From Eudoraea adriatica DSM 19308 (GTDB taxonomy: Bacteria > Bacteroidota > Bacteroidia > Flavobacteriales > Flavobacteriaceae), in NCBI RefSeq assembly GCF_000382125.1, contig NZ_KB907548.1, forward strand, positions 62,001-126,000: a DNA stretch of 64,000 bases, read 5' to 3'. Position numbers and translations under genes: made by a program. Below, in pieces: positions 1 through 64,000 of the stretch. A model generated the notes under the pieces. The model had not been told where the DNA came from. It ran no database searches and saw nothing but the letters and a program-made list of their open reading frames with translations. How positions within the stretch are numbered: position 1 is the stretch's first letter; each line of letters starts with the position of its first letter.

Positions 1-850
1 CTACCCTAAAGGGCTCAAGAGCTTCCAGTGTAACAATCCATGGCGAAATAGAAGAGGCAAAATTCTTAGCCATAAATGGGCCCAGAGGTACATACTCCCA
101 CTTCTGTATATCCCTGGCACTCCAATCATTAAGCAAAACAAGTCCGAAAATATAATTCTCAGCTTCACCAATAGGTATAGATTCCCCTAATTTGTTGGCA
201 TCTGTTGTAATAAAGCCCATTTCTAATTCAAAGTCAACCATTTTGGAGGGGCCAAATTCAGGTTTGCTTGCCCCCTTGGGCAACGTCTGCCCGAAAGGTC
301 TTCTAATATTTTGTCCGCTTGGGATTATTGTTGAACTTCTGCCGTGGTACCCGATAGGGATATGCAGCCAATTTGGCAATAAGGCATTCTCAGGATCGCG
401 AAACATGCTGCCTATATTCGTCGCATGCTCCTTACTGGAATAAAAATCCGTATAATCTCCTATCTGGACCGGAAGTTGCATCTCTATCTCATCTAAAGTG
501 AATAGAACAATTTTACGGTGTTCCTCGTTTTCTTTAAGGCTTGGGTTGGTAATGTCAAAAATTTCACTAATCCTGTTTCGAACTGAACGCCAGGTTTTTT
601 TTCCATCTGAAATAAAATCATTTAAGGTATCCTGAAGAAAAATGTCATCTGTAAGTGGTATTCCATTGAAATAGCCCAATTGATGAAGTGCTCCAAGGTC
701 AATTGCATAATCACCTATTCTGGTTCCAATTGTAATAACATCATCCCTTGTCAGGAATACGCCAAAAGGAATATTCTGAATTGGAAAATCAGAATTAGGG
801 GCAACTTCCAGCCAGGTTTTTTTTGATGGATCATTTGTTTTTACAGACAT
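1..850 (-). CDS. fahA: Fumarylacetoacetase, C-terminus cut by window edge
   Basis: This gene reads leftward off the window; about 283 codons are visible from the ATG at 848-850. Fumarylacetoacetase (EC 3.7.1.2) hydrolyses fumarylacetoacetate to fumarate and acetoacetate, the last step of tyrosine and homogentisate breakdown in the cytosol. The visible part carries the N-terminal FAA domain (from about residue 20, with IPFGVF) and the start of the catalytic domain, including the family signatures PIGYHGRSS and GQTLPKG, the metal-ligand stretch DFELEMGF and NDWSARDIQKWEYVPLGPF. The full enzyme is normally about 420-430 residues, so roughly a third is missing. It is divergent from glyA. A -7 box and an overlapping inverted repeat lie directly upstream. 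The identification is secure. Confidence 0.93.
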   Translation of the reverse strand, partial: MSVKTNDPSKKTWLEVAPNSDFPIQNIPFGVFLTRDDVITIGTRIGDYAIDLGALHQLGYFNGIPLTDDIFLQDTLNDFISDGKKTWRSVRNRISEIFDITNPSLKENEEHRKIVLFTLDEIEMQLPVQIGDYTDFYSSKEHATNIGSMFRDPENALLPNWLHIPIGYHGRSSTIIPSGQNIRRPFGQTLPKGASKPEFGPSKMVDFELEMGFITTDANKLGESIPIGEAENYIFGLVLLNDWSARDIQKWEYVPLGPFMAKNFASSISPWIVTLEALEPFRV

Positions 851-870
851 GATATAATTGTTAATTTTTG

Positions 871-891
871 TTTGATAAATTCCTTATCAAA
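871..891. promoter_or_regulatory. Perfect 8-bp inverted repeat, candidate operator of fahA
   Basis: TTTGATAA, a 5-bp spacer, then TTATCAAA form a perfect dyad in the fahA-glyA divergent region. Its right arm overlaps the TTTG of the putative fahA -7 box (888-895, TATATTTG on the minus strand) and the rest covers the expected transcription start. This is the usual geometry of a repressor site. The binding protein is unknown. Confidence 0.45.
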
Positions 892-895
892 TATA
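888..895 (-). promoter_or_regulatory. Putative fahA -7 box
   Basis: The minus strand reads TATATTTG, a full match to the Bacteroidota -7 consensus TAnnTTTG, about 38 bp upstream of the fahA start codon. No TTG is found at the expected 19-21 bp upstream spacing (the nearest is 25 bp away), so the -33 element is weak or absent. That would fit a regulated promoter. Confidence 0.4.
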
Positions 896-962
896 TTATT
901 TTCTTCTTATTAACGTCTGGCAATTTGTACTTTTACGCCTCATTTAACATAAGAATAAAGTT

Positions 963-2240
963 ATGCAACGCGACCATCAAATATTTGAATTAATTGCTGA
1001 GGAAAAAGAAAGGCAATTAAACGGGATAGAACTTATTGCTTCTGAAAATTTTACGAGTCCACAGGTTATGGAAGCAGCCGGTTCTGTGCTTACTAACAAA
1101 TACGCTGAGGGTTATCCCGGGAAGCGCTATTATGGCGGTTGTGAAGTAGTTGATAAGGTTGAACAACTTGCCATAGACAGAGCAAAAGAACTGTTCGGAG
1201 CTGAATATGCTAACGTACAGCCACATTCGGGATCGCAAGCTAATGCCGCAGTCTACCAGGCATGTTTAAGCCCCGGAGATACAATTCTGGGCTTTGATCT
1301 TGCACACGGAGGTCACCTGACTCATGGCTCACCTGTTAATTTTTCAGGCAAGCTCTATCGTCCGGTATTTTACGGTGTTGAAAAAGAAACCGGAGTAATA
1401 AACTATGAAAAAATTGAGGAGATAGCCAAAAAAGAACGCCCTAAGCTTATTATCGCAGGCGCTTCTGCCTATTCGCGTGATATGGATTTTAAACGGTTTC
1501 GCGAAATAGCCGATAGTGTGGATGCACTTTTATTGGCAGATATTGCGCATCCTGCGGGACTTATAGCCAAAGGCATATTAAACGATCCCATCCCGCATTG
1601 TCATTTTGTTACCACCACAACTCATAAAACCCTTAGAGGACCGAGGGGCGGGTTAATTTTAATGGGACAGGATTTTGAAAATCCCTTCGGAATTAAGTTG
1701 AAAAATGGAAGTTTGCGTAAAATGTCTGCTTTAATTAATCTTGCCGTTTTTCCGGGTAACCAGGGAGGACCATTAGAGCACATTATTGCAGCCAAGGCTA
1801 TTGCTTTCGGAGAAGCCCTTTCAGATGAATTTTTACATTATATGCTGCAGGTAAAGAAAAATGCTGAGGCTATGGCCGCAGCTTTTGTTGCAAAGGACTA
1901 TAAAATAATTTCTGGAGGCACAGACAATCATATGATGCTAATAGATCTGCGCAATAAGAATATAACCGGTAAGGATGCAGAAAACATATTGGTCAAAGCA
2001 GATATTACTGCCAATAAAAATATGGTTCCATTTGATGATAAGTCGCCCTTTATTACTTCAGGAATTAGATTTGGAACGGCGGCTATAACTACCAGGGGTC
2101 TTAAAGAAACCGATATGGCTGTTATTGTTGATCTAATCGATGAAGTTATTACGCATGCCGAGGAAGAGGAAGTAGTGGCAAAGGTAAAAGTAAAGGTGAA
2201 TAAATTAATGAAAGACCTTCCGCTGTTTGCTCAGGGTTAG
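963..2240 (+). CDS. glyA: Serine hydroxymethyltransferase
   Basis: This PLP enzyme (EC 2.1.2.1) interconverts serine and glycine while loading tetrahydrofolate with a one-carbon unit, supplying glycine and 5,10-methylene-THF for purine and thymidylate synthesis. The 425 residues match the usual bacterial length. Visible signatures are the N-terminal ELIASENF, the [15 protein letters not shown] substrate loop, and the PLP-lysine motif [14 protein letters not shown] with the Schiff-base lysine near residue 222. The ATG start at 963 gives the expected short N-terminus. The gene is divergent from fahA and has no same-strand partner downstream. A weak -7-like TACTTTTA lies at 928-935. Confidence 0.98.
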
Positions 2241-2292
2241 TAATAGCGTTTTATTTAAAATCAATACTCTGTTAATTGATCTTCCGCTTTAT

Positions 2293-2964
2293 TTAGTGAT
2301 TTAACATATATAGGTCACCGTAAATGATAGATTTATTCTTAAGATCATAGATTAAGGCATCTTTTTCTGACTCAAAATAGAGGCCCCAAAATTGGAAATA
2401 GTCTTTTTTATTATTATTACCGGCTCTTATATTCTTTAGTTTGGATTCATTTTCAAAAAGGTCCTCCTCAAAAACCGGAATATATATTTCATAAGGTGTT
2501 TCAGAAAGCCTTTTGGAAAAATAGACATAGTGCCGGGCTATAGTTTTAAGAATCTGACGAAGTTGTTCTTCTATACTATTTTCAAATATATTCTTAATAA
2601 TTATAGAACAATCTATTGTGAAAATAGATAGTTCTTCAATATCTATCTGCCTGCTATTCAAATTGTTTAATTCCCTCAAAGCCCTTGAAAATGGGGAATT
2701 TTTAGACCAGCTTTTCTGTTCTGAGCATATGCTGCCCCAGGTACCTTTTTGTAAATGTGAAAGTATTTCGACCAATTTAAAATTGCAATCCATTTCAATA
2801 ACCAAGTTTTCTCGTGCTGTATCTGAAGAACAATTTCTTACGGAGACATCTGAAAAATAATCTTTTTCCAAACTCTTTTTAAAATCAACTAAACCCTTTA
2901 TTTGCGGGTTGTCGTCTAGTTTAATTCGAAGATTATCTCTAAAATTAACCTGTTTCTTTGGCAT
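2293..2964 (-). CDS. Unrecognised 223-residue protein
   Basis: I do not recognise this family. The protein has no signal peptide and no membrane segment and is rich in Asn, Lys, Glu and Ile, so a soluble cytoplasmic protein is likely. The middle (residues about 55-150) looks helical; the C-terminal third is richer in aromatic residues (YFQFWGLYFES). It is the last gene of the minus-strand run that begins with the LytTR regulator, 160 bp after the NarL-type regulator, and an imperfect inverted repeat lies in that gap. It converges with glyA. The clean ATG start and uninterrupted length support a real gene. No function can be assigned. Confidence 0.65.
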   Translation of the reverse strand: MPKKQVNFRDNLRIKLDDNPQIKGLVDFKKSLEKDYFSDVSVRNCSSDTARENLVIEMDCNFKLVEILSHLQKGTWGSICSEQKSWSKNSPFSRALRELNNLNSRQIDIEELSIFTIDCSIIIKNIFENSIEEQLRQILKTIARHYVYFSKRLSETPYEIYIPVFEEDLFENESKLKNIRAGNNNKKDYFQFWGLYFESEKDALIYDLKNKSIIYGDLYMLNH

Positions 2965-3018
2965 GATAACAGAAAACTAAGGGGTTTATACCAAAATTAA
3001 TTTTAAAAATTAATAGTT

Positions 3019-3061
3019 GGCTATATAAAAACCATAGAATAAATAAGGTTTTACTATAACC
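3019..3061. repeat. Imperfect 15-bp inverted repeat
   Basis: GGCTATATAAAAACC (3019-3033) faces GGTTTTACTATAACC (3047-3061), matching at 12 of 15 positions across a 13-bp spacer. It lies between the NarL-type regulator and the following gene. There is no terminal T-run, so it is not an obvious terminator; a regulator site for the downstream gene is possible. Confidence 0.3.
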
Positions 3062-3124
3062 AAGAAGTATTGATTAATGTAAAAAAAAAACAGAAAATAT
3101 ATTTCAGGGGAATAACAGGTAAAA

Positions 3125-3796
3125 TTAGATGAAGCCCCTGTTTCGGGACTCGGTGATCAAGGCCTGATCATTCTGTTTTTCAACACCAAATACTGCTTTT
3201 AAGTGCCTTTTCCTATTTTCGATACTTGGAAGTGATAAGGAGACATGGTTAACCATATCTTTAGTTTTAGTGCCTATTGACAAATAGTGGAGAATTTTTT
3301 TGTCCTTCTCATCCAGAACTATATCGTCATTGGCCATTTTTTTTCGAATAGCTGCCAGAGCTTTTTGAGTGTAATAGGGGGGATTGTTCATTACGGTCAG
3401 GACCATTGCCTGCAGCGACTTTTGATCTATTTCGGTTTTTACCATATACCCTTCGGGATCCACTGTTTTTAGAATGCTGTTTATTCGGTAATTGTCACTA
3501 AATGAAGACATAAAGACTATTTTGGTCTTTGGAATAACCTTGCGGGCGATTATCCCGATATCTTCGCCTGTTTTCGCAGGGCTTTCAGTGGCCTGTGCTA
3601 ATTGAATATCCAATAAAAGAATATCGTAGAGAAATGAATTAACCGAATTTTCAATTTTTTCAATAGCCTGCTCAAAGGATTTAGCTGTATCCACGAAAAC
3701 CTTGAAATCATCAAATGCTGTGTCCTCCAGAATAAATTTATAACCCAAGGTGGTCATTTCGTGATCATCTACCGCTAAAATCCGTACTGTTTTCAT
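3125..3796 (-). CDS. NarL/LuxR-type response regulator
   Basis: This is a two-component response regulator, expected to be phosphorylated by the kinase encoded just upstream. The receiver domain spans residues about 4-130, with the acidic pair VDDH (10-11), the phospho-acceptor Asp63 in LLLDIQ and the conserved Lys120 in GYMVK. A C-terminal helix-turn-helix (about 155-220, from LDEKDKKILHYLSIG) resembles the LuxR/GerE type but is divergent. The start overlaps the kinase stop codon by 4 bp, so the two are translationally coupled and form a cognate pair. The length (223) is normal for NarL-type regulators. Target genes are not evident; the neighbouring 48-residue lipoprotein gene is a candidate. 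Confidence 0.9.
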   Translation of the reverse strand: MKTVRILAVDDHEMTTLGYKFILEDTAFDDFKVFVDTAKSFEQAIEKIENSVNSFLYDILLLDIQLAQATESPAKTGEDIGIIARKVIPKTKIVFMSSFSDNYRINSILKTVDPEGYMVKTEIDQKSLQAMVLTVMNNPPYYTQKALAAIRKKMANDDIVLDEKDKKILHYLSIGTKTKDMVNHVSLSLPSIENRKRHLKAVFGVEKQNDQALITESRNRGFI

Positions 3797-5901
3797 GATG
3801 AAGCTTTTTCTGCTATTTTAGATTTGATATTTTCGTTAACCCGACTTAAATTTTCAGATTCCATTAACTCGTATGGCACTTGCACGGTTACCACAGTTCC
3901 TTTTCCAGGCGTGCTCTTTATTTTCCATTCCCCGTTTAATTTGTGTACCCGGGAAGTTATATTTTTATGTCCAATACCTTTTTTTGTTTTACTATTATTA
4001 AAGCCCTTCCCATCGTCTTTCAGGGTAACTTTAAGCAAAAGATCGGCTAAGTCTAGTTTCAGATTAACCTTATTAGCGCAGGCATGTTTAATACAATTCT
4101 GAAGGCTCTCCTGGATGATTCTGTAGAGGTTAATTTTAATATTTCCACTTAAAGCATCCCAGTCAAAACCTTCATCATATTCTAAGTTATAATCAATATT
4201 TGCTGTTCCGCAAATGCCCTTTAGTAAATCTTCGATGGATATTATAAAGTTATGGAATTTTTGATAAGAAGCATCGTTTAATTCATGAGAAATTGAACGT
4301 ATCTCCTCCTGCACCGCTTGTAGTTTTTCAATTGCCTCTCCACGCATACTTATGGCATTGTCATCTGCTTTTTTGTTTAAACCCAGCAACATCATGCGAA
4401 TACCATTCATTTGCCCTAATATACCATCGTGCAGTTCCTCTGAAATTCGTTTTTGTTCAGATTGTTTTCCCTCTTCCATTTTTTGACTCTGGGCAAGCAT
4501 GAGATTAAATATCTCCTGGTTTGACTCTTGTTGCTGCTGCTGAAATCGCAGGTTTCGGTTTTTTGCGCGCTGGGAAATGATAACCACAACGGAAACAGCC
4601 AGTAAAAAAAGGCCTATGGCAATTCCTATCCAAAGCTGCCTTTGCCTGGCTAAAAGCTGGTTTTCGGCTATAAATTCATCGGTTTCAAAACGTATCCGGG
4701 CAAACTTATTTCTAATCTTTCGATCTTCTTCCTCTAAACTGTCATTTAATACCAAATACTCGGTAAGGTAGGTCTGTGCATTTTCGGGGTCTATTTTAGG
4801 GTAGAGTTTTAAGATATCGAGAATGAGTTCATTATCATTATTTCGTTGTGCAAGAAGAAAGGCTTCATCTATTTTAACCCTGGCCCGGGAAGTGTCTTTT
4901 TTAGTAAGGTAGTATTCCGCCAAATGGTAATGATTCATGGGAATTTCTCCTAAGTTATTCTCCTTTAAATTAATTTCCAGAGCCTCTTCAAAAAGTGCTG
5001 CGGCATTCCCGGAACTCCCGGATTTAAATTCAGAATAAGCAAGATTGTCCAGGGCAAGGGCATAGGACCCCGGGTTTTTATAGATTAAACTATCTGCATT
5101 TAACAATTTGCTGAAGTAAGGTGTAGCTTTTACATAATCTCCCTTTTCCTTGTACAAATTCCCAATATTGTTGTCCAGTGTGATTTGACGGTTTCGCCTT
5201 AATTCTTGTGATTCTATGTTCCGGATATATTCCCCGGCCTTTTCAAAATAGTCACGGGATTGTTCAAATTCTCCGAGGCTTTTCGCAATAGTGCCCAGCA
5301 GGTTATATAGCAAAAAAAGCTGGTCAAACCTTTCATACGGTTTGAGGAATTGAATGGCTCTTATAGCAGTGCCTTCAGCTCCGGTATAGTCCTTTATGTC
5401 CTTTTGAATAACCGACATACTATATAATACCAAGCCTCTGCTTAAATTATCCTTAAGGCCAACATAAAGTTCCTCTGCCTGCCCGTACTCATAGTAAGCA
5501 CTGTCTTTAATAAAAAAATTAAAATAAAAATCTCCACGGTCCCAATGGAGGCCGGCGCGCACAACAGAATCTTTAATTTCTTCGGAAAGCAGTATTGCTT
5601 TATCGTTGACCTTTCTGAAGTTTACGGAATCCTTCAAGGTAAGATATACCAAAGAGAGCTCGGATAAATAATGCAGGCGCAATGAGTCATTGGAATTTCC
5701 AACAATTTCTTTATAGGCCTTTTGCAAAAACTCCTTTCTGACTTCTATAGGAAGTGTTGCATCTGTCCCATTTTTAATCCATATGGCGGTGCTGTCTGAA
5801 CCGGAATTTGAACTATTAAAGTAGGGGGCTTGCTTTTTTTGTTTACAGGCAAAAAAAAGCAGGAAAAGACTTAACAGGGCTATATATTTTTTGTTAATCA
5901 T
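3793..5901 (-). CDS. TPR-containing sensor histidine kinase (HisKA_3 type)
   Basis: This is an inner-membrane sensor kinase of 702 residues. The N-terminus is a signal peptide with a lipobox-like FFAC (Cys19). Residues about 60-400 form tetratricopeptide repeats, which would lie in the periplasm. A single membrane segment spans about 423-443 (WIGIAIGLFLLAVSVVVI). A short coiled coil leads to a NarX-like dimerisation domain with the phospho-acceptor His491 in ISEELHDGILGQ, followed by a HATPase_c domain with an N box (IIQESLQNCIKH), G1 (DDGKGF) and G2 (GIGHKNI). It overlaps the downstream response regulator by 4 bp. The TPR domain suggests sensing through a protein or peptide partner. A strong terminator separates it from the upstream peptide gene. 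Confidence 0.92.
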   Translation of the reverse strand: MINKKYIALLSLFLLFFACKQKKQAPYFNSSNSGSDSTAIWIKNGTDATLPIEVRKEFLQKAYKEIVGNSNDSLRLHYLSELSLVYLTLKDSVNFRKVNDKAILLSEEIKDSVVRAGLHWDRGDFYFNFFIKDSAYYEYGQAEELYVGLKDNLSRGLVLYSMSVIQKDIKDYTGAEGTAIRAIQFLKPYERFDQLFLLYNLLGTIAKSLGEFEQSRDYFEKAGEYIRNIESQELRRNRQITLDNNIGNLYKEKGDYVKATPYFSKLLNADSLIYKNPGSYALALDNLAYSEFKSGSSGNAAALFEEALEINLKENNLGEIPMNHYHLAEYYLTKKDTSRARVKIDEAFLLAQRNNDNELILDILKLYPKIDPENAQTYLTEYLVLNDSLEEEDRKIRNKFARIRFETDEFIAENQLLARQRQLWIGIAIGLFLLAVSVVVIISQRAKNRNLRFQQQQQESNQEIFNLMLAQSQKMEEGKQSEQKRISEELHDGILGQMNGIRMMLLGLNKKADDNAISMRGEAIEKLQAVQEEIRSISHELNDASYQKFHNFIISIEDLLKGICGTANIDYNLEYDEGFDWDALSGNIKINLYRIIQESLQNCIKHACANKVNLKLDLADLLLKVTLKDDGKGFNNSKTKKGIGHKNITSRVHKLNGEWKIKSTPGKGTVVTVQVPYELMESENLSRVNENIKSKIAEKASS

Positions 5902-5940
5902 AAAACAACTTGGAAACTAATGGCTCCTATATTACAATAT

Positions 5941-5974
5941 AAATAAAAAGCCTTAAATAGCATATTTAAGGCTT
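5941..5974 (-). terminator. Rho-independent terminator of the 48-residue peptide gene
   Basis: A perfect 12-bp stem (arms 5948-5959 and 5963-5974, AAGCCTTAAATA and its complement) with a 3-nt loop is followed, on the minus strand, by TTTTTATTT. It lies about 60 bp after the peptide stop and about 40 bp before the kinase start, so the peptide gene probably has its own transcript. Confidence 0.85.
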
Positions 5975-6032
5975 CTTATTTGGTAAGGTATGTTGCGTTT
6001 ATATTCTATACTTTAATACTCAATTTTAAAAA

Positions 6033-6179
6033 TCATCCACCTCTATGTACTATTGGGGTATCGTCCCCACCGGTGGCTTGTTCATATAAGGCCTGGTCTT
6101 CGGCACTGTTATCTGCTTCACAGGAAAATAATCCCATACTGAATACTGCTATTGCGAAAATGCTTAAAACTTTTTTCAT
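6033..6179 (-). CDS. 48-residue secreted lipoprotein-like peptide
   Basis: This small ORF reads ATG to TGA with a textbook lipoprotein signal: Met-Lys-Lys, a hydrophobic core (VLSIFAIAVFSMG) and the lipobox LFSC with Cys20. The mature product would be a 29-residue, mostly acidic lipopeptide that begins CEADNSAEDQ and ends HRGG. It lies between a LytTR regulator and the TPR kinase/NarL regulator pair, all on the same strand, and is closed by a strong terminator. Short lipoproteins of this look are common in flavobacteria, but I know no characterised function. A role as a ligand or target of the neighbouring kinase is only inference. The overlapping plus-strand frame lacks such features. Confidence 0.8.
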   Translation of the reverse strand: MKKVLSIFAIAVFSMGLFSCEADNSAEDQALYEQATGGDDTPIVHRGG

Positions 6180-6324
6180 CGTTTAAAATTTTTAAGGGGT
6201 TAAATAATGTTGACTAGCTTGATACTAAACTAGCAGCAATCCCGAAAGACTATTGTGTAAAAAAAAGAATATTAGTGAACGGCCTACTTCTGTGAGTATT
6301 TGTGGCGTTTTTAGAAGGATTTGA

Positions 6325-7056
6325 TTATTTGGAGGGAGAAATGGTGTTTTTTGAAAGAATTTTTTTTAAACCTTCAATATTTTCCTTGTAGGTTTTGGTA
6401 AATGGGAGTTTTGTTTTACTGACTTTTAAGAAACATAAAGACTTACCATAATTAATTCCTGAAACAAAGTTAGTATTCAGGATATAACTTTGATGGATTC
6501 TTATGAAGTTTGCTGGCAAACGATTTTCAAAGGATTTAAGCGTTTTATAGGCACTAACAATATTGCCGTCTTTCATTATAAAATCTGTCGCATTATTGTC
6601 TGCCTTTAAATACAATATCTCATCAGTATCAAGATATTGGTAATCATTGTAAGATTTCAGACAAAGGGTATGGGAGACATCTTCTTTTGGCAGTTGTTTT
6701 TTTAATCGCAACAAGGTCTTGCGAATATCAAATTCATTGTAAGGCATCAGCCAGTAATCAAAGAAATTGTTTTTAATGGCATTGTAGGCGTACTCCTTGC
6801 TTCTGGAAATCCCAATTAATATTGGAATGTTTTTAACATACTGATATAATTCTGTCACCATCTGAAAATATTCAAAAGCCTTGTCGTTCAGATTAATAAA
6901 AACAACATCAGGGGTGTATTTGAGAATAGCATTTAAGCCGTCCGAGCAGTTTCTGGCTTCGCCGGAACACACAAAATCTCCATAGTCCTCTAAATAGTGC
7001 TGTAACTGCAAATTTGAGGTGGCGTCGGAATCAATAATGGTATAAGAATACTCCAT
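6325..7056 (-). CDS. LytTR regulator with pseudo-receiver domain
   Basis: This 243-residue protein has a receiver-like domain (residues about 4-125) and a C-terminal LytTR DNA-binding domain (about 140-238, with DEILYLKADNNATDFI and FIRIHQSYILNTNFV). In the receiver the acidic pair is kept (Asp9, Asp11), but the phospho-acceptor position is Asn55 (VVFINLND where VVFLDI is usual). Classical aspartyl phosphorylation is therefore unlikely and it may be constitutive or ligand-controlled. It is the first gene of a co-directional cluster with the 48-residue lipopeptide and the TPR kinase/NarL regulator, but 145 bp separates it from the peptide gene. No histidine kinase partner is adjacent in an operon. 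Confidence 0.88.
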   Translation of the reverse strand: MEYSYTIIDSDATSNLQLQHYLEDYGDFVCSGEARNCSDGLNAILKYTPDVVFINLNDKAFEYFQMVTELYQYVKNIPILIGISRSKEYAYNAIKNNFFDYWLMPYNEFDIRKTLLRLKKQLPKEDVSHTLCLKSYNDYQYLDTDEILYLKADNNATDFIMKDGNIVSAYKTLKSFENRLPANFIRIHQSYILNTNFVSGINYGKSLCFLKVSKTKLPFTKTYKENIEGLKKILSKNTISPSK

Positions 7057-7198
7057 GCCCGGATATTTGGGTACAAAGTAGTAAACCTATTTGAGAAGAC
7101 ACCATACTTTTACCATAGAATATTTAAGGTTTTTCTACATAAAGTGTTGAATATCAATATTTATGAAAGAAAATTCTTTCAAAAAATGATAATCCGGT

Positions 7199-8746
7199 TT
7201 AATTCTGCACTTTGGCAATATATTCGTAAGCACCAATATCTGGTTCAAAAGTGCGATCTGTTCCCTGAATATCCAAAGGCACTGATATGGCCGTGGCCTG
7301 GTCTGCTTTGCCAATTGCAGAGGAAGAATTTCCCAGCCTGAAATCGTTATTTGCAGTATTTAAAAAACCCGCATCCTCATTGAGGAAAACATTTTTATAA
7401 TAGGCAGGGTTTGTAAAATCGTACAAAGGATCAGCATCGAACTGACCACTTGTATCCATAAATTTAATCAGGCAATTGGTAAAAGAAAAGTCAAACAAAT
7501 TGGTCAAGTTGGAGTTTAATGAGAGTTCCAGAAACGTATTGCCATCCACAATGCAGTTTATGAAATCAGCAGTCAGGTCTTGATCAACAGCTCCTATATC
7601 CGCATTTGCATCATAATTACTAAGTTGCAATGCAGCACCAGATCTGAAACCATTGCTCCAATAATTGGCTATTGTACTGTGTATGAAAGAATAATTACCC
7701 CCATTAGTACAAATTAATGAGCCATTTCCCGCATTTCCCAAAACCATATTTTCCCCGGCAATGGAGGAAGATCTTGCTAAAATATTAGCAGAAAGAGTGT
7801 TGTAAATTTTAGAATTACCAACAGAAAGTTTAGGGGAAACTGAAGCAAAATCACCTTCAACCAATAATCCCACTGTAGCATTTCTAATTGTAGCATAATT
7901 CATTGTATTGTTTATACTGCCGGGCGCCAACCAAATAGTCCCCCATTGGCCGGGTACTTCGGCAAATTCTGGTTCCAGGCGGTCACCCTCAAAAATCACT
8001 TCATTTTCCAAAAGCAGGGTGTCCGTACTTAGGGACCCATTTACGCTCAGAGAAGCACCTTGTCCCACCAATATTCCGGAATCTTTATGAAAGTGTACCC
8101 TGCTACCAGCCTCAATATTAAGCACATTCTCTGGTGCCACACCTGCATAGCCATATATAACATAGGGCTTTTCATTCGTAAAATTTAGCTGCTCATCGGT
8201 TAGCAGAAAACCCTCTATTCTAATTTCATTTCCATCTTCGTCCAGTCCTAAGAGCAGAGTTTCTTTAGTTCCATCCGCATTTTCAGAAGGATAAAGGAAT
8301 ACGGCGTCTTTTATTAAGGTAACCAATTGAACCTCTTGTTGTTTAGGCCCTTCATCAAAAAGGATAGCATCTGTATATAGGAATTCATTTTCGTTTATGG
8401 CCGAAATATCAAAGGTTGTCTCTATAAAAATATAAAGACTGTCTTTTGCCATTAAAGGAATATTTTCAAATTCTTTTCCGGCTTCACCATCTACATTTAA
8501 TCTGTAGCTACTGTTATTTCCTTGTGCAAGTCGCACATTGGGAATTTGTATGTCGCTATTTGACCTGTTGTAGACTTTTAGAGAATACGTACTACTGCCA
8601 ATATTTGTAAAAACGGTGTCTAAATAAACGGTATCTTTTGAAAAATCTAAATTGCCGGAACTGATATCGTATTGAAAATCTTTCCTGCATGAGCACCAGA
8701 GAAGTAGTATAATCAGGATTGGTATAATGAACAGCCTTTGACGCAT
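7199..8746 (-). CDS. Lipoprotein with right-handed beta-helix region
   Basis: This 515-residue lipoprotein begins with a signal sequence ending in LLLWCSCRKD (Cys18 or Cys20). The N-terminal part (about 25-190) is a beta-rich domain resembling those in bacterial surface proteins. Residues about 200-450 show repeating short strands with Asn and Gly turns (GSRVHFHKDSGILVGQGASL, NYATIRNATVGLLV), typical of right-handed parallel beta-helix folds found in polysaccharide-binding or -cleaving proteins. The C-terminus (GTDRTFEPDIGAYEY) matches the short motif often closing such proteins in Bacteroidota. It is the last gene of a three-gene operon, 6 bp after the thioesterase. Enzymatic activity cannot be asserted; the location is probably the cell surface or periplasm. 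Confidence 0.8.
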   Translation of the reverse strand: MRQRLFIIPILIILLLWCSCRKDFQYDISSGNLDFSKDTVYLDTVFTNIGSSTYSLKVYNRSNSDIQIPNVRLAQGNNSSYRLNVDGEAGKEFENIPLMAKDSLYIFIETTFDISAINENEFLYTDAILFDEGPKQQEVQLVTLIKDAVFLYPSENADGTKETLLLGLDEDGNEIRIEGFLLTDEQLNFTNEKPYVIYGYAGVAPENVLNIEAGSRVHFHKDSGILVGQGASLSVNGSLSTDTLLLENEVIFEGDRLEPEFAEVPGQWGTIWLAPGSINNTMNYATIRNATVGLLVEGDFASVSPKLSVGNSKIYNTLSANILARSSSIAGENMVLGNAGNGSLICTNGGNYSFIHSTIANYWSNGFRSGAALQLSNYDANADIGAVDQDLTADFINCIVDGNTFLELSLNSNLTNLFDFSFTNCLIKFMDTSGQFDADPLYDFTNPAYYKNVFLNEDAGFLNTANNDFRLGNSSSAIGKADQATAISVPLDIQGTDRTFEPDIGAYEYIAKVQN

Positions 8747-8752
8747 ATCAAT

Positions 8753-9163
8753 TCAACTAGGATTCCTTGTCACATCTGCAAAAATAGAACGTATTTCCTC
8801 TGTAATTCGTATAGGTTTGAGTGTTTCCGGATTTAGAAGGCACCAGGTGGTTTTTGAATGAACTAAAAGTGCATTCGTTTTGGCGTTGTACATCTCAACA
8901 ATCCTTGTTGAAATAGCTCCTTTTGAATTTTCAATATATGTTTTAAGAAGAATAGTGTCATCAAGCCCGGCTGCGCTTTTATAGGTAATGTTGTGATTAA
9001 GTACCACCCAAATAAAACGTTGCTGAAGCTCTGCAGATGTCAGGTGTTGCCAATGTTCTTTAGAAATATCCTGAATCCATTGAACATAGCGGACATTATT
9101 TACATGATTCAGGTCATCCAGATCATCAGATTGAACAACCAGCGTTTTTTCAAATGCCTCCAT
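8753..9163 (-). CDS. Hotdog-fold acyl-CoA thioesterase (4HBT/YbgC-like)
   Basis: The 136-residue protein has the 4-hydroxybenzoyl-CoA thioesterase pattern: an N-terminal strand, then DDLDDLNHVNNVRYVQWIQD with the catalytic-type Asp and the His-Val-Asn-Asn-x-x-Tyr helix, and a C-terminal beta-sheet including TRIVEMYN and TTWCLLN. It should hydrolyse an acyl-CoA in the cytosol; the substrate cannot be inferred. It sits in the middle of an operon, 1 bp after the cyclotransferase gene and 6 bp before the beta-helix lipoprotein. Its link to those exported proteins is unclear; the arrangement may be simply co-transcription. Confidence 0.88.
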   Translation of the reverse strand: MEAFEKTLVVQSDDLDDLNHVNNVRYVQWIQDISKEHWQHLTSAELQQRFIWVVLNHNITYKSAAGLDDTILLKTYIENSKGAISTRIVEMYNAKTNALLVHSKTTWCLLNPETLKPIRITEEIRSIFADVTRNPS

Positions 9164-9164
9164 T

Positions 9165-10211
9165 CTATTTCTTTTTGATCTTTATTTCAAAGAGCTTATC
9201 CCAGTTTTTTCCGGTGACAAAAAATGTATCTCTGTCAGGGTTATAAGCCACTCCGTTCAAAACATCAAGATTATCATGTTTTTTAACTCTATTTTTCAAT
9301 CCGGCCATATTTATTACTCCAATAATGGCACCGCTCTCTGCATCAATGATCATCATACTTTCCTTCTGCCATACATTGGCATATATTTTTCCATCTACAT
9401 ATTCCAATTCATTCGCTTTATTAAAAATAGATTTATTGGTGACTGTTTCAATGTAGCTTACTTCTGCCATCGTTTCAGGATCTAGCAACCATATTTTTTC
9501 AGTACCGTCGCTCTTATAAATCATTTTACCGTCATTGCACAGGCCCCAACCTTCTTTACTCTCGGCATATTGAAAACGGCTAATTTCTTTAAAATCAGAA
9601 AGTTGGTATACAAAACCTATACTGGAGCGCCATGTGAGCTGGTATAGCTTATCATTCAATATAGTAATTCCTTCCCCAAAATATTCTTTATCAAGATCTT
9701 TATGTTGCAAAACATTGCCTGTCTTGAAATCTAACTTTCTAATAAAAGATCTGGCATTTCCACCACTACCTGTACTTTCGTATAAGGTATCATTATAAAA
9801 CTCTAATCCCTGGGTAAAAGAATTTAAATCGTGTGGATATTCATTGATAATTTCATAGGTGTAAATTTCAGGGGCAACGCTTGCTAAAACCCTTATCTTT
9901 TTAGTTATTTCTGCTGTATTTCCTTCATATTCAATAACGGCCTTCAATTCTTTTTGTCCCAGGCGTGTTACATCGAGATGTAATTTACCTTCTTTCAATT
10001 CCAAAATATTCCCGTCGATGGAATAGCTGACTTTATCTATAGTTTTACCTTTTTTGTTCTTAATCGTAACAGCTACGGACTCCTGGTTTTTATAATCCCT
10101 TGTTTTACCCGCTAACTCAATTTCAAATAACTGTTTGGGTTTTTGTTCACCTTCGCAGGCTAAGATCAAAATGGCCATTGCAATGGGAATGAAAAACTTG
10201 ATGAAATTCAT
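9165..10211 (-). CDS. Glutaminyl-peptide cyclotransferase, lipoprotein
   Basis: This belongs to the plant-type glutamine cyclotransferase family (PF05096), a five-bladed propeller that converts N-terminal glutamine to pyroglutamate. The 348-residue protein starts with a lipoprotein signal (Cys19 in ILACEGE), followed by a beta-rich extension (about 25-110). The cyclotransferase domain is about 115-345, with the hallmark HDLNSFTQGLEF, YESTGSGGNARSFI and NELEYVDGKIYANVWQ, and ends with GVAYNPDRDTFFVTGKNWDK. It would act on exported proteins in the periplasm. It is the first gene of the operon. A -7-like box (TACTTTTG on the minus strand, 10271-10278) lies 60 bp upstream, without a matching -33. 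Confidence 0.92.
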   Translation of the reverse strand: MNFIKFFIPIAMAILILACEGEQKPKQLFEIELAGKTRDYKNQESVAVTIKNKKGKTIDKVSYSIDGNILELKEGKLHLDVTRLGQKELKAVIEYEGNTAEITKKIRVLASVAPEIYTYEIINEYPHDLNSFTQGLEFYNDTLYESTGSGGNARSFIRKLDFKTGNVLQHKDLDKEYFGEGITILNDKLYQLTWRSSIGFVYQLSDFKEISRFQYAESKEGWGLCNDGKMIYKSDGTEKIWLLDPETMAEVSYIETVTNKSIFNKANELEYVDGKIYANVWQKESMMIIDAESGAIIGVINMAGLKNRVKKHDNLDVLNGVAYNPDRDTFFVTGKNWDKLFEIKIKKK

Positions 10212-10323
10212 ATGCTATTTTACTTCTGGGGTTAATTAATAATCAGCTCAATACTGTAAGCATCTGTACGCAAAAGTATTATTTATTTAAATGCTTTGGA
10301 ACTAAAATTAGAATGTAAAAGGA

Positions 10324-10354
10324 TTGTTCCAGATTTAAATTGGTCGTATATTTG
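10324..10354 (+). promoter_or_regulatory. SRP RNA promoter
   Basis: TTG at 10324-10326 and TATATTTG at 10347-10354 are separated by 20 bp, a full match to the Bacteroidota -33/-7 consensus. The -7 box ends 5 bp before the first paired base of the SRP RNA, as expected for its transcription start. Confidence 0.88.
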
Positions 10355-10359
10355 CATGA

Positions 10360-10453
10360 GGCAAGTCCTACACGACCAGCTCCCTCTGAATCCCCCAGGG
10401 TGGGAACGCAGCAAGGGTAAGAGGTTGTAGCGGTGCGATGTAGGTAGCTTGCC
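10360..10453 (+). ncRNA. ffs: Signal recognition particle RNA, small bacterial type
   Basis: This is the 4.5S-type SRP RNA that binds Ffh for co-translational targeting of membrane proteins. The 5' GGCAAG pairs with CTTGCC at the 3' end, CCTACA with TGTAGG, and CCTCT with AGAGG. The apical helix is GTG-GGAA-CGC (GGAA tetraloop at 10403-10406), followed by the conserved 3' strand AGCAAGGG of the Ffh-binding internal loop. The length, about 94 nt, fits the short bacterial form. A T-run follows immediately (10454-10460) and would terminate transcription. An ORF running through it is not a gene. Confidence 0.95.
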
Positions 10454-10580
10454 TTTTTTTATACGGTATATTTTGTGTTTCAGGCACATTCTTGATGCTA
10501 ACAAAATTTACTGCACGAGCACTGAAAATGGATTTCAGTATTTTCTTCCTCTCCTTTTTATTCGTTTATTTGCAGGGCAT

Positions 10581-11390
10581 ATGAGACAAAAAATTGTTTT
10601 AATAACAGGGGGTTCATCAGGAATTGGCAGGTCTGTAGGTGTGTATCTTCAATCGAGAGGATATAAAGTTTTTGGTACTACCCGCAACTTGAAAAACCAT
10701 TCTGAATTTTCCGATTTTCAACTCATAGAATTAGATGTCCGGGATTCTGAGGGTATTGAGCAGGCAATAAAAAAATTAATGATCTCGGAGGGTTTTATTG
10801 ATGTACTTATAAATAATGCCGGCATTGGAATAACAGGTCCGATTGAGGAAACTCCGGAAATGGAAATCAAAAAAGTGTTTGACACTAATTTCAACGGACC
10901 TATAAATTTAATAAGAGCGGTGTTACCGTTTATGCGCAAGCAAAAGTCGGGCTTAATAATAAATATTACTTCAATAGCCGGATATATGGGATTACCTTAC
11001 CGAGGAATTTATTCGGCCAGCAAAGGTGCCTTAGAAATACTAACGGAAGCACTGAGAATGGAGACCAAAGACTTTGGGGTTAAGATTACGAATCTGGCAC
11101 CTGGTGATTTCGCAACCAATATAGCAGCCGGCCGCTACCATGCACCTGCTGTTCACTCTTCACCTTATTATAAATCATATAGTAAATCACTGGCAATTAT
11201 AGATGAACATGTAAATGAAGGTGAGGATCCTGTTAAGGTTGCCGAAATGGTGCTAAAAATCATCAATACCAAAAACCCGAAAGTTCATTATAAAGTTGGA
11301 AGTCCAATGCAAAAATTTTCATTGGTTTTAAAGAAAATATTGCCGGATAAAGTTTATGAACGCCTGTTATTGAATCATTATAAATTGTAG
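10581..11390 (+). CDS. Short-chain dehydrogenase/reductase
   Basis: A classical SDR oxidoreductase of 269 residues. The nucleotide-binding TGGSSGIG motif is at residues 9-16, NNAG at 78-81, the catalytic Ser131, Tyr144 and Lys148 are in the order S...YSASK, and LAPGDFATNI follows the active site. The residue after the second strand suggests a dinucleotide preference that I cannot settle. The ATG at 10581 is chosen because it places the first strand (RQKIVLITGG) right at the N-terminus; upstream in-frame starts would run into the SRP RNA. The C-terminal part (KVHYKVGSPMQKFSLVLKK) is common in SDRs annotated as retinol- or sterol-type. The substrate is unknown. Confidence 0.93.
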   Translation: MRQKIVLITGGSSGIGRSVGVYLQSRGYKVFGTTRNLKNHSEFSDFQLIELDVRDSEGIEQAIKKLMISEGFIDVLINNAGIGITGPIEETPEMEIKKVFDTNFNGPINLIRAVLPFMRKQKSGLIINITSIAGYMGLPYRGIYSASKGALEILTEALRMETKDFGVKITNLAPGDFATNIAAGRYHAPAVHSSPYYKSYSKSLAIIDEHVNEGEDPVKVAEMVLKIINTKNPKVHYKVGSPMQKFSLVLKKILPDKVYERLLLNHYKL

Positions 11391-11456
11391 TTTTGTGTGC
11401 CTGCGTTTTAGAAGTTTCCGCGCAGCTTTCAATAGTCATTTAAACCAAAGAAATAT

Positions 11457-12110
11457 ATGAAATTTTTTATTGATACTGCCAATATAGACCAGATCAGAGA
11501 TGCTCAGGAACTTGGTATTTTAGATGGGGTTACGACTAACCCTTCTTTGATGGCAAAGGAAGGGATTACCGGAAAGAATAATATTTTAAAACATTATGTG
11601 GATATCTGCAATATTGTTGATGGGGATGTATCTGCAGAGGTTATTGCAACAGATTTGGCAGGAATGATCAGAGAGGGAGAAGCGCTGGCAGATTTGCATG
11701 AACAAATTGTAGTTAAAGTTCCGATGATCCGTGATGGGGTAAAAGCCCTTAAGTATTTTGCAGATAAGGGTATTCGAACAAATTGCACGCTGGTTTTTTC
11801 ACCAGGACAGGCCCTTTTGGCTGCCAAAGCAGGAGCAACCTATGTATCGCCGTTTATTGGAAGGTTAGACGATGTATCTTCAGACGGAATACATCTTATT
11901 TCAGAAATAAGACTTATTTATGACAATTATGGGTATGAAACTGAAATCCTGGCTGCTTCCATAAGACATGCTATGCATATTATTGACTGTGCAAAGGTAG
12001 GTGCCGATGTTATGACAGGGCCACTATCTGCTATTGAAGGGCTGCTCAAACACCCATTAACAGATATAGGCCTGGAGAAGTTTTTAGCAGATTATAATAA
12101 AGGGAATTAA
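11457..12110 (+). CDS. fsa: Small transaldolase / fructose-6-phosphate aldolase family
   Basis: The 217-residue size and the sequence (MKFFIDTANIDQIRDA, GVTTNPSLMAKEG, VVKVPM) place it in the compact TalC/FSA branch of the transaldolase family. The Schiff-base lysine is Lys87 in VVKVPM, and SPFIGRLDD and AASIRHAMHI are further family motifs. It either transfers dihydroxyacetone units in the non-oxidative pentose phosphate pathway (most flavobacterial members are called transaldolase) or cleaves fructose-6-phosphate; sequence alone does not decide. It follows the SDR gene by 66 bp on the same strand, with no sign of functional linkage. Confidence 0.9.
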   Translation: MKFFIDTANIDQIRDAQELGILDGVTTNPSLMAKEGITGKNNILKHYVDICNIVDGDVSAEVIATDLAGMIREGEALADLHEQIVVKVPMIRDGVKALKYFADKGIRTNCTLVFSPGQALLAAKAGATYVSPFIGRLDDVSSDGIHLISEIRLIYDNYGYETEILAASIRHAMHIIDCAKVGADVMTGPLSAIEGLLKHPLTDIGLEKFLADYNKGN

Positions 12111-12170
12111 TTCGGGAAATACTGCAGAAATAAGCCAGGTAGTAGTTTATTCGTCTTACAAACAACTGCT

Positions 12171-13550
12171 TTAGAAAGAAGTGTATACGTTGGCAAAAGC
12201 ATCTACAATAATGCCATCATTTGCAATTATACTTCTATTTGGGTCATAGACTATAAGTGTATGTGCAACCTCTTCAAAATTCTCAGTCCAGAATTGCTCG
12301 TTTTTATCTAATTGACTTACTTCAAGCATGTTATTCCATCGGGCATGATCAGTTCTTACATTCAGACCAATAAAAGTATAATCCGGATATTTTTCTTTTA
12401 ACAAATTAATCCGATTAATCATATTGGTGAAATGTCTTTTTCTGGGGGCTGACCAAAAGTAAAACACAACCATTCTGTCTTTTCCAATGTCTTTGATAGA
12501 TACTTTGTTGCCTTCAGAATCATATACAAGAAATTCAGGTAGTTCCTTTTGAGGTTGCAAATTTCTAACCCCGTCATAAAGCCCGTTTATTTCATGTATG
12601 TGCCTGTTGTTCCCGGACAATTGATGAAATTCCTTAATGAAAATTTCAATATTTTCTTCTTTATCGTATTTAAGTAAATAATCCATTGCAACATTCCTGA
12701 ATAAATTATCTCTTAATTCATTCTGTTTTATCAGGCTGTCTATCAACTTTAATTTATGTTGATTAAAATGAAGCTGGTTTTTAGCCATCATATTTTCTGT
12801 TTCACAACCATTTTTACAATCCATATAAGAAAGATTTCCTAAATGATATTTCATGAAATTATAATATGGTCGATAATAACTCAGTCCATTTTCATCATAC
12901 TTTATATCAGCACGATAATCATAGAAATCAGGGGGTAAATTGTGCATAGACTTTTCGCCTTTTTTCCTTTTATGATAAAACGGATAGGCTTCTTTAAAGA
13001 TATAGGAAGTGTACATTATACCGGCTTTGGCTATTTCCATACCTGCATCGGAGAGTTCTGCCTCTAAAGAAAGATTGTTCAGGGCTTCCAGCTTTATATT
13101 TTTTAAGGAGTCTATTTTATTCCTGAATGATTCGGGTTCCAGTTCATAATATGTATAAATCAACTCTTCTTCCTGTTCATTTACAAGAAACATTTCCAAA
13201 AGAAAGTTATTTACCTGATCATTTGTTCCTGAAAAAACAAGTGATTCATCAAAATCAACTGTATTAAGTCTTAATTGTATACTATCACCCCGCTCTAAAA
13301 TCACATATTGCTCTTCGGGAAAGTGATAAAAATGATGAAGGCCTTCATCTACAGAATCCAACTGAAAGGTAAATCTGTTATTCTGGTCAAGATACGCTGT
13401 ATCTAAAGCGATATCTCCTTTGAACAGAACAACATACTCGCTGGTAGGGTTTACAATTTCACCACCAAAATAAACCGCCGTAGATTTATTTTGAGAGGTA
13501 TTACAAGCTGCCAGTAAGAAAATAATAAAATATAGTAATGCTTTATTCAT
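12171..13550 (-). CDS. TlpA-like lipoprotein with degenerate thioredoxin domain
   Basis: A 459-residue lipoprotein; the start is placed at the ATG (13550) just before NKALLYFIIFLLAAC (Cys16), which gives a normal lipoprotein signal; an upstream start would add nine residues and spoil it. An N-terminal beta domain of the DUF4369 type (about 30-115) is followed by a helical middle and a C-terminal thioredoxin fold (about 340-459). The active-site position reads FYFWSAPRKRH, where FWASWCGPC is usual, so both redox cysteines are missing and it cannot act as a disulfide reductase. It converges with the transaldolase gene. A -7 box (TAGTTTTG, minus strand, 13575-13582) lies 25 bp upstream. Confidence 0.82.
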   Translation of the reverse strand: MNKALLYFIIFLLAACNTSQNKSTAVYFGGEIVNPTSEYVVLFKGDIALDTAYLDQNNRFTFQLDSVDEGLHHFYHFPEEQYVILERGDSIQLRLNTVDFDESLVFSGTNDQVNNFLLEMFLVNEQEEELIYTYYELEPESFRNKIDSLKNIKLEALNNLSLEAELSDAGMEIAKAGIMYTSYIFKEAYPFYHKRKKGEKSMHNLPPDFYDYRADIKYDENGLSYYRPYYNFMKYHLGNLSYMDCKNGCETENMMAKNQLHFNQHKLKLIDSLIKQNELRDNLFRNVAMDYLLKYDKEENIEIFIKEFHQLSGNNRHIHEINGLYDGVRNLQPQKELPEFLVYDSEGNKVSIKDIGKDRMVVFYFWSAPRKRHFTNMINRINLLKEKYPDYTFIGLNVRTDHARWNNMLEVSQLDKNEQFWTENFEEVAHTLIVYDPNRSIIANDGIIVDAFANVYTSF

Positions 13551-13672
13551 ATAATTTTCGCTACCTACAATACGCAAAACTAGTCAAACCAACAGGCCGT
13601 AGCTGTTAATGCACAGTTAAAAGTTCACAATCATTGTTAATTGGGAAAGGCAGTAAATCCTATTGTTGATTA

Positions 13673-13704
13673 TTGCCACTTAGGATTATTTTTCCCTATT
13701 TTTG
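13673..13704 (+). promoter_or_regulatory. Promoter of the YbiT-like ABC-F gene
   Basis: TTG at 13673-13675 and TATTTTTG at 13697-13704, spaced 21 bp, match the Bacteroidota -33/-7 consensus. The predicted start near 13710 gives a leader of about 17 nt before the ATG at 13727. Confidence 0.75.
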
Positions 13705-13726
13705 CAAAAATTTTAAAAATACAAGT

Positions 13727-15355
13727 ATGTTATCTGTTTCCAATTTATCAGTTCAATTTGGTAAAAGAATACTTTTTGATGAAGTAAATGTGAGTTTTAC
13801 CCAAGGCAACTGTTATGGCATTATTGGCGCCAATGGAGCGGGTAAATCTACTTTTTTAAAAATACTTTCAGGTGAAATTGACCCAACCTCGGGCAGTGTA
13901 AACCTTGAACCGGGCAGGCGTATGTCTGTTTTAGAACAAAATCATAATGCCTATGATGATATACCTGTACTGGAAACGGTTGTTATGGGAAACAAACCCT
14001 TATACAATATTAAAAAGGAAATAGATGCCCTATATGCCGACTACAGTGATGAAAATGCGGATAGAATTGGGGAGCTGCAGGTAACCTTCGAAGAAATGAA
14101 TGGCTGGAATGCCGATAGTGATGCAGCTACTTTACTTTCCAACCTGGGAATTCCTGAAGTATTGCATTATACATTAATGTCTGAAATAGATTCGAAATTG
14201 AAAGTTCGGGTTCTTTTGGCTCAGGCCCTGTTTGGCAATCCGGATGTTTTGATTATGGATGAACCCACAAATGATTTAGATTACGAAACCATTACTTGGT
14301 TAGAAAATTTCCTCGCATCTTATGACAATACAGTAATTGTAGTATCTCATGACCGTCACTTTTTAGATGCGGTTTGTACCAATATTGCCGACATAGATTT
14401 TGGTAAAATGAATTCATTTTCCGGTAATTATTCGTTTTGGTATGAGAGCAGTCAATTAGCAGCCAGGCAAAGGGCACAACAGAACAAAAAGGCAGAAGAC
14501 AAGGCCAAAGAATTACAAGAGTTTATTCAGCGCTTTAGTGCCAATGTTGCTAAAAGCAAGCAGGCAACATCAAGAAAAAAAATGCTGGAAAAACTAAAAA
14601 TTGAGGACATCAAACCATCGAGCAGGAGATACCCTGCCATTATTTTTGATCAGGAACGAGAAGCCGGAGATCAAATTTTAAATATTGAAAATTTGTCTGC
14701 GCGTTCTGAGGACGGGGAATTACTCTTCCAAAACCTAAATCTGAATTTAGCCAAAGGAGATAAGGTGGCTATTTTGTCCAGAGATTCGAGGGCGACAACT
14801 GCTTTTTATGAAATTATCAACGGTAAAAGAAAAGCGGACAGCGGTAAATTTCACTGGGGAATTACAACAACGCAGTCTTATTTGCCTGCCGATAATTCCC
14901 ATTATTTCAATGAAAATCTAAATTTGGTGGATTGGTTGAGGCAATGGGCCAAAACCGAAGAAGAAAGAGAGGAAGTATTTATCCGCGGATTTTTAGGTAA
15001 AATGTTGTTTAGCGGGGAGGAAGCATTAAAAAAATGTACGGTTCTTTCCGGAGGCGAAAAAGTTAGATGTATGCTAAGCAGAATGATGATGCTAAGGGCT
15101 AACGTCCTTATGCTGGATGAACCTACCAATCACCTAGATCTGGAAAGTATAACAGCTTTTAACAATTCGCTCAAAAATTTTAAGGGTACTGTGTTATTTA
15201 CCACGCACGACCATCAATTCGCTCAGACAGTGGCTAATAGGATTGTAGAATTAACCCCAAAAGATACTATTGACAGATATTTAACGTTTGATGAATATAT
15301 GTCTGACAAGGCTATACGAGAACAACGTGATAAAATGTATGCAATACCCGTATAG
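13727..15355 (+). CDS. ABC-F ATPase, YbiT-like, with one degenerate ATP site
   Basis: A soluble ribosome-associated ABC-F protein of 542 residues with two nucleotide-binding domains and a linker of about 80 residues rich in Lys/Gln. Domain 1 has a good Walker A (GANGAGKST) and Walker B (VLIMDEPTNDLD) but a poor signature (MSEIDSKLKVR). Domain 2 has a Walker A reduced to SRDSRATT, a good signature (LSGGEKVR) and Walker B (VLMLDEPTNHLD). Because ATP sites pair Walker A of one domain with the signature of the other, one site is intact and the other is wholly degenerate. The ATG at 13727 starts at LSVSNLSVQF; upstream in-frame starts overlap the promoter. It precedes a lipoprotein gene by 29 bp. 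Confidence 0.93.
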   Translation: MLSVSNLSVQFGKRILFDEVNVSFTQGNCYGIIGANGAGKSTFLKILSGEIDPTSGSVNLEPGRRMSVLEQNHNAYDDIPVLETVVMGNKPLYNIKKEIDALYADYSDENADRIGELQVTFEEMNGWNADSDAATLLSNLGIPEVLHYTLMSEIDSKLKVRVLLAQALFGNPDVLIMDEPTNDLDYETITWLENFLASYDNTVIVVSHDRHFLDAVCTNIADIDFGKMNSFSGNYSFWYESSQLAARQRAQQNKKAEDKAKELQEFIQRFSANVAKSKQATSRKKMLEKLKIEDIKPSSRRYPAIIFDQEREAGDQILNIENLSARSEDGELLFQNLNLNLAKGDKVAILSRDSRATTAFYEIINGKRKADSGKFHWGITTTQSYLPADNSHYFNENLNLVDWLRQWAKTEEEREEVFIRGFLGKMLFSGEEALKKCTVLSGGEKVRCMLSRMMMLRANVLMLDEPTNHLDLESITAFNNSLKNFKGTVLFTTHDHQFAQTVANRIVELTPKDTIDRYLTFDEYMSDKAIREQRDKMYAIPV

Positions 15356-15384
15356 CTGAATAGGACCTCCCAAATCCTAATGCT

Positions 15385-16527
15385 ATGCAAACCTGCAGAA
15401 TTTGTTTTGTAATGCTTGCCTCTTTCTTAATTGGGTGCAGTGATAATACTGATGGCTATCAGGAATCAAAAGAGGAATTCCCGAATTTGGATGCAACCTA
15501 CTCGCTATTGTTTGAAACCAATGGACTTCTATCACTCATTAAGCTAAGTGCAAATGCTGAAGCTATTTTCCCGGATCCCGGAATAAGTGAATTTGAAAGT
15601 ATTTTACTCCCTTCAGTGACTTACAGAAATGGAGATGAAATAAGTCTCTTTCATTCTCTGGCAGATTGTTCTGGCAATATTTCATTATATAATTTTAAAA
15701 ATGATGCGCTGAAAAAAACCGTTGTCTTTGATGATTTGAGAAATTGCGACCTTATTGTCCACGCACTCGCTCATTATGGTAATATGTTCTACATTGGCTA
15801 TGAGGTTCCGGGTACCGGAGCCAAAGAAACACTCTATTATGCTCGTATAATTGATTCTTCCCCAACAGAACCGGAATTTTTTGATATTGAAATAGATAAA
15901 AAACCCCTACAGGCAATAGTTTCAAATAACAGGGTATTTGTTTTATCAGAGGATATGGAAGATAGTTATAGAAATTACCTTTTGGTATATGATACACAGG
16001 AAGAAGAATTTACTGCAGATATAAATCTCGGATTTGAGGCGCAAAAACTATTTAAATCTGATGATGGTAATATAATAGTCAGTTATCCCGAAATGCATAA
16101 TTTTGTTAGCAGTTCTACCATGGCGATAGTCAAAACGACGCGTTATGAAGAAGGTAAAGAACCCGGATTTGCAGATTCTGAGGCCTCCTTTAGCGATGAG
16201 CAGGGGAATCTATATTATTCAATGCAAACGGATTATTCCGGGACTTCATATCCCAATATTCCCGCCGTTTATGATTTTCAAACGAATACCGCAATTCTGT
16301 ATTACTACGAGAATTTTTTATCTGAGCAGGAACAACTCGTTGAATTCAAAATTGGCAGTACGACCATGGTTTCATATGATGCCAAAAACAACCTTGTTTT
16401 AATTGGATATAAAAAGGCGGGTGATCCTGATAAAGGGGGGCTATTACGCATAAGACCAATTCCTAATCCGGCATTTATAGACAATATTGACGTTAATGGG
16501 GTGCCTTTTCAGTTATACACAGATTAA
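15385..16527 (+). CDS. Secreted lipoprotein, beta-propeller-like, unknown function
   Basis: A 380-residue protein with a lipoprotein signal ending in FLIGCSDN (Cys18). The rest is beta-rich with repeating segments such as NNRVFVLSEDM, YLLVYDTQEEEF and NNLVLIGYKK, reminiscent of a propeller, but I do not recognise a named family. Three further cysteines occur (two in the CSG/NCD region, about 90-120). It lies 29 bp after the ABC-F gene and may be co-transcribed with it, although no functional link is evident. It converges with the membrane protein gene at 16583. Confidence 0.72.
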   Translation: MQTCRICFVMLASFLIGCSDNTDGYQESKEEFPNLDATYSLLFETNGLLSLIKLSANAEAIFPDPGISEFESILLPSVTYRNGDEISLFHSLADCSGNISLYNFKNDALKKTVVFDDLRNCDLIVHALAHYGNMFYIGYEVPGTGAKETLYYARIIDSSPTEPEFFDIEIDKKPLQAIVSNNRVFVLSEDMEDSYRNYLLVYDTQEEEFTADINLGFEAQKLFKSDDGNIIVSYPEMHNFVSSSTMAIVKTTRYEEGKEPGFADSEASFSDEQGNLYYSMQTDYSGTSYPNIPAVYDFQTNTAILYYYENFLSEQEQLVEFKIGSTTMVSYDAKNNLVLIGYKKAGDPDKGGLLRIRPIPNPAFIDNIDVNGVPFQLYTD

Positions 16528-16582
16528 ATTACTGCATCAGGGATCTTAATTAGCGTTGATTTGGAAGTTCCCGGATTTGGGT

Positions 16583-17299
16583 TCAGGCATTAAAATATTT
16601 GCTATTCCATATAGCGGGATTAAAATTCTTGCCCAATGCGAATCCATAAAAAATGACTACGGCAGCGACCGACTTAAACATGAAAAAGAATATTATCATG
16701 AATTCTATTTGGGAATTAGATTTTGAAAAAAGGCCGTCAGGAACAAAAAGCGTTGTCAGAAAACTAATTAAAACAACAAGCAAGGTTAGATTGACAATGT
16801 TCTTAAAGGGCCAAACCAGAATGCGGCGCATAGGATGCAGATCATTCCCCCATTTATCAATTAAATAGAAATATCCATTCCCGATTGGCGCAAATAATAA
16901 AGGATCATCTTTATCCGCTAATTTAAAAAGCTTTGAAGGTGCTACTATTTTAAAACCCTCAATTTCCATTTCATGTTTTTCTTCCAGTAATTTAATCTTA
17001 CTAATTGTTTTATGAGGAATTTCACCCTTAAAATATTTTGAGTCTAAAAACCTAAGCCTGTAGTTAATACAGATTTCCTTAATTTGATCAATGTGAAAAA
17101 TTCTATCTGTCTCCAGCAGATCGAAGTTGAAACTATTTTCTACTCGACTGGTGTTGCCCGATATTTTCTTCAGAATTTTCTCTTCTTTCCTGGCAGATTT
17201 CTGCAAGAGCAAATAGACTTCCCTAATAATTTGTTCTTCGGAGAACTGAAGTTTGGTCTTATGAAGTTGCTCCTGAATATTCGTGGGTTTAAATAACAT
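16583..17299 (-). CDS. Membrane-anchored protein of unknown function, two C-terminal TM segments
   Basis: A 238-residue protein. Residues 1-155 are charged and helical, followed by the aromatic-rich stretch LLFAPIGNGYFYLIDKWGND, which I recall as conserved in flavobacterial hypothetical proteins. Two hydrophobic segments (about 168-188, IVNLTLLVVLISFLTTLFV; and about 198-220, FMIIFFFMFKSVAAVVIF) should anchor it in the inner membrane with the large N-terminal part in the cytoplasm. It has its own consensus promoter 25 bp upstream. It is divergent from the fasciclin gene. No enzyme motif is visible. Confidence 0.78.
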   Translation of the reverse strand: MLFKPTNIQEQLHKTKLQFSEEQIIREVYLLLQKSARKEEKILKKISGNTSRVENSFNFDLLETDRIFHIDQIKEICINYRLRFLDSKYFKGEIPHKTISKIKLLEEKHEMEIEGFKIVAPSKLFKLADKDDPLLFAPIGNGYFYLIDKWGNDLHPMRRILVWPFKNIVNLTLLVVLISFLTTLFVPDGLFSKSNSQIEFMIIFFFMFKSVAAVVIFYGFALGKNFNPAIWNSKYFNA

Positions 17300-17324
17300 A
17301 AGTTTCTTTTTCTAGCAATGGACT

Positions 17325-17354
17325 CAAAAATAATGAATTGACTTTATGATACAA
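17325..17354 (-). promoter_or_regulatory. Promoter of the two-TM membrane protein gene
   Basis: On the minus strand TTG (17354-17352) and TATTTTTG (17332-17325) are 19 bp apart, matching the Bacteroidota consensus. The predicted start near 17318 leaves a leader of about 18 nt before the ATG at 17299. Confidence 0.72.
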
Positions 17355-17502
17355 ATTCTGTTTAACATTTCATCAATGTTAATATTTTGTTAAATTCTTT
17401 CAAATGCATTTTCAACTTGTTGCATCTCTGCTTCATAATTGTATCTTGTCGGGCTTTCTTTACCGTTCATCGATAATTCCGAACAATATAAATTAGATAC
17501 CT

Positions 17503-18054
17503 ATGAAAATTTTGGCAACCCCCCTTAGCCTGCTCGCCATAATGGTATCTTTAACAACTTTTTCTCAAACTTCTCTGGTTTCCTCCAAAAATGATCATAC
17601 GGAAAAAACAATCATTCGAAGCACTGAGGAATCTCAAATTCACAAAATACTTCTTACTGCCTTAAAAGCAGCTGATCTGGAAGAAACACTTGCAGGAGAA
17701 GGTCCATTTACCGTTTTTGCCCCTTCAGACGGAGCCTTTGAGAAAATGTCTTCAGAAAAAATAACTGAACTACTGAGACCTGAAAATAAAAGGGCACTGC
17801 AATCTTTTGTTACTTACCATATCGTTGCAGGTAACCTTACGGCATCAAAAATATTAAAGGCAATGTGTAGTGGTAAAGGTACTGCGAGCTTGACTACGGT
17901 TCAGGGTAATGAGCTATTGGTTACGATGGATGGAGTTGACATTGTTCTAACAGACTGTTTTGGAAATATTGCCAGGATAACCTCTGCGGATTTCAATCAA
18001 AGTAATGGAGTGATTCATGTAATAGACAGGGTAATTATACCAAATCAATTATAG
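17503..18054 (+). CDS. Fasciclin (FAS1) domain protein, secreted
   Basis: A 183-residue exported protein: signal peptide (LLAIMVSLTTFSQ, cleavage near residue 22) and a single FAS1 domain (about 45-180). The H1-type motif GPFTVFAPSDGAF and the H2-type VIHVIDRVIIP are both clear, with TYHIVAG in between. FAS1 domains mediate adhesion or carbohydrate and protein contacts; the ligand is unknown. An unusual Cys-containing insert (MCSGKG, and later DCFGN) appears where the family usually has plain loops; two cysteines could form a disulfide. The stop lies 1 bp from the pheT stop (convergent), with no terminator between. Confidence 0.92.
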   Translation: MKILATPLSLLAIMVSLTTFSQTSLVSSKNDHTEKTIIRSTEESQIHKILLTALKAADLEETLAGEGPFTVFAPSDGAFEKMSSEKITELLRPENKRALQSFVTYHIVAGNLTASKILKAMCSGKGTASLTTVQGNELLVTMDGVDIVLTDCFGNIARITSADFNQSNGVIHVIDRVIIPNQL

Positions 18055-18055
18055 T

Positions 18056-20482
18056 CTATCGCAGCTCAGCGCCTAACTCCTTTTCAAATCGTTGTTGTAA
18101 TTTTTTCATGATCTTATCGATCTGCTTATCCGTTAATGTTTTACGGGGATCCCCAATGGTAAATCCTACTGCGTAAGATTTTTTTTCCGGAGGAAGATTC
18201 TTCCCGGTATAAACGTCAAAAAGTGTAATATTTTTTAGCAGATTTCTTTCTGTATCGTATGCAATGGTTTTGATTTCATCAAACGAAATATTGTTGTCCA
18301 ATAATAAAGCCAGATCTCTTTTAACCTCCGGATACCGGGGAATATTCTCAAAAATTATTTTGCTATTGCGTATTATCTCTGATAATTCGTCCCAATTAAA
18401 ATCAGCATAAAAGACATCCTGTTTAATATCAAACTCTTTTAAAATAGATTTTTGAACCATTCCAAAAGAGACCAACTCAGCATTATTCTTTTTAAGACAT
18501 AGGCCTTCAAGAAAAATGCTATTTTGCTTGAAGGAAGATTGGTAATCTACAATACCAAGGCGCTCTAAAACCAATTCAACAGCTGCTTTTAGAAAATAAA
18601 AATCTGTAGGCTTCGAAGGAGAGATCCAGCTGTTCTCATTACGGATACCTGTGACAATTAAGCTTAAGTGCTTGAATTCTGAATACTCCGACTTTGTGCG
18701 TTGGTAGGTTTTCCCGAACTCGAAAAAATTAAGGTTCTGTTTTTTTCTGTTTATATTATAAGAAACTGTTTCCAAAGCGGTAAATAACATGGTTTGTCTC
18801 AAAACGGACAAATCTGTACTCAAAGGGTTTAAAATTGTGACCCTCGATTCTTCAGAATCATTTCCCAACAAAGTATCATTATCAGGAGTGGTTAGGCTAT
18901 TGGTTAAAATTTCATAAAAACCTCTCGCAGCCAACATGTCACCAATTAGTTTTTCGAGTTTATGATCTTCAAAGCGCGTACTGCTTGCAATAGAAGCATT
19001 TAGCTTTTCCTTGGAATCAATGTTGTTATAACCGTAAACCCGCAAAATTTCCTCAATTACATCTACCTCTCTTTGCACATCTACTCTGTAAAACGGTATA
19101 AGCAGTCCCAATCCGGATTCCGTTGAATTTTTAACCTGAATATCCAGGGAGGCTAAAATGGACTTAATAGTGTCTGCCGGTATTTTCTGACCAATTAAAG
19201 TATCAATTTTTTCGAAAGAAAGAAATACCTGATAATCATCTTTTTTTCGGGGATATAGATCAATTATATCAGATGTAATATCTCCTCCGGTGATCTCACG
19301 TATTAATAAGGCCGCCCTGCGCAGGCAATACTCAACATTATTTATATCGACCCCTCTTTCAAAACGAAATGAAGCGTCTGTATTTAATCCATGGCGTTTG
19401 GCAGTTTTCCTGATGGAAACAGGATCGAAATAGGCGCTTTCAAGAAATATTGATTTGGTACTTTCCGTTACACCTGTATTAATGCCTCCAAAAACACCGG
19501 CGATACACATTGGCTTTTCCTCATCGCAAATCATTAGGTCTTCCTCATCCAATATGCGTTCTTCGCCATCCAGGGTCATAAATTTAGTTCCGGATGGTAA
19601 AGTTTTAACAACGATCTTTTTACCCTGAATTCTGTCAGCATCAAATGCGTGCAGGGGCTGTCCTAATTCGTGCAGAACGTAATTTGTGGCATCTACAACG
19701 TTATTGATAGGACTTAAGCCAATAGCACGCAATCTGTTTTTTAACCAATCCGGAGAAGGTTGTACAATTAGGTTACTAAGAGTTACGCCACAGTACCTCG
19801 GTGCCAGGGTATTATCCTCAACGGAAACATCTATTTTTAGCGATCTGTTTTCAACGTTGAAATTACTTACAGAAGGAGTGATAAGTTCGGTTTGTATATC
19901 TCTTTGATTCAGTCCTGCCTTCAAATCCCTGGCCACTCCATGATGACTCATGGCATCAGCTCTGTTTGGTGTTAAGCCTATTTCAAAAACTTCATCTTTC
20001 TCTATTTTAAATATTTCAGAACAGGCTGTTCCCGGTATAAGGGCTTCACTTAAAACCATAATGCCTTCGTGGCTGTCACCTAAACCCAGCTCATCTTCGG
20101 CACAGATCATTCCATGACTCTCAACCCCTCGAATTTTCCCTTTCTTAATCACCAGGGTTTTGCCCTCATTGGTATACAGTGTAGATCCTATTGTAGCCAC
20201 AGGAACCATTTGGCCCTCGGCCACATTTGGTGCACCACAAACTATTTGAACAGGTTTTTCTAAACCAATATCAACCATAGTGAGTTTTAACCTATCGGCA
20301 TCCGGATGCTTTTTGCAGCTTAAGACATGACCCACTACTATACCCTCTAAAGAACCTGGAATAGACTCGAATTGGGAAATACCTTCTACTTCAAGTCCTA
20401 AATTGGTTAGAAGCTCTCCGATTTTTTCAGCTTCCCAGTCGAGTTTAAGAAACTGTTTTAACCAGTTATAGGAAATTTTCAT
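18056..20482 (-). CDS. pheT: Phenylalanine-tRNA ligase beta subunit
   Basis: This is the tRNA-binding and editing subunit of the (alpha-beta)2 enzyme EC 6.1.1.20. The 808-residue length is typical. In order: N-terminal domain, OB-fold tRNA-binding domain (about 42-150, with KKHPDADRLKLTMVD), B3/B4 editing domain (about 210-390, with GLSPINNVVDATNYVLHELG), B5 domain (about 405-475), the catalytic-like core with REVDVIEEILRVYGYNNI and a C-terminal anticodon-binding FDX-ACB domain (about 715-806, starting at FENIPRYPEVKRDLALLLD). pheS is not adjacent; this separation is common in Bacteroidota. A full consensus promoter lies just upstream, with a leader of about a dozen bases. Confidence 0.98.
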   Translation of the reverse strand: MKISYNWLKQFLKLDWEAEKIGELLTNLGLEVEGISQFESIPGSLEGIVVGHVLSCKKHPDADRLKLTMVDIGLEKPVQIVCGAPNVAEGQMVPVATIGSTLYTNEGKTLVIKKGKIRGVESHGMICAEDELGLGDSHEGIMVLSEALIPGTACSEIFKIEKDEVFEIGLTPNRADAMSHHGVARDLKAGLNQRDIQTELITPSVSNFNVENRSLKIDVSVEDNTLAPRYCGVTLSNLIVQPSPDWLKNRLRAIGLSPINNVVDATNYVLHELGQPLHAFDADRIQGKKIVVKTLPSGTKFMTLDGEERILDEEDLMICDEEKPMCIAGVFGGINTGVTESTKSIFLESAYFDPVSIRKTAKRHGLNTDASFRFERGVDINNVEYCLRRAALLIREITGGDITSDIIDLYPRKKDDYQVFLSFEKIDTLIGQKIPADTIKSILASLDIQVKNSTESGLGLLIPFYRVDVQREVDVIEEILRVYGYNNIDSKEKLNASIASSTRFEDHKLEKLIGDMLAARGFYEILTNSLTTPDNDTLLGNDSEESRVTILNPLSTDLSVLRQTMLFTALETVSYNINRKKQNLNFFEFGKTYQRTKSEYSEFKHLSLIVTGIRNENSWISPSKPTDFYFLKAAVELVLERLGIVDYQSSFKQNSIFLEGLCLKKNNAELVSFGMVQKSILKEFDIKQDVFYADFNWDELSEIIRNSKIIFENIPRYPEVKRDLALLLDNNISFDEIKTIAYDTERNLLKNITLFDVYTGKNLPPEKKSYAVGFTIGDPRKTLTDKQIDKIMKKLQQRFEKELGAELR

Positions 20483-20499
20483 TGGTTAGTTTTAGCCTG

Positions 20500-20530
20500 C
20501 AAAGATAAAACAAAGGACTTACACATTCAA
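20500..20530 (-). promoter_or_regulatory. pheT promoter
   Basis: On the minus strand TTG (20530-20528) and TATCTTTG (20507-20500) are 20 bp apart, a full consensus match. The transcription start should be near 20494, giving a leader of about 12 nt with no room for an attenuator. Confidence 0.8.
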
Positions 20531-20609
20531 TATACCGGACGTTGAATAGCTTTATTTTTTATTGAAGGATATTAGTCGTTATTTCGCATGAAATAATATA
20601 ACTGATCCA

Positions 20610-21830
20610 ATGAGAAGATTTTACTGCTTTTCCCTGCTCTTTTTAACATTATTTTCCTGTGTTAGTCCTGAAAATGAAGGCCTGAGAGAGGGCAGGTGGC
20701 TCGCTCAATTGGAGGTTATGGACAACAAGGTCCTTCCCTTTAATTTTGATTTAAGAAAAGAGGAATCAGGTTATGTGATGGACATTTACAATGCCGGAGA
20801 AACCATTCAGGTTGATGAGATTGAAATTGATAATGACACCATAAAGATAAAAATGCCCGCATTTGAGGGCTATATCTCAGGTACATATAGTAATTCAGCT
20901 ATTAATGGCGAATTTATAAAAGAAAGCCTGGATAGGATAGTACCATTTTATGCCGTATTTGGCGATAGTACCAGATTTCGTAGCACAGAAAATGCCGGAT
21001 TAAACGTTTCGGGGATATGGGAAACCAAATTCAGTCCGGATACTGATGAGGAGTATTTGGCTAAAGGAATTTTTACACAGGAAAAAAATAAGGTTACCGG
21101 AACGTTTAGAACCAACACCGGTGATTATCGATATCTGGAAGGAATTGTAGACGGTGACAGTTTAAGATTATCAACTTTTGACGGAGCTCATGCTTTTTTG
21201 TTTACCGCAAAGGTGACGGATAGTAGTTTAAGCGGTACTTTTTATTCAGGAAATCATTTTAAAGAACCTTTTATTGCTCTCAGGAATGACGAATTTGAAT
21301 TGGCTGATGCGGAATCGCTCACATTTTTAAAAGAAGGATATGATGAATTGCAGTTTTCGTTTCCTGACACCAATGATAATCTCATTTCACTGGAGGATTC
21401 CAGATTTAAAGAGAAAGTGGTAATCATTCAAATCATGGGAACCTGGTGTCCGAATTGCCTTGATGAAACCAGATTTTTGTCGGATTATATAAAAACCGGG
21501 AAACAAGACAATTTAGAAGTCGTTGCATTAGCTTTCGAGTATGCCAAAACCAAAGACCTGGCGTTTCAAAGAATAGAAAGAATAAAAAGCAGAGTAGGGG
21601 TTCCCTATCCAATTCTTCTTGCCCAGTATGGCAGTTCAGATAAAATTAAGGCAAATGAAAAACTACCTATGTTAAATCATATTTTGTCATACCCAACAAC
21701 CATTTTTATTGATAAAGGCGGAAAGGTAAGGAAGATTCATACAGGATTTAACGGGCCTGCTACCGGAGAAAAGTATATTGAATTTAAGGAAGATTTTGAG
21801 GATTATATTGATTTGCTCTTAAGTGAATAA
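20610..21830 (+). CDS. TlpA-like lipoprotein thiol-disulfide oxidoreductase
   Basis: A 406-residue lipoprotein (Cys17 in TLFSCVSPE) with a beta-rich N-terminal region (about 20-235) and a C-terminal thioredoxin fold (about 250-405). The redox motif MGTWCPNCLDE carries an intact CxxC, and the cis-Pro is in SYPTTIFID. It should work in the periplasm as a thiol-disulfide reductant, in contrast to the degenerate relative at 12171-13550. The gene converges with leuB. A short perfect hairpin (TTATTTC-GCAT-GAAATAA, 20579-20596) lies in the leader, 13 bp before the start, and could affect translation. Confidence 0.9.
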   Translation: MRRFYCFSLLFLTLFSCVSPENEGLREGRWLAQLEVMDNKVLPFNFDLRKEESGYVMDIYNAGETIQVDEIEIDNDTIKIKMPAFEGYISGTYSNSAINGEFIKESLDRIVPFYAVFGDSTRFRSTENAGLNVSGIWETKFSPDTDEEYLAKGIFTQEKNKVTGTFRTNTGDYRYLEGIVDGDSLRLSTFDGAHAFLFTAKVTDSSLSGTFYSGNHFKEPFIALRNDEFELADAESLTFLKEGYDELQFSFPDTNDNLISLEDSRFKEKVVIIQIMGTWCPNCLDETRFLSDYIKTGKQDNLEVVALAFEYAKTKDLAFQRIERIKSRVGVPYPILLAQYGSSDKIKANEKLPMLNHILSYPTTIFIDKGGKVRKIHTGFNGPATGEKYIEFKEDFEDYIDLLLSE

Positions 21831-21878
21831 TTCAAAATTTAGGTGAGGTAACTTAGGGATCATTAAATAATACCCTTC

Positions 21879-22997
21879 TTAAATTATGGTAGATTTACCC
21901 AGCCAAATATTCTCCCTGTTGATTGTAGGATGATCATCTAATTCCCTGATATTGCTGGAAATAAAATCACCTACATCATTGGTTCCATATTTGCTGTTTT
22001 TATCCAAATCAGGAGTTACAATGTCATTTTTCATGGACTTAAGTACGGCTATTACAACTGCTTTTGACTCTTCATCCAGCTTAAAATGGTCTAGCAGCAT
22101 AGCCGTAGATAAAATTGAAGCTATAGGGTTGGCAATATCTTTATCTTTAGCCTGTGGATAAGAACCATGAATTGGCTCAAAGAGTGCATGGCTTTCGCCC
22201 ACTGAGGCAGAAGGCAGGAGTCCGATTGAACCCCCAATTACACTTCCCTCGTCAGAAAGAATATCGCCAAACATATTTTCAGTCAGTATGACATCAAATT
22301 GACTCGGATTTAAAATAAGTTGCATTGCTGCATTATCTATAAATAAGAATTCCAAAGCAACTTCCGGGTAACTTTCTCCAATTTTAGATACTACTTTTCG
22401 CCAGAGTCTTGAAGATTCCAGGACATTTGCCTTGTCCACAAGTGTTACTTTCTTTCTTCTTGTTTTGGCCGCCTTAAATGCCATATGAGCTATACGACTA
22501 ATTTCTGCCTCAGAATAGGTGCATAAGTCCGATGCAACAGTACCGTCTTTGCTCAAATGTTTCTCACCAAAATAAATGCCACCAATAAGTTCGCGGTAGA
22601 TTACAAAATCTGTACCCCGGATAATTTTTTTCTTCAACGGAGATTTATCAATAAGCGTTGGAAATACTTTTACCGGTCGGATATTGCTAAAAAGTTCCAG
22701 CTCTTTCCTTAATTTTAAAAGACCCTGCTCCGGCCTGATTTTGGCATCAGGATCGTTGTCATACTTAGGATCACCGATTGCCCCGAACAAAACGGCATCT
22801 GCCTCCTTACATAATTTTAAAGTGGAATCAGGAAGTGGGTTACCTGTTTTATCTATTGCTTTAGCGCCAACTACTCCTTCGATAAACTTAAACTGATGAC
22901 CAAATATTTCCTCAACGGCCCGAAGACACTTTACGGCTTGAGCAGACACTTCGGGGCCAATTCCGTCACCGGGCAAAAGTGCAATTGTAAGGTTCAT
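21879..22997 (-). CDS. leuB: 3-isopropylmalate dehydrogenase
   Basis: This NAD-dependent enzyme (EC 1.1.1.85) performs the oxidative decarboxylation step of leucine synthesis. The 372 residues are typical. Visible motifs are LLPGDGIGPEV at the N-terminus, RELIGGIYFGE, the substrate-binding Lys/Asp stretch VTLVDKANVLESSRLWR, LTENMFGDILSDEGS and GGSIGLLPSAS, with YEPIHGS-type FEPIHGSYPQA. It starts directly after the leuA stop (no spacing), so the two are an operon. leuC and leuD, which encode the isomerase between the two steps, are not in the window and must be elsewhere. Confidence 0.97.
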   Translation of the reverse strand: MNLTIALLPGDGIGPEVSAQAVKCLRAVEEIFGHQFKFIEGVVGAKAIDKTGNPLPDSTLKLCKEADAVLFGAIGDPKYDNDPDAKIRPEQGLLKLRKELELFSNIRPVKVFPTLIDKSPLKKKIIRGTDFVIYRELIGGIYFGEKHLSKDGTVASDLCTYSEAEISRIAHMAFKAAKTRRKKVTLVDKANVLESSRLWRKVVSKIGESYPEVALEFLFIDNAAMQLILNPSQFDVILTENMFGDILSDEGSVIGGSIGLLPSASVGESHALFEPIHGSYPQAKDKDIANPIASILSTAMLLDHFKLDEESKAVVIAVLKSMKNDIVTPDLDKNSKYGTNDVGDFISSNIRELDDHPTINRENIWLGKSTII

Positions 22998-24170
22998 TTA
23001 TGCAATACTTTCAATATTTATTGGACTTGCTTCAATGATTTGATGGATATCAGTATCAACAATTTCTTTTTTCTGGTCGGCAAATTTTAAGAATTCAGTG
23101 TAAACACTATCCAATTGTACTTTTGTTAGTTCATAACCAACTTTTTTGGCCCTGTATGCCAATGCAGCTCTACCACTTCTTGCTGTCAGGACAATGGAAG
23201 ATTCGTTGACCCCTACATCCTCAGGGTCAATGATTTCATAGGTTTCCCGTTTTTTAATCACTCCATCCTGATGAATTCCTGAACTATGCGCAAATGCATT
23301 CGAGCCAACAATAGCTTTGTTGGGCTGCACTACCATCCCCATTTTATGTGAGACCATCTGACTGGTACTGTATAATAATTTGCTGTTAATATCCGTATCC
23401 AGATTTAGATCCGGGTGCTGTCTTAAAATCATCACAACCTCTTCAAGAGAAGTATTCCCGGCTCTTTCACCAATGCCATTAATTGTGCATTCTATCTGTC
23501 TGGCACCATTTATTACTCCCGAAATTGAATTGGCTGTTGCCAGGCCCAGGTCATTATGACAGTGGCAGGAAAGTTTGGCTTTTTCAATTCCTTTTACATT
23601 CTCTTTGAGATACTTCATTTTTGCACCATACTCTTCCGGCAGACAATATCCCGTAGTATCGGGTATATTCAATACAGTAGCACCGGCTTTGATAACAGCT
23701 TCGCATACGCGTGCCAGGTATTCATTATCGGTTCTTCCAGCATCTTCGGCATAAAACTCCACATCTTCGACAAAAGTTTTTGCATATTTGACCGCATCTA
23801 TTGCTCTTTCAAGAATTTTATCAGGGGTTGAATTAAATTTGTATTTGATGTGTGACTCAGAAGTGCCAATTCCAGTATGTATTCGTGGTTTTTTAGCATA
23901 TTTCAGAGCTTCAGCAGCTACTTCGATATCTTTCCTGACAGACCTTGTTAATCCGCATACTGTTGCTTCCTTTACAATTTTTGCAATTTCATTAACAGAT
24001 TTAAAGTCACCAGGACTCGAAATTGGAAATCCGGCTTCAATGATATCAACACCCAATTGGTCCAGCCGTTCCGCAATTACAAGTTTCTGTTTAGAATCTA
24101 ATTTACAGCCCGGAACTTGTTCCCCATCCCTGAGTGTAGTATCAAAAATGTCTACCTTATCCATACTCAT
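22998..24170 (-). CDS. leuA: 2-isopropylmalate synthase, short form without regulatory domain
   Basis: This enzyme (EC 2.3.3.13) condenses acetyl-CoA with 2-oxoisovalerate, the committed step to leucine. It contains the DRE-TIM barrel: [13 protein letters not shown] at the N-terminus, [14 protein letters not shown] with metal-binding histidines, [13 protein letters not shown] and [10 protein letters not shown]. At 390 residues it lacks the C-terminal LeuA dimer domain (about 120 residues) that binds leucine in the usual 500-plus-residue enzyme, so leucine feedback through that domain is not possible. Related short enzymes include homocitrate and citramalate synthases, but the tight pairing with leuB favours leucine synthesis. 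Two closely spaced ATGs exist (24170 and two codons later); the choice is immaterial. Confidence 0.93.
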
Positions 24171-24315
24171 TATTTTTGCATAATTTTAGTCACTATACGA
24201 ATATATAGTTAGGAATGTGAAATGCTTTAAAACCTAAAATGCATTTACAACGTTAATATACTTTTTAGCATTCGTAAAGTATTGAAAAACAGCTATATAA
24301 ATTATATTTTTTACG

Positions 24316-25860
24316 ATGACAAATGTCCATAAAGATTCATTGTTTGTTTTAGTTAAGTCTCTTTCCAAATCTGAAAAGAGACAATTTAAACTATATGTGG
24401 GTCGTCTTGGGGTTAATACAGATGCCAAATTTCTCGCACTTTTTAATTTACTCGATAAACTTAAGAGTTATAATGAAAAGGCCATTTTAGAGAGTGGAAT
24501 TGTAAAAAAGACGCAACTTTCTAACCTAAAAGCGCATTTGTACAAACAGATATTGGTTAGTTTAAGATTAAATCCTGTAAATCAAAATATTAGAGTTCAA
24601 ATAAGGGAGCAGTTAGATTTCGCTACTATACTTTATCAAAAAGGATTGTATAAGCAAAGCCTGAAGATTTTGGATAAAGCTAAAGGAATAGCAATAGATA
24701 ACGAAGAGAAAAATATTGCCTATGAAATAGTAGAATTGGAAAAAATTATAGAAACCCAATATATTACAAGGAGTATTCCGGACAGAGCAGATGAATTGGT
24801 TCAGCAGGCCAGGAAATTATCGGAGCAAAATGTAATGACCAGCAAACTTTCTAATTTATCCCTTCAGTTATATGGAATGATGCTTAAAGTAGGCTATGTA
24901 CGAAATGATAAAGACCTTCACCGGGTAAGGCGATATTTCTCAGATCATTTACCGGAATATTCAATTAAAGACCTTGGTTTTAGGGAGAAGCTATGGTTGT
25001 ATAAAGCCCATTTGTGGTATAGTTTTTTGATCCAGGACTTCTTATCCTGTTATAAATATGCCAGTAAATGGGTAGATCTTTTCTATGATAATAAAAAAAT
25101 GATCTATTTAAATCCTGTTTTCTTTTTGAAAGGAAATCATTATTTACTGGAATCTTTGTTTTTTGTTAAATATAGCTCACAATTTAAAGAAACACTTGAA
25201 AAGATGGAGTCTATCGTTAGTGAAAAAGACTTTTCTAAAAATGACAATATAGCATCTTTGGCTTTCCTATACATTTATTCAAATAAATTGAATCTTCATT
25301 TCCTGGAAGGTACATTTGACAAGGGATTATACCTGGTAAAAATAATTGAATATGGGATCACAAAGCATCGCGATCGCATAGACCAGCATCACATTATGAT
25401 ATTCTATTATAAAATTGCCTGCTTGTATTTTGGTGTTGGGGATAATAAAACCTGTATAAAATACCTGAAGAAGATCATTGATAACAAAAAGTTAAAGATG
25501 AGGGAAGATCTTATGTGTTTTGCAAGGGTTTTGAGTTTAGTGGCCCATTATGAGGCAGGAATGGATTATCATCTGGAGGTTCAGCTTAAAAGCACCTATA
25601 AATTTCTGCTCAAAATGAATGATCTTCAGGCTGTTCAAAAAGAAATGATTAAATTTTTAAGGAAATTAGGGGATATTTATCCACATGAATTAAAAGCAGA
25701 ATTTCAAAAACTTTATGATGAACTGAAAAAGTACGAAGATCATCCGTACGAAAAACGGGCCTTTCTTTATTTGGATATCCTCTCCTGGCTGGAAAGTCAT
25801 TTGCAAAACAAACCAGTTGGGCAAATCATTCGCGAGAAAGCCCTGGCTATTGCCCGTTGA
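24316..25860 (+). CDS. Large helical-repeat protein of unknown function
   Basis: This 514-residue cytoplasmic protein (no signal or membrane segment) is almost entirely alpha-helical. Residues about 1-90 (LFVLVKSLSKSEKRQFKLYV) read like a conserved N-terminal module that I have seen in flavobacterial hypothetical proteins. From about 95 on there are TPR-like helical pairs (LYKQSLKILDKAKGIA, MIFYYKIACLYFGVGDNKTC, TCIKYLKKIID). The protein is basic and lacks catalytic motifs. A scaffolding role is possible but is inference. The gene is divergent from leuA and has no operon partner; the stop is followed by a 91-bp gap before the convergent pseudouridine synthase. Confidence 0.8.
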   Translation: MTNVHKDSLFVLVKSLSKSEKRQFKLYVGRLGVNTDAKFLALFNLLDKLKSYNEKAILESGIVKKTQLSNLKAHLYKQILVSLRLNPVNQNIRVQIREQLDFATILYQKGLYKQSLKILDKAKGIAIDNEEKNIAYEIVELEKIIETQYITRSIPDRADELVQQARKLSEQNVMTSKLSNLSLQLYGMMLKVGYVRNDKDLHRVRRYFSDHLPEYSIKDLGFREKLWLYKAHLWYSFLIQDFLSCYKYASKWVDLFYDNKKMIYLNPVFFLKGNHYLLESLFFVKYSSQFKETLEKMESIVSEKDFSKNDNIASLAFLYIYSNKLNLHFLEGTFDKGLYLVKIIEYGITKHRDRIDQHHIMIFYYKIACLYFGVGDNKTCIKYLKKIIDNKKLKMREDLMCFARVLSLVAHYEAGMDYHLEVQLKSTYKFLLKMNDLQAVQKEMIKFLRKLGDIYPHELKAEFQKLYDELKKYEDHPYEKRAFLYLDILSWLESHLQNKPVGQIIREKALAIAR

Positions 25861-25951
25861 TTTCCGGTAAGATTATATCTTTCGTAAATCTTTTGTATTC
25901 CATAACATGAAGTTTATTTTTTAGTTGGTTTTTTCGAAATATAGCGGGTAT

Positions 25952-26650
25952 TTATGAACAGGCATCCCATACAGCATCTTCAAAGGTAGGTGCCAATATC
26001 TTAATTGTTTCCTTTTTAACAGGATGCAAAAATTCTATACTTCTTGCGTGCAGATGAATACTTCCATTTTTATTGCTTCTGTCAAAGCCATATTTCAAAT
26101 CTCCCTTAATAGGACATTTTATTGCTGCCAGTTGTGCCCGGATTTGATGATGTCTCCCGGTTTTTAAATTGATTTCCAACAAATAATAATTGTTCAGTTT
26201 TTTTAGGGTTTTATAATCTAAAATGGCTTTTTTACTATTGGGAACCTCTTTAATATGAGCATATGACTTATTCTGCCTTGTGTTTCTGACCATCCAGTGC
26301 TCCAGTGTTCCCTGTTCATTTTCGGGCTGATTTTTTACAATTGCCCAATATGTTTTTTTTGCTTCTTTTTTTGAGAATAATTCGTTTAACCTGGATAGTG
26401 CTTTCGAAGTTCTTGCAAATATTACGATACCAGAGGTAGGTCTGTCTATTCGGTGAACTACACCTAAAAAAACTTTCCCCGGCTTATTATGCTTTTTTTT
26501 AATGTATTGTTTAACAATTTCACTCAGAGGAATATCACCTGTTTTATCACCCTGAACTATATCGCCAGGCCTCTTATTAATGACAATTATATGGTTATCC
26601 TCATATAATACCAGAAGATTTTGTGAATTGGTCTTGGTTCTCTTGTCCAC
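25952..26650 (-). CDS. RluA-family pseudouridine synthase
   Basis: An RNA pseudouridine synthase of 232 residues. The family signature GVVHRIDRPTSGIVIFAR holds the catalytic Asp69; NLKTGRHHQIRAQLA is the second conserved motif, and ILYEDN-like LVLYEDNHIIVINKRPG starts the domain. No S4 domain precedes it, so it resembles the short RluA/TruC type; whether it modifies rRNA or tRNA cannot be told. The start is a GTG, forced by the lack of any other in-frame start before the conserved YEDN strand. It lies 5 bp after panB and so is probably co-transcribed with it, an arrangement common in flavobacteria without known functional meaning. Confidence 0.94.
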   Translation of the reverse strand: MDKRTKTNSQNLLVLYEDNHIIVINKRPGDIVQGDKTGDIPLSEIVKQYIKKKHNKPGKVFLGVVHRIDRPTSGIVIFARTSKALSRLNELFSKKEAKKTYWAIVKNQPENEQGTLEHWMVRNTRQNKSYAHIKEVPNSKKAILDYKTLKKLNNYYLLEINLKTGRHHQIRAQLAAIKCPIKGDLKYGFDRSNKNGSIHLHARSIEFLHPVKKETIKILAPTFEDAVWDACS

Positions 26651-26655
26651 TAATT

Positions 26656-27474
26656 TTAATATTGCTCATCATCACTTGGGAAATCCTGGCTTTTCACATC
26701 GCTTACATAGCGAGAAATAGCATTTCCCATGTCCTCATAAAGATTCATGTATCTGCGCAAAAATCGGGGATTGAATTCATGCGTCATGCCAAGAAGATCA
26801 TGGATAACCAATACCTGACCATCCGCAAATTTGCCACCGCCTATTCCGATAGTTGGTATGGAGATCTTTTCCGATACTTTTTTGGTTAACAATGCAGGTA
26901 TCTTTTCAAGGACAATTGCAAAACAGCCAAGTTTCTCAAGAATTTCTGCATCTTCCAGTAGTTTTTCTGCTTCATCCTTTTCTTTGGCCCTTACAGTATA
27001 AGTACCAAATTTATAAATGGCCTGTGGCGTCAATCCAAGATGCCCCATGACCGGTATACCGGCATTCAGGATACGTTTTACCGATTCTTTAATTTCAACA
27101 CCTCCTTCAACCTTTACGGCATGAGCACCACTTTCTTTCATAATTCTAATAGCAGACCGAAGAGCTTCCTTGGGATCACTCTGATAACTTCCGAAAGGAA
27201 GATCAACTACTACCAAAGCCCTGTTTACTGCTCTTATAACAGAAGAGGCATGGTATATCATCTGATCGAGGGTTATAGGCAAGGTGGTCTCATGACCCGC
27301 CATGACATTACTCGCAGAATCACCAACCAATATGACGTCGACTTGGGCATCGTCCACAATTTTTGCCATAGAATAATCATAAGCAGTTAACATGGAAATT
27401 TTCTCTCCCTGCTTTTTCATTTCTATTAAGGATTTTACGGTGACTCTTTTGAATTCTTTTTTCGAAACAGACAT
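26656..27474 (-). CDS. panB: 3-methyl-2-oxobutanoate hydroxymethyltransferase
   Basis: PanB (EC 2.1.2.11) transfers a hydroxymethyl group from 5,10-methylene-THF to 2-oxoisovalerate, the first step of pantothenate and coenzyme A synthesis; the substrate is shared with leuA nearby. The 272-residue protein has the expected motifs: [36 protein letters not shown] with metal-binding Asp, [29 protein letters not shown], and [21 protein letters not shown]. The ATG at 27474 gives a standard N-terminus. It is the first gene of the panB-pseudouridine synthase operon. panC and panD are not in the window. Confidence 0.97.
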
Positions 27475-27584
27475 GGCTTTACTTTTGGCGAGTTAAATGT
27501 AAGGAGTTTTGTTCAATTGATAGGAGTAAGCTGCAGTGTTTAAATAATTCCTTACTTTGGTTCAGAATTTAGAACCATTGAAAA

Positions 27585-28040
27585 ATGAGAGTATTATTAG
27601 GTTTATTGTTGATTTTTAGTTTCGAAACAGTAAATGCCCAGGATAATGAAAAAGAGGAAGTGAAGAAGACGGTTCAAATGTTTTTTGATGGATTTCACAA
27701 GCAGGATTCAATCCTTATTAAAAGCACAACCAGCCCCGAAATAATTTTGCAAACCATTGGCCACAATAAAGATGGAATAAGTGTAGTTAAGACCTCAGAT
27801 TTCAGCGATTTCCTAAAGGCAATAATTAGTATTCCCGATTCTACAAAATTTCAGGAAAAATTACTTTCCTATCAAATTAAGGTGGATGGAAGTATGGCCA
27901 ATGCCTGGACTCCCTACGAATTCCTGATCAATGACTCATTGAGTCATTGTGGAGTAAATTCATTTCAACTGCACAAACAAGACGGTACCTGGAAGATTAT
28001 TTATCTTATAGATACCAGACGACGACAGAACTGCAACTAG
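27585..28040 (+). CDS. Secreted NTF2-like (SnoaL/DUF4440-type) protein
   Basis: A 151-residue exported protein: signal peptide (VLLGLLLIFSFETVNAQ, cleavage after residue 18) and a cone-shaped NTF2-like fold, seen in the opening helix EVKKTVQMFFDGFHKQD, the strands NAWTPYEFLIND and SFQLHKQDGTWKIIYLIDTRR. The two cysteines near the end (HCGVN and the C-terminal NCN) could be disulfide-bonded. Members of this fold include steroid isomerases and nuclease-associated proteins but most are uncharacterised; no catalytic set is recognisable. The gene stands alone between panB and dnaK. Confidence 0.85.
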   Translation: MRVLLGLLLIFSFETVNAQDNEKEEVKKTVQMFFDGFHKQDSILIKSTTSPEIILQTIGHNKDGISVVKTSDFSDFLKAIISIPDSTKFQEKLLSYQIKVDGSMANAWTPYEFLINDSLSHCGVNSFQLHKQDGTWKIIYLIDTRRRQNCN

Positions 28041-28218
28041 AATAAAAATATTTTTTCATCCGAATTTCAACCCCTGTTATTGTACTTATAAATAAGGGGC
28101 TGGTCATAGTTAACTACTTTAGTAATGACATCCTGTCAGTTTTTCCCTGTTGGCATACTGTTTGTCATTTAGATTAGCATTAAACTATAGATAAATATTA
28201 ACGTATAAAATAAAATAG

Positions 28219-30126
28219 ATGAGCAAGATTATAGGAATAGATTTAGGAACAACGAACTCCTGCGTTTCCGTAATGGAAGGCAATGAGCCGGTTGTAATAC
28301 CCAATGCAGAAGGTAAGCGCACTACACCTTCTGTAGTTGCATTTGTAGAAGGAGGTGAAATCAAAGTTGGGGATCCTGCAAAAAGACAGGCAGTGACAAA
28401 CCCAAAAAACACTATATATTCCATTAAACGTTTTATGGGGAATAAATTCTCAGAGTGTCAAAAGGAAATTGACAGGGTACCCTATAAGGTCGCAAAAGGA
28501 GATAACAATACACCAAGAGTAGATATTGATGGACGTTTGTATACGCCTCAGGAGATTTCGGCAATGGTGCTGCAAAAAATGAAGAAAACTGCTGAAGATT
28601 ATTTAGGGCAGTCTGTTACTTCTGCTGTAATTACAGTTCCCGCTTATTTTAATGACGCTCAAAGACAGGCAACTAAGGAGGCAGGAGAAATTGCAGGACT
28701 TAAAGTAGAAAGAATTATCAACGAACCCACAGCAGCTTCATTAGCTTATGGATTGGATAAAAAACACAAGGATCAGAAAATTGTAGTATTCGATTTCGGT
28801 GGAGGTACGCATGATGTTTCTATTTTAGAATTAGGGGATGGCGTTTTTGAAGTACTTTCAACAGATGGCGATACACATTTGGGAGGAGATGATGTTGATC
28901 AAAAAGTTATTGACTGGTTGGCAGATGAATTCAATAAGACCGAGAGCATTGACCTGAGAAAAGATCCAATGGCATTGCAAAGATTACGTGAGGCAGCGGA
29001 AAAAGCAAAAATTGAATTGTCTACCTCCGCACAAACCGAAATTAATCTTCCATATGTCACTGCTACAGCCTCAGGACCAAAGCACCTTGTTGTTACACTG
29101 ACACGTTCGAAATTTGAACAATTGATTGCTGATTTAGTTAAAAGAACTATTAAGCCTTGTGAAACAGCTTTAAAAGCAGCAGGACTTTCGAAAAGTGATA
29201 TTGATGAAATTATTTTAGTTGGCGGATCTACAAGGATTCCGGCAGTTCAGGAAGCTGTTGAGAAATTCTTTGGAAAAAAGCCATCTAAAGGAGTAAATCC
29301 TGATGAGGTTGTAGCTGTTGGAGCTGCCATCCAGGGAGGAGTACTTACAGGGGACGTTAAAGATGTCTTGTTGTTGGATGTTACGCCATTATCTCTCGGA
29401 ATTGAGACTATGGGAGGCGTAATGACCAAATTAATTGAGTCTAATACAACTATTCCAACAAAAAAATCACAGGTATTTTCTACGGCAGCAGATAATCAGC
29501 CATCAGTTGAGATCCATGTTTTACAGGGAGAAAGACCTATGGCTACAGATAATAAAACCATTGGAAGATTCCACCTGGATGGTATTCCACCTGCCCAGAG
29601 AGGAGTGCCTCAAATTGAAGTAACCTTTGATATTGATGCAAATGGTATAATTAAGGTGTCCGCTACTGACAAGGCTACAAATAAGACCCAGGATATCAGA
29701 ATTGAAGCTTCTTCCGGACTTACGGAAGAGGAAATCAGCAAAATGAAAGCAGAGGCCGAAGCTAATGCCGAATCAGATAAAAAAGCAAAGGAAACTGCTG
29801 ATAAAATGAATGAGGCCGATAGTATGATATTCCAGACTGAGAAGCAATTAACCGAGTTTGGAGATAAATTATCGGAAGACAAGAAAAAGCCCATTGAAGA
29901 TGCCCTGGCAGAACTTAAAACCGCCTATGAAGGTAAAGATGTTGAAGTAATAACCACTGCATTGGAGAAAATAAATGAGGCCTGGAAAGTTGCTTCTGAA
30001 GAAATGTATAAGGCCCAGGCTGAAGCTCAGCAGGCCGGAGCATCACCTAATGGTGAAGAGACTGCTTCTGAAGATTCAAAAGAAGGAGATAATGTCGAAG
30101 ATGTAGATTTTGAAGAAGTAAAATAA
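28219..30126 (+). CDS. dnaK: Molecular chaperone DnaK (Hsp70)
   Basis: Hsp70 chaperone of 635 residues. The ATPase domain (about 1-385) shows [16 protein letters not shown], the phosphate loop [17 protein letters not shown], and [13 protein letters not shown]; the substrate domain begins [19 protein letters not shown]; the lid and the acidic tail end EDVDFEEVK. One small difference is His where Phe is usual in GGGTFDVS. It stands alone: grpE and dnaJ are not adjacent. No CIRCE element is visible in the 178-bp upstream gap. A terminator follows 20 bp downstream. Confidence 0.99.
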
Positions 30127-30146
30127 AGAATAAATTAAGTAGGTTT

Positions 30147-30176
30147 AAAGGGCGGTTTTACCGCCCTTTTTTATTT
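30147..30176 (+). terminator. Rho-independent terminator of dnaK
   Basis: AAAGGGCGG-TTTTA-CCGCCCTTTT makes a GC-rich hairpin (GGGCGG/CCGCCC) followed by TTTTTTATTTT. It lies about 20 bp after the dnaK stop. Confidence 0.92.
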
Positions 30177-30228
30177 TCGGCAGGCTATTTGTTTCATGTT
30201 AAAGTATAAAAGAAGTAATTTTGTTTCA

Positions 30229-31173
30229 ATGCAAAAAAACGATACTACTTTCATTCTGCGATTACTATTGGTAATAGGACTTTTATTATTGCCTGATAAA
30301 ACTTTTACCCAGGAACCCCAAATCTTTACCTTAAAAGATTTTGACCTTAGGGGAAATGTAAAGTCGTGCCTGGTCATTACAGATTATGGCAAAGAAGAAT
30401 TCGAATTCAACAGGGAAGATTTACTTACCAAAAATGTAACCCGCTATAACGATTCGGATTATGACATCACGTATTACAAATATGCAGGAGGGCAGTTGAT
30501 GGAAAAGCGTGATGAGATTTATCGGGAAGGGGAGTTTGATAAGCAGACTTCAATTGCACATTTTTATGAAGTAGATACTTCCGGCACTAAAAAGGTTTCA
30601 GAAAAAATTATTTCTTATAGCGGTGATGTCCTGGATATTTATGAATATTCTTATGATGAGGATGGAAATCTTGTAAAAATTATAAGATCCAACAATAAAG
30701 GCTTAGATGAGACAAATATTGAATATAACACATATCAGGGCGAAACAACCATAACCTATTTATTGAACGGCGTACTTCTTAAATCAATAAGAACTTCTTT
30801 TAGAAAAAATAGAAAGGGCGCTAAGGAGAAGATAGTTTTGACAAAAGGATTCATTGAAGGAGTTCCTGATAGTGCACAAGAGAAGATATATGATACAGAG
30901 GACAAATTGATATCGCTGAAGGAATTCAACTACGATGAAATTAAAAAGTCATTTGTTGCCAATAAGTTTATAAACTATACTTATGATGACACAGGCTTAC
31001 TTTCCAGGGAGGTTGAAAAAAATGACAAATCTGTAAACACCAAAGATTATATCTACCAGTTTGATGGTACGGAAGATGGTAATTGGGTAAAAAAGATAAT
31101 TACACCAAAAAACCTTTTTACAACTCGGAGTATTAGCTATTATAAGGATGAAAAAATTAAAATAGAGGAGTAG
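30229..31173 (+). CDS. Secreted protein with YD/RHS-like repeats
   Basis: A 314-residue exported protein; the ATG at 30229 is chosen because it gives a compact signal peptide (RLLLVIGLLLLPDKTFTQ), although an in-frame ATG exists 33 bp upstream. The mature part repeats a pattern of Tyr-Asp-x-x-Gly-x-Leu turns (YSYDEDGNLVKIIR, YTYDDTGLLSREVEK, YKYAGGQLMEK), resembling the beta-strand units of RHS/YD proteins. It lacks the core and the toxin domain of true RHS proteins and is much shorter. It is preceded by the dnaK terminator and is convergent with the acetyltransferase gene 5 bp away. Function is unknown. Confidence 0.75.
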   Translation: MQKNDTTFILRLLLVIGLLLLPDKTFTQEPQIFTLKDFDLRGNVKSCLVITDYGKEEFEFNREDLLTKNVTRYNDSDYDITYYKYAGGQLMEKRDEIYREGEFDKQTSIAHFYEVDTSGTKKVSEKIISYSGDVLDIYEYSYDEDGNLVKIIRSNNKGLDETNIEYNTYQGETTITYLLNGVLLKSIRTSFRKNRKGAKEKIVLTKGFIEGVPDSAQEKIYDTEDKLISLKEFNYDEIKKSFVANKFINYTYDDTGLLSREVEKNDKSVNTKDYIYQFDGTEDGNWVKKIITPKNLFTTRSISYYKDEKIKIEE

Positions 31174-31178
31174 AAACA

Positions 31179-31745
31179 CTAATCACCAGAGAGCTCAATT
31201 TTACCCCATTCATTTTTTAGAATCCCATAAACACAGGTGTTCCTTTTAAAACCATCAAGCAAAAAAACATTTTTTCGAAGAATTCCTTCCAGAACTGCCC
31301 CCAGCTTTTCTACGGCTTTTCGGGATTGCATGTTGCGCTCGTCAATCCGGAAGGTAATTTTCTCAAAACCAAGCTTGTCGAAAGCATGGTTAATTAGCAG
31401 ATGTTTCATTTCGGAATTAAGACCGGTACCCTGAAACTTTTTACCTATCCACGTAGAACCAATTTCCAATACCTTATTAGTGAAATCAATATTCATATAT
31501 CTCGTGCAGCCGGCAAAGGCCCCGACTTTTTTATCATAAATAATAAAGGGCATGGAGGATTTTTTTTTCTGTTGATCAAGAGCAGTCTTAACATAATTTT
31601 CAAGCGCAGTTGGAGATGCTATATCAGAAGGGGAATATTGAATAAGTTTATGCTCCGTAGCTACAAACCGTAAATTTGTATAATTATCCAGGGTAAGCGG
31701 TGAGAGTCTTACCCGGTCATTTTCCAGAATGGTAGATGTTATCAT
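31179..31745 (-). CDS. GNAT N-acetyltransferase, RimJ/RimL type
   Basis: A 188-residue acetyl-CoA-dependent N-acetyltransferase. The sequence matches the RimJ/RimL branch: NDRVRLSPLTLDNYTNLR at the N-terminus, EIGSTWIGKKFQGTGLNSEMK carrying the acetyl-CoA loop Q-G-T-G, and EKITFRIDERNMQSRKAVEKLGAV, typical of protein or small-molecule N-acetyltransferases. The start overlaps the stop of the upstream alpha/beta hydrolase by 4 bp (ATGA), so they are coupled. The substrate cannot be deduced. Confidence 0.9.
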   Translation of the reverse strand: MITSTILENDRVRLSPLTLDNYTNLRFVATEHKLIQYSPSDIASPTALENYVKTALDQQKKKSSMPFIIYDKKVGAFAGCTRYMNIDFTNKVLEIGSTWIGKKFQGTGLNSEMKHLLINHAFDKLGFEKITFRIDERNMQSRKAVEKLGAVLEGILRKNVFLLDGFKRNTCVYGILKNEWGKIELSGD

Positions 31746-32392
31746 TTTATCAAATCATTAATAAGCTCTTTTTTAATTATATGCCCTCCATCAAAAATAT
31801 GCTCATTTGCCCTTCCATTAAATATTACCCGGCTTTTTTCTCTCTCAATGGATAAGCGTTCCTTTGTAATATATTCATCTTTATCGCCAATAACAATGGC
31901 TATCTGAGTAGTCGAACTTAAATGTGCAAAATCGTTTGAGTTTAGTTCATCCGGGATACCCCCGGCATATAGAACCAGTTGATTGCATTTAATCTTACGT
32001 TGCACCACCCATCGTGTTGCCATGGAAACTCCCTGGGAGAATCCGAATATAATTAGGTTGTGGGTGGCGAGAATCGACTCCTTTTCCAATATAGCATCAA
32101 GATAGTTGAGGTTATTGTTTATTTCAATTTTAGTATTTTCTTTTGTCAGCCAGCTTGCACCCACATGTTTAAAAGAATTATTCATATAATATTTGGAAGG
32201 AGCCTGTGGGGCAATAATATAATTTTCAACCGGATCTAGTTCGTCAAAATATTTCAGGAAATATTTGCTCAAATATCCCATCCCGTGGAAAACTATCCAA
32301 ACATTTTTTGTTTCTTTTGTAAACTCGTTTAATGTTTCATAGGTGTTTGTACTTTGATACCTGACAGATTTTTCGAAAGGTTTCTTACCCAT
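31742..32392 (-). CDS. Alpha/beta hydrolase, phospholipase/carboxylesterase type
   Basis: A 216-residue cytoplasmic serine hydrolase of the carboxylesterase/YpfH-like group. The oxyanion-hole strand is VWIVFHGMGYLS, the nucleophile elbow is IIFGFSQGVSMATR (G-F-S-Q-G), the acid lies in VIGDKDEYITKE and the catalytic His in DGGHIIKKEL. The lid region is short. It is the first gene of a two-gene unit with the acetyltransferase and is divergent from the thioesterase/men genes, with only 58 bp between starts. Confidence 0.88.
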   Translation of the reverse strand: MGKKPFEKSVRYQSTNTYETLNEFTKETKNVWIVFHGMGYLSKYFLKYFDELDPVENYIIAPQAPSKYYMNNSFKHVGASWLTKENTKIEINNNLNYLDAILEKESILATHNLIIFGFSQGVSMATRWVVQRKIKCNQLVLYAGGIPDELNSNDFAHLSSTTQIAIVIGDKDEYITKERLSIEREKSRVIFNGRANEHIFDGGHIIKKELINDLIK

Positions 32393-32450
32393 ATTATTTC
32401 AATTGTTATTAGTTGTATTTGAATGCTTAATTTTACGCAAAATTTTTTCT

Positions 32451-32873
32451 ATGAACGAATACAAGGACAAAATACTTAAGGTTTGTAACGACATCCGTAA
32501 AAATACTTTAATGGAGACTCTCGAAATTGAATATATTGATGTGGGTGAAAACTATCTGGTGGCTAAAATGCCTGTAAATTCCAGGGTTCATCAGCCAGAT
32601 GGCATCTTGCATGGAGGTGCTACTATTGCTCTGGCTGAAAGTGTAGGGAGTGCTGCCTCTTATGTATTTCTCGATGCTCAAAAAGTTATTGTACGGGGCA
32701 TCGAAATATCGGCAAATCACCTGCGGAGTATAAGTGATGGAGAAGTATTCGCAAGAGCCACAATCATTCATAATGGAAGAACCACCCAATTGTGGGACAT
32801 TAGAATAACTGACAGGGAAGATAACCTTATTTCATTGTGCAAGCTAACCACTATTTCCCTACCAAGAGCATAA
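32451..32873 (+). CDS. Hotdog thioesterase, PaaI family, candidate DHNA-CoA thioesterase
   Basis: A 140-residue hotdog-fold thioesterase. The ATG at 32451 gives the standard family N-terminus; upstream in-frame starts belong to the intergenic region. The motif HQPDGILHGGATIALAESVGSAAS contains the catalytic-type HGG-x-x-x-x-x-AES, as in MenI/YdiI. The position 1 bp upstream of menF argues that it hydrolyses 1,4-dihydroxy-2-naphthoyl-CoA, the thioesterase step of menaquinone synthesis. That assignment rests on context; other PaaI proteins act on phenylacetyl-CoA-type or aroyl-CoA substrates. Confidence 0.9.
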   Translation: MNEYKDKILKVCNDIRKNTLMETLEIEYIDVGENYLVAKMPVNSRVHQPDGILHGGATIALAESVGSAASYVFLDAQKVIVRGIEISANHLRSISDGEVFARATIIHNGRTTQLWDIRITDREDNLISLCKLTTISLPRA

Positions 32874-32874
32874 T

Positions 32875-33924
32875 ATGTTTCAGGAACACCTTGGCATTAT
32901 AGAAGAACACTTGAAAAGTGAACTACCTTTTGTTGCCTATAGGAAACCCAAAACCAATGAGGTTATATCAATTCTCCAAAATGATTCAACGCTGCATCGT
33001 ATACATGATTTTAACGAGACAGGTTTTGTTTTCGCACCTTACAATAAAAAGGCTACTGCGGTTCTAATTCTTCCCGATAAAGTCCTTTCGCATGAATATC
33101 AGCTAAAGGAATTTGAGTACAATACGGGTAGCTTTCCGAAAATCTCCGAAGAAGACAAAATATACCACATAGAAATAGTAAAAAAAGGGATTAAAAAAAT
33201 AAGAAATAATAAATTGGAAAAGGTAGTGCTGTCCAGAAAGATAGTGGTTCCCAATCAATCTTCACCTATTAATATCTTTCGAAAAGTCCTCGATGCTTAT
33301 CCTGATGCCTTTTGTTATTTCTGGTACCATCCAAAAATTGGTCTCTGGATAGGTGCTACTCCTGAATTGCTATTGCATAAACAAAATACCACTTTGGATA
33401 CTGTCTCTCTTGCCGGTACAACAAAGAATACAACCAAAGATATTCCTATGTGGGGTCAAAAAGAATTTGAGGAACAGGAAATGGTTACCCGGCATATAGT
33501 TCAACGGCTCAGGAGTTGCGTCTCTGACTTGTCAATTGGCAAAGTAACTTCGGTAAGAGCAGGTAATTTATGGCACCTTAAGACTAAAATTTGGGGAACA
33601 ATTCGCGATTTGGAATTAGAAAAAATAATTCAGGCATTGCATCCAACACCTGCTATTTGTGGACTTCCTGTCAGTGAGGCAGAAAGATTCATTAACAAAT
33701 ATGAGAATTATGACCGGGAATTTTATTCCGGATTTTTAGGAGAACTAAATATGGGTACGGACAAAAACACGCACCTCTTTGTAAACCTCCGGTGCATGCA
33801 ACTAAAAGGTAATTCTGCCTTTCTTTATGTAGGAGGGGGCATAACATCTGCTTCTAATGCACAGCAAGAGTGGATGGAAACTGTTCATAAAAGCGAAACC
33901 ATGCTAAATATGATATTTAATTAG
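32875..33924 (+). CDS. menF: Isochorismate synthase (menaquinone pathway)
   Basis: This enzyme (EC 5.4.4.2) converts chorismate to isochorismate to open menaquinone synthesis. At 349 residues it is the short form. The chorismate-binding domain shows LEKVVLSRKIVV, FCYFWYHPKIGLWIGATPELLL, SLAGTTKN, LHPTPAICGLP, and the C-terminal Glu-rich motif ...GGGITSASNAQQEW (metal-binding). It sits between the hotdog thioesterase (1 bp) and menD (about 50 bp), and the context makes menaquinone rather than siderophore the likely pathway. Confidence 0.95.
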   Translation: MFQEHLGIIEEHLKSELPFVAYRKPKTNEVISILQNDSTLHRIHDFNETGFVFAPYNKKATAVLILPDKVLSHEYQLKEFEYNTGSFPKISEEDKIYHIEIVKKGIKKIRNNKLEKVVLSRKIVVPNQSSPINIFRKVLDAYPDAFCYFWYHPKIGLWIGATPELLLHKQNTTLDTVSLAGTTKNTTKDIPMWGQKEFEEQEMVTRHIVQRLRSCVSDLSIGKVTSVRAGNLWHLKTKIWGTIRDLELEKIIQALHPTPAICGLPVSEAERFINKYENYDREFYSGFLGELNMGTDKNTHLFVNLRCMQLKGNSAFLYVGGGITSASNAQQEWMETVHKSETMLNMIFN

Positions 33925-33933
33925 GTTAATTCA

Positions 33934-33965
33934 TTGGATTTACAAAAAGTTCCGTCGTATTTTTG
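33934..33965 (+). promoter_or_regulatory. Internal promoter in front of menD
   Basis: TTG at 33934-33936 and TATTTTTG at 33958-33965 are 21 bp apart, a full match to the -33/-7 consensus. The expected start (about 33971) lies only a few bases before the menD ATG at 33974, so transcripts from it would be nearly leaderless. Confidence 0.6.
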
Positions 33966-33973
33966 TGGTGCCT

Positions 33974-35731
33974 ATGAAATATTCTAGTATTCCTTCGGCT
34001 CAATCGCTTGTTTTCCATTGTAAATCAAGGGGTATAAAAAACGTAGTGATCTCTCCGGGTTCAAGGAATGCCCCGTTGATCATTGGATTTACAAATGACC
34101 CTTATTTTTCTTGTTATAGTATAGTTGATGAGCGCAGCGCGGCTTTCTTTGCCTTAGGCATGGCACAGCATTTACAAATGCCGGTACTGGCCGTTTGTAC
34201 TTCCGGGAGTGCACTTTTAAATTATTATCCGGCAGTGGCGGAAGCTTTTTACAGCGATATACCTCTTGTAATTGTTTCTGCGGACAGACCGGGTTATAAA
34301 GTGGATATTGGGGATGGTCAGACTATTAGACAGGAATCATTATTTGAAAAGCATATTGGCTATTCTGCCAATTTAAAACAGGATTTATCACATGCAACCA
34401 GGACCATAGAAAAGTACGATCCTTCCTCATTTTCAAATGATTATTCTTTAGAACAATTGCAGGCTCAAATTCAGAATTTTAATGATGTAGAGCTAAATAG
34501 TGCTTTTAAGGCTGCAATTCTCCAAAAAAGCCCCGTTCAAATTAATATACCATTTGAAGAACCTTTATATGATGTACTGGAGAAACAGGAGCTAAAACCA
34601 TTTTGTTCCCCGCTAAATTTAGAGAATAGCCATAAGGATATCAATTTTGAAGAACTTGCCCAAATTTGGAATTCATGTGAAAAGAAAATGATTATTATTG
34701 GTGTTAATAACCCCGGTAGTATCAATGCCGGTTATTTAAATACCATTGCAAATGATGATTCAGTGCTGATTTTTACAGAGGTTACTTCCAATGTACATCA
34801 TAAAAACTCTTTCCCAAGTATTGATAGTATCATTGCACCAATTGAAAAATCGAAAGAGAAAGAATTGCTTTTTAAGGAACTACAGCCCGAATTACTCATT
34901 ACAATGGGGGGTTTGATAGTTTCAAAAAAGATTAAAGCATTTCTAAGACAATATAGACCAAGGCACCATTGGCACATAAACAATAAAAAAGCCTACGACA
35001 CTTTTTTTAGCCTTACCAGGCATATTAAAACGGATGAAAATTGGTTTTTCGAACAATTTTTGGAAAATATTTCAGAGGTGCCAAGTAATTATTTCAGCAA
35101 ATGGAATGACGTAAAACAAGAATACCTCGGTAAAAGGAAAACGTATTTAAGTCAAATTCCATTTACAGATTTCTTGGCGTTTCAAATTATTTGTGCCAGC
35201 ATTCCTAAAAACTATCAGTTGCACCTTGCAAATAGCTCAACGGTGCGTTACGCCCAGCTGTTTGATTTAGATCCTTCTCTTAAGGTATATTGCAACAGGG
35301 GAACAAGCGGCATAGACGGAAGTACTTCTACTGCAGTCGGTTCTTCAATTCATTCAGTGAATCCTACCTTGCTTATAACCGGAGATCTGAGTTTCTTCTA
35401 TGACAGTAATGGTCTGTGGAATACTTATAAACGAAACGATTTCAGAATAATAGTTATTAACAATGGTGGCGGCGGAATTTTCAGGATCCTGCCGGGTAAG
35501 GAAAATTCTCAGAATTTTGAGACCTTCTTTGAGACCGTACAGGATTTGGATTTGCAAAAGCTTTGTTCATTTCACGATATAGATCATCTGGTGGCTGAAG
35601 ACAAAAACACCTTAAATAGTGCCTTATCTACTTTTTATAGGCCCTCTGATTTGCCAATGCTTTTGGAGGTAAAAACCCCCAGATTATTAAATGATAAAAT
35701 TTTGCTCACGTATTTTGATTTCATATCTTAG
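33974..35731 (+). CDS. menD: SEPHCHC synthase MenD
   Basis: This ThDP enzyme (EC 2.2.1.9) couples 2-oxoglutarate to isochorismate, giving the open-ring precursor of succinylbenzoate. With the ATG at 33974 the product is 585 residues, normal for the family; two GTG codons just upstream are less likely starts because they overlap the -7 box. Motifs are NVVISPGSRNAPLIIGF, IVDERSAAFFALGMA (with the catalytic Glu region), CTSGSALLNYYPAVAEA, IPLVIVSADRPG, and the ThDP-pyrophosphate site ITGDLSFFYDSNGLWNT with VINNGGGGIF. It is the third gene of the men unit. Confidence 0.97.
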   Translation: MKYSSIPSAQSLVFHCKSRGIKNVVISPGSRNAPLIIGFTNDPYFSCYSIVDERSAAFFALGMAQHLQMPVLAVCTSGSALLNYYPAVAEAFYSDIPLVIVSADRPGYKVDIGDGQTIRQESLFEKHIGYSANLKQDLSHATRTIEKYDPSSFSNDYSLEQLQAQIQNFNDVELNSAFKAAILQKSPVQINIPFEEPLYDVLEKQELKPFCSPLNLENSHKDINFEELAQIWNSCEKKMIIIGVNNPGSINAGYLNTIANDDSVLIFTEVTSNVHHKNSFPSIDSIIAPIEKSKEKELLFKELQPELLITMGGLIVSKKIKAFLRQYRPRHHWHINNKKAYDTFFSLTRHIKTDENWFFEQFLENISEVPSNYFSKWNDVKQEYLGKRKTYLSQIPFTDFLAFQIICASIPKNYQLHLANSSTVRYAQLFDLDPSLKVYCNRGTSGIDGSTSTAVGSSIHSVNPTLLITGDLSFFYDSNGLWNTYKRNDFRIIVINNGGGGIFRILPGKENSQNFETFFETVQDLDLQKLCSFHDIDHLVAEDKNTLNSALSTFYRPSDLPMLLEVKTPRLLNDKILLTYFDFIS

Positions 35732-35763
35732 GATATTATAAAACACAAAAGGACAAAGCCATT

Positions 35764-36108
35764 ATGAGCAATAGGAGGGATGATCTCATTGAAAAGTACG
35801 CTTCCGATATTAAAGGTAAATTTGATCAAACTCCTGATATGGATCTACTGAAAAAAGTTACTATTGGACTTGGTCCGGCCATATACAATATGGATTCTTC
35901 TAAAGTGTCGGGATCGGATGAAGCTGAACTTGAAACTGTCAGGAAGAATTTTTTAATTAAGAAATTAGGTCTTTCCGATAGTCCTGCATTAATGGAAGGT
36001 ATCAGAAGTGTAATGGACAAATATGGCAAATCGGAAAGAAATAAACATCGTGCTGTAGTTTATTATATGTTGGCCAAGCTCTTTAAAAAAGAATCTGTTT
36101 ATAATTAG
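35764..36108 (+). CDS. DUF2853 family protein
   Basis: A 114-residue, soluble and helical protein that matches the DUF2853 family, recognisable from the N-terminal DDLIEKYASDIKGKF, the middle IGLGPAIYNMDSSKVSG and the C-terminal HRAVVYYMLAKLFKKESVY. Its function is not known; structures of relatives show an all-helical fold. It follows menD by 32 bp on the same strand and is closed by a terminator, so it is probably the last gene of that transcript. The location between menD and cvfB is conserved in flavobacteria, as far as I recall. Confidence 0.88.
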   Translation: MSNRRDDLIEKYASDIKGKFDQTPDMDLLKKVTIGLGPAIYNMDSSKVSGSDEAELETVRKNFLIKKLGLSDSPALMEGIRSVMDKYGKSERNKHRAVVYYMLAKLFKKESVYN

Positions 36109-36116
36109 AACATTGA

Positions 36117-36150
36117 AAAAAGGCCGTTCTTAAAATGAACGGCTTTTTTA
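36117..36150 (+). terminator. Rho-independent terminator after the menF-menD-DUF2853 unit
   Basis: GCCGTTC (36123-36129), a 7-nt loop and GAACGGC (36137-36143) are flanked by A-rich and T-rich tracts (AAAAAAG and TTTTTT). It lies 15 bp after the DUF2853 stop. Confidence 0.9.
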
Positions 36151-36174
36151 TACCACTTTGAATAGAATGACTAA

Positions 36175-37005
36175 ATGATAGAATTAGGAAATTACAACAC
36201 ATTGAAGATTCTCAGAGAAACAGCTGTAGGTTTATTTCTGGGTGATGAGGATGTTGATGACTTATTACTACCTACGAAATATGTTCCGGATGATTTTAGA
36301 ATTGGGGATGACATAAATGTATTTTGCTACCTGGATCATGAAGAACGTCCTATTGCGACAACCCTCAAACCCTTAATTACAAGAAATAGTTTTGGTTGTC
36401 TTAGGGTAGCCGAGGTAAACGATTTCGGGGCTTTTTTAGATTGGGGATTGGAAAAACATTTGCTTGTGCCCTTCAGGGAACAGCAAACAAAAATGATTGA
36501 AGGAGAATCTTATGTGGTTTTTTGTTACCTCGATGAAAAGACCTTCAGGTTAGTTGCTTCATCTAGATTGGACAAATTCACCCAGAATGAAGAGATGTCA
36601 CTAAACCCCAAAGATGAAGTAGATCTTTTAGTTAGCAGGCAATCTGAATTAGGTTGGAATGTTATAATAAATAATAAATACAAGGGACTGGTTTTTGAAA
36701 GTGAAGTATTTCAACCCATTAAAGCTGGGGATACCTTAAAAGGGTATGTAAAGAAAATCCGGGAGGATAATAAAGTTGATATTTCTCTAAAACCCATTGG
36801 TTATATGGGACTGGAACCTGCTGCCAATCAGATCTTTAAACAGTTGCAAGAAGCCGGCGGACATATTCCAATTCACGATAAATCCTCTCCGGAGGAAATA
36901 AGGGAGATGTTTCAGATGAGTAAAAAAGTATTCAAAAAAGCTATAGGAACACTTTATAGGGAAAGGAAAATTGAAATAAAAAGTGACGGAATATATGTTG
37001 TATAG
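36175..37005 (+). CDS. cvfB: S1-domain RNA-binding protein CvfB/YitL
   Basis: A 276-residue protein of the CvfB family: tandem S1-like RNA-binding domains (about residues 1-65, 70-130, 145-205) followed by a winged-helix-like C-terminus (about 225-275, SSPEEIREMFQMSKKVFKKA...LYRERKI). The strands FLDWGLEKHLLVPFREQ and YVKKIREDNKVDISLKP are characteristic. CvfB affects virulence gene expression in Staphylococcus; its role in flavobacteria is unknown, but an RNA-binding regulator is likely. It is transcribed after the DUF2853 terminator, with 66 bp between the genes. Confidence 0.92.
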   Translation: MIELGNYNTLKILRETAVGLFLGDEDVDDLLLPTKYVPDDFRIGDDINVFCYLDHEERPIATTLKPLITRNSFGCLRVAEVNDFGAFLDWGLEKHLLVPFREQQTKMIEGESYVVFCYLDEKTFRLVASSRLDKFTQNEEMSLNPKDEVDLLVSRQSELGWNVIINNKYKGLVFESEVFQPIKAGDTLKGYVKKIREDNKVDISLKPIGYMGLEPAANQIFKQLQEAGGHIPIHDKSSPEEIREMFQMSKKVFKKAIGTLYRERKIEIKSDGIYVV

Positions 37006-37073
37006 GCAGAATTAATTTTTCATTAGTTTTAAACATTTGTCCAATGCGTTTTTAATTCTTCCCTTAAATCTTT

Positions 37074-37081
37074 TACTTTTG
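37074..37081 (+). promoter_or_regulatory. Putative -7 box upstream of the SPOR-like gene
   Basis: TACTTTTG matches TAnnTTTG, in a 154-bp gap between cvfB and the next start. At the -33 spacing there is only TTT (37051-37053), not TTG, so the promoter is of moderate quality. Confidence 0.4.
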
Positions 37082-37159
37082 CCAAATAAACTGATTTATT
37101 TTGTTGATAATAAGCTTTTTACTTATTTTTAACTATTGACCCCCTAAATTAAATATCAA

Positions 37160-37756
37160 ATGCCATTTATAGAAGAAAGTGATTTATTAGAATTGCATAA
37201 AGACATTGACAAAGCACAGATCATTAATGAACGCTTATTAGATCAAATAAAATTTAAAAATAAAGAATTAAAAAGGAGTAAGATCCAAAGAAATATACTG
37301 GCTGGAGTTACGACCCTTTTTCTGATTGGAGCTCTTGCAGTTACTTCTTTTACTGCCGGTCTTAGCAGGTCTAATACCTATGATAATCAAAATTTATTAG
37401 TTTCTATCGATAGCCTGGATGCTGTTAAAACCAGAATTGACAATCTTCAGCAGAAGAATGAAGAGTTGAGTTTGGTTAAAGAGTTCTATCTGGCAAAAAT
37501 GTTCTTGGAAAAAGAAAAAATTTACTCCGTACAGGTTAAATCCTTTGTTGATAATAACCTTACCCTCGCATCAGAATCTTTAACAAACACCATGTTTGTT
37601 AAAACCAATCCTTTTTATTCTTATTCCCTTGGAAATTTCGAAACATTAGAAGAAGCGAGATCCTTTAGGTATCAATTAGTTAAAATGGGCTTTGAAGATG
37701 CCTTTGTGGCTTCATACCAGGATGGAAAGCGATTAAAAATTGAAGACCCTTATTAG
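37160..37756 (+). CDS. Membrane-anchored coiled-coil protein with SPOR-like C-terminus
   Basis: A 198-residue protein with a charged N-terminal coiled-coil region (about 5-43), one membrane segment (about 46-67, ILAGVTTLFLIGALAVTSFTAG), a second coiled coil (about 80-125) and a C-terminal segment (about 140-190: YSYSLGNFETLEEARSFRYQ...MGFEDAFVASY) resembling the SPOR fold that binds denuded peptidoglycan at division sites. The similarity is by eye, not by search. The topology (N-in, C-out) places the SPOR-like domain in the periplasm, as expected. It overlaps menA by 1 base at a TAG/GTG junction, so the two are coupled. Confidence 0.78.
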   Translation: MPFIEESDLLELHKDIDKAQIINERLLDQIKFKNKELKRSKIQRNILAGVTTLFLIGALAVTSFTAGLSRSNTYDNQNLLVSIDSLDAVKTRIDNLQQKNEELSLVKEFYLAKMFLEKEKIYSVQVKSFVDNNLTLASESLTNTMFVKTNPFYSYSLGNFETLEEARSFRYQLVKMGFEDAFVASYQDGKRLKIEDPY

Positions 37757-38664
37757 TGATAAAATTCAGAGCTTGGCTGAGTGCAGCCCGCTTAAGAACA
37801 CTTCCCTTATCGTTGTCAGGCATTTTAGTAGGTACCGCACTGGCGAATATTTACGGTAAATGGGATATATATATTTTTATTCTTGCTTTATTAACTACGG
37901 TGGCTTTTCAAATAACTTCGAATTTTGCCAATGATTATGGAGATGGAGTAAAGGGTACAGACAATGAGGACAGAATAGGCCCTATGCGTGCACTTCAAAG
38001 TGGTAGATTGTCTGTAAGTGAATTAAAAACAGGGATCCGTATAGCTGTCGTTATAGATGTATTCCTGGTATTTCTACTATTATACTTTTCTTTTGAGCAG
38101 GAACATCTGCAATATGTTCTTTTGTTTGCGTTATTGGGTATCGCCAGTATCTGGGCAGCTATAAAATATACAATTGGCAACAATGCATACGGATACAGAG
38201 GATTTGGAGACCTTTTTGTATTTATTTTTTTCGGACTTTTAAGTGTTTTGGGTTCTATGTTTTTGTATACAAAGTTTTTTATGCCAATAGCCATACTTCC
38301 TGCGGCCTCAATAGGTTTTCTTAGTACGGCAGTTCTTAATTTAAACAACTTAAGAGATGCAGAATCTGATAAAAAATCTAATAAGGACACTTTAGTCGTG
38401 AAATTAGGAGCAGCCAAAGGGAAAGCATATCATTATGCCTTGATTATTTTGGCATTCATTTGTATGTCCATTTTCGTAGGAAGCCACTTTTATTCATGGA
38501 AAAGCGCTATCTGCATGATCGCATTTGTTCCTCTTTTTATTCATTTGCGATTAGTTAGTAAAATTGAAAGCCCCCGGAATTTTGACCCTGAATTAAAAAA
38601 AGTGGCTCTCAGTACTTTTCTGCTGGGATTCCTGTTTTATCTTGGATATTATTATTTTTTGTAA
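37756..38664 (+). CDS. menA: 1,4-dihydroxy-2-naphthoate prenyltransferase
   Basis: This UbiA-family membrane enzyme (EC 2.5.1.74) attaches the polyprenyl tail to dihydroxynaphthoate. The 302 residues make about eight or nine TM helices. The first Asp-rich motif is NDYGDGVKGTDNEDRIGP, the second is NLRDAESDKKSNKDTL; the residues after ARLRTLPLSLSGILVGTA are the usual N-terminus. The start is GTG, overlapping the previous stop by one base; this is the only good start before the conserved region. It is the fourth menaquinone gene of the window, separated from menC by two signalling genes and a hydrolase. Confidence 0.96.
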   Translation: MIKFRAWLSAARLRTLPLSLSGILVGTALANIYGKWDIYIFILALLTTVAFQITSNFANDYGDGVKGTDNEDRIGPMRALQSGRLSVSELKTGIRIAVVIDVFLVFLLLYFSFEQEHLQYVLLFALLGIASIWAAIKYTIGNNAYGYRGFGDLFVFIFFGLLSVLGSMFLYTKFFMPIAILPAASIGFLSTAVLNLNNLRDAESDKKSNKDTLVVKLGAAKGKAYHYALIILAFICMSIFVGSHFYSWKSAICMIAFVPLFIHLRLVSKIESPRNFDPELKKVALSTFLLGFLFYLGYYYFL

Positions 38665-38701
38665 ATTTGAATATACATAACCCACTAATAACTTACTTAC
38701 T

Positions 38702-39454
38702 TTGGAACAAGCTATAAAGATTCTTATTGTAGAAGATAATGTGATTATTGCAGATGACATGCAATCAATGCTGGAGGAAATAGGATACGAAATTGTAGAT
38801 AATGTTATTGTATACGAACAGGCTGAGGAGGTTTTAAAAAACAATCATGTGGACCTGGTTCTTATCGATATCATATTAGCATCCGACAAAACAGGTATAG
38901 ACTTAGGAAAGCATATAAGGGAAAATTACAACATTCCCTTTATTTTTGTTACCTCCAACTCTGACCGGGCCACCGTAGAAAATGCCAAAACTGTTAAGCC
39001 CAATGGTTACCTTGTAAAACCATTCGAACAGCAGGATTTATATACTTCAATAGAGATTGCACTTTCTAATTTTGACTATTCAACTAAGGAAGGGGGACAA
39101 CAACACCCGGAAGATGAAGATAGGATAGTATCCAACTCAGTTCTCAAGGACTCTATTTTTGTTAAGAAGCAACACCTATATTATAGAATTCAGTTTGGTG
39201 ATATCCAGTTTATAAAGGCAGATAATGTTTACCTGGAAGTAAATACCGTAGACAAGAAATTTCTTGTTCGGTCTCCTTTAAAGGATTATTTAGAGAAATT
39301 ACCCAAAAATAAATTTTACAGAGCACATAAATCCTATATCGTTAACGTTGATCATATAGACGCAATTAACTCAAAAGATATTATGATAAATAATACTCTG
39401 ATCCCAATTTCTAAGGATTTCAAAGAGTTTATTATTTCAGCAATGAATTCTTAG
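38702..39454 (+). CDS. LytTR response regulator
   Basis: A 250-residue response regulator. The receiver (about 5-120) has ILIVEDN at the start, phospho-acceptor Asp56 in LVLIDIIL, and Lys106 in GYLVKPF; the LytTR domain (about 145-248, with QFIKADNVYLEVNT and FYRAHKSYIVNVDHIDAI) binds DNA. The start is TTG at 38702: upstream in frame there is a stop at 38678, and no ATG precedes the conserved first strand. No Shine-Dalgarno sequence is present. It follows menA by 37 bp and precedes the TPR/HisKA_2 kinase by a 742-bp gap; the pair is probably cognate though not contiguous. Confidence 0.92.
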   Translation: MEQAIKILIVEDNVIIADDMQSMLEEIGYEIVDNVIVYEQAEEVLKNNHVDLVLIDIILASDKTGIDLGKHIRENYNIPFIFVTSNSDRATVENAKTVKPNGYLVKPFEQQDLYTSIEIALSNFDYSTKEGGQQHPEDEDRIVSNSVLKDSIFVKKQHLYYRIQFGDIQFIKADNVYLEVNTVDKKFLVRSPLKDYLEKLPKNKFYRAHKSYIVNVDHIDAINSKDIMINNTLIPISKDFKEFIISAMNS

Positions 39455-40196
39455 GGTTTAAGCTGCATCAGTTATTTTATATAGGGATAGTACCTTATAT
39501 AACTTCCTTATGGCTTTCAAAAAGCCAGTCACAACACATTTAGACTACTTCACAACAATTATTTTTCCAAAGAGAAGAATAGGCATAATTTGGCTTTATA
39601 ATTAATCGATTAATTTTTTTCATTTTCATATAGTGTTCTCGTAAAAGAGTCTTGTCTAAGTTGGCAGGGCTCTTTTTGATTATAACCATTTGTGAACCGG
39701 ATTTAGTAATTATAGCCGGACTCTTTTCTCTATGAAAGGTTAAAAAATCGGATGAAATGCATTTAATGACTATAAAACGTCCATTCACAACATAAATATG
39801 CACTTACACAACAAAATTCCAAATGGTAAATTTCTAGGTGATAAATTTGAATCGCTAATCCAGCGCCCCAAATCTTATCGTTAATAAATTACAGTTTAAA
39901 AGGCTATGCTATGTGTATGGTCTTTTTTTATTTCAGGAACGTATTTTTTCTATACGTATAGAAAAATTACCGATGGAAAGTTGAAGGTGTTTTGGTAATA
40001 AAATGAGAATGGAAATAGTTGGTTATAAGGGCTTGTTTTTTAAATGGACCATGATAGACAACAGTTTCATTCTACTTGACAACAAAAATTTAAGCACAAG
40101 GCCAATTAGTAGTAAGTTTAAATTGTTGTTATAGTTTTAAACGTTATATTTTTAATCTGATCAAAATAGTATTTGGTAAATATCCCTAAGCTTGTT
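39455..40196. other. Long gap between LytTR regulator and TPR kinase
   Basis: No convincing gene is present in this 742-bp, very AT-rich stretch. It contains an inverted repeat (TTATATAGGG and CCTTATATAA, 39477-39502) just after the regulator stop, without a T-run; a perfect 22-bp palindrome at 39945-39966; and a smaller repeat (GTTTAAA/TTTAAAC, 40116-40142) 55 bp before the kinase start. An 87-codon minus-strand ORF (39540-39803) and a 43-codon plus-strand ORF (40003-40134) have no recognisable features and are probably chance. It may be a regulated promoter region or hold an unrecognised small RNA. Confidence 0.5.
39945..39966. promoter_or_regulatory. Perfect 22-bp palindrome, candidate operator
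   Basis: The half-site TTTTTCTATAC is repeated exactly in the other orientation around a C/G centre at 39955/39956. There is no T-run outside the repeat and no space for a loop, which argues for a dimeric protein binding site over a terminator. It lies about 230 bp upstream of the TPR kinase. LytTR proteins usually bind direct repeats, so the binder is not obvious. Confidence 0.45.
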
Positions 40197-42155
40197 ATGG
40201 CAAAATCGCTGGGTAAAATTTTAGTAATATTCTTTCTTTCCTTATTTCAAAGTGTCGGAGCGCAGGTTCTGGATACCCTGGATGAGAATGCATTGGATGT
40301 ATTCAAGGATAAGCGCAATGTTGTGGAGAGGTTTGATTATTTCTTTAATACGCTTTACAGGTATAACGAAAACTCGGCCTATGATTGGTTAGATGAGGTT
40401 AATGTTTATCTGAATACTGCAGAGAAATCCGGAGATTCAACAGCTATTAACAATTACAAGCTTATGCAATCCCAAATTTATTATGATTTGGGAGACTACG
40501 ACAAAAGCGTGGCTATAGCCAATGACTTATATTCTATAAAGGATAAAATAGACCTGAAGACCAAAAGGGTTATGCTGGATCTTATAGATAATAACTATTC
40601 GCAGTTAAAGCTATATGGAAAACAGGTTGAGATAAGACAGGAGAAAAGAGATTTAGGCTTCTCAGAGAATATTACTTTCTACGATATTTATTCTAACCTG
40701 GGGTTGCATAGAAAGGCCATGGAAGATTACATCATGGATATGAAAAAGACCATTGATAACGGCGATCTCTTCGGTCTTGCAGAATACAATAATAATGTAG
40801 GGCGGTATTTGCTACTCGATAAATCTTCGTCGGTTGCATTAAGTAACTTTAAAAAGGCCAAAGGTTATGTAGATGTTTATTTAAATGATGTTACACAGGT
40901 AAAGACAGAAAAAGAATTAAAGGACGCCAAATTATTGAAGGGTATTATAGAGGGCAATATTGGAAAATCCTATTTGCAACTCAAACAATTTGAAGAGGCA
41001 TTACCTTACCTGGAAAATAGTATCGATTTAATTGAGGAAAATAATATAGGGCTTTATTCTGAAGATATTATTGAAAATAGCCTGGCACTGGCCGATTGTC
41101 ACCTGCAACTAGAAAATTTTCAAAAAGCCAAAGATATTTTAAATGAAAGGCTAAGGCCTCTTAAGATAGAGCATGTTATTAAAAAGAATAGACTACTTGC
41201 CGCCTATTATGACAAGATTGAGGACTATAAAAATGCAAGTTTTTATTTGAAGAAAAATGTAAGGATTGCCGATTCTATTAATACCAATGATTCCTCGCTT
41301 AAAAAACAACAGCTTTCAACTGTCGCAAAGTATGAAATTGAGAATTCCAAGAGAATGATAGATGCACAAAAGATGGAAATGGAAATTGCAAGAAACGAAA
41401 TGCAGGCTAAGGATGAACAAATTAACTTGGTTTTTATTTCTTTGATTTTTACACTTTTGGGTTTTGCCGGATTAGTTTACGCTTATTTAAAGAGTATAAA
41501 GAATCAACGTCTTATTGCTGAACAGAAACATATAATTGAGAATTCTTTGGTTGAAAAGGATTCTTTACTTAAAGAAATTCATCATCGCGTAAAAAATAAC
41601 CTGCAAATGGTATCCAGCCTCTTGAGCTTGCAGACCAAAAATACGCGGAGTAAAGCCGCCATTGAAGCTCTGGAAGAAGGTAAAAGCAGAGTTAAAGCTA
41701 TGGCTCTGATACATCAGAAATTATATCAAAACGATGACCTGTCTGTTATTGAAATGCAGGGTTATATAGAAAGTTTGGTGAATAGCGTACAATCTGTATT
41801 TAAGAAAGGAGGTCATAATATCAATATTACTATCGATGCTGAGGGTGTTGAATTAGATATTGACAGGGCAATACCCTTTGGATTAATACTCAATGAATTG
41901 GTTTCAAATACATTTAAATATGCATTTCCCGAAGATGATGAAAATGGTAAAATATATATACACCTTAGAAAAAACGGGGATCAGGGATTCTTTGAATATA
42001 CGGATAATGGGGTGGGTCTAAGTGAAGATTCTGAAGAAAGAGTTAATTCATCTATGGGGGTTCGATTAATGAAGCGTCTTGTAAATCAACTACAATCTAC
42101 TTTAAATATTGATAAAACTACAGAAGGTGTTCGTTTTTGGTTCAATTTTAAATAA
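40197..42155 (+). CDS. TPR-containing sensor histidine kinase (HisKA_2 type)
   Basis: A 652-residue kinase: signal peptide (LVIFFLSLFQSVGAQ), periplasmic TPR-like helical repeats (about 30-380), coiled coil, one membrane segment (about 411-432, VFISLIFTLLGFAGLVYAYL), HisKA_2 dimerisation domain with phospho-acceptor His462 in KEIHHRVKNNLQMVSSLLSL, and HATPase_c with LILNELVSNTFKYAF, DNGVGL and the G2-like GVRLMKRLV. HisKA_2 kinases differ from the HisKA_3 type in the first signalling cluster (3.8-5.9 kb), yet both carry the same TPR/one-TM input arrangement. The ATG at 40197 gives the signal peptide; upstream TTG is less likely. Its probable partner is the LytTR regulator at 38702. Confidence 0.92.
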   Translation: MAKSLGKILVIFFLSLFQSVGAQVLDTLDENALDVFKDKRNVVERFDYFFNTLYRYNENSAYDWLDEVNVYLNTAEKSGDSTAINNYKLMQSQIYYDLGDYDKSVAIANDLYSIKDKIDLKTKRVMLDLIDNNYSQLKLYGKQVEIRQEKRDLGFSENITFYDIYSNLGLHRKAMEDYIMDMKKTIDNGDLFGLAEYNNNVGRYLLLDKSSSVALSNFKKAKGYVDVYLNDVTQVKTEKELKDAKLLKGIIEGNIGKSYLQLKQFEEALPYLENSIDLIEENNIGLYSEDIIENSLALADCHLQLENFQKAKDILNERLRPLKIEHVIKKNRLLAAYYDKIEDYKNASFYLKKNVRIADSINTNDSSLKKQQLSTVAKYEIENSKRMIDAQKMEMEIARNEMQAKDEQINLVFISLIFTLLGFAGLVYAYLKSIKNQRLIAEQKHIIENSLVEKDSLLKEIHHRVKNNLQMVSSLLSLQTKNTRSKAAIEALEEGKSRVKAMALIHQKLYQNDDLSVIEMQGYIESLVNSVQSVFKKGGHNINITIDAEGVELDIDRAIPFGLILNELVSNTFKYAFPEDDENGKIYIHLRKNGDQGFFEYTDNGVGLSEDSEERVNSSMGVRLMKRLVNQLQSTLNIDKTTEGVRFWFNFK

Positions 42156-42179
42156 ATTTGAATTTCTAATTTGTTTAAG

Positions 42180-42860
42180 ATGAAAGTTACATTTTTGGGG
42201 CACGCCTCCTTATTAATAGAGATAGGCCAATACAAGGTTTTAGTTGATCCATTTATCACCGGAAACGAAAAGGCAACCGGAAAGATTGATATTGAAGATT
42301 TGAATCCAGATTATATTCTGGTTACCCATGCGCATCAGGATCACATTTTGGATGTGGAGGCCATAGGCAAGCGATCTGATTCAGTAATTGTAAGCAATTA
42401 TGAAATTGCCATGCATTATCAGGCCAAAGGCTTTAAGGTACATCCAATGAATCATGGAGGCAGCTGGAATTTTGACTTCGGAAAAGTAAAATATACAAAT
42501 GCCATACATACTTCTTCTTTTCCTGATGGTTCATATGGCGGTCAGCCCGGGGGATTTATTATTTCAACCGAAGACAAACAACTCTATATTGCCGGCGATA
42601 CGGCTTTGACAGCAGACATGAAATTGATCCCGTTAACACATCAGTTAGACCTGGCTATTTTACCCATTGGCGATAATTTTACCATGGGTATAGAAGATGC
42701 AGTTCTGGCAGCAGATTTTGTTTCCTGCAATTCGGTATTGGGGTATCATTATGATACTTTTGGGTATATAGAAATAGACCATAATAAGGCTCTGGAAGCC
42801 TTTGCGAAAGCTGGCAAAAAATTACACTTATTGCCTATCGGAGAGGCACTTACAGTTTAA
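42180..42860 (+). CDS. UPF0173 metal-dependent hydrolase
   Basis: A 226-residue metallo-beta-lactamase-fold protein of the UPF0173 family (L13-type). The metal site THAHQDHILDVEA is complete (His-x-His-x-Asp-His), with further ligands in YIAGDTALTADM and LGYHYDTFGYI; MKVTFLGHASLLIE is the typical N-terminus. The ATG at 42180 is used; an in-frame TTG 9 bp upstream is unlikely. Relatives are uncharacterised or RNase-Z-like in fold only. It lies 24 bp after the kinase stop. Its place near menC is probably inherited from the flavobacterial men cluster rather than telling its function. Confidence 0.93.
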   Translation: MKVTFLGHASLLIEIGQYKVLVDPFITGNEKATGKIDIEDLNPDYILVTHAHQDHILDVEAIGKRSDSVIVSNYEIAMHYQAKGFKVHPMNHGGSWNFDFGKVKYTNAIHTSSFPDGSYGGQPGGFIISTEDKQLYIAGDTALTADMKLIPLTHQLDLAILPIGDNFTMGIEDAVLAADFVSCNSVLGYHYDTFGYIEIDHNKALEAFAKAGKKLHLLPIGEALTV

Positions 42861-43168
42861 AAGTATGGGCATACTTACCGGTAATTGTTTATTCAAAGGT
42901 CATAGATAGTTTCGTTCTGGGCAACTATCTTTTATTTCTTTTCAAATTATAAAATTGTTGGGCAAACAGGAGATATGAATAGCTCGCAGGAATCGAAACC
43001 AGCTATTTCTTGAGTTTACATTAGACCAATAGCCGCTCCGTTTTAATTTGAAGACAGGAATTCAGCTATAACGGCAAACTGAGAGGTCAATTATAGTGCT
43101 TTTTTGCTATTTCCCTTAATCTCCTATTTTTTAGATTGAAAATATGGTTAAATTTAGCACCAATTCAC
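42861..43168. other. Gap before menC with small repeats
   Basis: In this 308-bp stretch I see no gene. A 16-bp palindrome-like sequence (AAGTATG-GG-CATACTT, 42861-42876) follows the hydrolase stop directly, and a longer hairpin has arms AATAGCT (42978-42984) and AGCTATT (43001-43007). A T-loop-like string in the second hairpin did not lead to a tRNA. No consensus promoter is visible for menC. Confidence 0.5.
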
Positions 43169-44221
43169 ATGGACGCTAGTTACAAGAAATACGATTTAAA
43201 CTTTAAAAGACCAAGCGGTACCTCGCGCGGAATACTAAACAAAAAAGAAACCTGGTTTTTGGTTTTGAATAATCGTGATAAATTTGGCGTAGGAGAATGT
43301 GGTTTGTTTAGGGGCCTGAGTATTGATGATAAACCGGACTTCGAAGATAGATTGTCCTGGACCTGCTCACATATCCATTTAGGTAAAGAAAAGCTTTTAG
43401 AGGTATTAAAGGATTATCCAAGTATTGCATTTGGGGTGGAACAGGCTTTTATTTCGCTCGAATCTGAAAACCCATTTTTGCTTTTTCCTTCCGACTTCAC
43501 CGAATCCATGGCTGCTATCGATATCAATGGCCTTATTTGGATGGGTAGTAAGGAATATATGCAAGAACAAATAAAGGAAAAAATAGAATCAGGATTCAGT
43601 TGTATTAAAATAAAAATAGGAGCTATTGATTTTAGCGAGGAATTGGCACTATTGACTTCCCTGAGAAAAAAATTTGACCATAAACAAATTGAACTTCGGG
43701 TAGATGCCAATGGGGCATTTAAAGAAGAGGAAGCCCTGGATAAACTGAGTAAATTGGCAGACTTGGGGATACATTCTATTGAACAACCCATTAAACAAGG
43801 ATTTCCGATAAAGATGAAGAATATTTGCAAAAATTCTTCACTCCCGGTTGCCCTTGATGAAGAACTGATTGGCCACTTCACTTTAAAGGAAAAGGCAGAT
43901 TTACTTCAAACCATAATGCCGGACTATATAATTTTAAAACCTAGTCTGATAGGGGGGTATAAAGCATGCGAAGATTGGATAGCAATAGCAGAAAAATTAA
44001 ATATTGGCTGGTGGATTACAAGTGCCCTGGAAAGTAATATTGGTCTTAATGCCATTGCTCAGTGGACATATACACTAAATAATAAAATTCCACAGGGATT
44101 AGGAACAGGGTCGTTATTTACCAATAACTTTGACAGCCCTCTTAGGATAAAGGATGGAAAATTATTTTATGACAGGCATTCAAACTGGGAACAAAACTTA
44201 ATAAACAAATTATGTACATAG
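43169..44221 (+). CDS. menC: o-Succinylbenzoate synthase
   Basis: This enolase-superfamily enzyme (EC 4.2.1.113) dehydrates SHCHC to o-succinylbenzoate. With the ATG at 43169 (MDASYKKYDLNFKRPSGTSR) it has 350 residues, the usual length; an upstream TTG would add 11 atypical residues. The catalytic residues are visible: the KxK pair in CIKIKIG, the metal ligands in LRVDANG, SIEQPI and VALDEELIG, and the second lysine in YIILKPSL. The gene overlaps the CPBP protease gene by 10 bp and continues with menE, so the three form a coupled unit. Confidence 0.95.
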   Translation: MDASYKKYDLNFKRPSGTSRGILNKKETWFLVLNNRDKFGVGECGLFRGLSIDDKPDFEDRLSWTCSHIHLGKEKLLEVLKDYPSIAFGVEQAFISLESENPFLLFPSDFTESMAAIDINGLIWMGSKEYMQEQIKEKIESGFSCIKIKIGAIDFSEELALLTSLRKKFDHKQIELRVDANGAFKEEEALDKLSKLADLGIHSIEQPIKQGFPIKMKNICKNSSLPVALDEELIGHFTLKEKADLLQTIMPDYIILKPSLIGGYKACEDWIAIAEKLNIGWWITSALESNIGLNAIAQWTYTLNNKIPQGLGTGSLFTNNFDSPLRIKDGKLFYDRHSNWEQNLINKLCT

Positions 44222-45159
44222 AACAAGGTTATAAAGGATTAAATGAACTCTGGAGATATGCCGTTGGAGTATTAATAATTTTCATTGGGTGGCAATTTAT
44301 TGGAGCTGGGCCCCTGGTATTGATACTTTTGGCAAAAGCTTTAGAAACAGGAGATTACCCTACAGACGTGGCAAGTATTTCCAATCTTTTGGGCTCTAAT
44401 TTATTTTTCTTTCTTGCCTTGTTAACCTTTGTTATTGGGTTTTTGGCACTATACCTTACCGTTAAATATTTACACAAACAAAGCTTTCGTTCATTAAGTA
44501 CTTCAAGAAAAAGCATTGACTGGAAACGGGTGTTTTTCACATTTTTTTTATGGGCAGTAATTTCGGTGCTGTTCATTGGTTTGGATATCTTCATCTCGCC
44601 AGATGACTACGTTTATAATTTTCAACCGGGACCATTTTTGGTTTTGTTGCTCATAGCCCTTATTCTTATTCCTATACAAACCAGTTTTGAAGAGTATTTT
44701 CTACGTGGTTATTTAATGCAGGGATTGGGTATAGCGGCAAAAAACAGATGGGTTCCGCTTTTGGGTACATCCCTATTTTTTGGGTTGCTACATATTTTTA
44801 ATCCGGAAGTAGCCAAAATTGGATACGGGGTCATGGTTTTTTATATTGGAACTGGTTTGTTTCTTGGTATTCTTACTTTAATGGATGAAGGCCTGGAGTT
44901 AGCGCTTGGTTTTCATGCTGCAAATAACTTAACAGCAGCGATACTTGTTACCGCAGAATGGACGGCTTTTCAAACAAATTCTATTTATAAGGATATTTCC
45001 GAACCGGAAATTGGTTGGGAAGTTTTTGCACCGGTTTTTATCATATACCCCTTAATGCTTCTTATTTTGTCAAAAAAATATGGTTGGACCAACTGGAAAG
45101 AACGCCTAACCGGTAAAGTCGTACCCCCGTCAGATTTAGATAATATATCTAAAAATTAA
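44212..45159 (+). CDS. CPBP family intramembrane metalloprotease
   Basis: A 315-residue membrane protein with about seven or eight TM helices and the CPBP (CAAX protease/Abi) motifs: SFEEYFLRGYLMQG (EExxxR), FFGLLHIFNPE (FxxxH) and GFHAANNLTA (HxxxN). This family includes Rce1-type proteases and bacteriocin self-immunity proteins; the substrate is unknown. The start overlaps menC by 10 bp and the stop is 5 bp before menE. Its place inside men genes recurs in flavobacteria, as far as I recall, but no role in quinone synthesis is established. Confidence 0.93.
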   Translation: MYIEQGYKGLNELWRYAVGVLIIFIGWQFIGAGPLVLILLAKALETGDYPTDVASISNLLGSNLFFFLALLTFVIGFLALYLTVKYLHKQSFRSLSTSRKSIDWKRVFFTFFLWAVISVLFIGLDIFISPDDYVYNFQPGPFLVLLLIALILIPIQTSFEEYFLRGYLMQGLGIAAKNRWVPLLGTSLFFGLLHIFNPEVAKIGYGVMVFYIGTGLFLGILTLMDEGLELALGFHAANNLTAAILVTAEWTAFQTNSIYKDISEPEIGWEVFAPVFIIYPLMLLILSKKYGWTNWKERLTGKVVPPSDLDNISKN

Positions 45160-45164
45160 ACTTA

Positions 45165-46232
45165 ATGGAAGTCGAAATACCACCACAGTTTAAACTTAAT
45201 GGCTATGCATATTCCAATGAAGAATTAAAAGAGGTAGCGTATAGTTTAATTAAGGAAGGAGTAGATTTTGAAAAGGAAATAGGTGACTTTCTGCTGGATT
45301 GGTTGTCTCCTGATCCTGCGCTTACAGTTCGAACATCTGGCTCCACAGGCATACCAAGTGGGGTAGCGTTAAAAAAGCAGCATATGGTAAATTCTGCCAA
45401 AGTTACTGCCGAATATTTCGGTTTAGAGGCAGGTGATAGGGTGTTACTTTGCCTTTCTGCTGCTTATATTGCTGGTAAAATGATGCTCGTTAGAGCCATG
45501 GTTCTGGGTTTAGAACTAGATTTTGCCCCTCCAACTTCGAGACCTTTGGATGGTGTAGCAAAGTCGTATAAATTTTGTGCCATGGTACCTCTTCAATTGG
45601 AATCTTCGATAAATAAATTAAATCAGATTGAGACAATCATAGTTGGGGGAGCTCCGGTATCTACGCAATTAAGAAATTTGGTGAACTCTTGTAGTGCAAA
45701 GGTTTATGAAACTTATGGCATGACGGAAACTATTACGCATGTTGCTGTCAGACCATTGAATCATTGTGATGCCAACTCCGATCCTAATGCTTTTGAAATA
45801 TTGCCGGATATATCTATTTCTCAGGATGACAGAAAATGTCTTGTCATCAATGCCCCAAATATTAGTGATGATCCCGTAATCACTAATGATATTGTAGAAT
45901 TGATCTCAGAAAAGGAATTTATTTGGCTGGGACGATATGATAACATTATTAATTCAGGTGGGATCAAATTAATACCTGAACAAATAGAACAAAAACTTTC
46001 AGCCTTAATCGAATCAAGATTTTTTGTTAGCGCATTGCCGGATGCAAAGTTAGGACAGAAATTGGCCTTGGTAATCGAAGGTGCAAATATAGAGGGGCTC
46101 CGGGAGCTGATTAATAAATCCGATTTGAATAAATTTGAGATACCAAAAGAAATCTTTTATGTTCCCGCTTTCAAAAATACGGCCAATGGCAAGATTATCA
46201 GAGATAAAAGTTTGTCTATGATAAAAAGCTGA
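45165..46232 (+). CDS. menE: o-Succinylbenzoate-CoA ligase-like AMP-binding enzyme
   Basis: A compact (355 residues) member of the adenylate-forming family. The phosphate-binding loop TVRTSGSTGIPSGVALKK, the GMTETITHVA motif, WLGRYDNIINSGGIKLIPE and the C-terminal catalytic lysine in NTANGKIIRDKS are all present, so activity is likely. It is shorter than the usual enzyme (about 450-500), mostly at the N-terminus, which is a known feature of Bacteroidota MenE. The position after menC supports o-succinylbenzoate activation (EC 6.2.1.26) over another acid. It is the last men gene here. Confidence 0.92.
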   Translation: MEVEIPPQFKLNGYAYSNEELKEVAYSLIKEGVDFEKEIGDFLLDWLSPDPALTVRTSGSTGIPSGVALKKQHMVNSAKVTAEYFGLEAGDRVLLCLSAAYIAGKMMLVRAMVLGLELDFAPPTSRPLDGVAKSYKFCAMVPLQLESSINKLNQIETIIVGGAPVSTQLRNLVNSCSAKVYETYGMTETITHVAVRPLNHCDANSDPNAFEILPDISISQDDRKCLVINAPNISDDPVITNDIVELISEKEFIWLGRYDNIINSGGIKLIPEQIEQKLSALIESRFFVSALPDAKLGQKLALVIEGANIEGLRELINKSDLNKFEIPKEIFYVPAFKNTANGKIIRDKSLSMIKS

Positions 46233-46298
46233 TAATTTCTATTCGGGTAAAATCCCAAATTTTAATTTAATTTTAATAAGAATAAATCTACCTTTTTT

Positions 46299-47645
46299 AT
46301 GAAACGCCATATTACATTGCTATTCCTTTTTATTTGCACATCCTTATTAAGCCAGCAAATCTTATCGGAAGAAGAACGCGCTCAAGTAATAGACGAAATC
46401 CTAAAAGAACGTTTTGAAGTACTACTACCCGAACTAATGGACCAATCAGATTTGGATATGTGGATTCTTATTTCAAGGGAATACAATGAAGATCCGGTGC
46501 TAAGGACGATGCTGCCGTCTACATGGTTAAATGCCAGAAGAAGAACAATTCTGTTGTTTTACAGGGATAAAACCAGGAATACAATCGAAAAACTGGCCGT
46601 AGCGAGATATGACGTAGGAAAAAACATCTCTTCTGCCTGGGATAAAGAGAAAGAGCCGGATCAATGGCAACGATTGGTTCAATTGATAGAAGAACGCAAT
46701 CCAAAAAAAATTGGGTTAAATTTTTCTAAGGATCACAATATTGCCGATGGTTTAGATAAGACGGATTATGAGGAATTCATGCAAAATTTGCCAAAGAAAT
46801 ACACTTCAAGAATTGTATCTGCTGAGCAACTTGCTGTTCGATGGATTGAAACAAGAACTGAACGGGAAATGATAATATATAATCAATTGGTTTCGATTAC
46901 ACATCAAATTATAGAAGAGGCATTTTCTGAAAAAGTAATAACCCCGGGGATTACAACAACTACTGAAGTAGAATGGTGGATGAGGCAAAAAGTTACAGAT
47001 CTGGGTCTCGAGACCTGGTTTCATCCTACTGTAGATGTGCAGCGCTCAAATGATGAATTGGCGGGTCATCTCTATTCATTTTCCGGGAGGCCAGACCAAA
47101 TGGTAATTTTACCTGGAGATTTAGTGCATTGTGATTTTGGGATTACGTATTTACGATTAAACACGGATTGTCAGGAATTGGCCTATGTTTTAAAACCAGG
47201 AGAGAAGGAAGCGCCTGATTATTTAAAGAAAGGCCTGAGAGACGGGAATCGGGTACAGGACTATCTCACGAAGAATATGATAAAGGGTCGAACAGGAAAT
47301 CAAATATTAAAAATTGCGTTGGATGAGGCCAAAAATGCCGGCCTTAAGCCTGCTATTTATACACATCCATTGGGCTCCTATGGTCATTCTGCAGGAACAA
47401 CTATCGGTATGTGGGATTCCCAGGGGGGCGTTATGAAAGACGACGGCGAGAATTATCCGCTCAATCCTGACACCGTATATGCTATTGAATTAAATACGAC
47501 AATTAACATTCCGGAATGGAATAGGGATATTAGAATTATGCTCGAAGAAGCAGGCTTCTATGGGGAAGAAGGATTCAGGTATGTAAATGGCCGGCAAACA
47601 GAATTATTGCTAATTCCAAGGGTGACTGAACATTTGGGTAACTAA
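46299..47645 (+). CDS. Secreted M24 family metallopeptidase (Xaa-Pro peptidase type)
   Basis: A 448-residue exported peptidase: signal peptide (ITLLFLFICTSLLSQ, cleavage near residue 18), an N-terminal creatinase-like domain (about 30-190) and a pita-bread catalytic domain (about 195-440). Metal ligands are seen as Asp in HCDFGITYLRLNTDC (two Asp), His in HPLGSYGHSAGTTIG, Glu in AIELNTTIN and Glu in IMLEEAGF. This fits aminopeptidase P/prolidase-like enzymes acting in the periplasm. Its stop overlaps the stop of the convergent carboxyltransferase gene by 4 bp, with no terminator between them. Confidence 0.9.
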   Translation: MKRHITLLFLFICTSLLSQQILSEEERAQVIDEILKERFEVLLPELMDQSDLDMWILISREYNEDPVLRTMLPSTWLNARRRTILLFYRDKTRNTIEKLAVARYDVGKNISSAWDKEKEPDQWQRLVQLIEERNPKKIGLNFSKDHNIADGLDKTDYEEFMQNLPKKYTSRIVSAEQLAVRWIETRTEREMIIYNQLVSITHQIIEEAFSEKVITPGITTTTEVEWWMRQKVTDLGLETWFHPTVDVQRSNDELAGHLYSFSGRPDQMVILPGDLVHCDFGITYLRLNTDCQELAYVLKPGEKEAPDYLKKGLRDGNRVQDYLTKNMIKGRTGNQILKIALDEAKNAGLKPAIYTHPLGSYGHSAGTTIGMWDSQGGVMKDDGENYPLNPDTVYAIELNTTINIPEWNRDIRIMLEEAGFYGEEGFRYVNGRQTELLLIPRVTEHLGN

Positions 47646-49270
47646 ACCTGTAATACGCCCATATTGAATGCTTTTTCAATAGGTGCAAGATTTGCTGCTT
47701 CTATACCTATTGAAATCCATTTGCGTGTCTCCAGTGGATCTATTATGGCATCTGTCCATAAATGCGCAGCTGCATAATAGGGGGATATCTGCCTGTCATA
47801 TCTTTTTTTAATTTCACCGAAGAGTTCAGCTTCTTTTTCGGGCGTTATTTTCTCGCCTTTCTTTTTTAAAGAAGCCTTTTCTATTTGTAGTAAAACCTTG
47901 GCAGCAGAATTTCCGCTCATTACCGCCAACTCCGCGCTGGGCCATGCCACAATAAGTCTTGGATCATAGGCTTTACCGCACATGGCGTAATTTCCGGCTC
48001 CATAGCTATTGCCAACAATCACCGTAAATTTGGGTACAACAGAATTACTAACCGCATTAACCATTTTTGCCCCATCTTTTATAATACCACCGTGCTCACT
48101 TTTGCTGCCTACCATAAACCCGGTTACATCCTGTAGGAAAACCAGAGGTATTTTTTTCTGATTACAATTGGCGATAAATCTTGTGGCCTTATCTGCAGAA
48201 TCCGAATAAATAACTCCTCCGAATCGCATTTCGCCTTTTTTGGTTTTTACTACTTTTCGTTGATTTGCTACAATGCCCACAGCCCATCCATCAATGCGTG
48301 CGTAACCTGTCAGTATAGTTTTACCAAACCCTTCCTTATATTGCTGAAACTCCGATTTGTCTACCAGGCGTTTAATTATTTCAAGCATATCATATTGCTC
48401 AGTACGTGACCCCGGTAAAATACCATAAATATCTTCCTGCCTCTCTGCAGGTTTTACAGATTCAATTCTATTAAATCCAGCGGTATCCGGAACCCCTATT
48501 TTATCAATCAGGTTTTTTATGGTATCAAGAGCATCCTTGTCATCCTTTGCTTTATAATCCGTTACACCACTTATTTCACTATGTGTAACTGCTCCTCCAA
48601 GAGTTTCATTGTCAATATCCTCCCCAATTGCTGCTTTTACCAGATAACTGCCTGCTAAAAAAATACTTCCGGTCTTTTCTACAATTAAAGCTTCATCACT
48701 CATAATTGGCAAATAGGCACCACCAGCCACACAACTACCCATAATTGCCGCTATTTGAACTATACCCTTACTGCTCATTATGGCATTGTTCCTGAATATG
48801 CGGCCAAAATGTTCTTTGTCCGGAAAAATCTCATCCTGCATTGGCAGATATACCCCTGCACTATCTACGAGATATATAATTGGAAGTCTATTTTCTATGG
48901 CAATTTCCTGAGCTCTAAGATTCTTTTTGGCGGTAATAGGAAACCAGGCCCCTGCTTTAACTGTAGCATCATTCGCCACCACAATACACTGTTTGTTTTT
49001 TATAAAACCTATTTTGACCACAACGCCCCCGGAGGGGCACCCTCCATGTTCCTTGTACATATTATCGCCGGCAAAAGCGCCAATTTCAACAGAATTGCTT
49101 TTGTCATCCAATAAGTAATCTACGCGCTCTCTTGCAGACATTTTTCCAAGCTCATGCTGCTTTTCAATTCGCGTTTTTCCACCACCCAACTTTACCTTAA
49201 TAAGCCTTTTCTTTAGCTCTGATATAAGTAATTTATTTCGATCTTCGTTTTTATTGAAGTTGATATCCAT
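47642..49270 (-). CDS. Acyl-CoA carboxylase carboxyltransferase subunit (MCC-beta type)
   Basis: A 542-residue carboxyltransferase (beta) subunit of a biotin-dependent acyl-CoA carboxylase; the closest match by eye is the methylcrotonyl-CoA type used in leucine degradation, judged by KMSARERVDYLLDD, GGCPSGGVVVKIG, PIIYLVDSAGVYLPMQDEIFPD, GSCVAGGAYLPIMSDE, and the C-terminal GNSYGAGNYAMCGKAYDPR and AVMSGNSAAKVLLQ. Carboxyl and acyl halves both fit. No biotin carboxylase or biotin carrier gene is adjacent, so its partner must be elsewhere. It diverges from the oxidoreductase at 49350. Confidence 0.92.
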   Translation of the reverse strand: MDINFNKNEDRNKLLISELKKRLIKVKLGGGKTRIEKQHELGKMSARERVDYLLDDKSNSVEIGAFAGDNMYKEHGGCPSGGVVVKIGFIKNKQCIVVANDATVKAGAWFPITAKKNLRAQEIAIENRLPIIYLVDSAGVYLPMQDEIFPDKEHFGRIFRNNAIMSSKGIVQIAAIMGSCVAGGAYLPIMSDEALIVEKTGSIFLAGSYLVKAAIGEDIDNETLGGAVTHSEISGVTDYKAKDDKDALDTIKNLIDKIGVPDTAGFNRIESVKPAERQEDIYGILPGSRTEQYDMLEIIKRLVDKSEFQQYKEGFGKTILTGYARIDGWAVGIVANQRKVVKTKKGEMRFGGVIYSDSADKATRFIANCNQKKIPLVFLQDVTGFMVGSKSEHGGIIKDGAKMVNAVSNSVVPKFTVIVGNSYGAGNYAMCGKAYDPRLIVAWPSAELAVMSGNSAAKVLLQIEKASLKKKGEKITPEKEAELFGEIKKRYDRQISPYYAAAHLWTDAIIDPLETRKWISIGIEAANLAPIEKAFNMGVLQV

Positions 49271-49349
49271 TATTTATCTTCAGTTTCTTTATTAGGGTTA
49301 AAGATAAGGAGTAATATTGATTAACTTTAACAAAATTCAATAGTAAGAC

Positions 49350-50333
49350 ATGAAAGAAAAAATTCGTTGGGGAATAGTAGGATTAGGAAATATTGCCCAA
49401 AAATTTGCAGATGATTTAAAATTGGTGGCAGATGGTGAACTTATTGCAGTTGCATCCAGAGATATTGAAAAAGCAAGGCATTTTAAGGCATTAAATAATG
49501 CGAAATATGCTTTTGGCAGCTATATGGAATTATTTAGTTGTGAAGATGTAGATGTAGTTTACATTGCCACACCGCATACTTCACATGCGGAGTTGAGTAT
49601 ACAGGCCATGACCCAGGGTAGAAATGTTCTTTGTGAAAAGCCTATGGGAATAAATAGTGGTGAGGTTGAAAAAATGATAACTGCAGCCAGGGAGAATAAG
49701 GTTTTTTTGATGGAGGCTTTATGGAGCAGGTTTAACCCGTCCATAAGAAAAGTTAAGGATTTGTTAGATGATGGTATAATAGGTGATATTGCCTACGTAC
49801 ATGCCGATTTTGCCTTTTACGCACTCGACAGGAATGAAAACGGAAGGCTTCTAAATCCTGCATTGGCCGGGGGATCTCTTTTAGACATTGGGATCTATCC
49901 TATTTTTTTAGCGTATCTTATTTTGGGATACCCCGAAAAAATTATGGCTACTTCTAAAATTTACAAAACAGGCGTAGATATCCAAACTTCAATGATTTTC
50001 GAATATCCAAATGCCCAGGCTATATTGTATAGCGGACTTACCTCGGATTCGGAAATGAAAGCACAGATTTCCGGTTCCGAAGGAACGGTGTATTTGGCTC
50101 CCCGATGGCATGAGACTCAGGAATATTCAATAGAAAAAAATGATGAAATAGAAAAAGTCTTGTTACCTAAAAAAGGAAAAGGATATGAATATGAAATCGA
50201 AGAAGTGCATCATTGCCTGAGGAAAGGTGAATTGGAAAGTAAACTCTGGTCGCTTGAACATACTATTGATTTAATTAGGATTATGGACGATATTAGGGAA
50301 CAAACTGGAGTGGTATTCCCCTTTGAAAAGTAA
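49350..50333 (+). CDS. Gfo/Idh/MocA family oxidoreductase
   Basis: A 327-residue NAD(P)-dependent oxidoreductase. The Rossmann motif RWGIVGLGNIAQKFADDL is at the N-terminus, the conserved CEKPMGIN (Lys in EKP) follows at about 95, and the C-terminal domain starts near 125. The stretch HADFAFYALDRNENGRLLNPALAGGSLLDIGIYP is typical of the group with dihydrodiol or glucose-fructose oxidoreductase-like members. The substrate is not inferred. It diverges from the carboxyltransferase gene and has no operon partner. Confidence 0.92.
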   Translation: MKEKIRWGIVGLGNIAQKFADDLKLVADGELIAVASRDIEKARHFKALNNAKYAFGSYMELFSCEDVDVVYIATPHTSHAELSIQAMTQGRNVLCEKPMGINSGEVEKMITAARENKVFLMEALWSRFNPSIRKVKDLLDDGIIGDIAYVHADFAFYALDRNENGRLLNPALAGGSLLDIGIYPIFLAYLILGYPEKIMATSKIYKTGVDIQTSMIFEYPNAQAILYSGLTSDSEMKAQISGSEGTVYLAPRWHETQEYSIEKNDEIEKVLLPKKGKGYEYEIEEVHHCLRKGELESKLWSLEHTIDLIRIMDDIREQTGVVFPFEK

Positions 50334-50404
50334 AAGTTTAAGTATTTACTATGAAAAATTCTTATAAAATTTACGATATTTGAGGTCCAACTAAACTAAC
50401 TATC

Positions 50405-50587
50405 ATGGGAATGAACAAGAATACAGTCCTTGCCTGGGCTACTTTTATAATGATTTTTGTCGGCTTCGGATTAATCGCCCTTGGTGCATTTCGTTACGAC
50501 GATGTAGCCGGATGGGGATTTGCCTCAGTAGGACTTGGTTTCTTTGCAATAGCCTGGGTATTCAATGCATTAAAAGGGCGGGTTTAA
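50405..50587 (+). CDS. Small CAL67264-family membrane protein
   Basis: A 60-residue protein with two hydrophobic segments (TVLAWATFIMIFVGFGLIAL, about 6-25; and WGFASVGLGFFAIAWVFNAL, about 37-56). It closely resembles the short flavobacterial membrane protein annotated after Gramella forsetii CAL67264. The function is unknown. It has its own start with little spacing to neighbours (71 bp after the oxidoreductase, 89 bp before ettA) and might be co-transcribed with either. Confidence 0.85.
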   Translation: MGMNKNTVLAWATFIMIFVGFGLIALGAFRYDDVAGWGFASVGLGFFAIAWVFNALKGRV

Positions 50588-50676
50588 ACTAAGTTATTTC
50601 CTTGTTTATATTTCTATTAGACTTCAGCGTTTTTAACTTTTTTGATTAATACTATTCCAAAAAACATATTGAGTTT

Positions 50677-52368
50677 ATGTCTGACGATAAGAAGGTGATT
50701 TTTTCCATGTCCGGGGTTACTAAAACCTATAAGAATGCGAATACACCGGTACTAAAAAATATTTATTTAAGCTTCTTCTATGGAGCCAAGATTGGAATAC
50801 TCGGTCTTAATGGATCCGGAAAGTCTACATTGTTGCGAATCATTGCTGGTGTTGACAAAAATTATCACGGAGATGTAGTGTTTTCTCCAGGTTATAATGT
50901 GGGTTATTTAGAACAGGAACCTTTACTTGATGAAAATAAGACTGTATTGGAAGTTGTAAAGGAAGGGGTATCAGAAACCGTTGCTATCCTGGAAGAATAC
51001 AACAAAATTAATGATATGTTTGGATTACCGGAGGTATATGAAGATGCGGATAAAATGCAGAAACTTATGGACAAGCAGGCAGCTTTGCAAGATAAGATAG
51101 ATGCATCAAATGCCTGGGAGCTCGATACTAAACTTGAGATTGCAATGGATGCCCTGAGAACGCCGGAGGCAGACATGAAGATTGGATTATTGTCTGGTGG
51201 CGAGAGAAGGCGGGTGGCGTTATGCAGGTTGCTATTACAGGAACCGGAAATTTTATTGCTGGATGAGCCAACAAACCATTTGGACGCTGAATCTGTTCAT
51301 TGGCTGGAACACCATTTGGCGCAATATAAAGGAACGGTTATTGCAGTAACACACGACCGCTATTTCCTGGACAATGTAGCCGGTTGGATACTGGAATTAG
51401 ATAGGGGCGAAGGTATCCCTTGGAAAGGAAATTACAGCAGCTGGCTGGATCAAAAATCCAAACGTCTTGCACAGGAGAGTAAACAGGCATCTAAAAGACA
51501 GAAAACCCTGGAACGGGAATTAGATTGGGTGCGTCAGGGCGCAAAAGGCAGGCAGGCCAAACAAAAGGCCCGACTTAAAAATTATAGCAAACTATTAAAT
51601 CAGGATCAGAAACAACTTGATGAAAAGTTGGAAATCTATATCCCGAATGGCCCCAGGCTTGGAACCAATGTAATTGAAGCTAAAAATGTAAGCAAAGCTT
51701 TCGGGGATAAATTGCTATATGAAGATTTAAATTTTATGTTACCACAAGCAGGAATAGTTGGAGTAATAGGCCCCAATGGGGCTGGGAAAACAACTATTTT
51801 TAAAATGATAATGGGTGAAATAGCGCCGGACAAAGGCGAATTTATTGTGGGTGACACAGCGAAGATTGCCTACGTAGATCAAATCCATTCCAATATTCAG
51901 AAAGACAAGTCTATCTGGGAGAATTTCAGTGATGGTCAGGAATTGATTATGATGGGAGGGAGGCAGGTTAACTCCCGGGCATATCTAAGCAGATTTAATT
52001 TTTCCGGAAGTGAACAGAATAAAAAAGTAAGCATGCTTTCCGGAGGAGAACGAAACAGATTGCATCTCGCAATGACTTTAAAAGAAGAAGGCAATGTATT
52101 GCTATTGGATGAGCCAACAAATGACCTGGACGTAAACACTTTGAGGGCATTAGAGGAAGGTTTGGAAAATTTTGCAGGTTGTGCAGTTGTAATTTCCCAT
52201 GATCGCTGGTTTCTGGATCGTATTTGTACACATATACTGGCCTTTGAAGGGAATTCTCAAGTTTACTTCTTTGAGGGATCTTTTACCGAGTATGAAGAAA
52301 ATAAAAAGAAGCGCCTGGGGGCAGATATTATGCCCAAAAGAATTAAGTACAAGAAATTAATTCGATAA
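50677..52368 (+). CDS. ettA: Energy-dependent translational throttle protein EttA
   Basis: An ABC-F protein of 563 residues that binds the ribosomal E site and gates entry into elongation according to the ATP/ADP ratio. Both nucleotide-binding domains are intact: Walker A GLNGSGKST and GPNGAGKTT, signatures LLSGGERRRVAL and MLSGGERNRLHL, Walker B LLLDEPTNHLD and LLLDEPTNDLD. The EttA-specific P-site arm region lies between (about 90-140) and the linker is Arg/Lys-rich (VRQGAKGRQAKQKARL). Its complete sites contrast with the YbiT-like ABC-F at 13727. Confidence 0.96.
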   Translation: MSDDKKVIFSMSGVTKTYKNANTPVLKNIYLSFFYGAKIGILGLNGSGKSTLLRIIAGVDKNYHGDVVFSPGYNVGYLEQEPLLDENKTVLEVVKEGVSETVAILEEYNKINDMFGLPEVYEDADKMQKLMDKQAALQDKIDASNAWELDTKLEIAMDALRTPEADMKIGLLSGGERRRVALCRLLLQEPEILLLDEPTNHLDAESVHWLEHHLAQYKGTVIAVTHDRYFLDNVAGWILELDRGEGIPWKGNYSSWLDQKSKRLAQESKQASKRQKTLERELDWVRQGAKGRQAKQKARLKNYSKLLNQDQKQLDEKLEIYIPNGPRLGTNVIEAKNVSKAFGDKLLYEDLNFMLPQAGIVGVIGPNGAGKTTIFKMIMGEIAPDKGEFIVGDTAKIAYVDQIHSNIQKDKSIWENFSDGQELIMMGGRQVNSRAYLSRFNFSGSEQNKKVSMLSGGERNRLHLAMTLKEEGNVLLLDEPTNDLDVNTLRALEEGLENFAGCAVVISHDRWFLDRICTHILAFEGNSQVYFFEGSFTEYEENKKKRLGADIMPKRIKYKKLIR

Positions 52369-52391
52369 ACTCTATTTTTAATGATTATTTC

Positions 52392-53201
52392 CTAGAATTC
52401 GTCATTAGGATACCAGTCCAGCTGTATAACGCTAATCTCCGGATTACCCTGATTTACCAATGCTTTAAATTTAATTACGTCACTAACATCCGGTCTGCCA
52501 CGGTAATGATAAGGATAAACTTCCTTTGGTTGAAATTCAAGTACGGCTGCCGCAGCACTTTCTTCGGTCATGGTATAGGGCAGGTTCATACAAATAAATG
52601 CCTTGTCAATATTTTTTAATGCGCGCATTTCCGGAATATCTTCGGTATCGCCGGAGAAATAGTATCGTTGATTACCCATATTTAAAACATATCCATTCCC
52701 TCTTCCCTTTTCATGAAATGCTTTAGCTTCTTCCCGCAGATTATACATTGGGATGGCTTCAACAGTAAGACCAAATCGCTCTTTTGAGTCGCCGTTATTC
52801 AGTACATCGATTTGGGGTGCAAATTTTGACGGGATTTCATCTGCAACGGCCTGAGGCACCAATATCTTTGCATTGGCCGTATTTAATCCTTCAATTGTTT
52901 CCACGCTTAAATGGTCTCCATGTACATCTGTGATCAGAATTAAATCGGGTTGTTTTTGATTTTTAAACACATCAGGTCCGCCAACAGGGTCAATATAAAT
53001 TGTAATATCACCCCACTCAAGAACTGTGGTGGCGTGTTCTATTGGAATAATTTTTATTTCGGACTGTGTTTCAGGCGGTGCCTGCATTTGCTCACCATAA
53101 TTAAGATCCGAATCTGCAGTGGATGCTGTTTTAGCCTTTTCTTTGCATCCGGTATTGAGTAAAAAGCAAATAAGAGTAATAGAAATCAGGAAGTTTCTCA
53201 C
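52392..53201 (-). CDS. Lipoprotein with metallo-beta-lactamase fold
   Basis: A 269-residue lipoprotein (Cys19 in LLNTGCKEK) of the lactamase_B_3/MBL-fold group. The metal motif reads LITDVHGDHLS: the first His of the usual T-H-x-H-x-D-H is replaced by Asp, while the second His, Asp and last His remain. Further metal ligands appear in YFSGDTEDIPE and VYPYHYRG. The start is GTG (53201); there is no ATG that keeps the signal sequence. The same Asp variant occurs in some relatives, so activity is not ruled out. It converges with ettA and is followed by no partner. Confidence 0.87.
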   Translation of the reverse strand: MRNFLISITLICFLLNTGCKEKAKTASTADSDLNYGEQMQAPPETQSEIKIIPIEHATTVLEWGDITIYIDPVGGPDVFKNQKQPDLILITDVHGDHLSVETIEGLNTANAKILVPQAVADEIPSKFAPQIDVLNNGDSKERFGLTVEAIPMYNLREEAKAFHEKGRGNGYVLNMGNQRYYFSGDTEDIPEMRALKNIDKAFICMNLPYTMTEESAAAAVLEFQPKEVYPYHYRGRPDVSDVIKFKALVNQGNPEISVIQLDWYPNDEF

Positions 53202-53255
53202 GATATTGATTTAAGTTTATAATGCTGTGTTTAATTAAAGATATTTAATAATTAT

Positions 53256-53714
53256 TTAATACAAAACAAGCTGCATCTTTATATTGCTTCTTGCGTAAGG
53301 TGTATCCTTTTCCAGGGCTACTTTTCTGAATCCAAATTTTTTATAAATATGAATGGCAGGTTCCAGGATAGTGTTTGAATACAGAATTAATTCTTTCCAA
53401 TTTTGACTTTTTGCAAAAGCAATTCCATGAAGCATAAGTTTTTGACCAATTTTTTGTCCCTGATATGACTGATCAACAGCCATTTTTCCAAGTTCGTATA
53501 TAGAATCGTTTAACTTAATCATCGAATAACACCCCACAATTTCGTTGTCTATCTCCGCAAAAAAAATGTAGCCACCTTTGTTAATTATACTGTTTTCGCA
53601 ATTCTCCAGTAATTCGGTGTCCTTATTTTCTACGTAAAAATACTTCTCCAGCCATGATAAATTCAAATCTCTGAAGTATTTGGCAAGGCCTGGTCTGAAA
53701 GGTATGATTTTCAT
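53256..53714 (-). CDS. GNAT family N-acetyltransferase
   Basis: A 152-residue GNAT enzyme. The acetyl-CoA motif A is ELGKMAVDQSYQGQKIGQKLML (Q-G-x-x-I-G-x-K), with the strand YSMIKLNDSIYELGKM before it and HIYKKFGFRKVALEK as motif B. Alkyl-chain length of the substrate and the acceptor amine are unknown. The gene lies upstream of the MBL-fold lipoprotein with 54 bp between and could be co-transcribed. Confidence 0.9.
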   Translation of the reverse strand: MKIIPFRPGLAKYFRDLNLSWLEKYFYVENKDTELLENCENSIINKGGYIFFAEIDNEIVGCYSMIKLNDSIYELGKMAVDQSYQGQKIGQKLMLHGIAFAKSQNWKELILYSNTILEPAIHIYKKFGFRKVALEKDTPYARSNIKMQLVLY

Positions 53715-53894
53715 AGATAGATAGTATTTGTATCGAATTTTAGGACTACCAGACCTAATATCAGGAAATACGCGTTAAAATTAATTAATAAATTTTGGCA
53801 AGAAAAATCTAAAAGCAAATCTAAACCGTATATAGACTGATACAAACAACTACTTTATAAAAAGTAATAAAAAAGGTTAATTAATATTTACATT

Positions 53895-54782
53895 ATGACT
53901 GAAACAAAAAGTAACAATGGATTAAAAGTTATAGCTGGCTTATTAGGCGTAGTTCTATTAGCAACTATTATTTACACTGTTAGTCTCTATCAGGATAAGA
54001 AAAAGACAACTATGGCTCTTACGCAGGAGAAAGATCTTGTTGTAGAGGATTTAAATAGTTTAAAATCTGAATACGATAAGGCTATCCTGGAAAGCAATGC
54101 TACAAATGAGGAATTGGTATCCGCAAGAGATAGAATTGCTAAATATATTGACTCTGTTAAGACAATGAAAGCTGATATCGCTTCTCTTTCCAGGTATAGA
54201 AGGCAGGTAAATGTACTTAAGGCTGAAAGAGAGGAATTATTACGTCAGGTAGATTCTTTGACCCAGTCTAATACTTTAATTGCAATGCAGAGAGACAGTA
54301 CTTTTGTTGAATTAGAGAAGCAAACGGTATTTAATGATTCGTTAGTTGTTCAAAATACGCAATTGGCCGATGCTGTGGAAAGAGGTTCAGCATTGAATCT
54401 GTCTTCTTTCACTGTAGATGCAGTTAGAGAGCGCAACAATGGTAAATTGGTTTCTACTTCAAGAGCAAAGAGTACGGATAAATTTAAAATCTGTTTTACG
54501 GTTGCTGATAATGTAATAGCCGAAGCTGGTGACAGAGAATTTCTGGTTGAGGTTTTAGATCCTCAGGGTAACGTTCTGGGCGGTGGATTAAGTAAGTCCA
54601 GTGAAGACGGAGCTAGCGTATCTTATAGCAAAGAAACTGCATTCTATTACGAGAATAATAATTTGGATGTATGTGATTTTATAAATAAGCCATCAGGAGA
54701 TTTCCAAAAAGGAAATTACATGGTGAATGTTTATGATGACAAACTAAAATTACTTGGAACATCTAAGTTCGCATTAAAGTAA
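53895..54782 (+). CDS. Membrane-anchored coiled-coil protein, unknown function
   Basis: A 295-residue protein: short cytoplasmic N-terminus, one membrane segment (about 10-30, VIAGLLGVVLLATIIYTVSL), a long coiled coil (about 36-170, heptads through QEKDLVVEDLNSLKSEYD and REELLRQVDSLTQS), then a beta-rich domain (about 185-292, with DKFKICFTVADNVIAEAGD and NYMVNVYDDKLKLLGTSKF). The arrangement suggests a periplasmic domain on a stalk. Proteins of this shape recur in Bacteroidota but have no assigned function. A clear terminator follows. No partner gene is evident. Confidence 0.85.
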   Translation: MTETKSNNGLKVIAGLLGVVLLATIIYTVSLYQDKKKTTMALTQEKDLVVEDLNSLKSEYDKAILESNATNEELVSARDRIAKYIDSVKTMKADIASLSRYRRQVNVLKAEREELLRQVDSLTQSNTLIAMQRDSTFVELEKQTVFNDSLVVQNTQLADAVERGSALNLSSFTVDAVRERNNGKLVSTSRAKSTDKFKICFTVADNVIAEAGDREFLVEVLDPQGNVLGGGLSKSSEDGASVSYSKETAFYYENNNLDVCDFINKPSGDFQKGNYMVNVYDDKLKLLGTSKFALK

Positions 54783-54803
54783 TAAACACTATCCATAAAT
54801 ATA

Positions 54804-54835
54804 AAAGGGTCAATCTTAGGGTTGGCCCTTTTTTA
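54804..54835 (+). terminator. Rho-independent terminator after the coiled-coil protein gene
   Basis: AAGGGTCAA and TTGGCCCTT pair across an 8-nt loop (one G-T pair), followed by TTTTTT. It lies about 25 bp after the stop at 54782. Confidence 0.85.
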
Positions 54836-54953
54836 TTGGAATTATACTAAATCAAATCTCTTTCTCCCGTGATTTGAAACAAATTCACTAAATATTCCCC
54901 TGTACATCAATGGAATGCTGATAACTAAACAGGTAAAGCGACAATAGAAAATT

Positions 54954-56351
54954 CTATTTAAGACCACCGACCATTTCTTCCGGTTTAACCCATTCATCGT
55001 ATTCTTCTTCGGTAACATATCCCAGATTAACAGCTTCTTCTCTTAAGGTGGTACCATTCTTATGTGCGGTATTTGCTATTTCGGCGGCCTTATAATATCC
55101 AATTTTTGTATTTAAGGCTGTTACAAGCATTAAGGAATTATTTAATAACTCTTTTATTACGTCATGGTTGGGTTCAATACCCACCGCGCAATTTAAATCG
55201 AAACTTACAGCAGCATCTCCCAATAGCTGAGCAGATTGTAAAACATTTGCAGCCATTACCGGTTTAAAAACATTTAACTCATAATGCCCCTGTGTTCCTC
55301 CTATAGTAACAGCAACATCATTGCCCATAACTTGCGCACAAACCATGGTAAGTGCTTCACATTGGGTTGGATTTACCTTACCCGGCATTATTGAACTTCC
55401 CGGTTCGTTAGCAGGAATTATGATTTCTCCTATACCGGATCTGGGCCCTGATGCCATCATTCTAATATCATTGGCAATTTTATTCAGGGAGACGGCCAAT
55501 TGTTTTAAAGCCCCATGACTTTCAACTAGGGCATCATGTGAAGCAAGCGCCTCAAACTTATTCGGAGCTGTTTTAAAGTTAAGTCCCGTAAATTCCGATA
55601 TATATTTAGCCACAAGAACATCGTAGCCTTTAGGCGTGTTTAATCCTGTTCCCACTGCTGTCCCGCCTAATGCCAATTCACTTAAATGATCCAAAGTATT
55701 TTTAAGAGCTTTTAATCCATGGTCTATTTGAGAAACATAACCCGAAAATTCCTGGCCTAGTGTTAATGGAGTTGCATCCATTAAATGCGTCCTGCCAATT
55801 TTAACCACATTATTAAATGCTTCTGCTTTTTTATTTAGGGTATTTCGCAATTGTTTCAGTCCCGGGATAGTAACTTCTACAATTTTTTTATAAATGGCAA
55901 TATGCATACCCGTTGGAAAGGTATCATTAGATGACTGCGATTTATTTACGTCATCATTTGGCTGTATTGTTTTTTCTCCTTCACCAATAGTTTTTCCTGC
56001 CAATTCATGAGCCCTGTTTGCAATTACTTCATTTACATTCATATTACTCTGAGTTCCGGAACCGGTTTGCCATATCACAAGAGGAAATTGGTCATTATGG
56101 TCTCCCTCAAGGATTTCATCGCAAACCCGGGCTATAAGATCCCTTTTTTCAATAGTTAAAACCCCCAATTCACAATTGGTATATGCTGCGGCCTTCTTCA
56201 AATAGGCAAATCCCATGATCACATCCAGGGGCATGGAAGCAGCAGGGCCAATTTTAAAATTATTTCGCGATCTTTCAGTTTGTGCACCCCAGTATTTATC
56301 TGAAGGAACTTTTACTTCACCCATGGTGTCTTTTTCAATTCGGAAGCTCAT
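54954..56351 (-). CDS. fumC: Fumarate hydratase, class II
   Basis: This TCA-cycle enzyme (EC 4.2.1.2) hydrates fumarate to malate. At 465 residues the length is typical. The signature [15 protein letters not shown] (catalytic Ser loop) is clear, with [30 protein letters not shown] and the N-terminal [29 protein letters not shown] -7-type box (TATCTTTG on the minus strand, 56375-56382) lies about 24 bp upstream, without a matching -33. It diverges from the 57-residue membrane protein. Confidence 0.98.
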
Positions 56352-56450
56352 ATTTGCATATTTTTATATACCTGCAAAGATAAGATACAAAGGGTTATTT
56401 TGACCGTTGCAGCTTGAAATTTCGTGTGATTCAATTTTTTTTGACTTTGA

Positions 56451-56483
56451 TTTGTTGAAATCACTATTTTCAAACTATCTTTG
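56451..56483 (+). promoter_or_regulatory. Promoter of the 57-residue membrane protein gene
   Basis: TTTG at 56451-56454 and TATCTTTG at 56476-56483, spaced 21 bp, match the consensus. The start codon is 18 bp after the -7 box. Confidence 0.75.
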
Positions 56484-56501
56484 TATTCCAAAGAATAAGA
56501 T

Positions 56502-56675
56502 ATGTTCGAATTTGATCAGTATTTGGGATTTTTAGCTTTTTTAACCATTGTTACTATAGGATTTTGGTTAATGATGTTTTTATTATTATTTGTTGTTCCA
56601 TATTGGCTGGGAGGCAATCTTATGGAATTATGGAAAGAAAAACGCGAAGCAAGAAGAGCCGAACGTACTAAATAA
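56502..56675 (+). CDS. 57-residue membrane protein
   Basis: This short ORF encodes a protein with two closely spaced hydrophobic stretches (LGFLAFLTIVTIGFW and MMFLLLFVVPYWL, about residues 8-36), probably one long or two short membrane segments, and a strongly charged cytoplasmic tail (ELWKEKREARRAERTK). It is framed by a consensus promoter 18 bp upstream and a terminator directly after the stop, so it is very likely expressed as its own unit. I do not recognise a family. It is too small for most gene callers' default limits. Confidence 0.8.
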   Translation: MFEFDQYLGFLAFLTIVTIGFWLMMFLLLFVVPYWLGGNLMELWKEKREARRAERTK

Positions 56676-56701
56676 AAAAAGAAGCCGACAGGCTTCTTTT
56701 T
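56675..56701. terminator. Terminator, possibly bidirectional
   Basis: GAAGCC-GACA-GGCTTC has an A-run on the left and a T-run on the right, so it could terminate both the 57-residue gene (plus) and the outer membrane receptor gene (minus), whose stop lies at 56720. Confidence 0.85.
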
Positions 56702-56719
56702 ACTTTAAGGATACTCCAT

Positions 56720-59254
56720 TTAAGATCCTTCAAATTCAAAATCTTCACCATTACCATTTCTTCTTCCGCTACCGTTCCTTTGGTTCTTTTGTTGATTGAA
56801 CCGATATAAAAAAGATAAAGTTATTTGTCTTTCCCGCCCCTGGAATTCACTGTAGGTAAACACGTTTTCTGTTCGGGTTTCACTTCTTCTTTTTCTGCTG
56901 TTAAAAAGATCACTTACGTTGAGTGAAAGGGTGGCCTTGTCTTTGATTACGTCCTTGCTGAACGCCAAATTGGTACTTAAAATTCCTTTACTCAGGCTTT
57001 GGGCATTTTCCGTAGGGCCTCTGTAAAACAGGTTGGCCTGAAAATCTATTTTCCCCGGGAGCGGAATTTTAGCGCTAAACCTGGTAAACCATGCCAGGTT
57101 GTCCGCATCAAAGACCTGTGTTATTTCCTCATCCTGAGAATTGGTATAGGTATAGTCTCCACGTAATTTTTGATCAAATATATTGAAATTCAAAGTAAAG
57201 CGCCAGTTCCTTTTAGGAACGTAGACAGTTGTAAATTCCATTCCATAGCGAGTATCCGTTGCCAGATTAATGGGGGTTCTGACCTGTACAGGTACGAAAA
57301 CCGGATTATCAGGATCATCGGGGTTTTCAATTTCTACAAAATCTCCCGTTTCAAGGGTTATAAATTGAAATACACCTGTTGAATAGTTGTAATAGACCGA
57401 ACTTGTAAAAGTTACCTTTTCCCATCGTTTCAGATATTCTAAATTAAAGGCATTCGTATAAGTAGGATTAAGATCCGGGTTACCAAGAAATAAATTGGTA
57501 TTGCTTGATCTGGAAGGAAATGGATTGATAAATCGTGAGCGGGGCCTTCTTAACCTTCTGCTGTAACTCATACTTATTTTATCCATTTCAGAAAAATCAT
57601 AACCTAGAAAAAGGGATGGAAACCAGTCCACATAATTTTTATTATTTACTTCATTGGTAGTTACCAATTCTATCCCTATATCAGAAGCTTCCATACGCAA
57701 TCCCCCAAGAGCATTGAATTTATTGAATTTTCTACCTAATTGTACGTATGCCGCATTTACGTTTTCCGTGTAAATAAGCCGGTTACTGAAATTGGGATCA
57801 CTTATTAAATTGCCGTCCTCAAATAGTCCGAATTTGAAATCTGTATCAAAGGTGTTAAAAGTCCCTCTGTAACCTAATTCAAATTGTGACTGCTTATCCT
57901 TGCTAAAGGGAAGCACATATTCCATTTGGACCAATTGATTTATTTGACTTTCATCATTAATGGTCTGCTCTGTCGGAAGTCTCTCGTTCTCATTGAGCAC
58001 TATTTCATTTATAATGGCATTTTCAACTTCTGAACCCGTTGAAAACTGGTAATCAATTACTAATTCGTGTCCTTCATCATCAAACTTCTTTGCAAAATTG
58101 AACGAGTATTGAATGTCATTTTCATCTTCTCCCTCAGTTGTAAACCTATTACGCTGAACAGTAGGATCCCCAATAGAGTCAAAATTAAAAAAATCAATAT
58201 TTATAGTGTCTTCACCAGTAGAAGTCCTGTAAACAAAAGAATTGGTAATACTTGTCGAAGAGTTTATAAATAGTTCAAAACCAAAATTATTATTAAATCC
58301 TTCATTTTGCCTTTGGTAGTCACGGATTTCATTTTGAAAACTATCCGTAGAGCCATCAGGATTATAGTTTTCCTGCTCAAACAAGGCATTGCCAGGTGCA
58401 TTTCGGTATCTATAAGTTGTATTGAAGAAAAAGTTAAATTTTTCCCGCCTAAGATTTAAACTTAGGGCTCCACCATAATTATCAGGGTAGCCGGCAAAAA
58501 GATTCACAGATCCGTTTAAACCTGAACTTTTTCCTTGTTTCAGTATTATATTAATAATACCTCCCGTACCCTCAGCATCATAACGAGCGGATGGATTTGT
58601 GATAACCTCCACTTTTTCAATCGTTTCAGCCGGTAATTGCTGCAATGTTTCAGGATTAATTCCTGATAAGGCAGAAGGCTTACCATTAATAAGTATCCTG
58701 ACACTTTCATTTCCTCTCAAACTAATATTTCCTTCAACATCTACCGTAACAGATGGGATATTGTCCAGAACATCTGTTACAGACCCGCCCCTTACTGTAA
58801 GATCCTGGCCTACATTGTATATTTTCTTATCAAGTCGAAGCTCTATAGTTGTTCTTTCTCCTATTACTTCTACTTCCTCTAATTGCTCGGCATCAATTTG
58901 TAATTCTATGGTTCCCAAATCTGTTGATTGCCTTATGCTCTGGGCTTTGAGTTCAAATGTTTTATAGGAAATATATTCAATTCTTATGTTGTATTGACCA
59001 GGCGCGGTTTCTACACTAAACTGGCCGTTGGCATCAGTTAACCCGCCGGTAATACGCTCCGGATTTTCCGCGGATTGTAAAACCAGGGTTGCATATTCAA
59101 GCGATTCGCCAGTTTCAGAATCAATTACTTTTCCGGTAATTGTAATTGGATCCGGTCTTTGGGAATACACATTCAAATGGATAAATAAGCAACTTAAGGC
59201 AATTAGAAAACTTATTTTGAATGCTCCTGCATTTTTTTTGGTTTTTCTTCCCAT
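56720..59254 (-). CDS. Outer membrane beta-barrel receptor (TonB-dependent type)
   Basis: An 844-residue outer membrane protein. The ATG at 59254 gives the signal peptide FKISFLIALSCLFIHLNVYSQ; a start 57 bp upstream would add residues before it. In order: a CarboxypepD_reg-like domain (about 37-115, ITGKVIDSETGESLEYATL), a plug domain (about 125-240, with GGSVTDVLDNIPSVTVDVEG and SARYDAEGTGGIINIILKQG), and a C-terminal barrel (about 250-820) of the outer membrane beta-barrel family. The last residues are Asn/Arg/Gly-rich and end in GEDFEFEGS. No SusD partner is adjacent, so it is not a PUL gene. The ligand is unknown. Confidence 0.93.
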   Translation of the reverse strand: MGRKTKKNAGAFKISFLIALSCLFIHLNVYSQRPDPITITGKVIDSETGESLEYATLVLQSAENPERITGGLTDANGQFSVETAPGQYNIRIEYISYKTFELKAQSIRQSTDLGTIELQIDAEQLEEVEVIGERTTIELRLDKKIYNVGQDLTVRGGSVTDVLDNIPSVTVDVEGNISLRGNESVRILINGKPSALSGINPETLQQLPAETIEKVEVITNPSARYDAEGTGGIINIILKQGKSSGLNGSVNLFAGYPDNYGGALSLNLRREKFNFFFNTTYRYRNAPGNALFEQENYNPDGSTDSFQNEIRDYQRQNEGFNNNFGFELFINSSTSITNSFVYRTSTGEDTINIDFFNFDSIGDPTVQRNRFTTEGEDENDIQYSFNFAKKFDDEGHELVIDYQFSTGSEVENAIINEIVLNENERLPTEQTINDESQINQLVQMEYVLPFSKDKQSQFELGYRGTFNTFDTDFKFGLFEDGNLISDPNFSNRLIYTENVNAAYVQLGRKFNKFNALGGLRMEASDIGIELVTTNEVNNKNYVDWFPSLFLGYDFSEMDKISMSYSRRLRRPRSRFINPFPSRSSNTNLFLGNPDLNPTYTNAFNLEYLKRWEKVTFTSSVYYNYSTGVFQFITLETGDFVEIENPDDPDNPVFVPVQVRTPINLATDTRYGMEFTTVYVPKRNWRFTLNFNIFDQKLRGDYTYTNSQDEEITQVFDADNLAWFTRFSAKIPLPGKIDFQANLFYRGPTENAQSLSKGILSTNLAFSKDVIKDKATLSLNVSDLFNSRKRRSETRTENVFTYSEFQGRERQITLSFLYRFNQQKNQRNGSGRRNGNGEDFEFEGS

Positions 59255-59527
59255 AATTTTATTAATCCAAAATATATATTGATCCATAGTTATTAATAAT
59301 GACCCAGGCATGTATTATCCTGACTCAAAGTTGTTATAAATAACTAAAGAGCGGAAACATTCTTCCTTAAACGACATAAGGATTCCAGTGAACGGCAGGT
59401 TTGCACCTTAAGCTGGCTAAGTGCAATTGTGATTATTGATTAAGAAATGTGCGATTAAATGTATTTAGAACTTGTATGATAGGCAATAACACGGAATAAA
59501 GAAATAGTTACTTCGGATTTAGAATTA

Positions 59528-60019
59528 TTATTCTATATCGTCAGAATTCTCTTTCTTTTTCTTTTTCTTTTTCTTTTGCTTTTTTAATTTTTTATACCCT
59601 TGCTTTTGAAGTTCTACCAATTTGTTAAATTTTTCTTCCGGAAGACCAGCCTGCAATTCATCTTTTTGATTTTCGCGTATTTTTTCAGCCGCTTCTCTGG
59701 CTTTATCTGCCGGTAACTTCAAAATTTGGAGTTCAATGCTTTGTTGCACATACTTCGTAAGTATAGCCGAAACTACAGCCTGCTCAAAATCATTCAGGTC
59801 TATTGCCTCAATTATTTTTGGCATTTCTCTATCCACGATTTCTTCTGCGGTAAGGTTTTCAGGCTTTCTTTCAGGTTCCGGGGTGCGAGGTATTGGACTC
59901 TGCCGACCCCGGTTATATGGATTGTTATACCCATTATTATAACCGTACTGAGCGTTTGCTAAAGGCATTATTGCCAGGAGCAAAAAGACTAAAACAAAAT
60001 AGTTGCGATCAAACTTCAT
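59528..60019 (-). CDS. Secreted Gln/Lys-rich helical protein, Spy-like
   Basis: A 163-residue exported protein: signal peptide (LVFLLLAIMPLANAQ), a Tyr/Asn/Gly/Pro-rich segment (about 20-55) and a helical region (about 55-145, with PKIIEAIDLNDFEQAVVSA and PEEKFNKLVELQKQ) reminiscent of Spy/LTXXQ periplasmic chaperones. The tail holds a run of nine lysines before ENSDDIE, encoded by an AAAAAG repeat. The ATG at 60019 is preferred over an upstream TTG. It lies next to the outer membrane receptor in many flavobacterial genomes, as far as I recall. The function is not established. Confidence 0.78.
   Translation of the reverse strand: MKFDRNYFVLVFLLLAIMPLANAQYGYNNGYNNPYNRGRQSPIPRTPEPERKPENLTAEEIVDREMPKIIEAIDLNDFEQAVVSAILTKYVQQSIELQILKLPADKAREAAEKIRENQKDELQAGLPEEKFNKLVELQKQGYKKLKKQKKKKKKKKENSDDIE
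59555..59577. repeat. Hexanucleotide microsatellite in the lysine tail
   Basis: CTTTTT is repeated three times perfectly (59555-59572), followed by a partial copy, within the coding sequence of the 163-residue protein. Each unit encodes Lys-Lys on the minus strand, so gain or loss of units would keep frame and change only the tail length. Confidence 0.85.
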
Positions 60020-60159
60020 TATTTTCAATATTCGATAAAATTAAACTATGTATTATTACCCTGTGCTTAAATCAATGTTAAAAGCACTGGGAGATCAGAC
60101 AAAATTATAATATAATTACCATTATTACAGGACACCTCTTAAATTTTTCTACTATAGCC

Positions 60160-60504
60160 TCACTTTAATAGTTCAATTATTTTTTCGGGGGGTCTGCCAA
60201 TTACTGCCTTATCTCCTTTAATTACTATTGGCCGTTCTATTAATTTAGGGTATTCAAGCATAGCGTCAATAAGTTCATCATCAGATAAAACTCTTCCTTT
60301 GAATTTTTCTTTCCAGATTGCTTCATTTTTTCGTATTAACTGCTCCGGACTTAAAGACAAATAACCTAAGACTTTCCGAAACTCCTTCTTTCCGGGTACT
60401 TCCTCAAGATAGTTAATAATTTCAAAATCTTCCCCTGAAGCTTCAACTATTGCCAATCCCTCCCGGGATTTTCGACATCTTGGATTGTGATAGATTTTTA
60501 TCAT
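60160..60504 (-). CDS. arsC: ArsC-type arsenate reductase / Spx-like protein
   Basis: A 114-residue glutaredoxin-fold protein of the ArsC family. The N-terminal IYHNPRCRKSREGL carries the single active-site Cys (Cys9), as in glutaredoxin-dependent arsenate reductases, and NYLEEVPGKKEF, LLRKNEAIW-type LIRKNEAIWKEKF, LIERPIVIKGDKAVIGRPPE are conserved; the last includes the Arg/Gly-Arg-Pro arsenate site. Many family members act outside arsenic resistance, and no ars operon genes are adjacent, so the arsenate role is uncertain. Confidence 0.85.
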   Translation of the reverse strand: MIKIYHNPRCRKSREGLAIVEASGEDFEIINYLEEVPGKKEFRKVLGYLSLSPEQLIRKNEAIWKEKFKGRVLSDDELIDAMLEYPKLIERPIVIKGDKAVIGRPPEKIIELLK

Positions 60505-60553
60505 TATTGGCTAATTATTGTATGCTTGTGTCCTATATTGATATTTTTTTGAT

Positions 60554-61649
60554 CTAAACCTCCTTTTGGCCCATCGCCATAAGGTAGGCCTTTAAGAATT
60601 CATTAATTTGGCCATCCATTACAGCATCCACATTACCGGTTTCTTGTCCTGTACGAACGTCTTTCACTAATTTGTATGGGTGCATAACGTAATTTCTTAT
60701 CTGCGATCCCCATTCTATCTTCATTTTTGAAGATTCTATTTCGCTTCGGGCTTCTTGCTTCTTGCGCAATTCAATCTCGTATAGTTGAGATTTTAGCATT
60801 TTAAGTGCAGTAGCTCTGTTATCGTGCTGCGACCTGGAATCGGAACATGAAATTTGAATGCCTGTAGGTTTATGTACCAGTTGTACTTTTGTTTCTACCT
60901 TATTTACATTCTGTCCGCCAGCTCCGCTTGATCTGGAAGTGGTAATTTCTATATCCGATGGGTTTATTTCTATTTCAATACTATCATCAACCAATGGATA
61001 AACGTACACAGATGCAAAAGAGGTATGCCTTTTGGCATTGCTGTCGAATGGCGAAATACGCACCAGACGATGAACACCGTTTTCCCCTTTAAGCCAGCCA
61101 AATGCATATTCACCATCAATTTCTAAGGTAACAGTTTTAATACCTGCTACATCACCTTCCTGATAGTTCAGTTCTTTTACCTTAAAGCCATTTTTCTCAC
61201 TCCACATCATATACATCCGCATTAGCATGGCAGCCCAGTCGCAACTTTCAGTCCCCCCCGCACCAGCGGTAATTTGTAGAATTGCGGTCATATTATCCCC
61301 TTCTTCAGAGAGCATATTTCTGAATTCGAGATTTTCTATGGCCTCTAAGGCAATTTGGTACTGATTGGTTACTTCTTCATCCGAGACTTCACCTTCCTTC
61401 GCAAATTCCATCAGAATTTCCAGATCGTTTACGAAACCTTCTGCGGCATTAAAATCTGTAACCCATTTTTTTTTGGATTGTACAAGTCTCATTTGCAACT
61501 GCGCACTTTGGGGATCGTCCCAAAAATCCGGAGCCAGGGTTTTTTCCTCCTCGTTTTCTATTTCTATTAGTTTGGCATCTATGTCAAAGATACCTCCTCA
61601 ACGCGCCAAGGCGTTCAAAAAGATCCTTCTGCTGATCCGTTGTTACCAT
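60554..61649 (-). CDS. prfB: Peptide chain release factor 2 with programmed +1 frameshift
   Basis: RF2 recognises UGA and UAA and releases the polypeptide. The first 21 codons start at the ATG 61649 and read to an in-frame TGA (61586-61584); a +1 shift at CTT-TGA-C continues as [15 protein letters not shown] and runs to the stop at 60554, giving about 364 residues, the normal RF2 size. The anticodon-mimic SPF lies in [12 protein letters not shown] and the catalytic GGQ in [15 protein letters not shown]. The frameshift is autoregulatory: slow decoding of UGA when RF2 is scarce favours the shift. Callers that start at the downstream Met (61498) miss about 50 residues. Confidence 0.97.
61583..61598 (-). 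promoter_or_regulatory. prfB programmed +1 frameshift site
   Basis: The minus strand reads AGGAGG (61598-61593), TAT, then CTT-TGA-C (61589-61583). This is the canonical RF2 recoding signal: an internal Shine-Dalgarno-like stimulator, a 3-nt spacer and the slippery Leu codon before the UGA. Confidence 0.97.
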
Positions 61650-61721
61650 CTATTTAAATTTTCATTCAAAAATAATAATCTTTTATTTGGTATTTGATGA
61701 TTATTAAATCATTTACTTTTA

Positions 61722-62579
61722 TTACTGCTGCTGTTGAGCAACAACCTGCACAGAATGTTTGGTTTTATTTTTTCCACTTGCGTAAACTACTCCTTTTAAT
61801 GGAGAACAATCATTATAATCTTTTCCATGTGAGACTTTAATATGGTTGTCACTTGCAATTAGGTTATTCGTTGGATCAAAGCCTAACCAGCCTATGCCCG
61901 GAACATAAGCTTCGGTCCAGGCATGCATTTGTGAATCTCCAAAATATCCATTTCCCTGATGGAGATATCCCGAAACATACCTAGCAGGGATTCCATTTTG
62001 CTTGGCTAAAGCACAAAACAAATGGGCAAAATCCTGACAAACCCCATGTCTGTTACTGATAATTTCTATCAAAGTAGTATTGACATCCGTAACATTGGTT
62101 GTGTAATAGATGTGATTAAAAACCCATTGATTGAGATCCTGAAGATTTTCAAAAATAGACTTGGATTCATTAAAGCTGAATATTTTGTCATGATTTGACG
62201 GAATGGCCGTAAAATGCGTTGTTCTTAGAAAGGGTTCAAAGTCTACTTTAAATTCCAATTCCTGAACTTTCTTAAAAGCTTGTTCCCTGCTGAATTCATC
62301 TGCAAAATCAAAAGGATTAACCTTCTTTTTTACTAAACTGAATTTGGCTTCAAAAGAAATGTCTTTAAATTTTTCCCTTGGTTGTACACGGATAGTGTTG
62401 AAACCATAACCGTTTACAGAATGTTCATTAATAGCATGAACGGAGTTTTTAAAATCTATTTTGATATGAGTTTGTGTATCATTTTCTTCAGGAATGATGA
62501 GAAATTGCCAATGTGCATCTGTAATCCATGAATCATAATGGTTTTCAGCTCTATAAACAATGGAATATTCTAATGACAT
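61722..62579 (-). CDS. Transglutaminase-like cysteine protease/peptidase
   Basis: A 285-residue protein with an N-terminal bacterial transglutaminase-like domain (about 1-90) and a core transglutaminase fold. The catalytic triad is Cys181 in NRHGVCQDFAHLFCALA, His219 in SQMHAWTEAYVPG and Asp235 in LGFDPTNN, all intact. It has no signal peptide. It is the last gene of a co-directional unit with the alpha-E gene (43 bp) and the ATP-grasp gene, a set found across bacteria and proposed to make or process a peptide or amide product. It may remove or form an isopeptide bond; the substrate is unknown. Confidence 0.9.
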   Translation of the reverse strand: MSLEYSIVYRAENHYDSWITDAHWQFLIIPEENDTQTHIKIDFKNSVHAINEHSVNGYGFNTIRVQPREKFKDISFEAKFSLVKKKVNPFDFADEFSREQAFKKVQELEFKVDFEPFLRTTHFTAIPSNHDKIFSFNESKSIFENLQDLNQWVFNHIYYTTNVTDVNTTLIEIISNRHGVCQDFAHLFCALAKQNGIPARYVSGYLHQGNGYFGDSQMHAWTEAYVPGIGWLGFDPTNNLIASDNHIKVSHGKDYNDCSPLKGVVYASGKNKTKHSVQVVAQQQQ

Positions 62580-62622
62580 AAGTATTTTATAGCCGTACTA
62601 AGGTAGGTGATAGAAAATGATT

Positions 62623-63570
62623 TTAGTAGTTGAAATACTCCTTTTCCATTTTTGTGCTGATTTGCACTAAACTGCTAAGTATATCTTCAATAAAACTCTG
62701 AATATCCCCTTCTATTTCTTCAATGTGTTTATATTCATACTCTGATCTTACTTTGCCAACCAGGAATGCCGTAGCATTTTTATTGTAGTGTTTGCTTGTG
62801 TCTAACTCCCTAATATGTTTATAAACCTGGTTTAGGCTATTCATAATAGATCTTGGGCAGTTTGGGTTTAAAATCAAGAATTCCAAAGTTGAGATGCTGT
62901 TAGGAGGTTTTTTATACAAACGCCTCATCATATCATATGATTCAGCACATTTTAATAAGGTAGTCCACTCAAAACTATTGCTAAACTTATCTCCATAGCT
63001 GCCTTGTGCTTCCAGTGCATCACGATATTTGGCATTAATCATTCGAATTATCTGAGTAGCTCTTTCAATATTTACGCCCATCATTATTATTGCATAAGCC
63101 TCATTGTGTAATAATGTGCCGCGAATTTTACCACGTAAAATGGCCGTCATTTCGGTAACATTTGTTGTAAAGTCATGAAGACCATTTTTTACAAGAACAG
63201 CGGGATCGTAGTTTATTATAAAATGATAAAATTTATTTATAGACTCATATAGCCCGGTAGAGATAAGATCCCGGGCGCTATTGGCATTTTCGCGTGCATT
63301 TTTTACATTGTTAATTATTGAATATGCTGATTCGGGGTTCAGACCAATATTAAAAAGTACTTCCTCTTCACTAATATCTGCGGATTGATCTAGTTGCGGC
63401 TCGCCAACCATAAATAGCATAGATCGCAATACAAATTGCCTGGATTGAGACAAATCATTAGGAGCATCAAGGGAAGAAAAATAATTAACGCTTAGATATC
63501 TGGCAATATGTTCAGAGCGTTCAATGTATCTGCCCATCCAAAAAAGGTTATCTGCTACTCTTGCAAGCAT
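62623..63570 (-). CDS. Alpha-E domain protein (DUF403)
   Basis: A 315-residue helical, cytoplasmic protein with the defining alpha-E start MLARVADNLFWMGRYIERSE. Helices with conserved Glu/Arg residues continue to the end (NVIERATQII-like GVNIERATQIIRMINAKYRD, and KVRSEYEYKHIEEIEGDI). The family is found only with ATP-grasp, transglutaminase and sometimes proteasome-like (Anbu) genes. It is assumed to be a subunit or substrate-binding module of the amide-forming complex; no enzymatic activity has been shown as far as I know. It starts 7 bp after the ATP-grasp gene. Confidence 0.92.
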   Translation of the reverse strand: MLARVADNLFWMGRYIERSEHIARYLSVNYFSSLDAPNDLSQSRQFVLRSMLFMVGEPQLDQSADISEEEVLFNIGLNPESAYSIINNVKNARENANSARDLISTGLYESINKFYHFIINYDPAVLVKNGLHDFTTNVTEMTAILRGKIRGTLLHNEAYAIIMMGVNIERATQIIRMINAKYRDALEAQGSYGDKFSNSFEWTTLLKCAESYDMMRRLYKKPPNSISTLEFLILNPNCPRSIMNSLNQVYKHIRELDTSKHYNKNATAFLVGKVRSEYEYKHIEEIEGDIQSFIEDILSSLVQISTKMEKEYFNY

Positions 63571-63577
63571 AATTTAT

Positions 63578-64000
63578 TTATTTTTTTAGAACCCAGGTGT
63601 CCTTGGAACCACCTCCCTGCGATGAATTAACTATTAAATTTCCTTTTTTTAAAGCCACCCTGGTCAAACCTCCCTTAAGTACAAACTCTTTATCTTTACC
63701 TAGTACGGTAAATACTCTAAGGTCTACATGCCGTTGTTCAAAGGATTCGTTTTCTGCAATATAGGTAGGGTGCACAGAAAGAGACATAATGGGCTGTGCT
63801 ACATATCTTCTTGGATCTGACTTAACCTGTTTTTTTACCTTTTCAATTTCTTTTTTGGTCAATCTATTGCCAATTGAGATTCCGTATCCGCCAGCCTCGT
63901 CTACAGGCTTGATGACCAGTCGTTGAATGTTGTCCAAAACATATTTTAATTCGTCCGGTCTGTTGCAATGGTATGTATGAACATTATTCAAGATGGGTTC
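63578..64000 (-). CDS. Circularly permuted ATP-grasp ligase, N-terminus beyond window edge
   Basis: Only the last about 140 residues are inside the window; the reading frame stays open to base 64000 and clearly continues (EPILNNVHTYHC). The visible part fits the C-terminus of the circularly permuted type 2 ATP-grasp family (about 480 residues in full): RPDELKYVLDNIQRLVIKPVDEAGGYG, PRRYVAQPIMSLSVHPTY, HVDLRVFTVLGKD and the ending NSSQGGGSKDTWVLKK. Such enzymes ligate a carboxylate to an amine with ATP. It is the most upstream gene of the unit with alpha-E and transglutaminase. Confidence 0.92.
   Translation of the reverse strand, partial: EPILNNVHTYHCNRPDELKYVLDNIQRLVIKPVDEAGGYGISIGNRLTKKEIEKVKKQVKSDPRRYVAQPIMSLSVHPTYIAENESFEQRHVDLRVFTVLGKDKEFVLKGGLTRVALKKGNLIVNSSQGGGSKDTWVLKK

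Follow-up and report, generated by a model that had tools for sequence, protein, structure and literature searches.

The window analysed in this work is a stretch of 64,000 nucleotides from the genome of Eudoraea adriatica DSM 19308. As the first-pass annotation had claimed, five elements were found in a row on its minus strand; in the order of transcription these are a LytTR-type regulator gene, a 48-aa ORF, a hairpin terminator, a sensor histidine kinase gene and a response regulator gene. The LytTR, peptide, kinase, regulator and glyA genes follow one another in this order in Eudoraea, Zobellia, Maribacter, Muriicola, Flagellimonas and further taxa.

The kinase (3793..5901, minus strand) was recognised with Pfam as a TPR/HisKA_3/HATPase protein. 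Its N-terminal signal contains a lipobox of its own, LLFFAC, and is followed by the TPR sensor (approximately 4666-5724), a transmembrane segment (approximately 4582-4653), the HisKA_3 domain with His491 and the HATPase domain. The response regulator (3125..3796, minus strand; Pfam and NCBIfam) has Asp63 and Lys120 intact. Scores above the Pfam cut-offs were obtained for LytTR (56 bits), HisKA_3 (26.6) and HATPase_c (36.9), and both receiver domains encoded in the row scored under the cut-off. The phospho-acceptor His of the kinase is present in 82/82 orthologues, and the Asp and the Lys of the response regulator are each present in 81/81. Judged by these residues, the kinase and the downstream response regulator are an intact two-component pair of the orthodox type.

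The LytTR-type regulator (6325..7056, minus strand; Pfam LytTR) has a degenerate receiver, with N55 in place of the Asp and M104 in place of the Lys. Among 79 orthologues the phospho-acceptor column holds Asn in 76, His in two and Ser in one, and Asp in none (0/79). By this column the LytTR protein is not phosphorylatable in the usual way and does not belong with the phosphorylation-controlled LytTR response regulators. Its receiver is without the phospho-acceptor Asp and the protein must therefore be controlled otherwise. The earlier description of a three-regulator cluster needs this caveat for the LytTR protein.

The intrinsic-terminator-like hairpin between the peptide and kinase genes (5948..5974, recorded without strand) was present in 64/77 loci and none was seen in 13/77. 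The kinase gene has its own TAnnTTG-type element 3' of the terminator, TATATTG (5935..5941, minus strand), which was found by eye and may be the -7 element of a separate kinase promoter; a similar element, again by eye, occupies that place in the orthologues. Because the kinase has this element past the terminator, the peptide and kinase genes probably form separate transcripts. A short ORF followed by a terminator would also suit a leader peptide or attenuator, of which translation alone matters and in which the terminator is the switch for the kinase. The 13 loci without the terminator speak against such a role, and so do the properties of the ORF product described below, which make it hardly credible.

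Three direct repeats with a 21-bp period precede the peptide gene on the minus strand (6273..6321; single repeats at 6315-6321, 6294-6300 and 6273-6279 in plus-strand coordinates) and were recognised in an alignment of 16 promoters. In the intergenic stretches of all glyA-linked loci the offset of 21 gave by far the strongest identity among the offsets 6-45, a score that is inflated by the relatedness of the sequences. 3' of the repeats lies TAGTTTAG (6225..6232, minus strand), a -7-like element of the peptide promoter conserved in the 16 aligned promoters. Spacing by two helical turns suits LytTR proteins. The 21-bp repeats are, from their sequence, probably a regulator site of the peptide gene, and the LytTR protein, whose gene is adjacent, may be what binds them.

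The promoter of its own, the strong terminator and the conserved regulator repeats would all suit a highly expressed, regulated product. The small ORF could then encode an abundant small envelope protein, one that never touches the kinase and whose gene is a main target of either the LytTR protein or the kinase pathway. This explanation is judged unlikely; it leaves unexplained two properties of the peptide gene, the multiplication of its core with a conserved protein sequence and its fixed place beside the kinase while the core changes completely between genera, both of which are described in the following sections.

The small ORF and its repeated cores

The 48-aa ORF (6033..6179, minus strand) encodes an exported lipoprotein or putative propeptide with the lipobox FSC and Cys20. 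The first-pass annotation had made its proposal dependent on conservation of the small ORF next to homologous kinases, and the ORF was found beside them in 79/79 orthologous loci, these being the glyA-linked loci with complete upstream DNA. Comparison with close Eudoraea homologues gave dN values of 0.035-0.14 and dS values mostly of 0.4-0.9 (for example, 0.035 and 0.69 in one species pair). By these values the ORF is a real gene under purifying selection and not a chance ORF. The NCBIfam model NF050142 (PG1828 family lipoprotein) matched the peptide over the signal peptide only, at 21.3 bits compared with a cut-off of 50, and membership of this family was rejected.

Export and lipidation at Cys20 had been predicted for the peptide. 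The type II signal and the lipobox FSC are consistent with both in E. adriatica, but lipidation is not general: most glyA-linked relatives have the type II signal, whereas the lipobox Cys is absent from the Maribacter peptides and from most of those of Flavobacterium. In E. adriatica the type II signal would keep the peptide membrane-bound unless it is cleaved. The lipobox, shared with most glyA-linked relatives, and the kinase's own lipobox would fit an envelope watchdog, in which the kinase reads the trafficking or folding state of the lipoprotein in the same cell, in the manner of RcsF or NlpE; the ligand need never leave the cell, the core would be the contact site and repeats of it would raise avidity. 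We consider this rather unlikely, as the Maribacter and most Flavobacterium versions have no lipobox, and cores that are multiplied and differ from species to species are more typical of signals.

The C-terminal core of the peptide, ATGGDDTPIVHRGG (6036..6077, minus strand), is present in a single copy here; in relatives the corresponding segment forms tandem repeats. Tandem cores were found in 19/80 glyA-linked and 22/49 Flavobacterium peptides, which gives 41 arrays of approximately 1.5 to 10 copies. The peptide of Zobellia barbeyronii contains STDGDDVQIDRRGS ten times, the last copy differing in one residue; the same unit occurs in six and seven copies in two other Zobellia genomes and once in Z. 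uliginosa DSM 2061. Five copies of TDGDDTPTDDRQS are encoded by a Robiginitalea MAG and eight copies of CDDCSHDKDEREA by Maribacter arenosus. The cores of Flavobacterium and other genera are wholly different, e.g. IIGGNATGGNMKLD in six copies and VSGSGAARSTKLD in five. At other loci it is the whole peptide gene that has been multiplied in tandem instead, to three copies (L204) and five copies (L237).

Codon differences between adjacent copies in the 41 arrays were synonymous in 351 cases and nonsynonymous in 156, compared with a random expectation of 23 % synonymous. The array count was relied on, since the patterns used introduce a bias into a count restricted to exact units (199 synonymous versus 8). 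As most of the differences in the arrays are synonymous, each copy has retained its peptide sequence through the drift of the DNA. Repeats of the core type were absent from shuffled tails and from 392 neighbouring proteins. From these sequence features the product of the small ORF looks like a propeptide.

The same data bear on two of the alternatives. A leader peptide or attenuator does not account for a signal peptide and a core that are conserved as protein and repeated, nor for codon differences between core copies that are mostly synonymous. The DGDD-rich cores, by eye, are similar to DxDGD calcium loops, and the product might be a repeat protein with a calcium-binding, structural or antimicrobial role and with the kinase as a mere neighbour. 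We regard this as very unlikely. The Flavobacterium cores (such as the six-copy example above) have no DxDGD-type motif, the repeat peptides matched no Pfam or NCBIfam model above its cut-off, and the peptide-kinase link is kept across paralogous clusters.

Association of the peptide gene with TPR kinases

The first-pass annotation had asked whether short exported ORFs occur next to TPR/HisKA_3 kinases more often than by chance, and the answer was a clear yes. In eight genomes a peptide matching the profile was found upstream of 17/19 kinases close to the profile and of 0/11 more distant TPR kinases. A looser lipobox pattern was matched at three of these 11 controls, none of them with a match to the peptide profile. 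Upstream of kinases an exported small ORF was found in 77/85 cases, and upstream of control genes of the same loci in 104/784.

In a draw across the phylum, an exported small ORF lay upstream of 23/24 Flavobacteriaceae kinases, and no credible peptide gene was found for the kinases drawn from outside this family (L245-L249). In Flavobacterium 49/55 kinases have a peptide in the same slot, with sequences unrelated to those of the glyA-linked loci. The prediction was tested in further genera, where a first single-sequence search had given little or nothing convincing; an exported small ORF was found upstream of 9/9 kinases, and of 1/5 weaker kinases. Among the loci of Flavobacterium and the other genera, a LytTR-type gene was present upstream of the kinase in 53/74 and a response regulator downstream in 73/74.

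Forty loci were also drawn by the peptide profile alone, fetched without any use of kinase sequence, and 33 of them have a kinase directly downstream. The peptide-profile loci include clusters elsewhere in the genome whose kinase is just 22-27 % identical. Because this draw and the other genomic clusters also pair the peptide with a kinase, the coupling exceeds the synteny of a single locus. One Eudoraea genome (G003, 100 % complete) has neither the peptide nor the kinase. A recognisable peptide was not found for a few close kinases (L210, L221, L253, L319 and L320).

Monophyly of the peptide-linked kinases was not found in a FastTree tree of the catalytic domains, in which the controls were intermixed with the paralogous group; the term kinases close to the profile is therefore used here and not clade. 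Specific co-evolution of peptide and sensor was not supported by a partial Mantel test, as the correlation of their distances beyond species relatedness (r of 0.23, given flanking genes) was equalled by that of an unrelated neighbour gene (0.22).

The predicted periplasmic sensor and the putative signalling system

A structural model of an orthologous sensor (L126) is a TPR superhelix and has the superhelical domain of 5-9 TPR repeats that RRNPPA quorum-sensing receptors have. The closest solved folds are LGN with bound peptides (Z approximately 28), followed by RapI (Z 25.7) and NprR (Z 25.2), both of which are receptors for quorum-sensing peptides. The kinase sensor is accordingly described here as a predicted periplasmic TPR superhelix. 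The same fold does not mean the same function. LGN/Pins, the best match, binds extended Inscuteable, NuMA or FRMPD4 peptides in its multi-TPR groove, but it is a eukaryotic cell-polarity protein and has the fold alone in common with the kinase sensor. Among Eudoraea species, identity is 58-60 % in the TPR part, 89-95 % in the DHp domain and 90-93 % in the response regulator.

AlphaFold2 was run on a chain in which the L126 peptide, the intergenic linker and the sensor were translated in one frame, with stops read as Gly. In the presence of the sensor, the core blocks reached pLDDT values of 72 and 60 and the flanks 34-47, compared with 58 and 51 for the core blocks and 50-61 for the flanks in its absence. 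This small signal weakly supports the peptide as a ligand, and pLDDT also rises with conservation.

The first-pass annotation had presented the peptide as a ligand or an output of the kinase pair. The repeated cores and the sensor fold favour the ligand, and both are candidate roles only. In our judgement the small ORF is fairly likely to encode the precursor of a peptide ligand for the adjacent TPR histidine kinase. The precursor would be exported by its own signal peptide (type II here, without a lipobox in Maribacter and most Flavobacterium), and the C-terminal core of approximately 11-16 residues would be exposed, or released by proteolysis, in or beyond the periplasm; the repeat unit may correspond to the mature peptide. 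The core would occupy the groove of the periplasmic TPR superhelix, within one periplasm or from cell to cell, and its binding would alter autophosphorylation at His491, whichever the sign of the response. Phosphotransfer to Asp63 of the downstream response regulator would then produce the response, and the LytTR protein would probably adjust transcription of the peptide gene via the 21-bp-spaced repeats. A broader proposal, that the Flavobacteriaceae as a family use pheromones of this kind, is more tentative and in our view somewhat short of an even chance: multi-copy propeptides would be cut, short lineage-specific peptides with pherotype-like cores would pass between cells and periplasmic TPR kinases would read them.

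The RRNPPA systems (Rap-Phr, NprR-NprX, PlcR-PapR, AimR-AimP) likewise combine a TPR superhelix with a small Sec-exported propeptide that is encoded next to it. Propeptides with several copies, and more than one propeptide ORF, have been documented for them (PMC9765709), and the 41 arrays found here resemble those propeptides that contain several core copies. The known RRNPPA receptors, from Firmicutes, are cytosolic regulators or phosphatases that bind re-imported peptides, whereas in the present system, from Flavobacteriaceae, a transmembrane histidine kinase has the TPR domain as its periplasmic sensor, and the peptide is encoded upstream of it. RRNPPA membership was rejected, as the signal peptide, transmembrane segment, HisKA_3 and HATPase domains contradict a cytosolic receptor without a kinase. 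Re-import via an oligopeptide permease, in the RRNPPA style, would be unneeded for a periplasmic sensor. By analogy, the best reading is that the system works like RRNPPA pheromones without being a member.

Among known kinases, FimS of the FimS-FimR system of Porphyromonas gingivalis is closest in architecture; it is a Bacteroidota kinase with eight periplasmic TPR motifs whose signal is unknown (PMC11053733). Both proteins have a periplasmic multi-TPR sensor followed by a transmembrane segment and a kinase. Identity with FimS (NCBIfam NF053520) was rejected, the kinase scoring 44.3 bits over residues 243-455 against a cut-off of 600.

In the Gram-positive Agr, ComABCDE and Blp systems an exported peptide precursor, a sensor kinase and a response regulator are co-encoded and LytTR-type DNA-binding domains are used. 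An exported peptide precursor, a kinase, a regulator and a LytTR-type domain occur together here too. The differences are that neither a processing ABC transporter nor an AgrB-like protein was seen in the cluster, that the sensor is a TPR domain and not a polytopic membrane domain, that the kinase is of the HisKA_3 type and that the LytTR protein is not its partner.

No published description of such a system was found in the searchable literature, subscription journals and preprints being outside its coverage, and the peptide-TPR kinase pair appears to be a bacterial peptide-signalling system not described before. Many Bacteroidota have TPR histidine kinases, whose signals are unknown, as is stated outright for FimS (PMC11053733). 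For a large group of these kinases there is now a candidate ligand gene in a constant position, and the repeats supply short peptide sequences that are open to immediate synthesis. If the binding is true, multi-copy-propeptide signalling would operate in a Gram-negative family for which no description of it has been found so far, and TPR recognition of the RRNPPA kind would be tied to transmembrane two-component signalling.

The LytTR regulator and its receiver

The LytTR regulator (window 6325-7056) was compared with its orthologues, and its receiver was found to be devoid of the phospho-acceptor Asp, which is absent in 79 out of 79 orthologues. The two-component pair that this Asp-less regulator adjoins, comprising the TPR sensor kinase and its response regulator, is itself intact.

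Diversity of the small peptides

Loci from relatives' genomes (L-numbers) are cited below in their own coordinates. The peptide encoded upstream of the kinase lacks the lipobox Cys in the Maribacter group (L091, L099, L109, L110, L116 and L127-L151), and most of these peptides carry CxxC in place of TDGDD in the core, the C-terminal segment. The peptides of a further kinase-linked sub-family (L180-L194), spread over many genera, have tails like ACCGDDGEIPPPPPPPP, Cys-Cys and extended proline stretches.

A second family of small lipoproteins, ending in DNLYQDQSPKLSDIKVPTNG, is encoded by six tandem genes spaced at approximately 201 bp in L157 (4389-5647) and is also present in L196 (6513-6698), there near a PorX-like regulator. 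Its neighbours include a tsaE-like gene, an alanine-dehydrogenase-like gene and a TM protein of approximately 170-180 aa; neither locus has a TPR kinase.

Paralogous clusters and kinase arrays

In the paralogous clusters, the peptide is adjoined by a divergently transcribed protein with an HTH-like N-terminus, one TM segment and a C-terminal domain (L038 5392-6183, L044 5448-6140, L045 5309-6037, L041 6882-7772, L172 5028-5780 and L188 6758-7447). L172 and L188 have kept this protein, and the kinase is absent.

In L284 (3533-14611), L123 and L132, TPR kinases stand in tandem, two to four to an array. One kinase of L284 has a TPR domain 70 % common to one neighbour and a DHp domain 79 % common to another, a domain pattern that looks as if sensors had been swapped.
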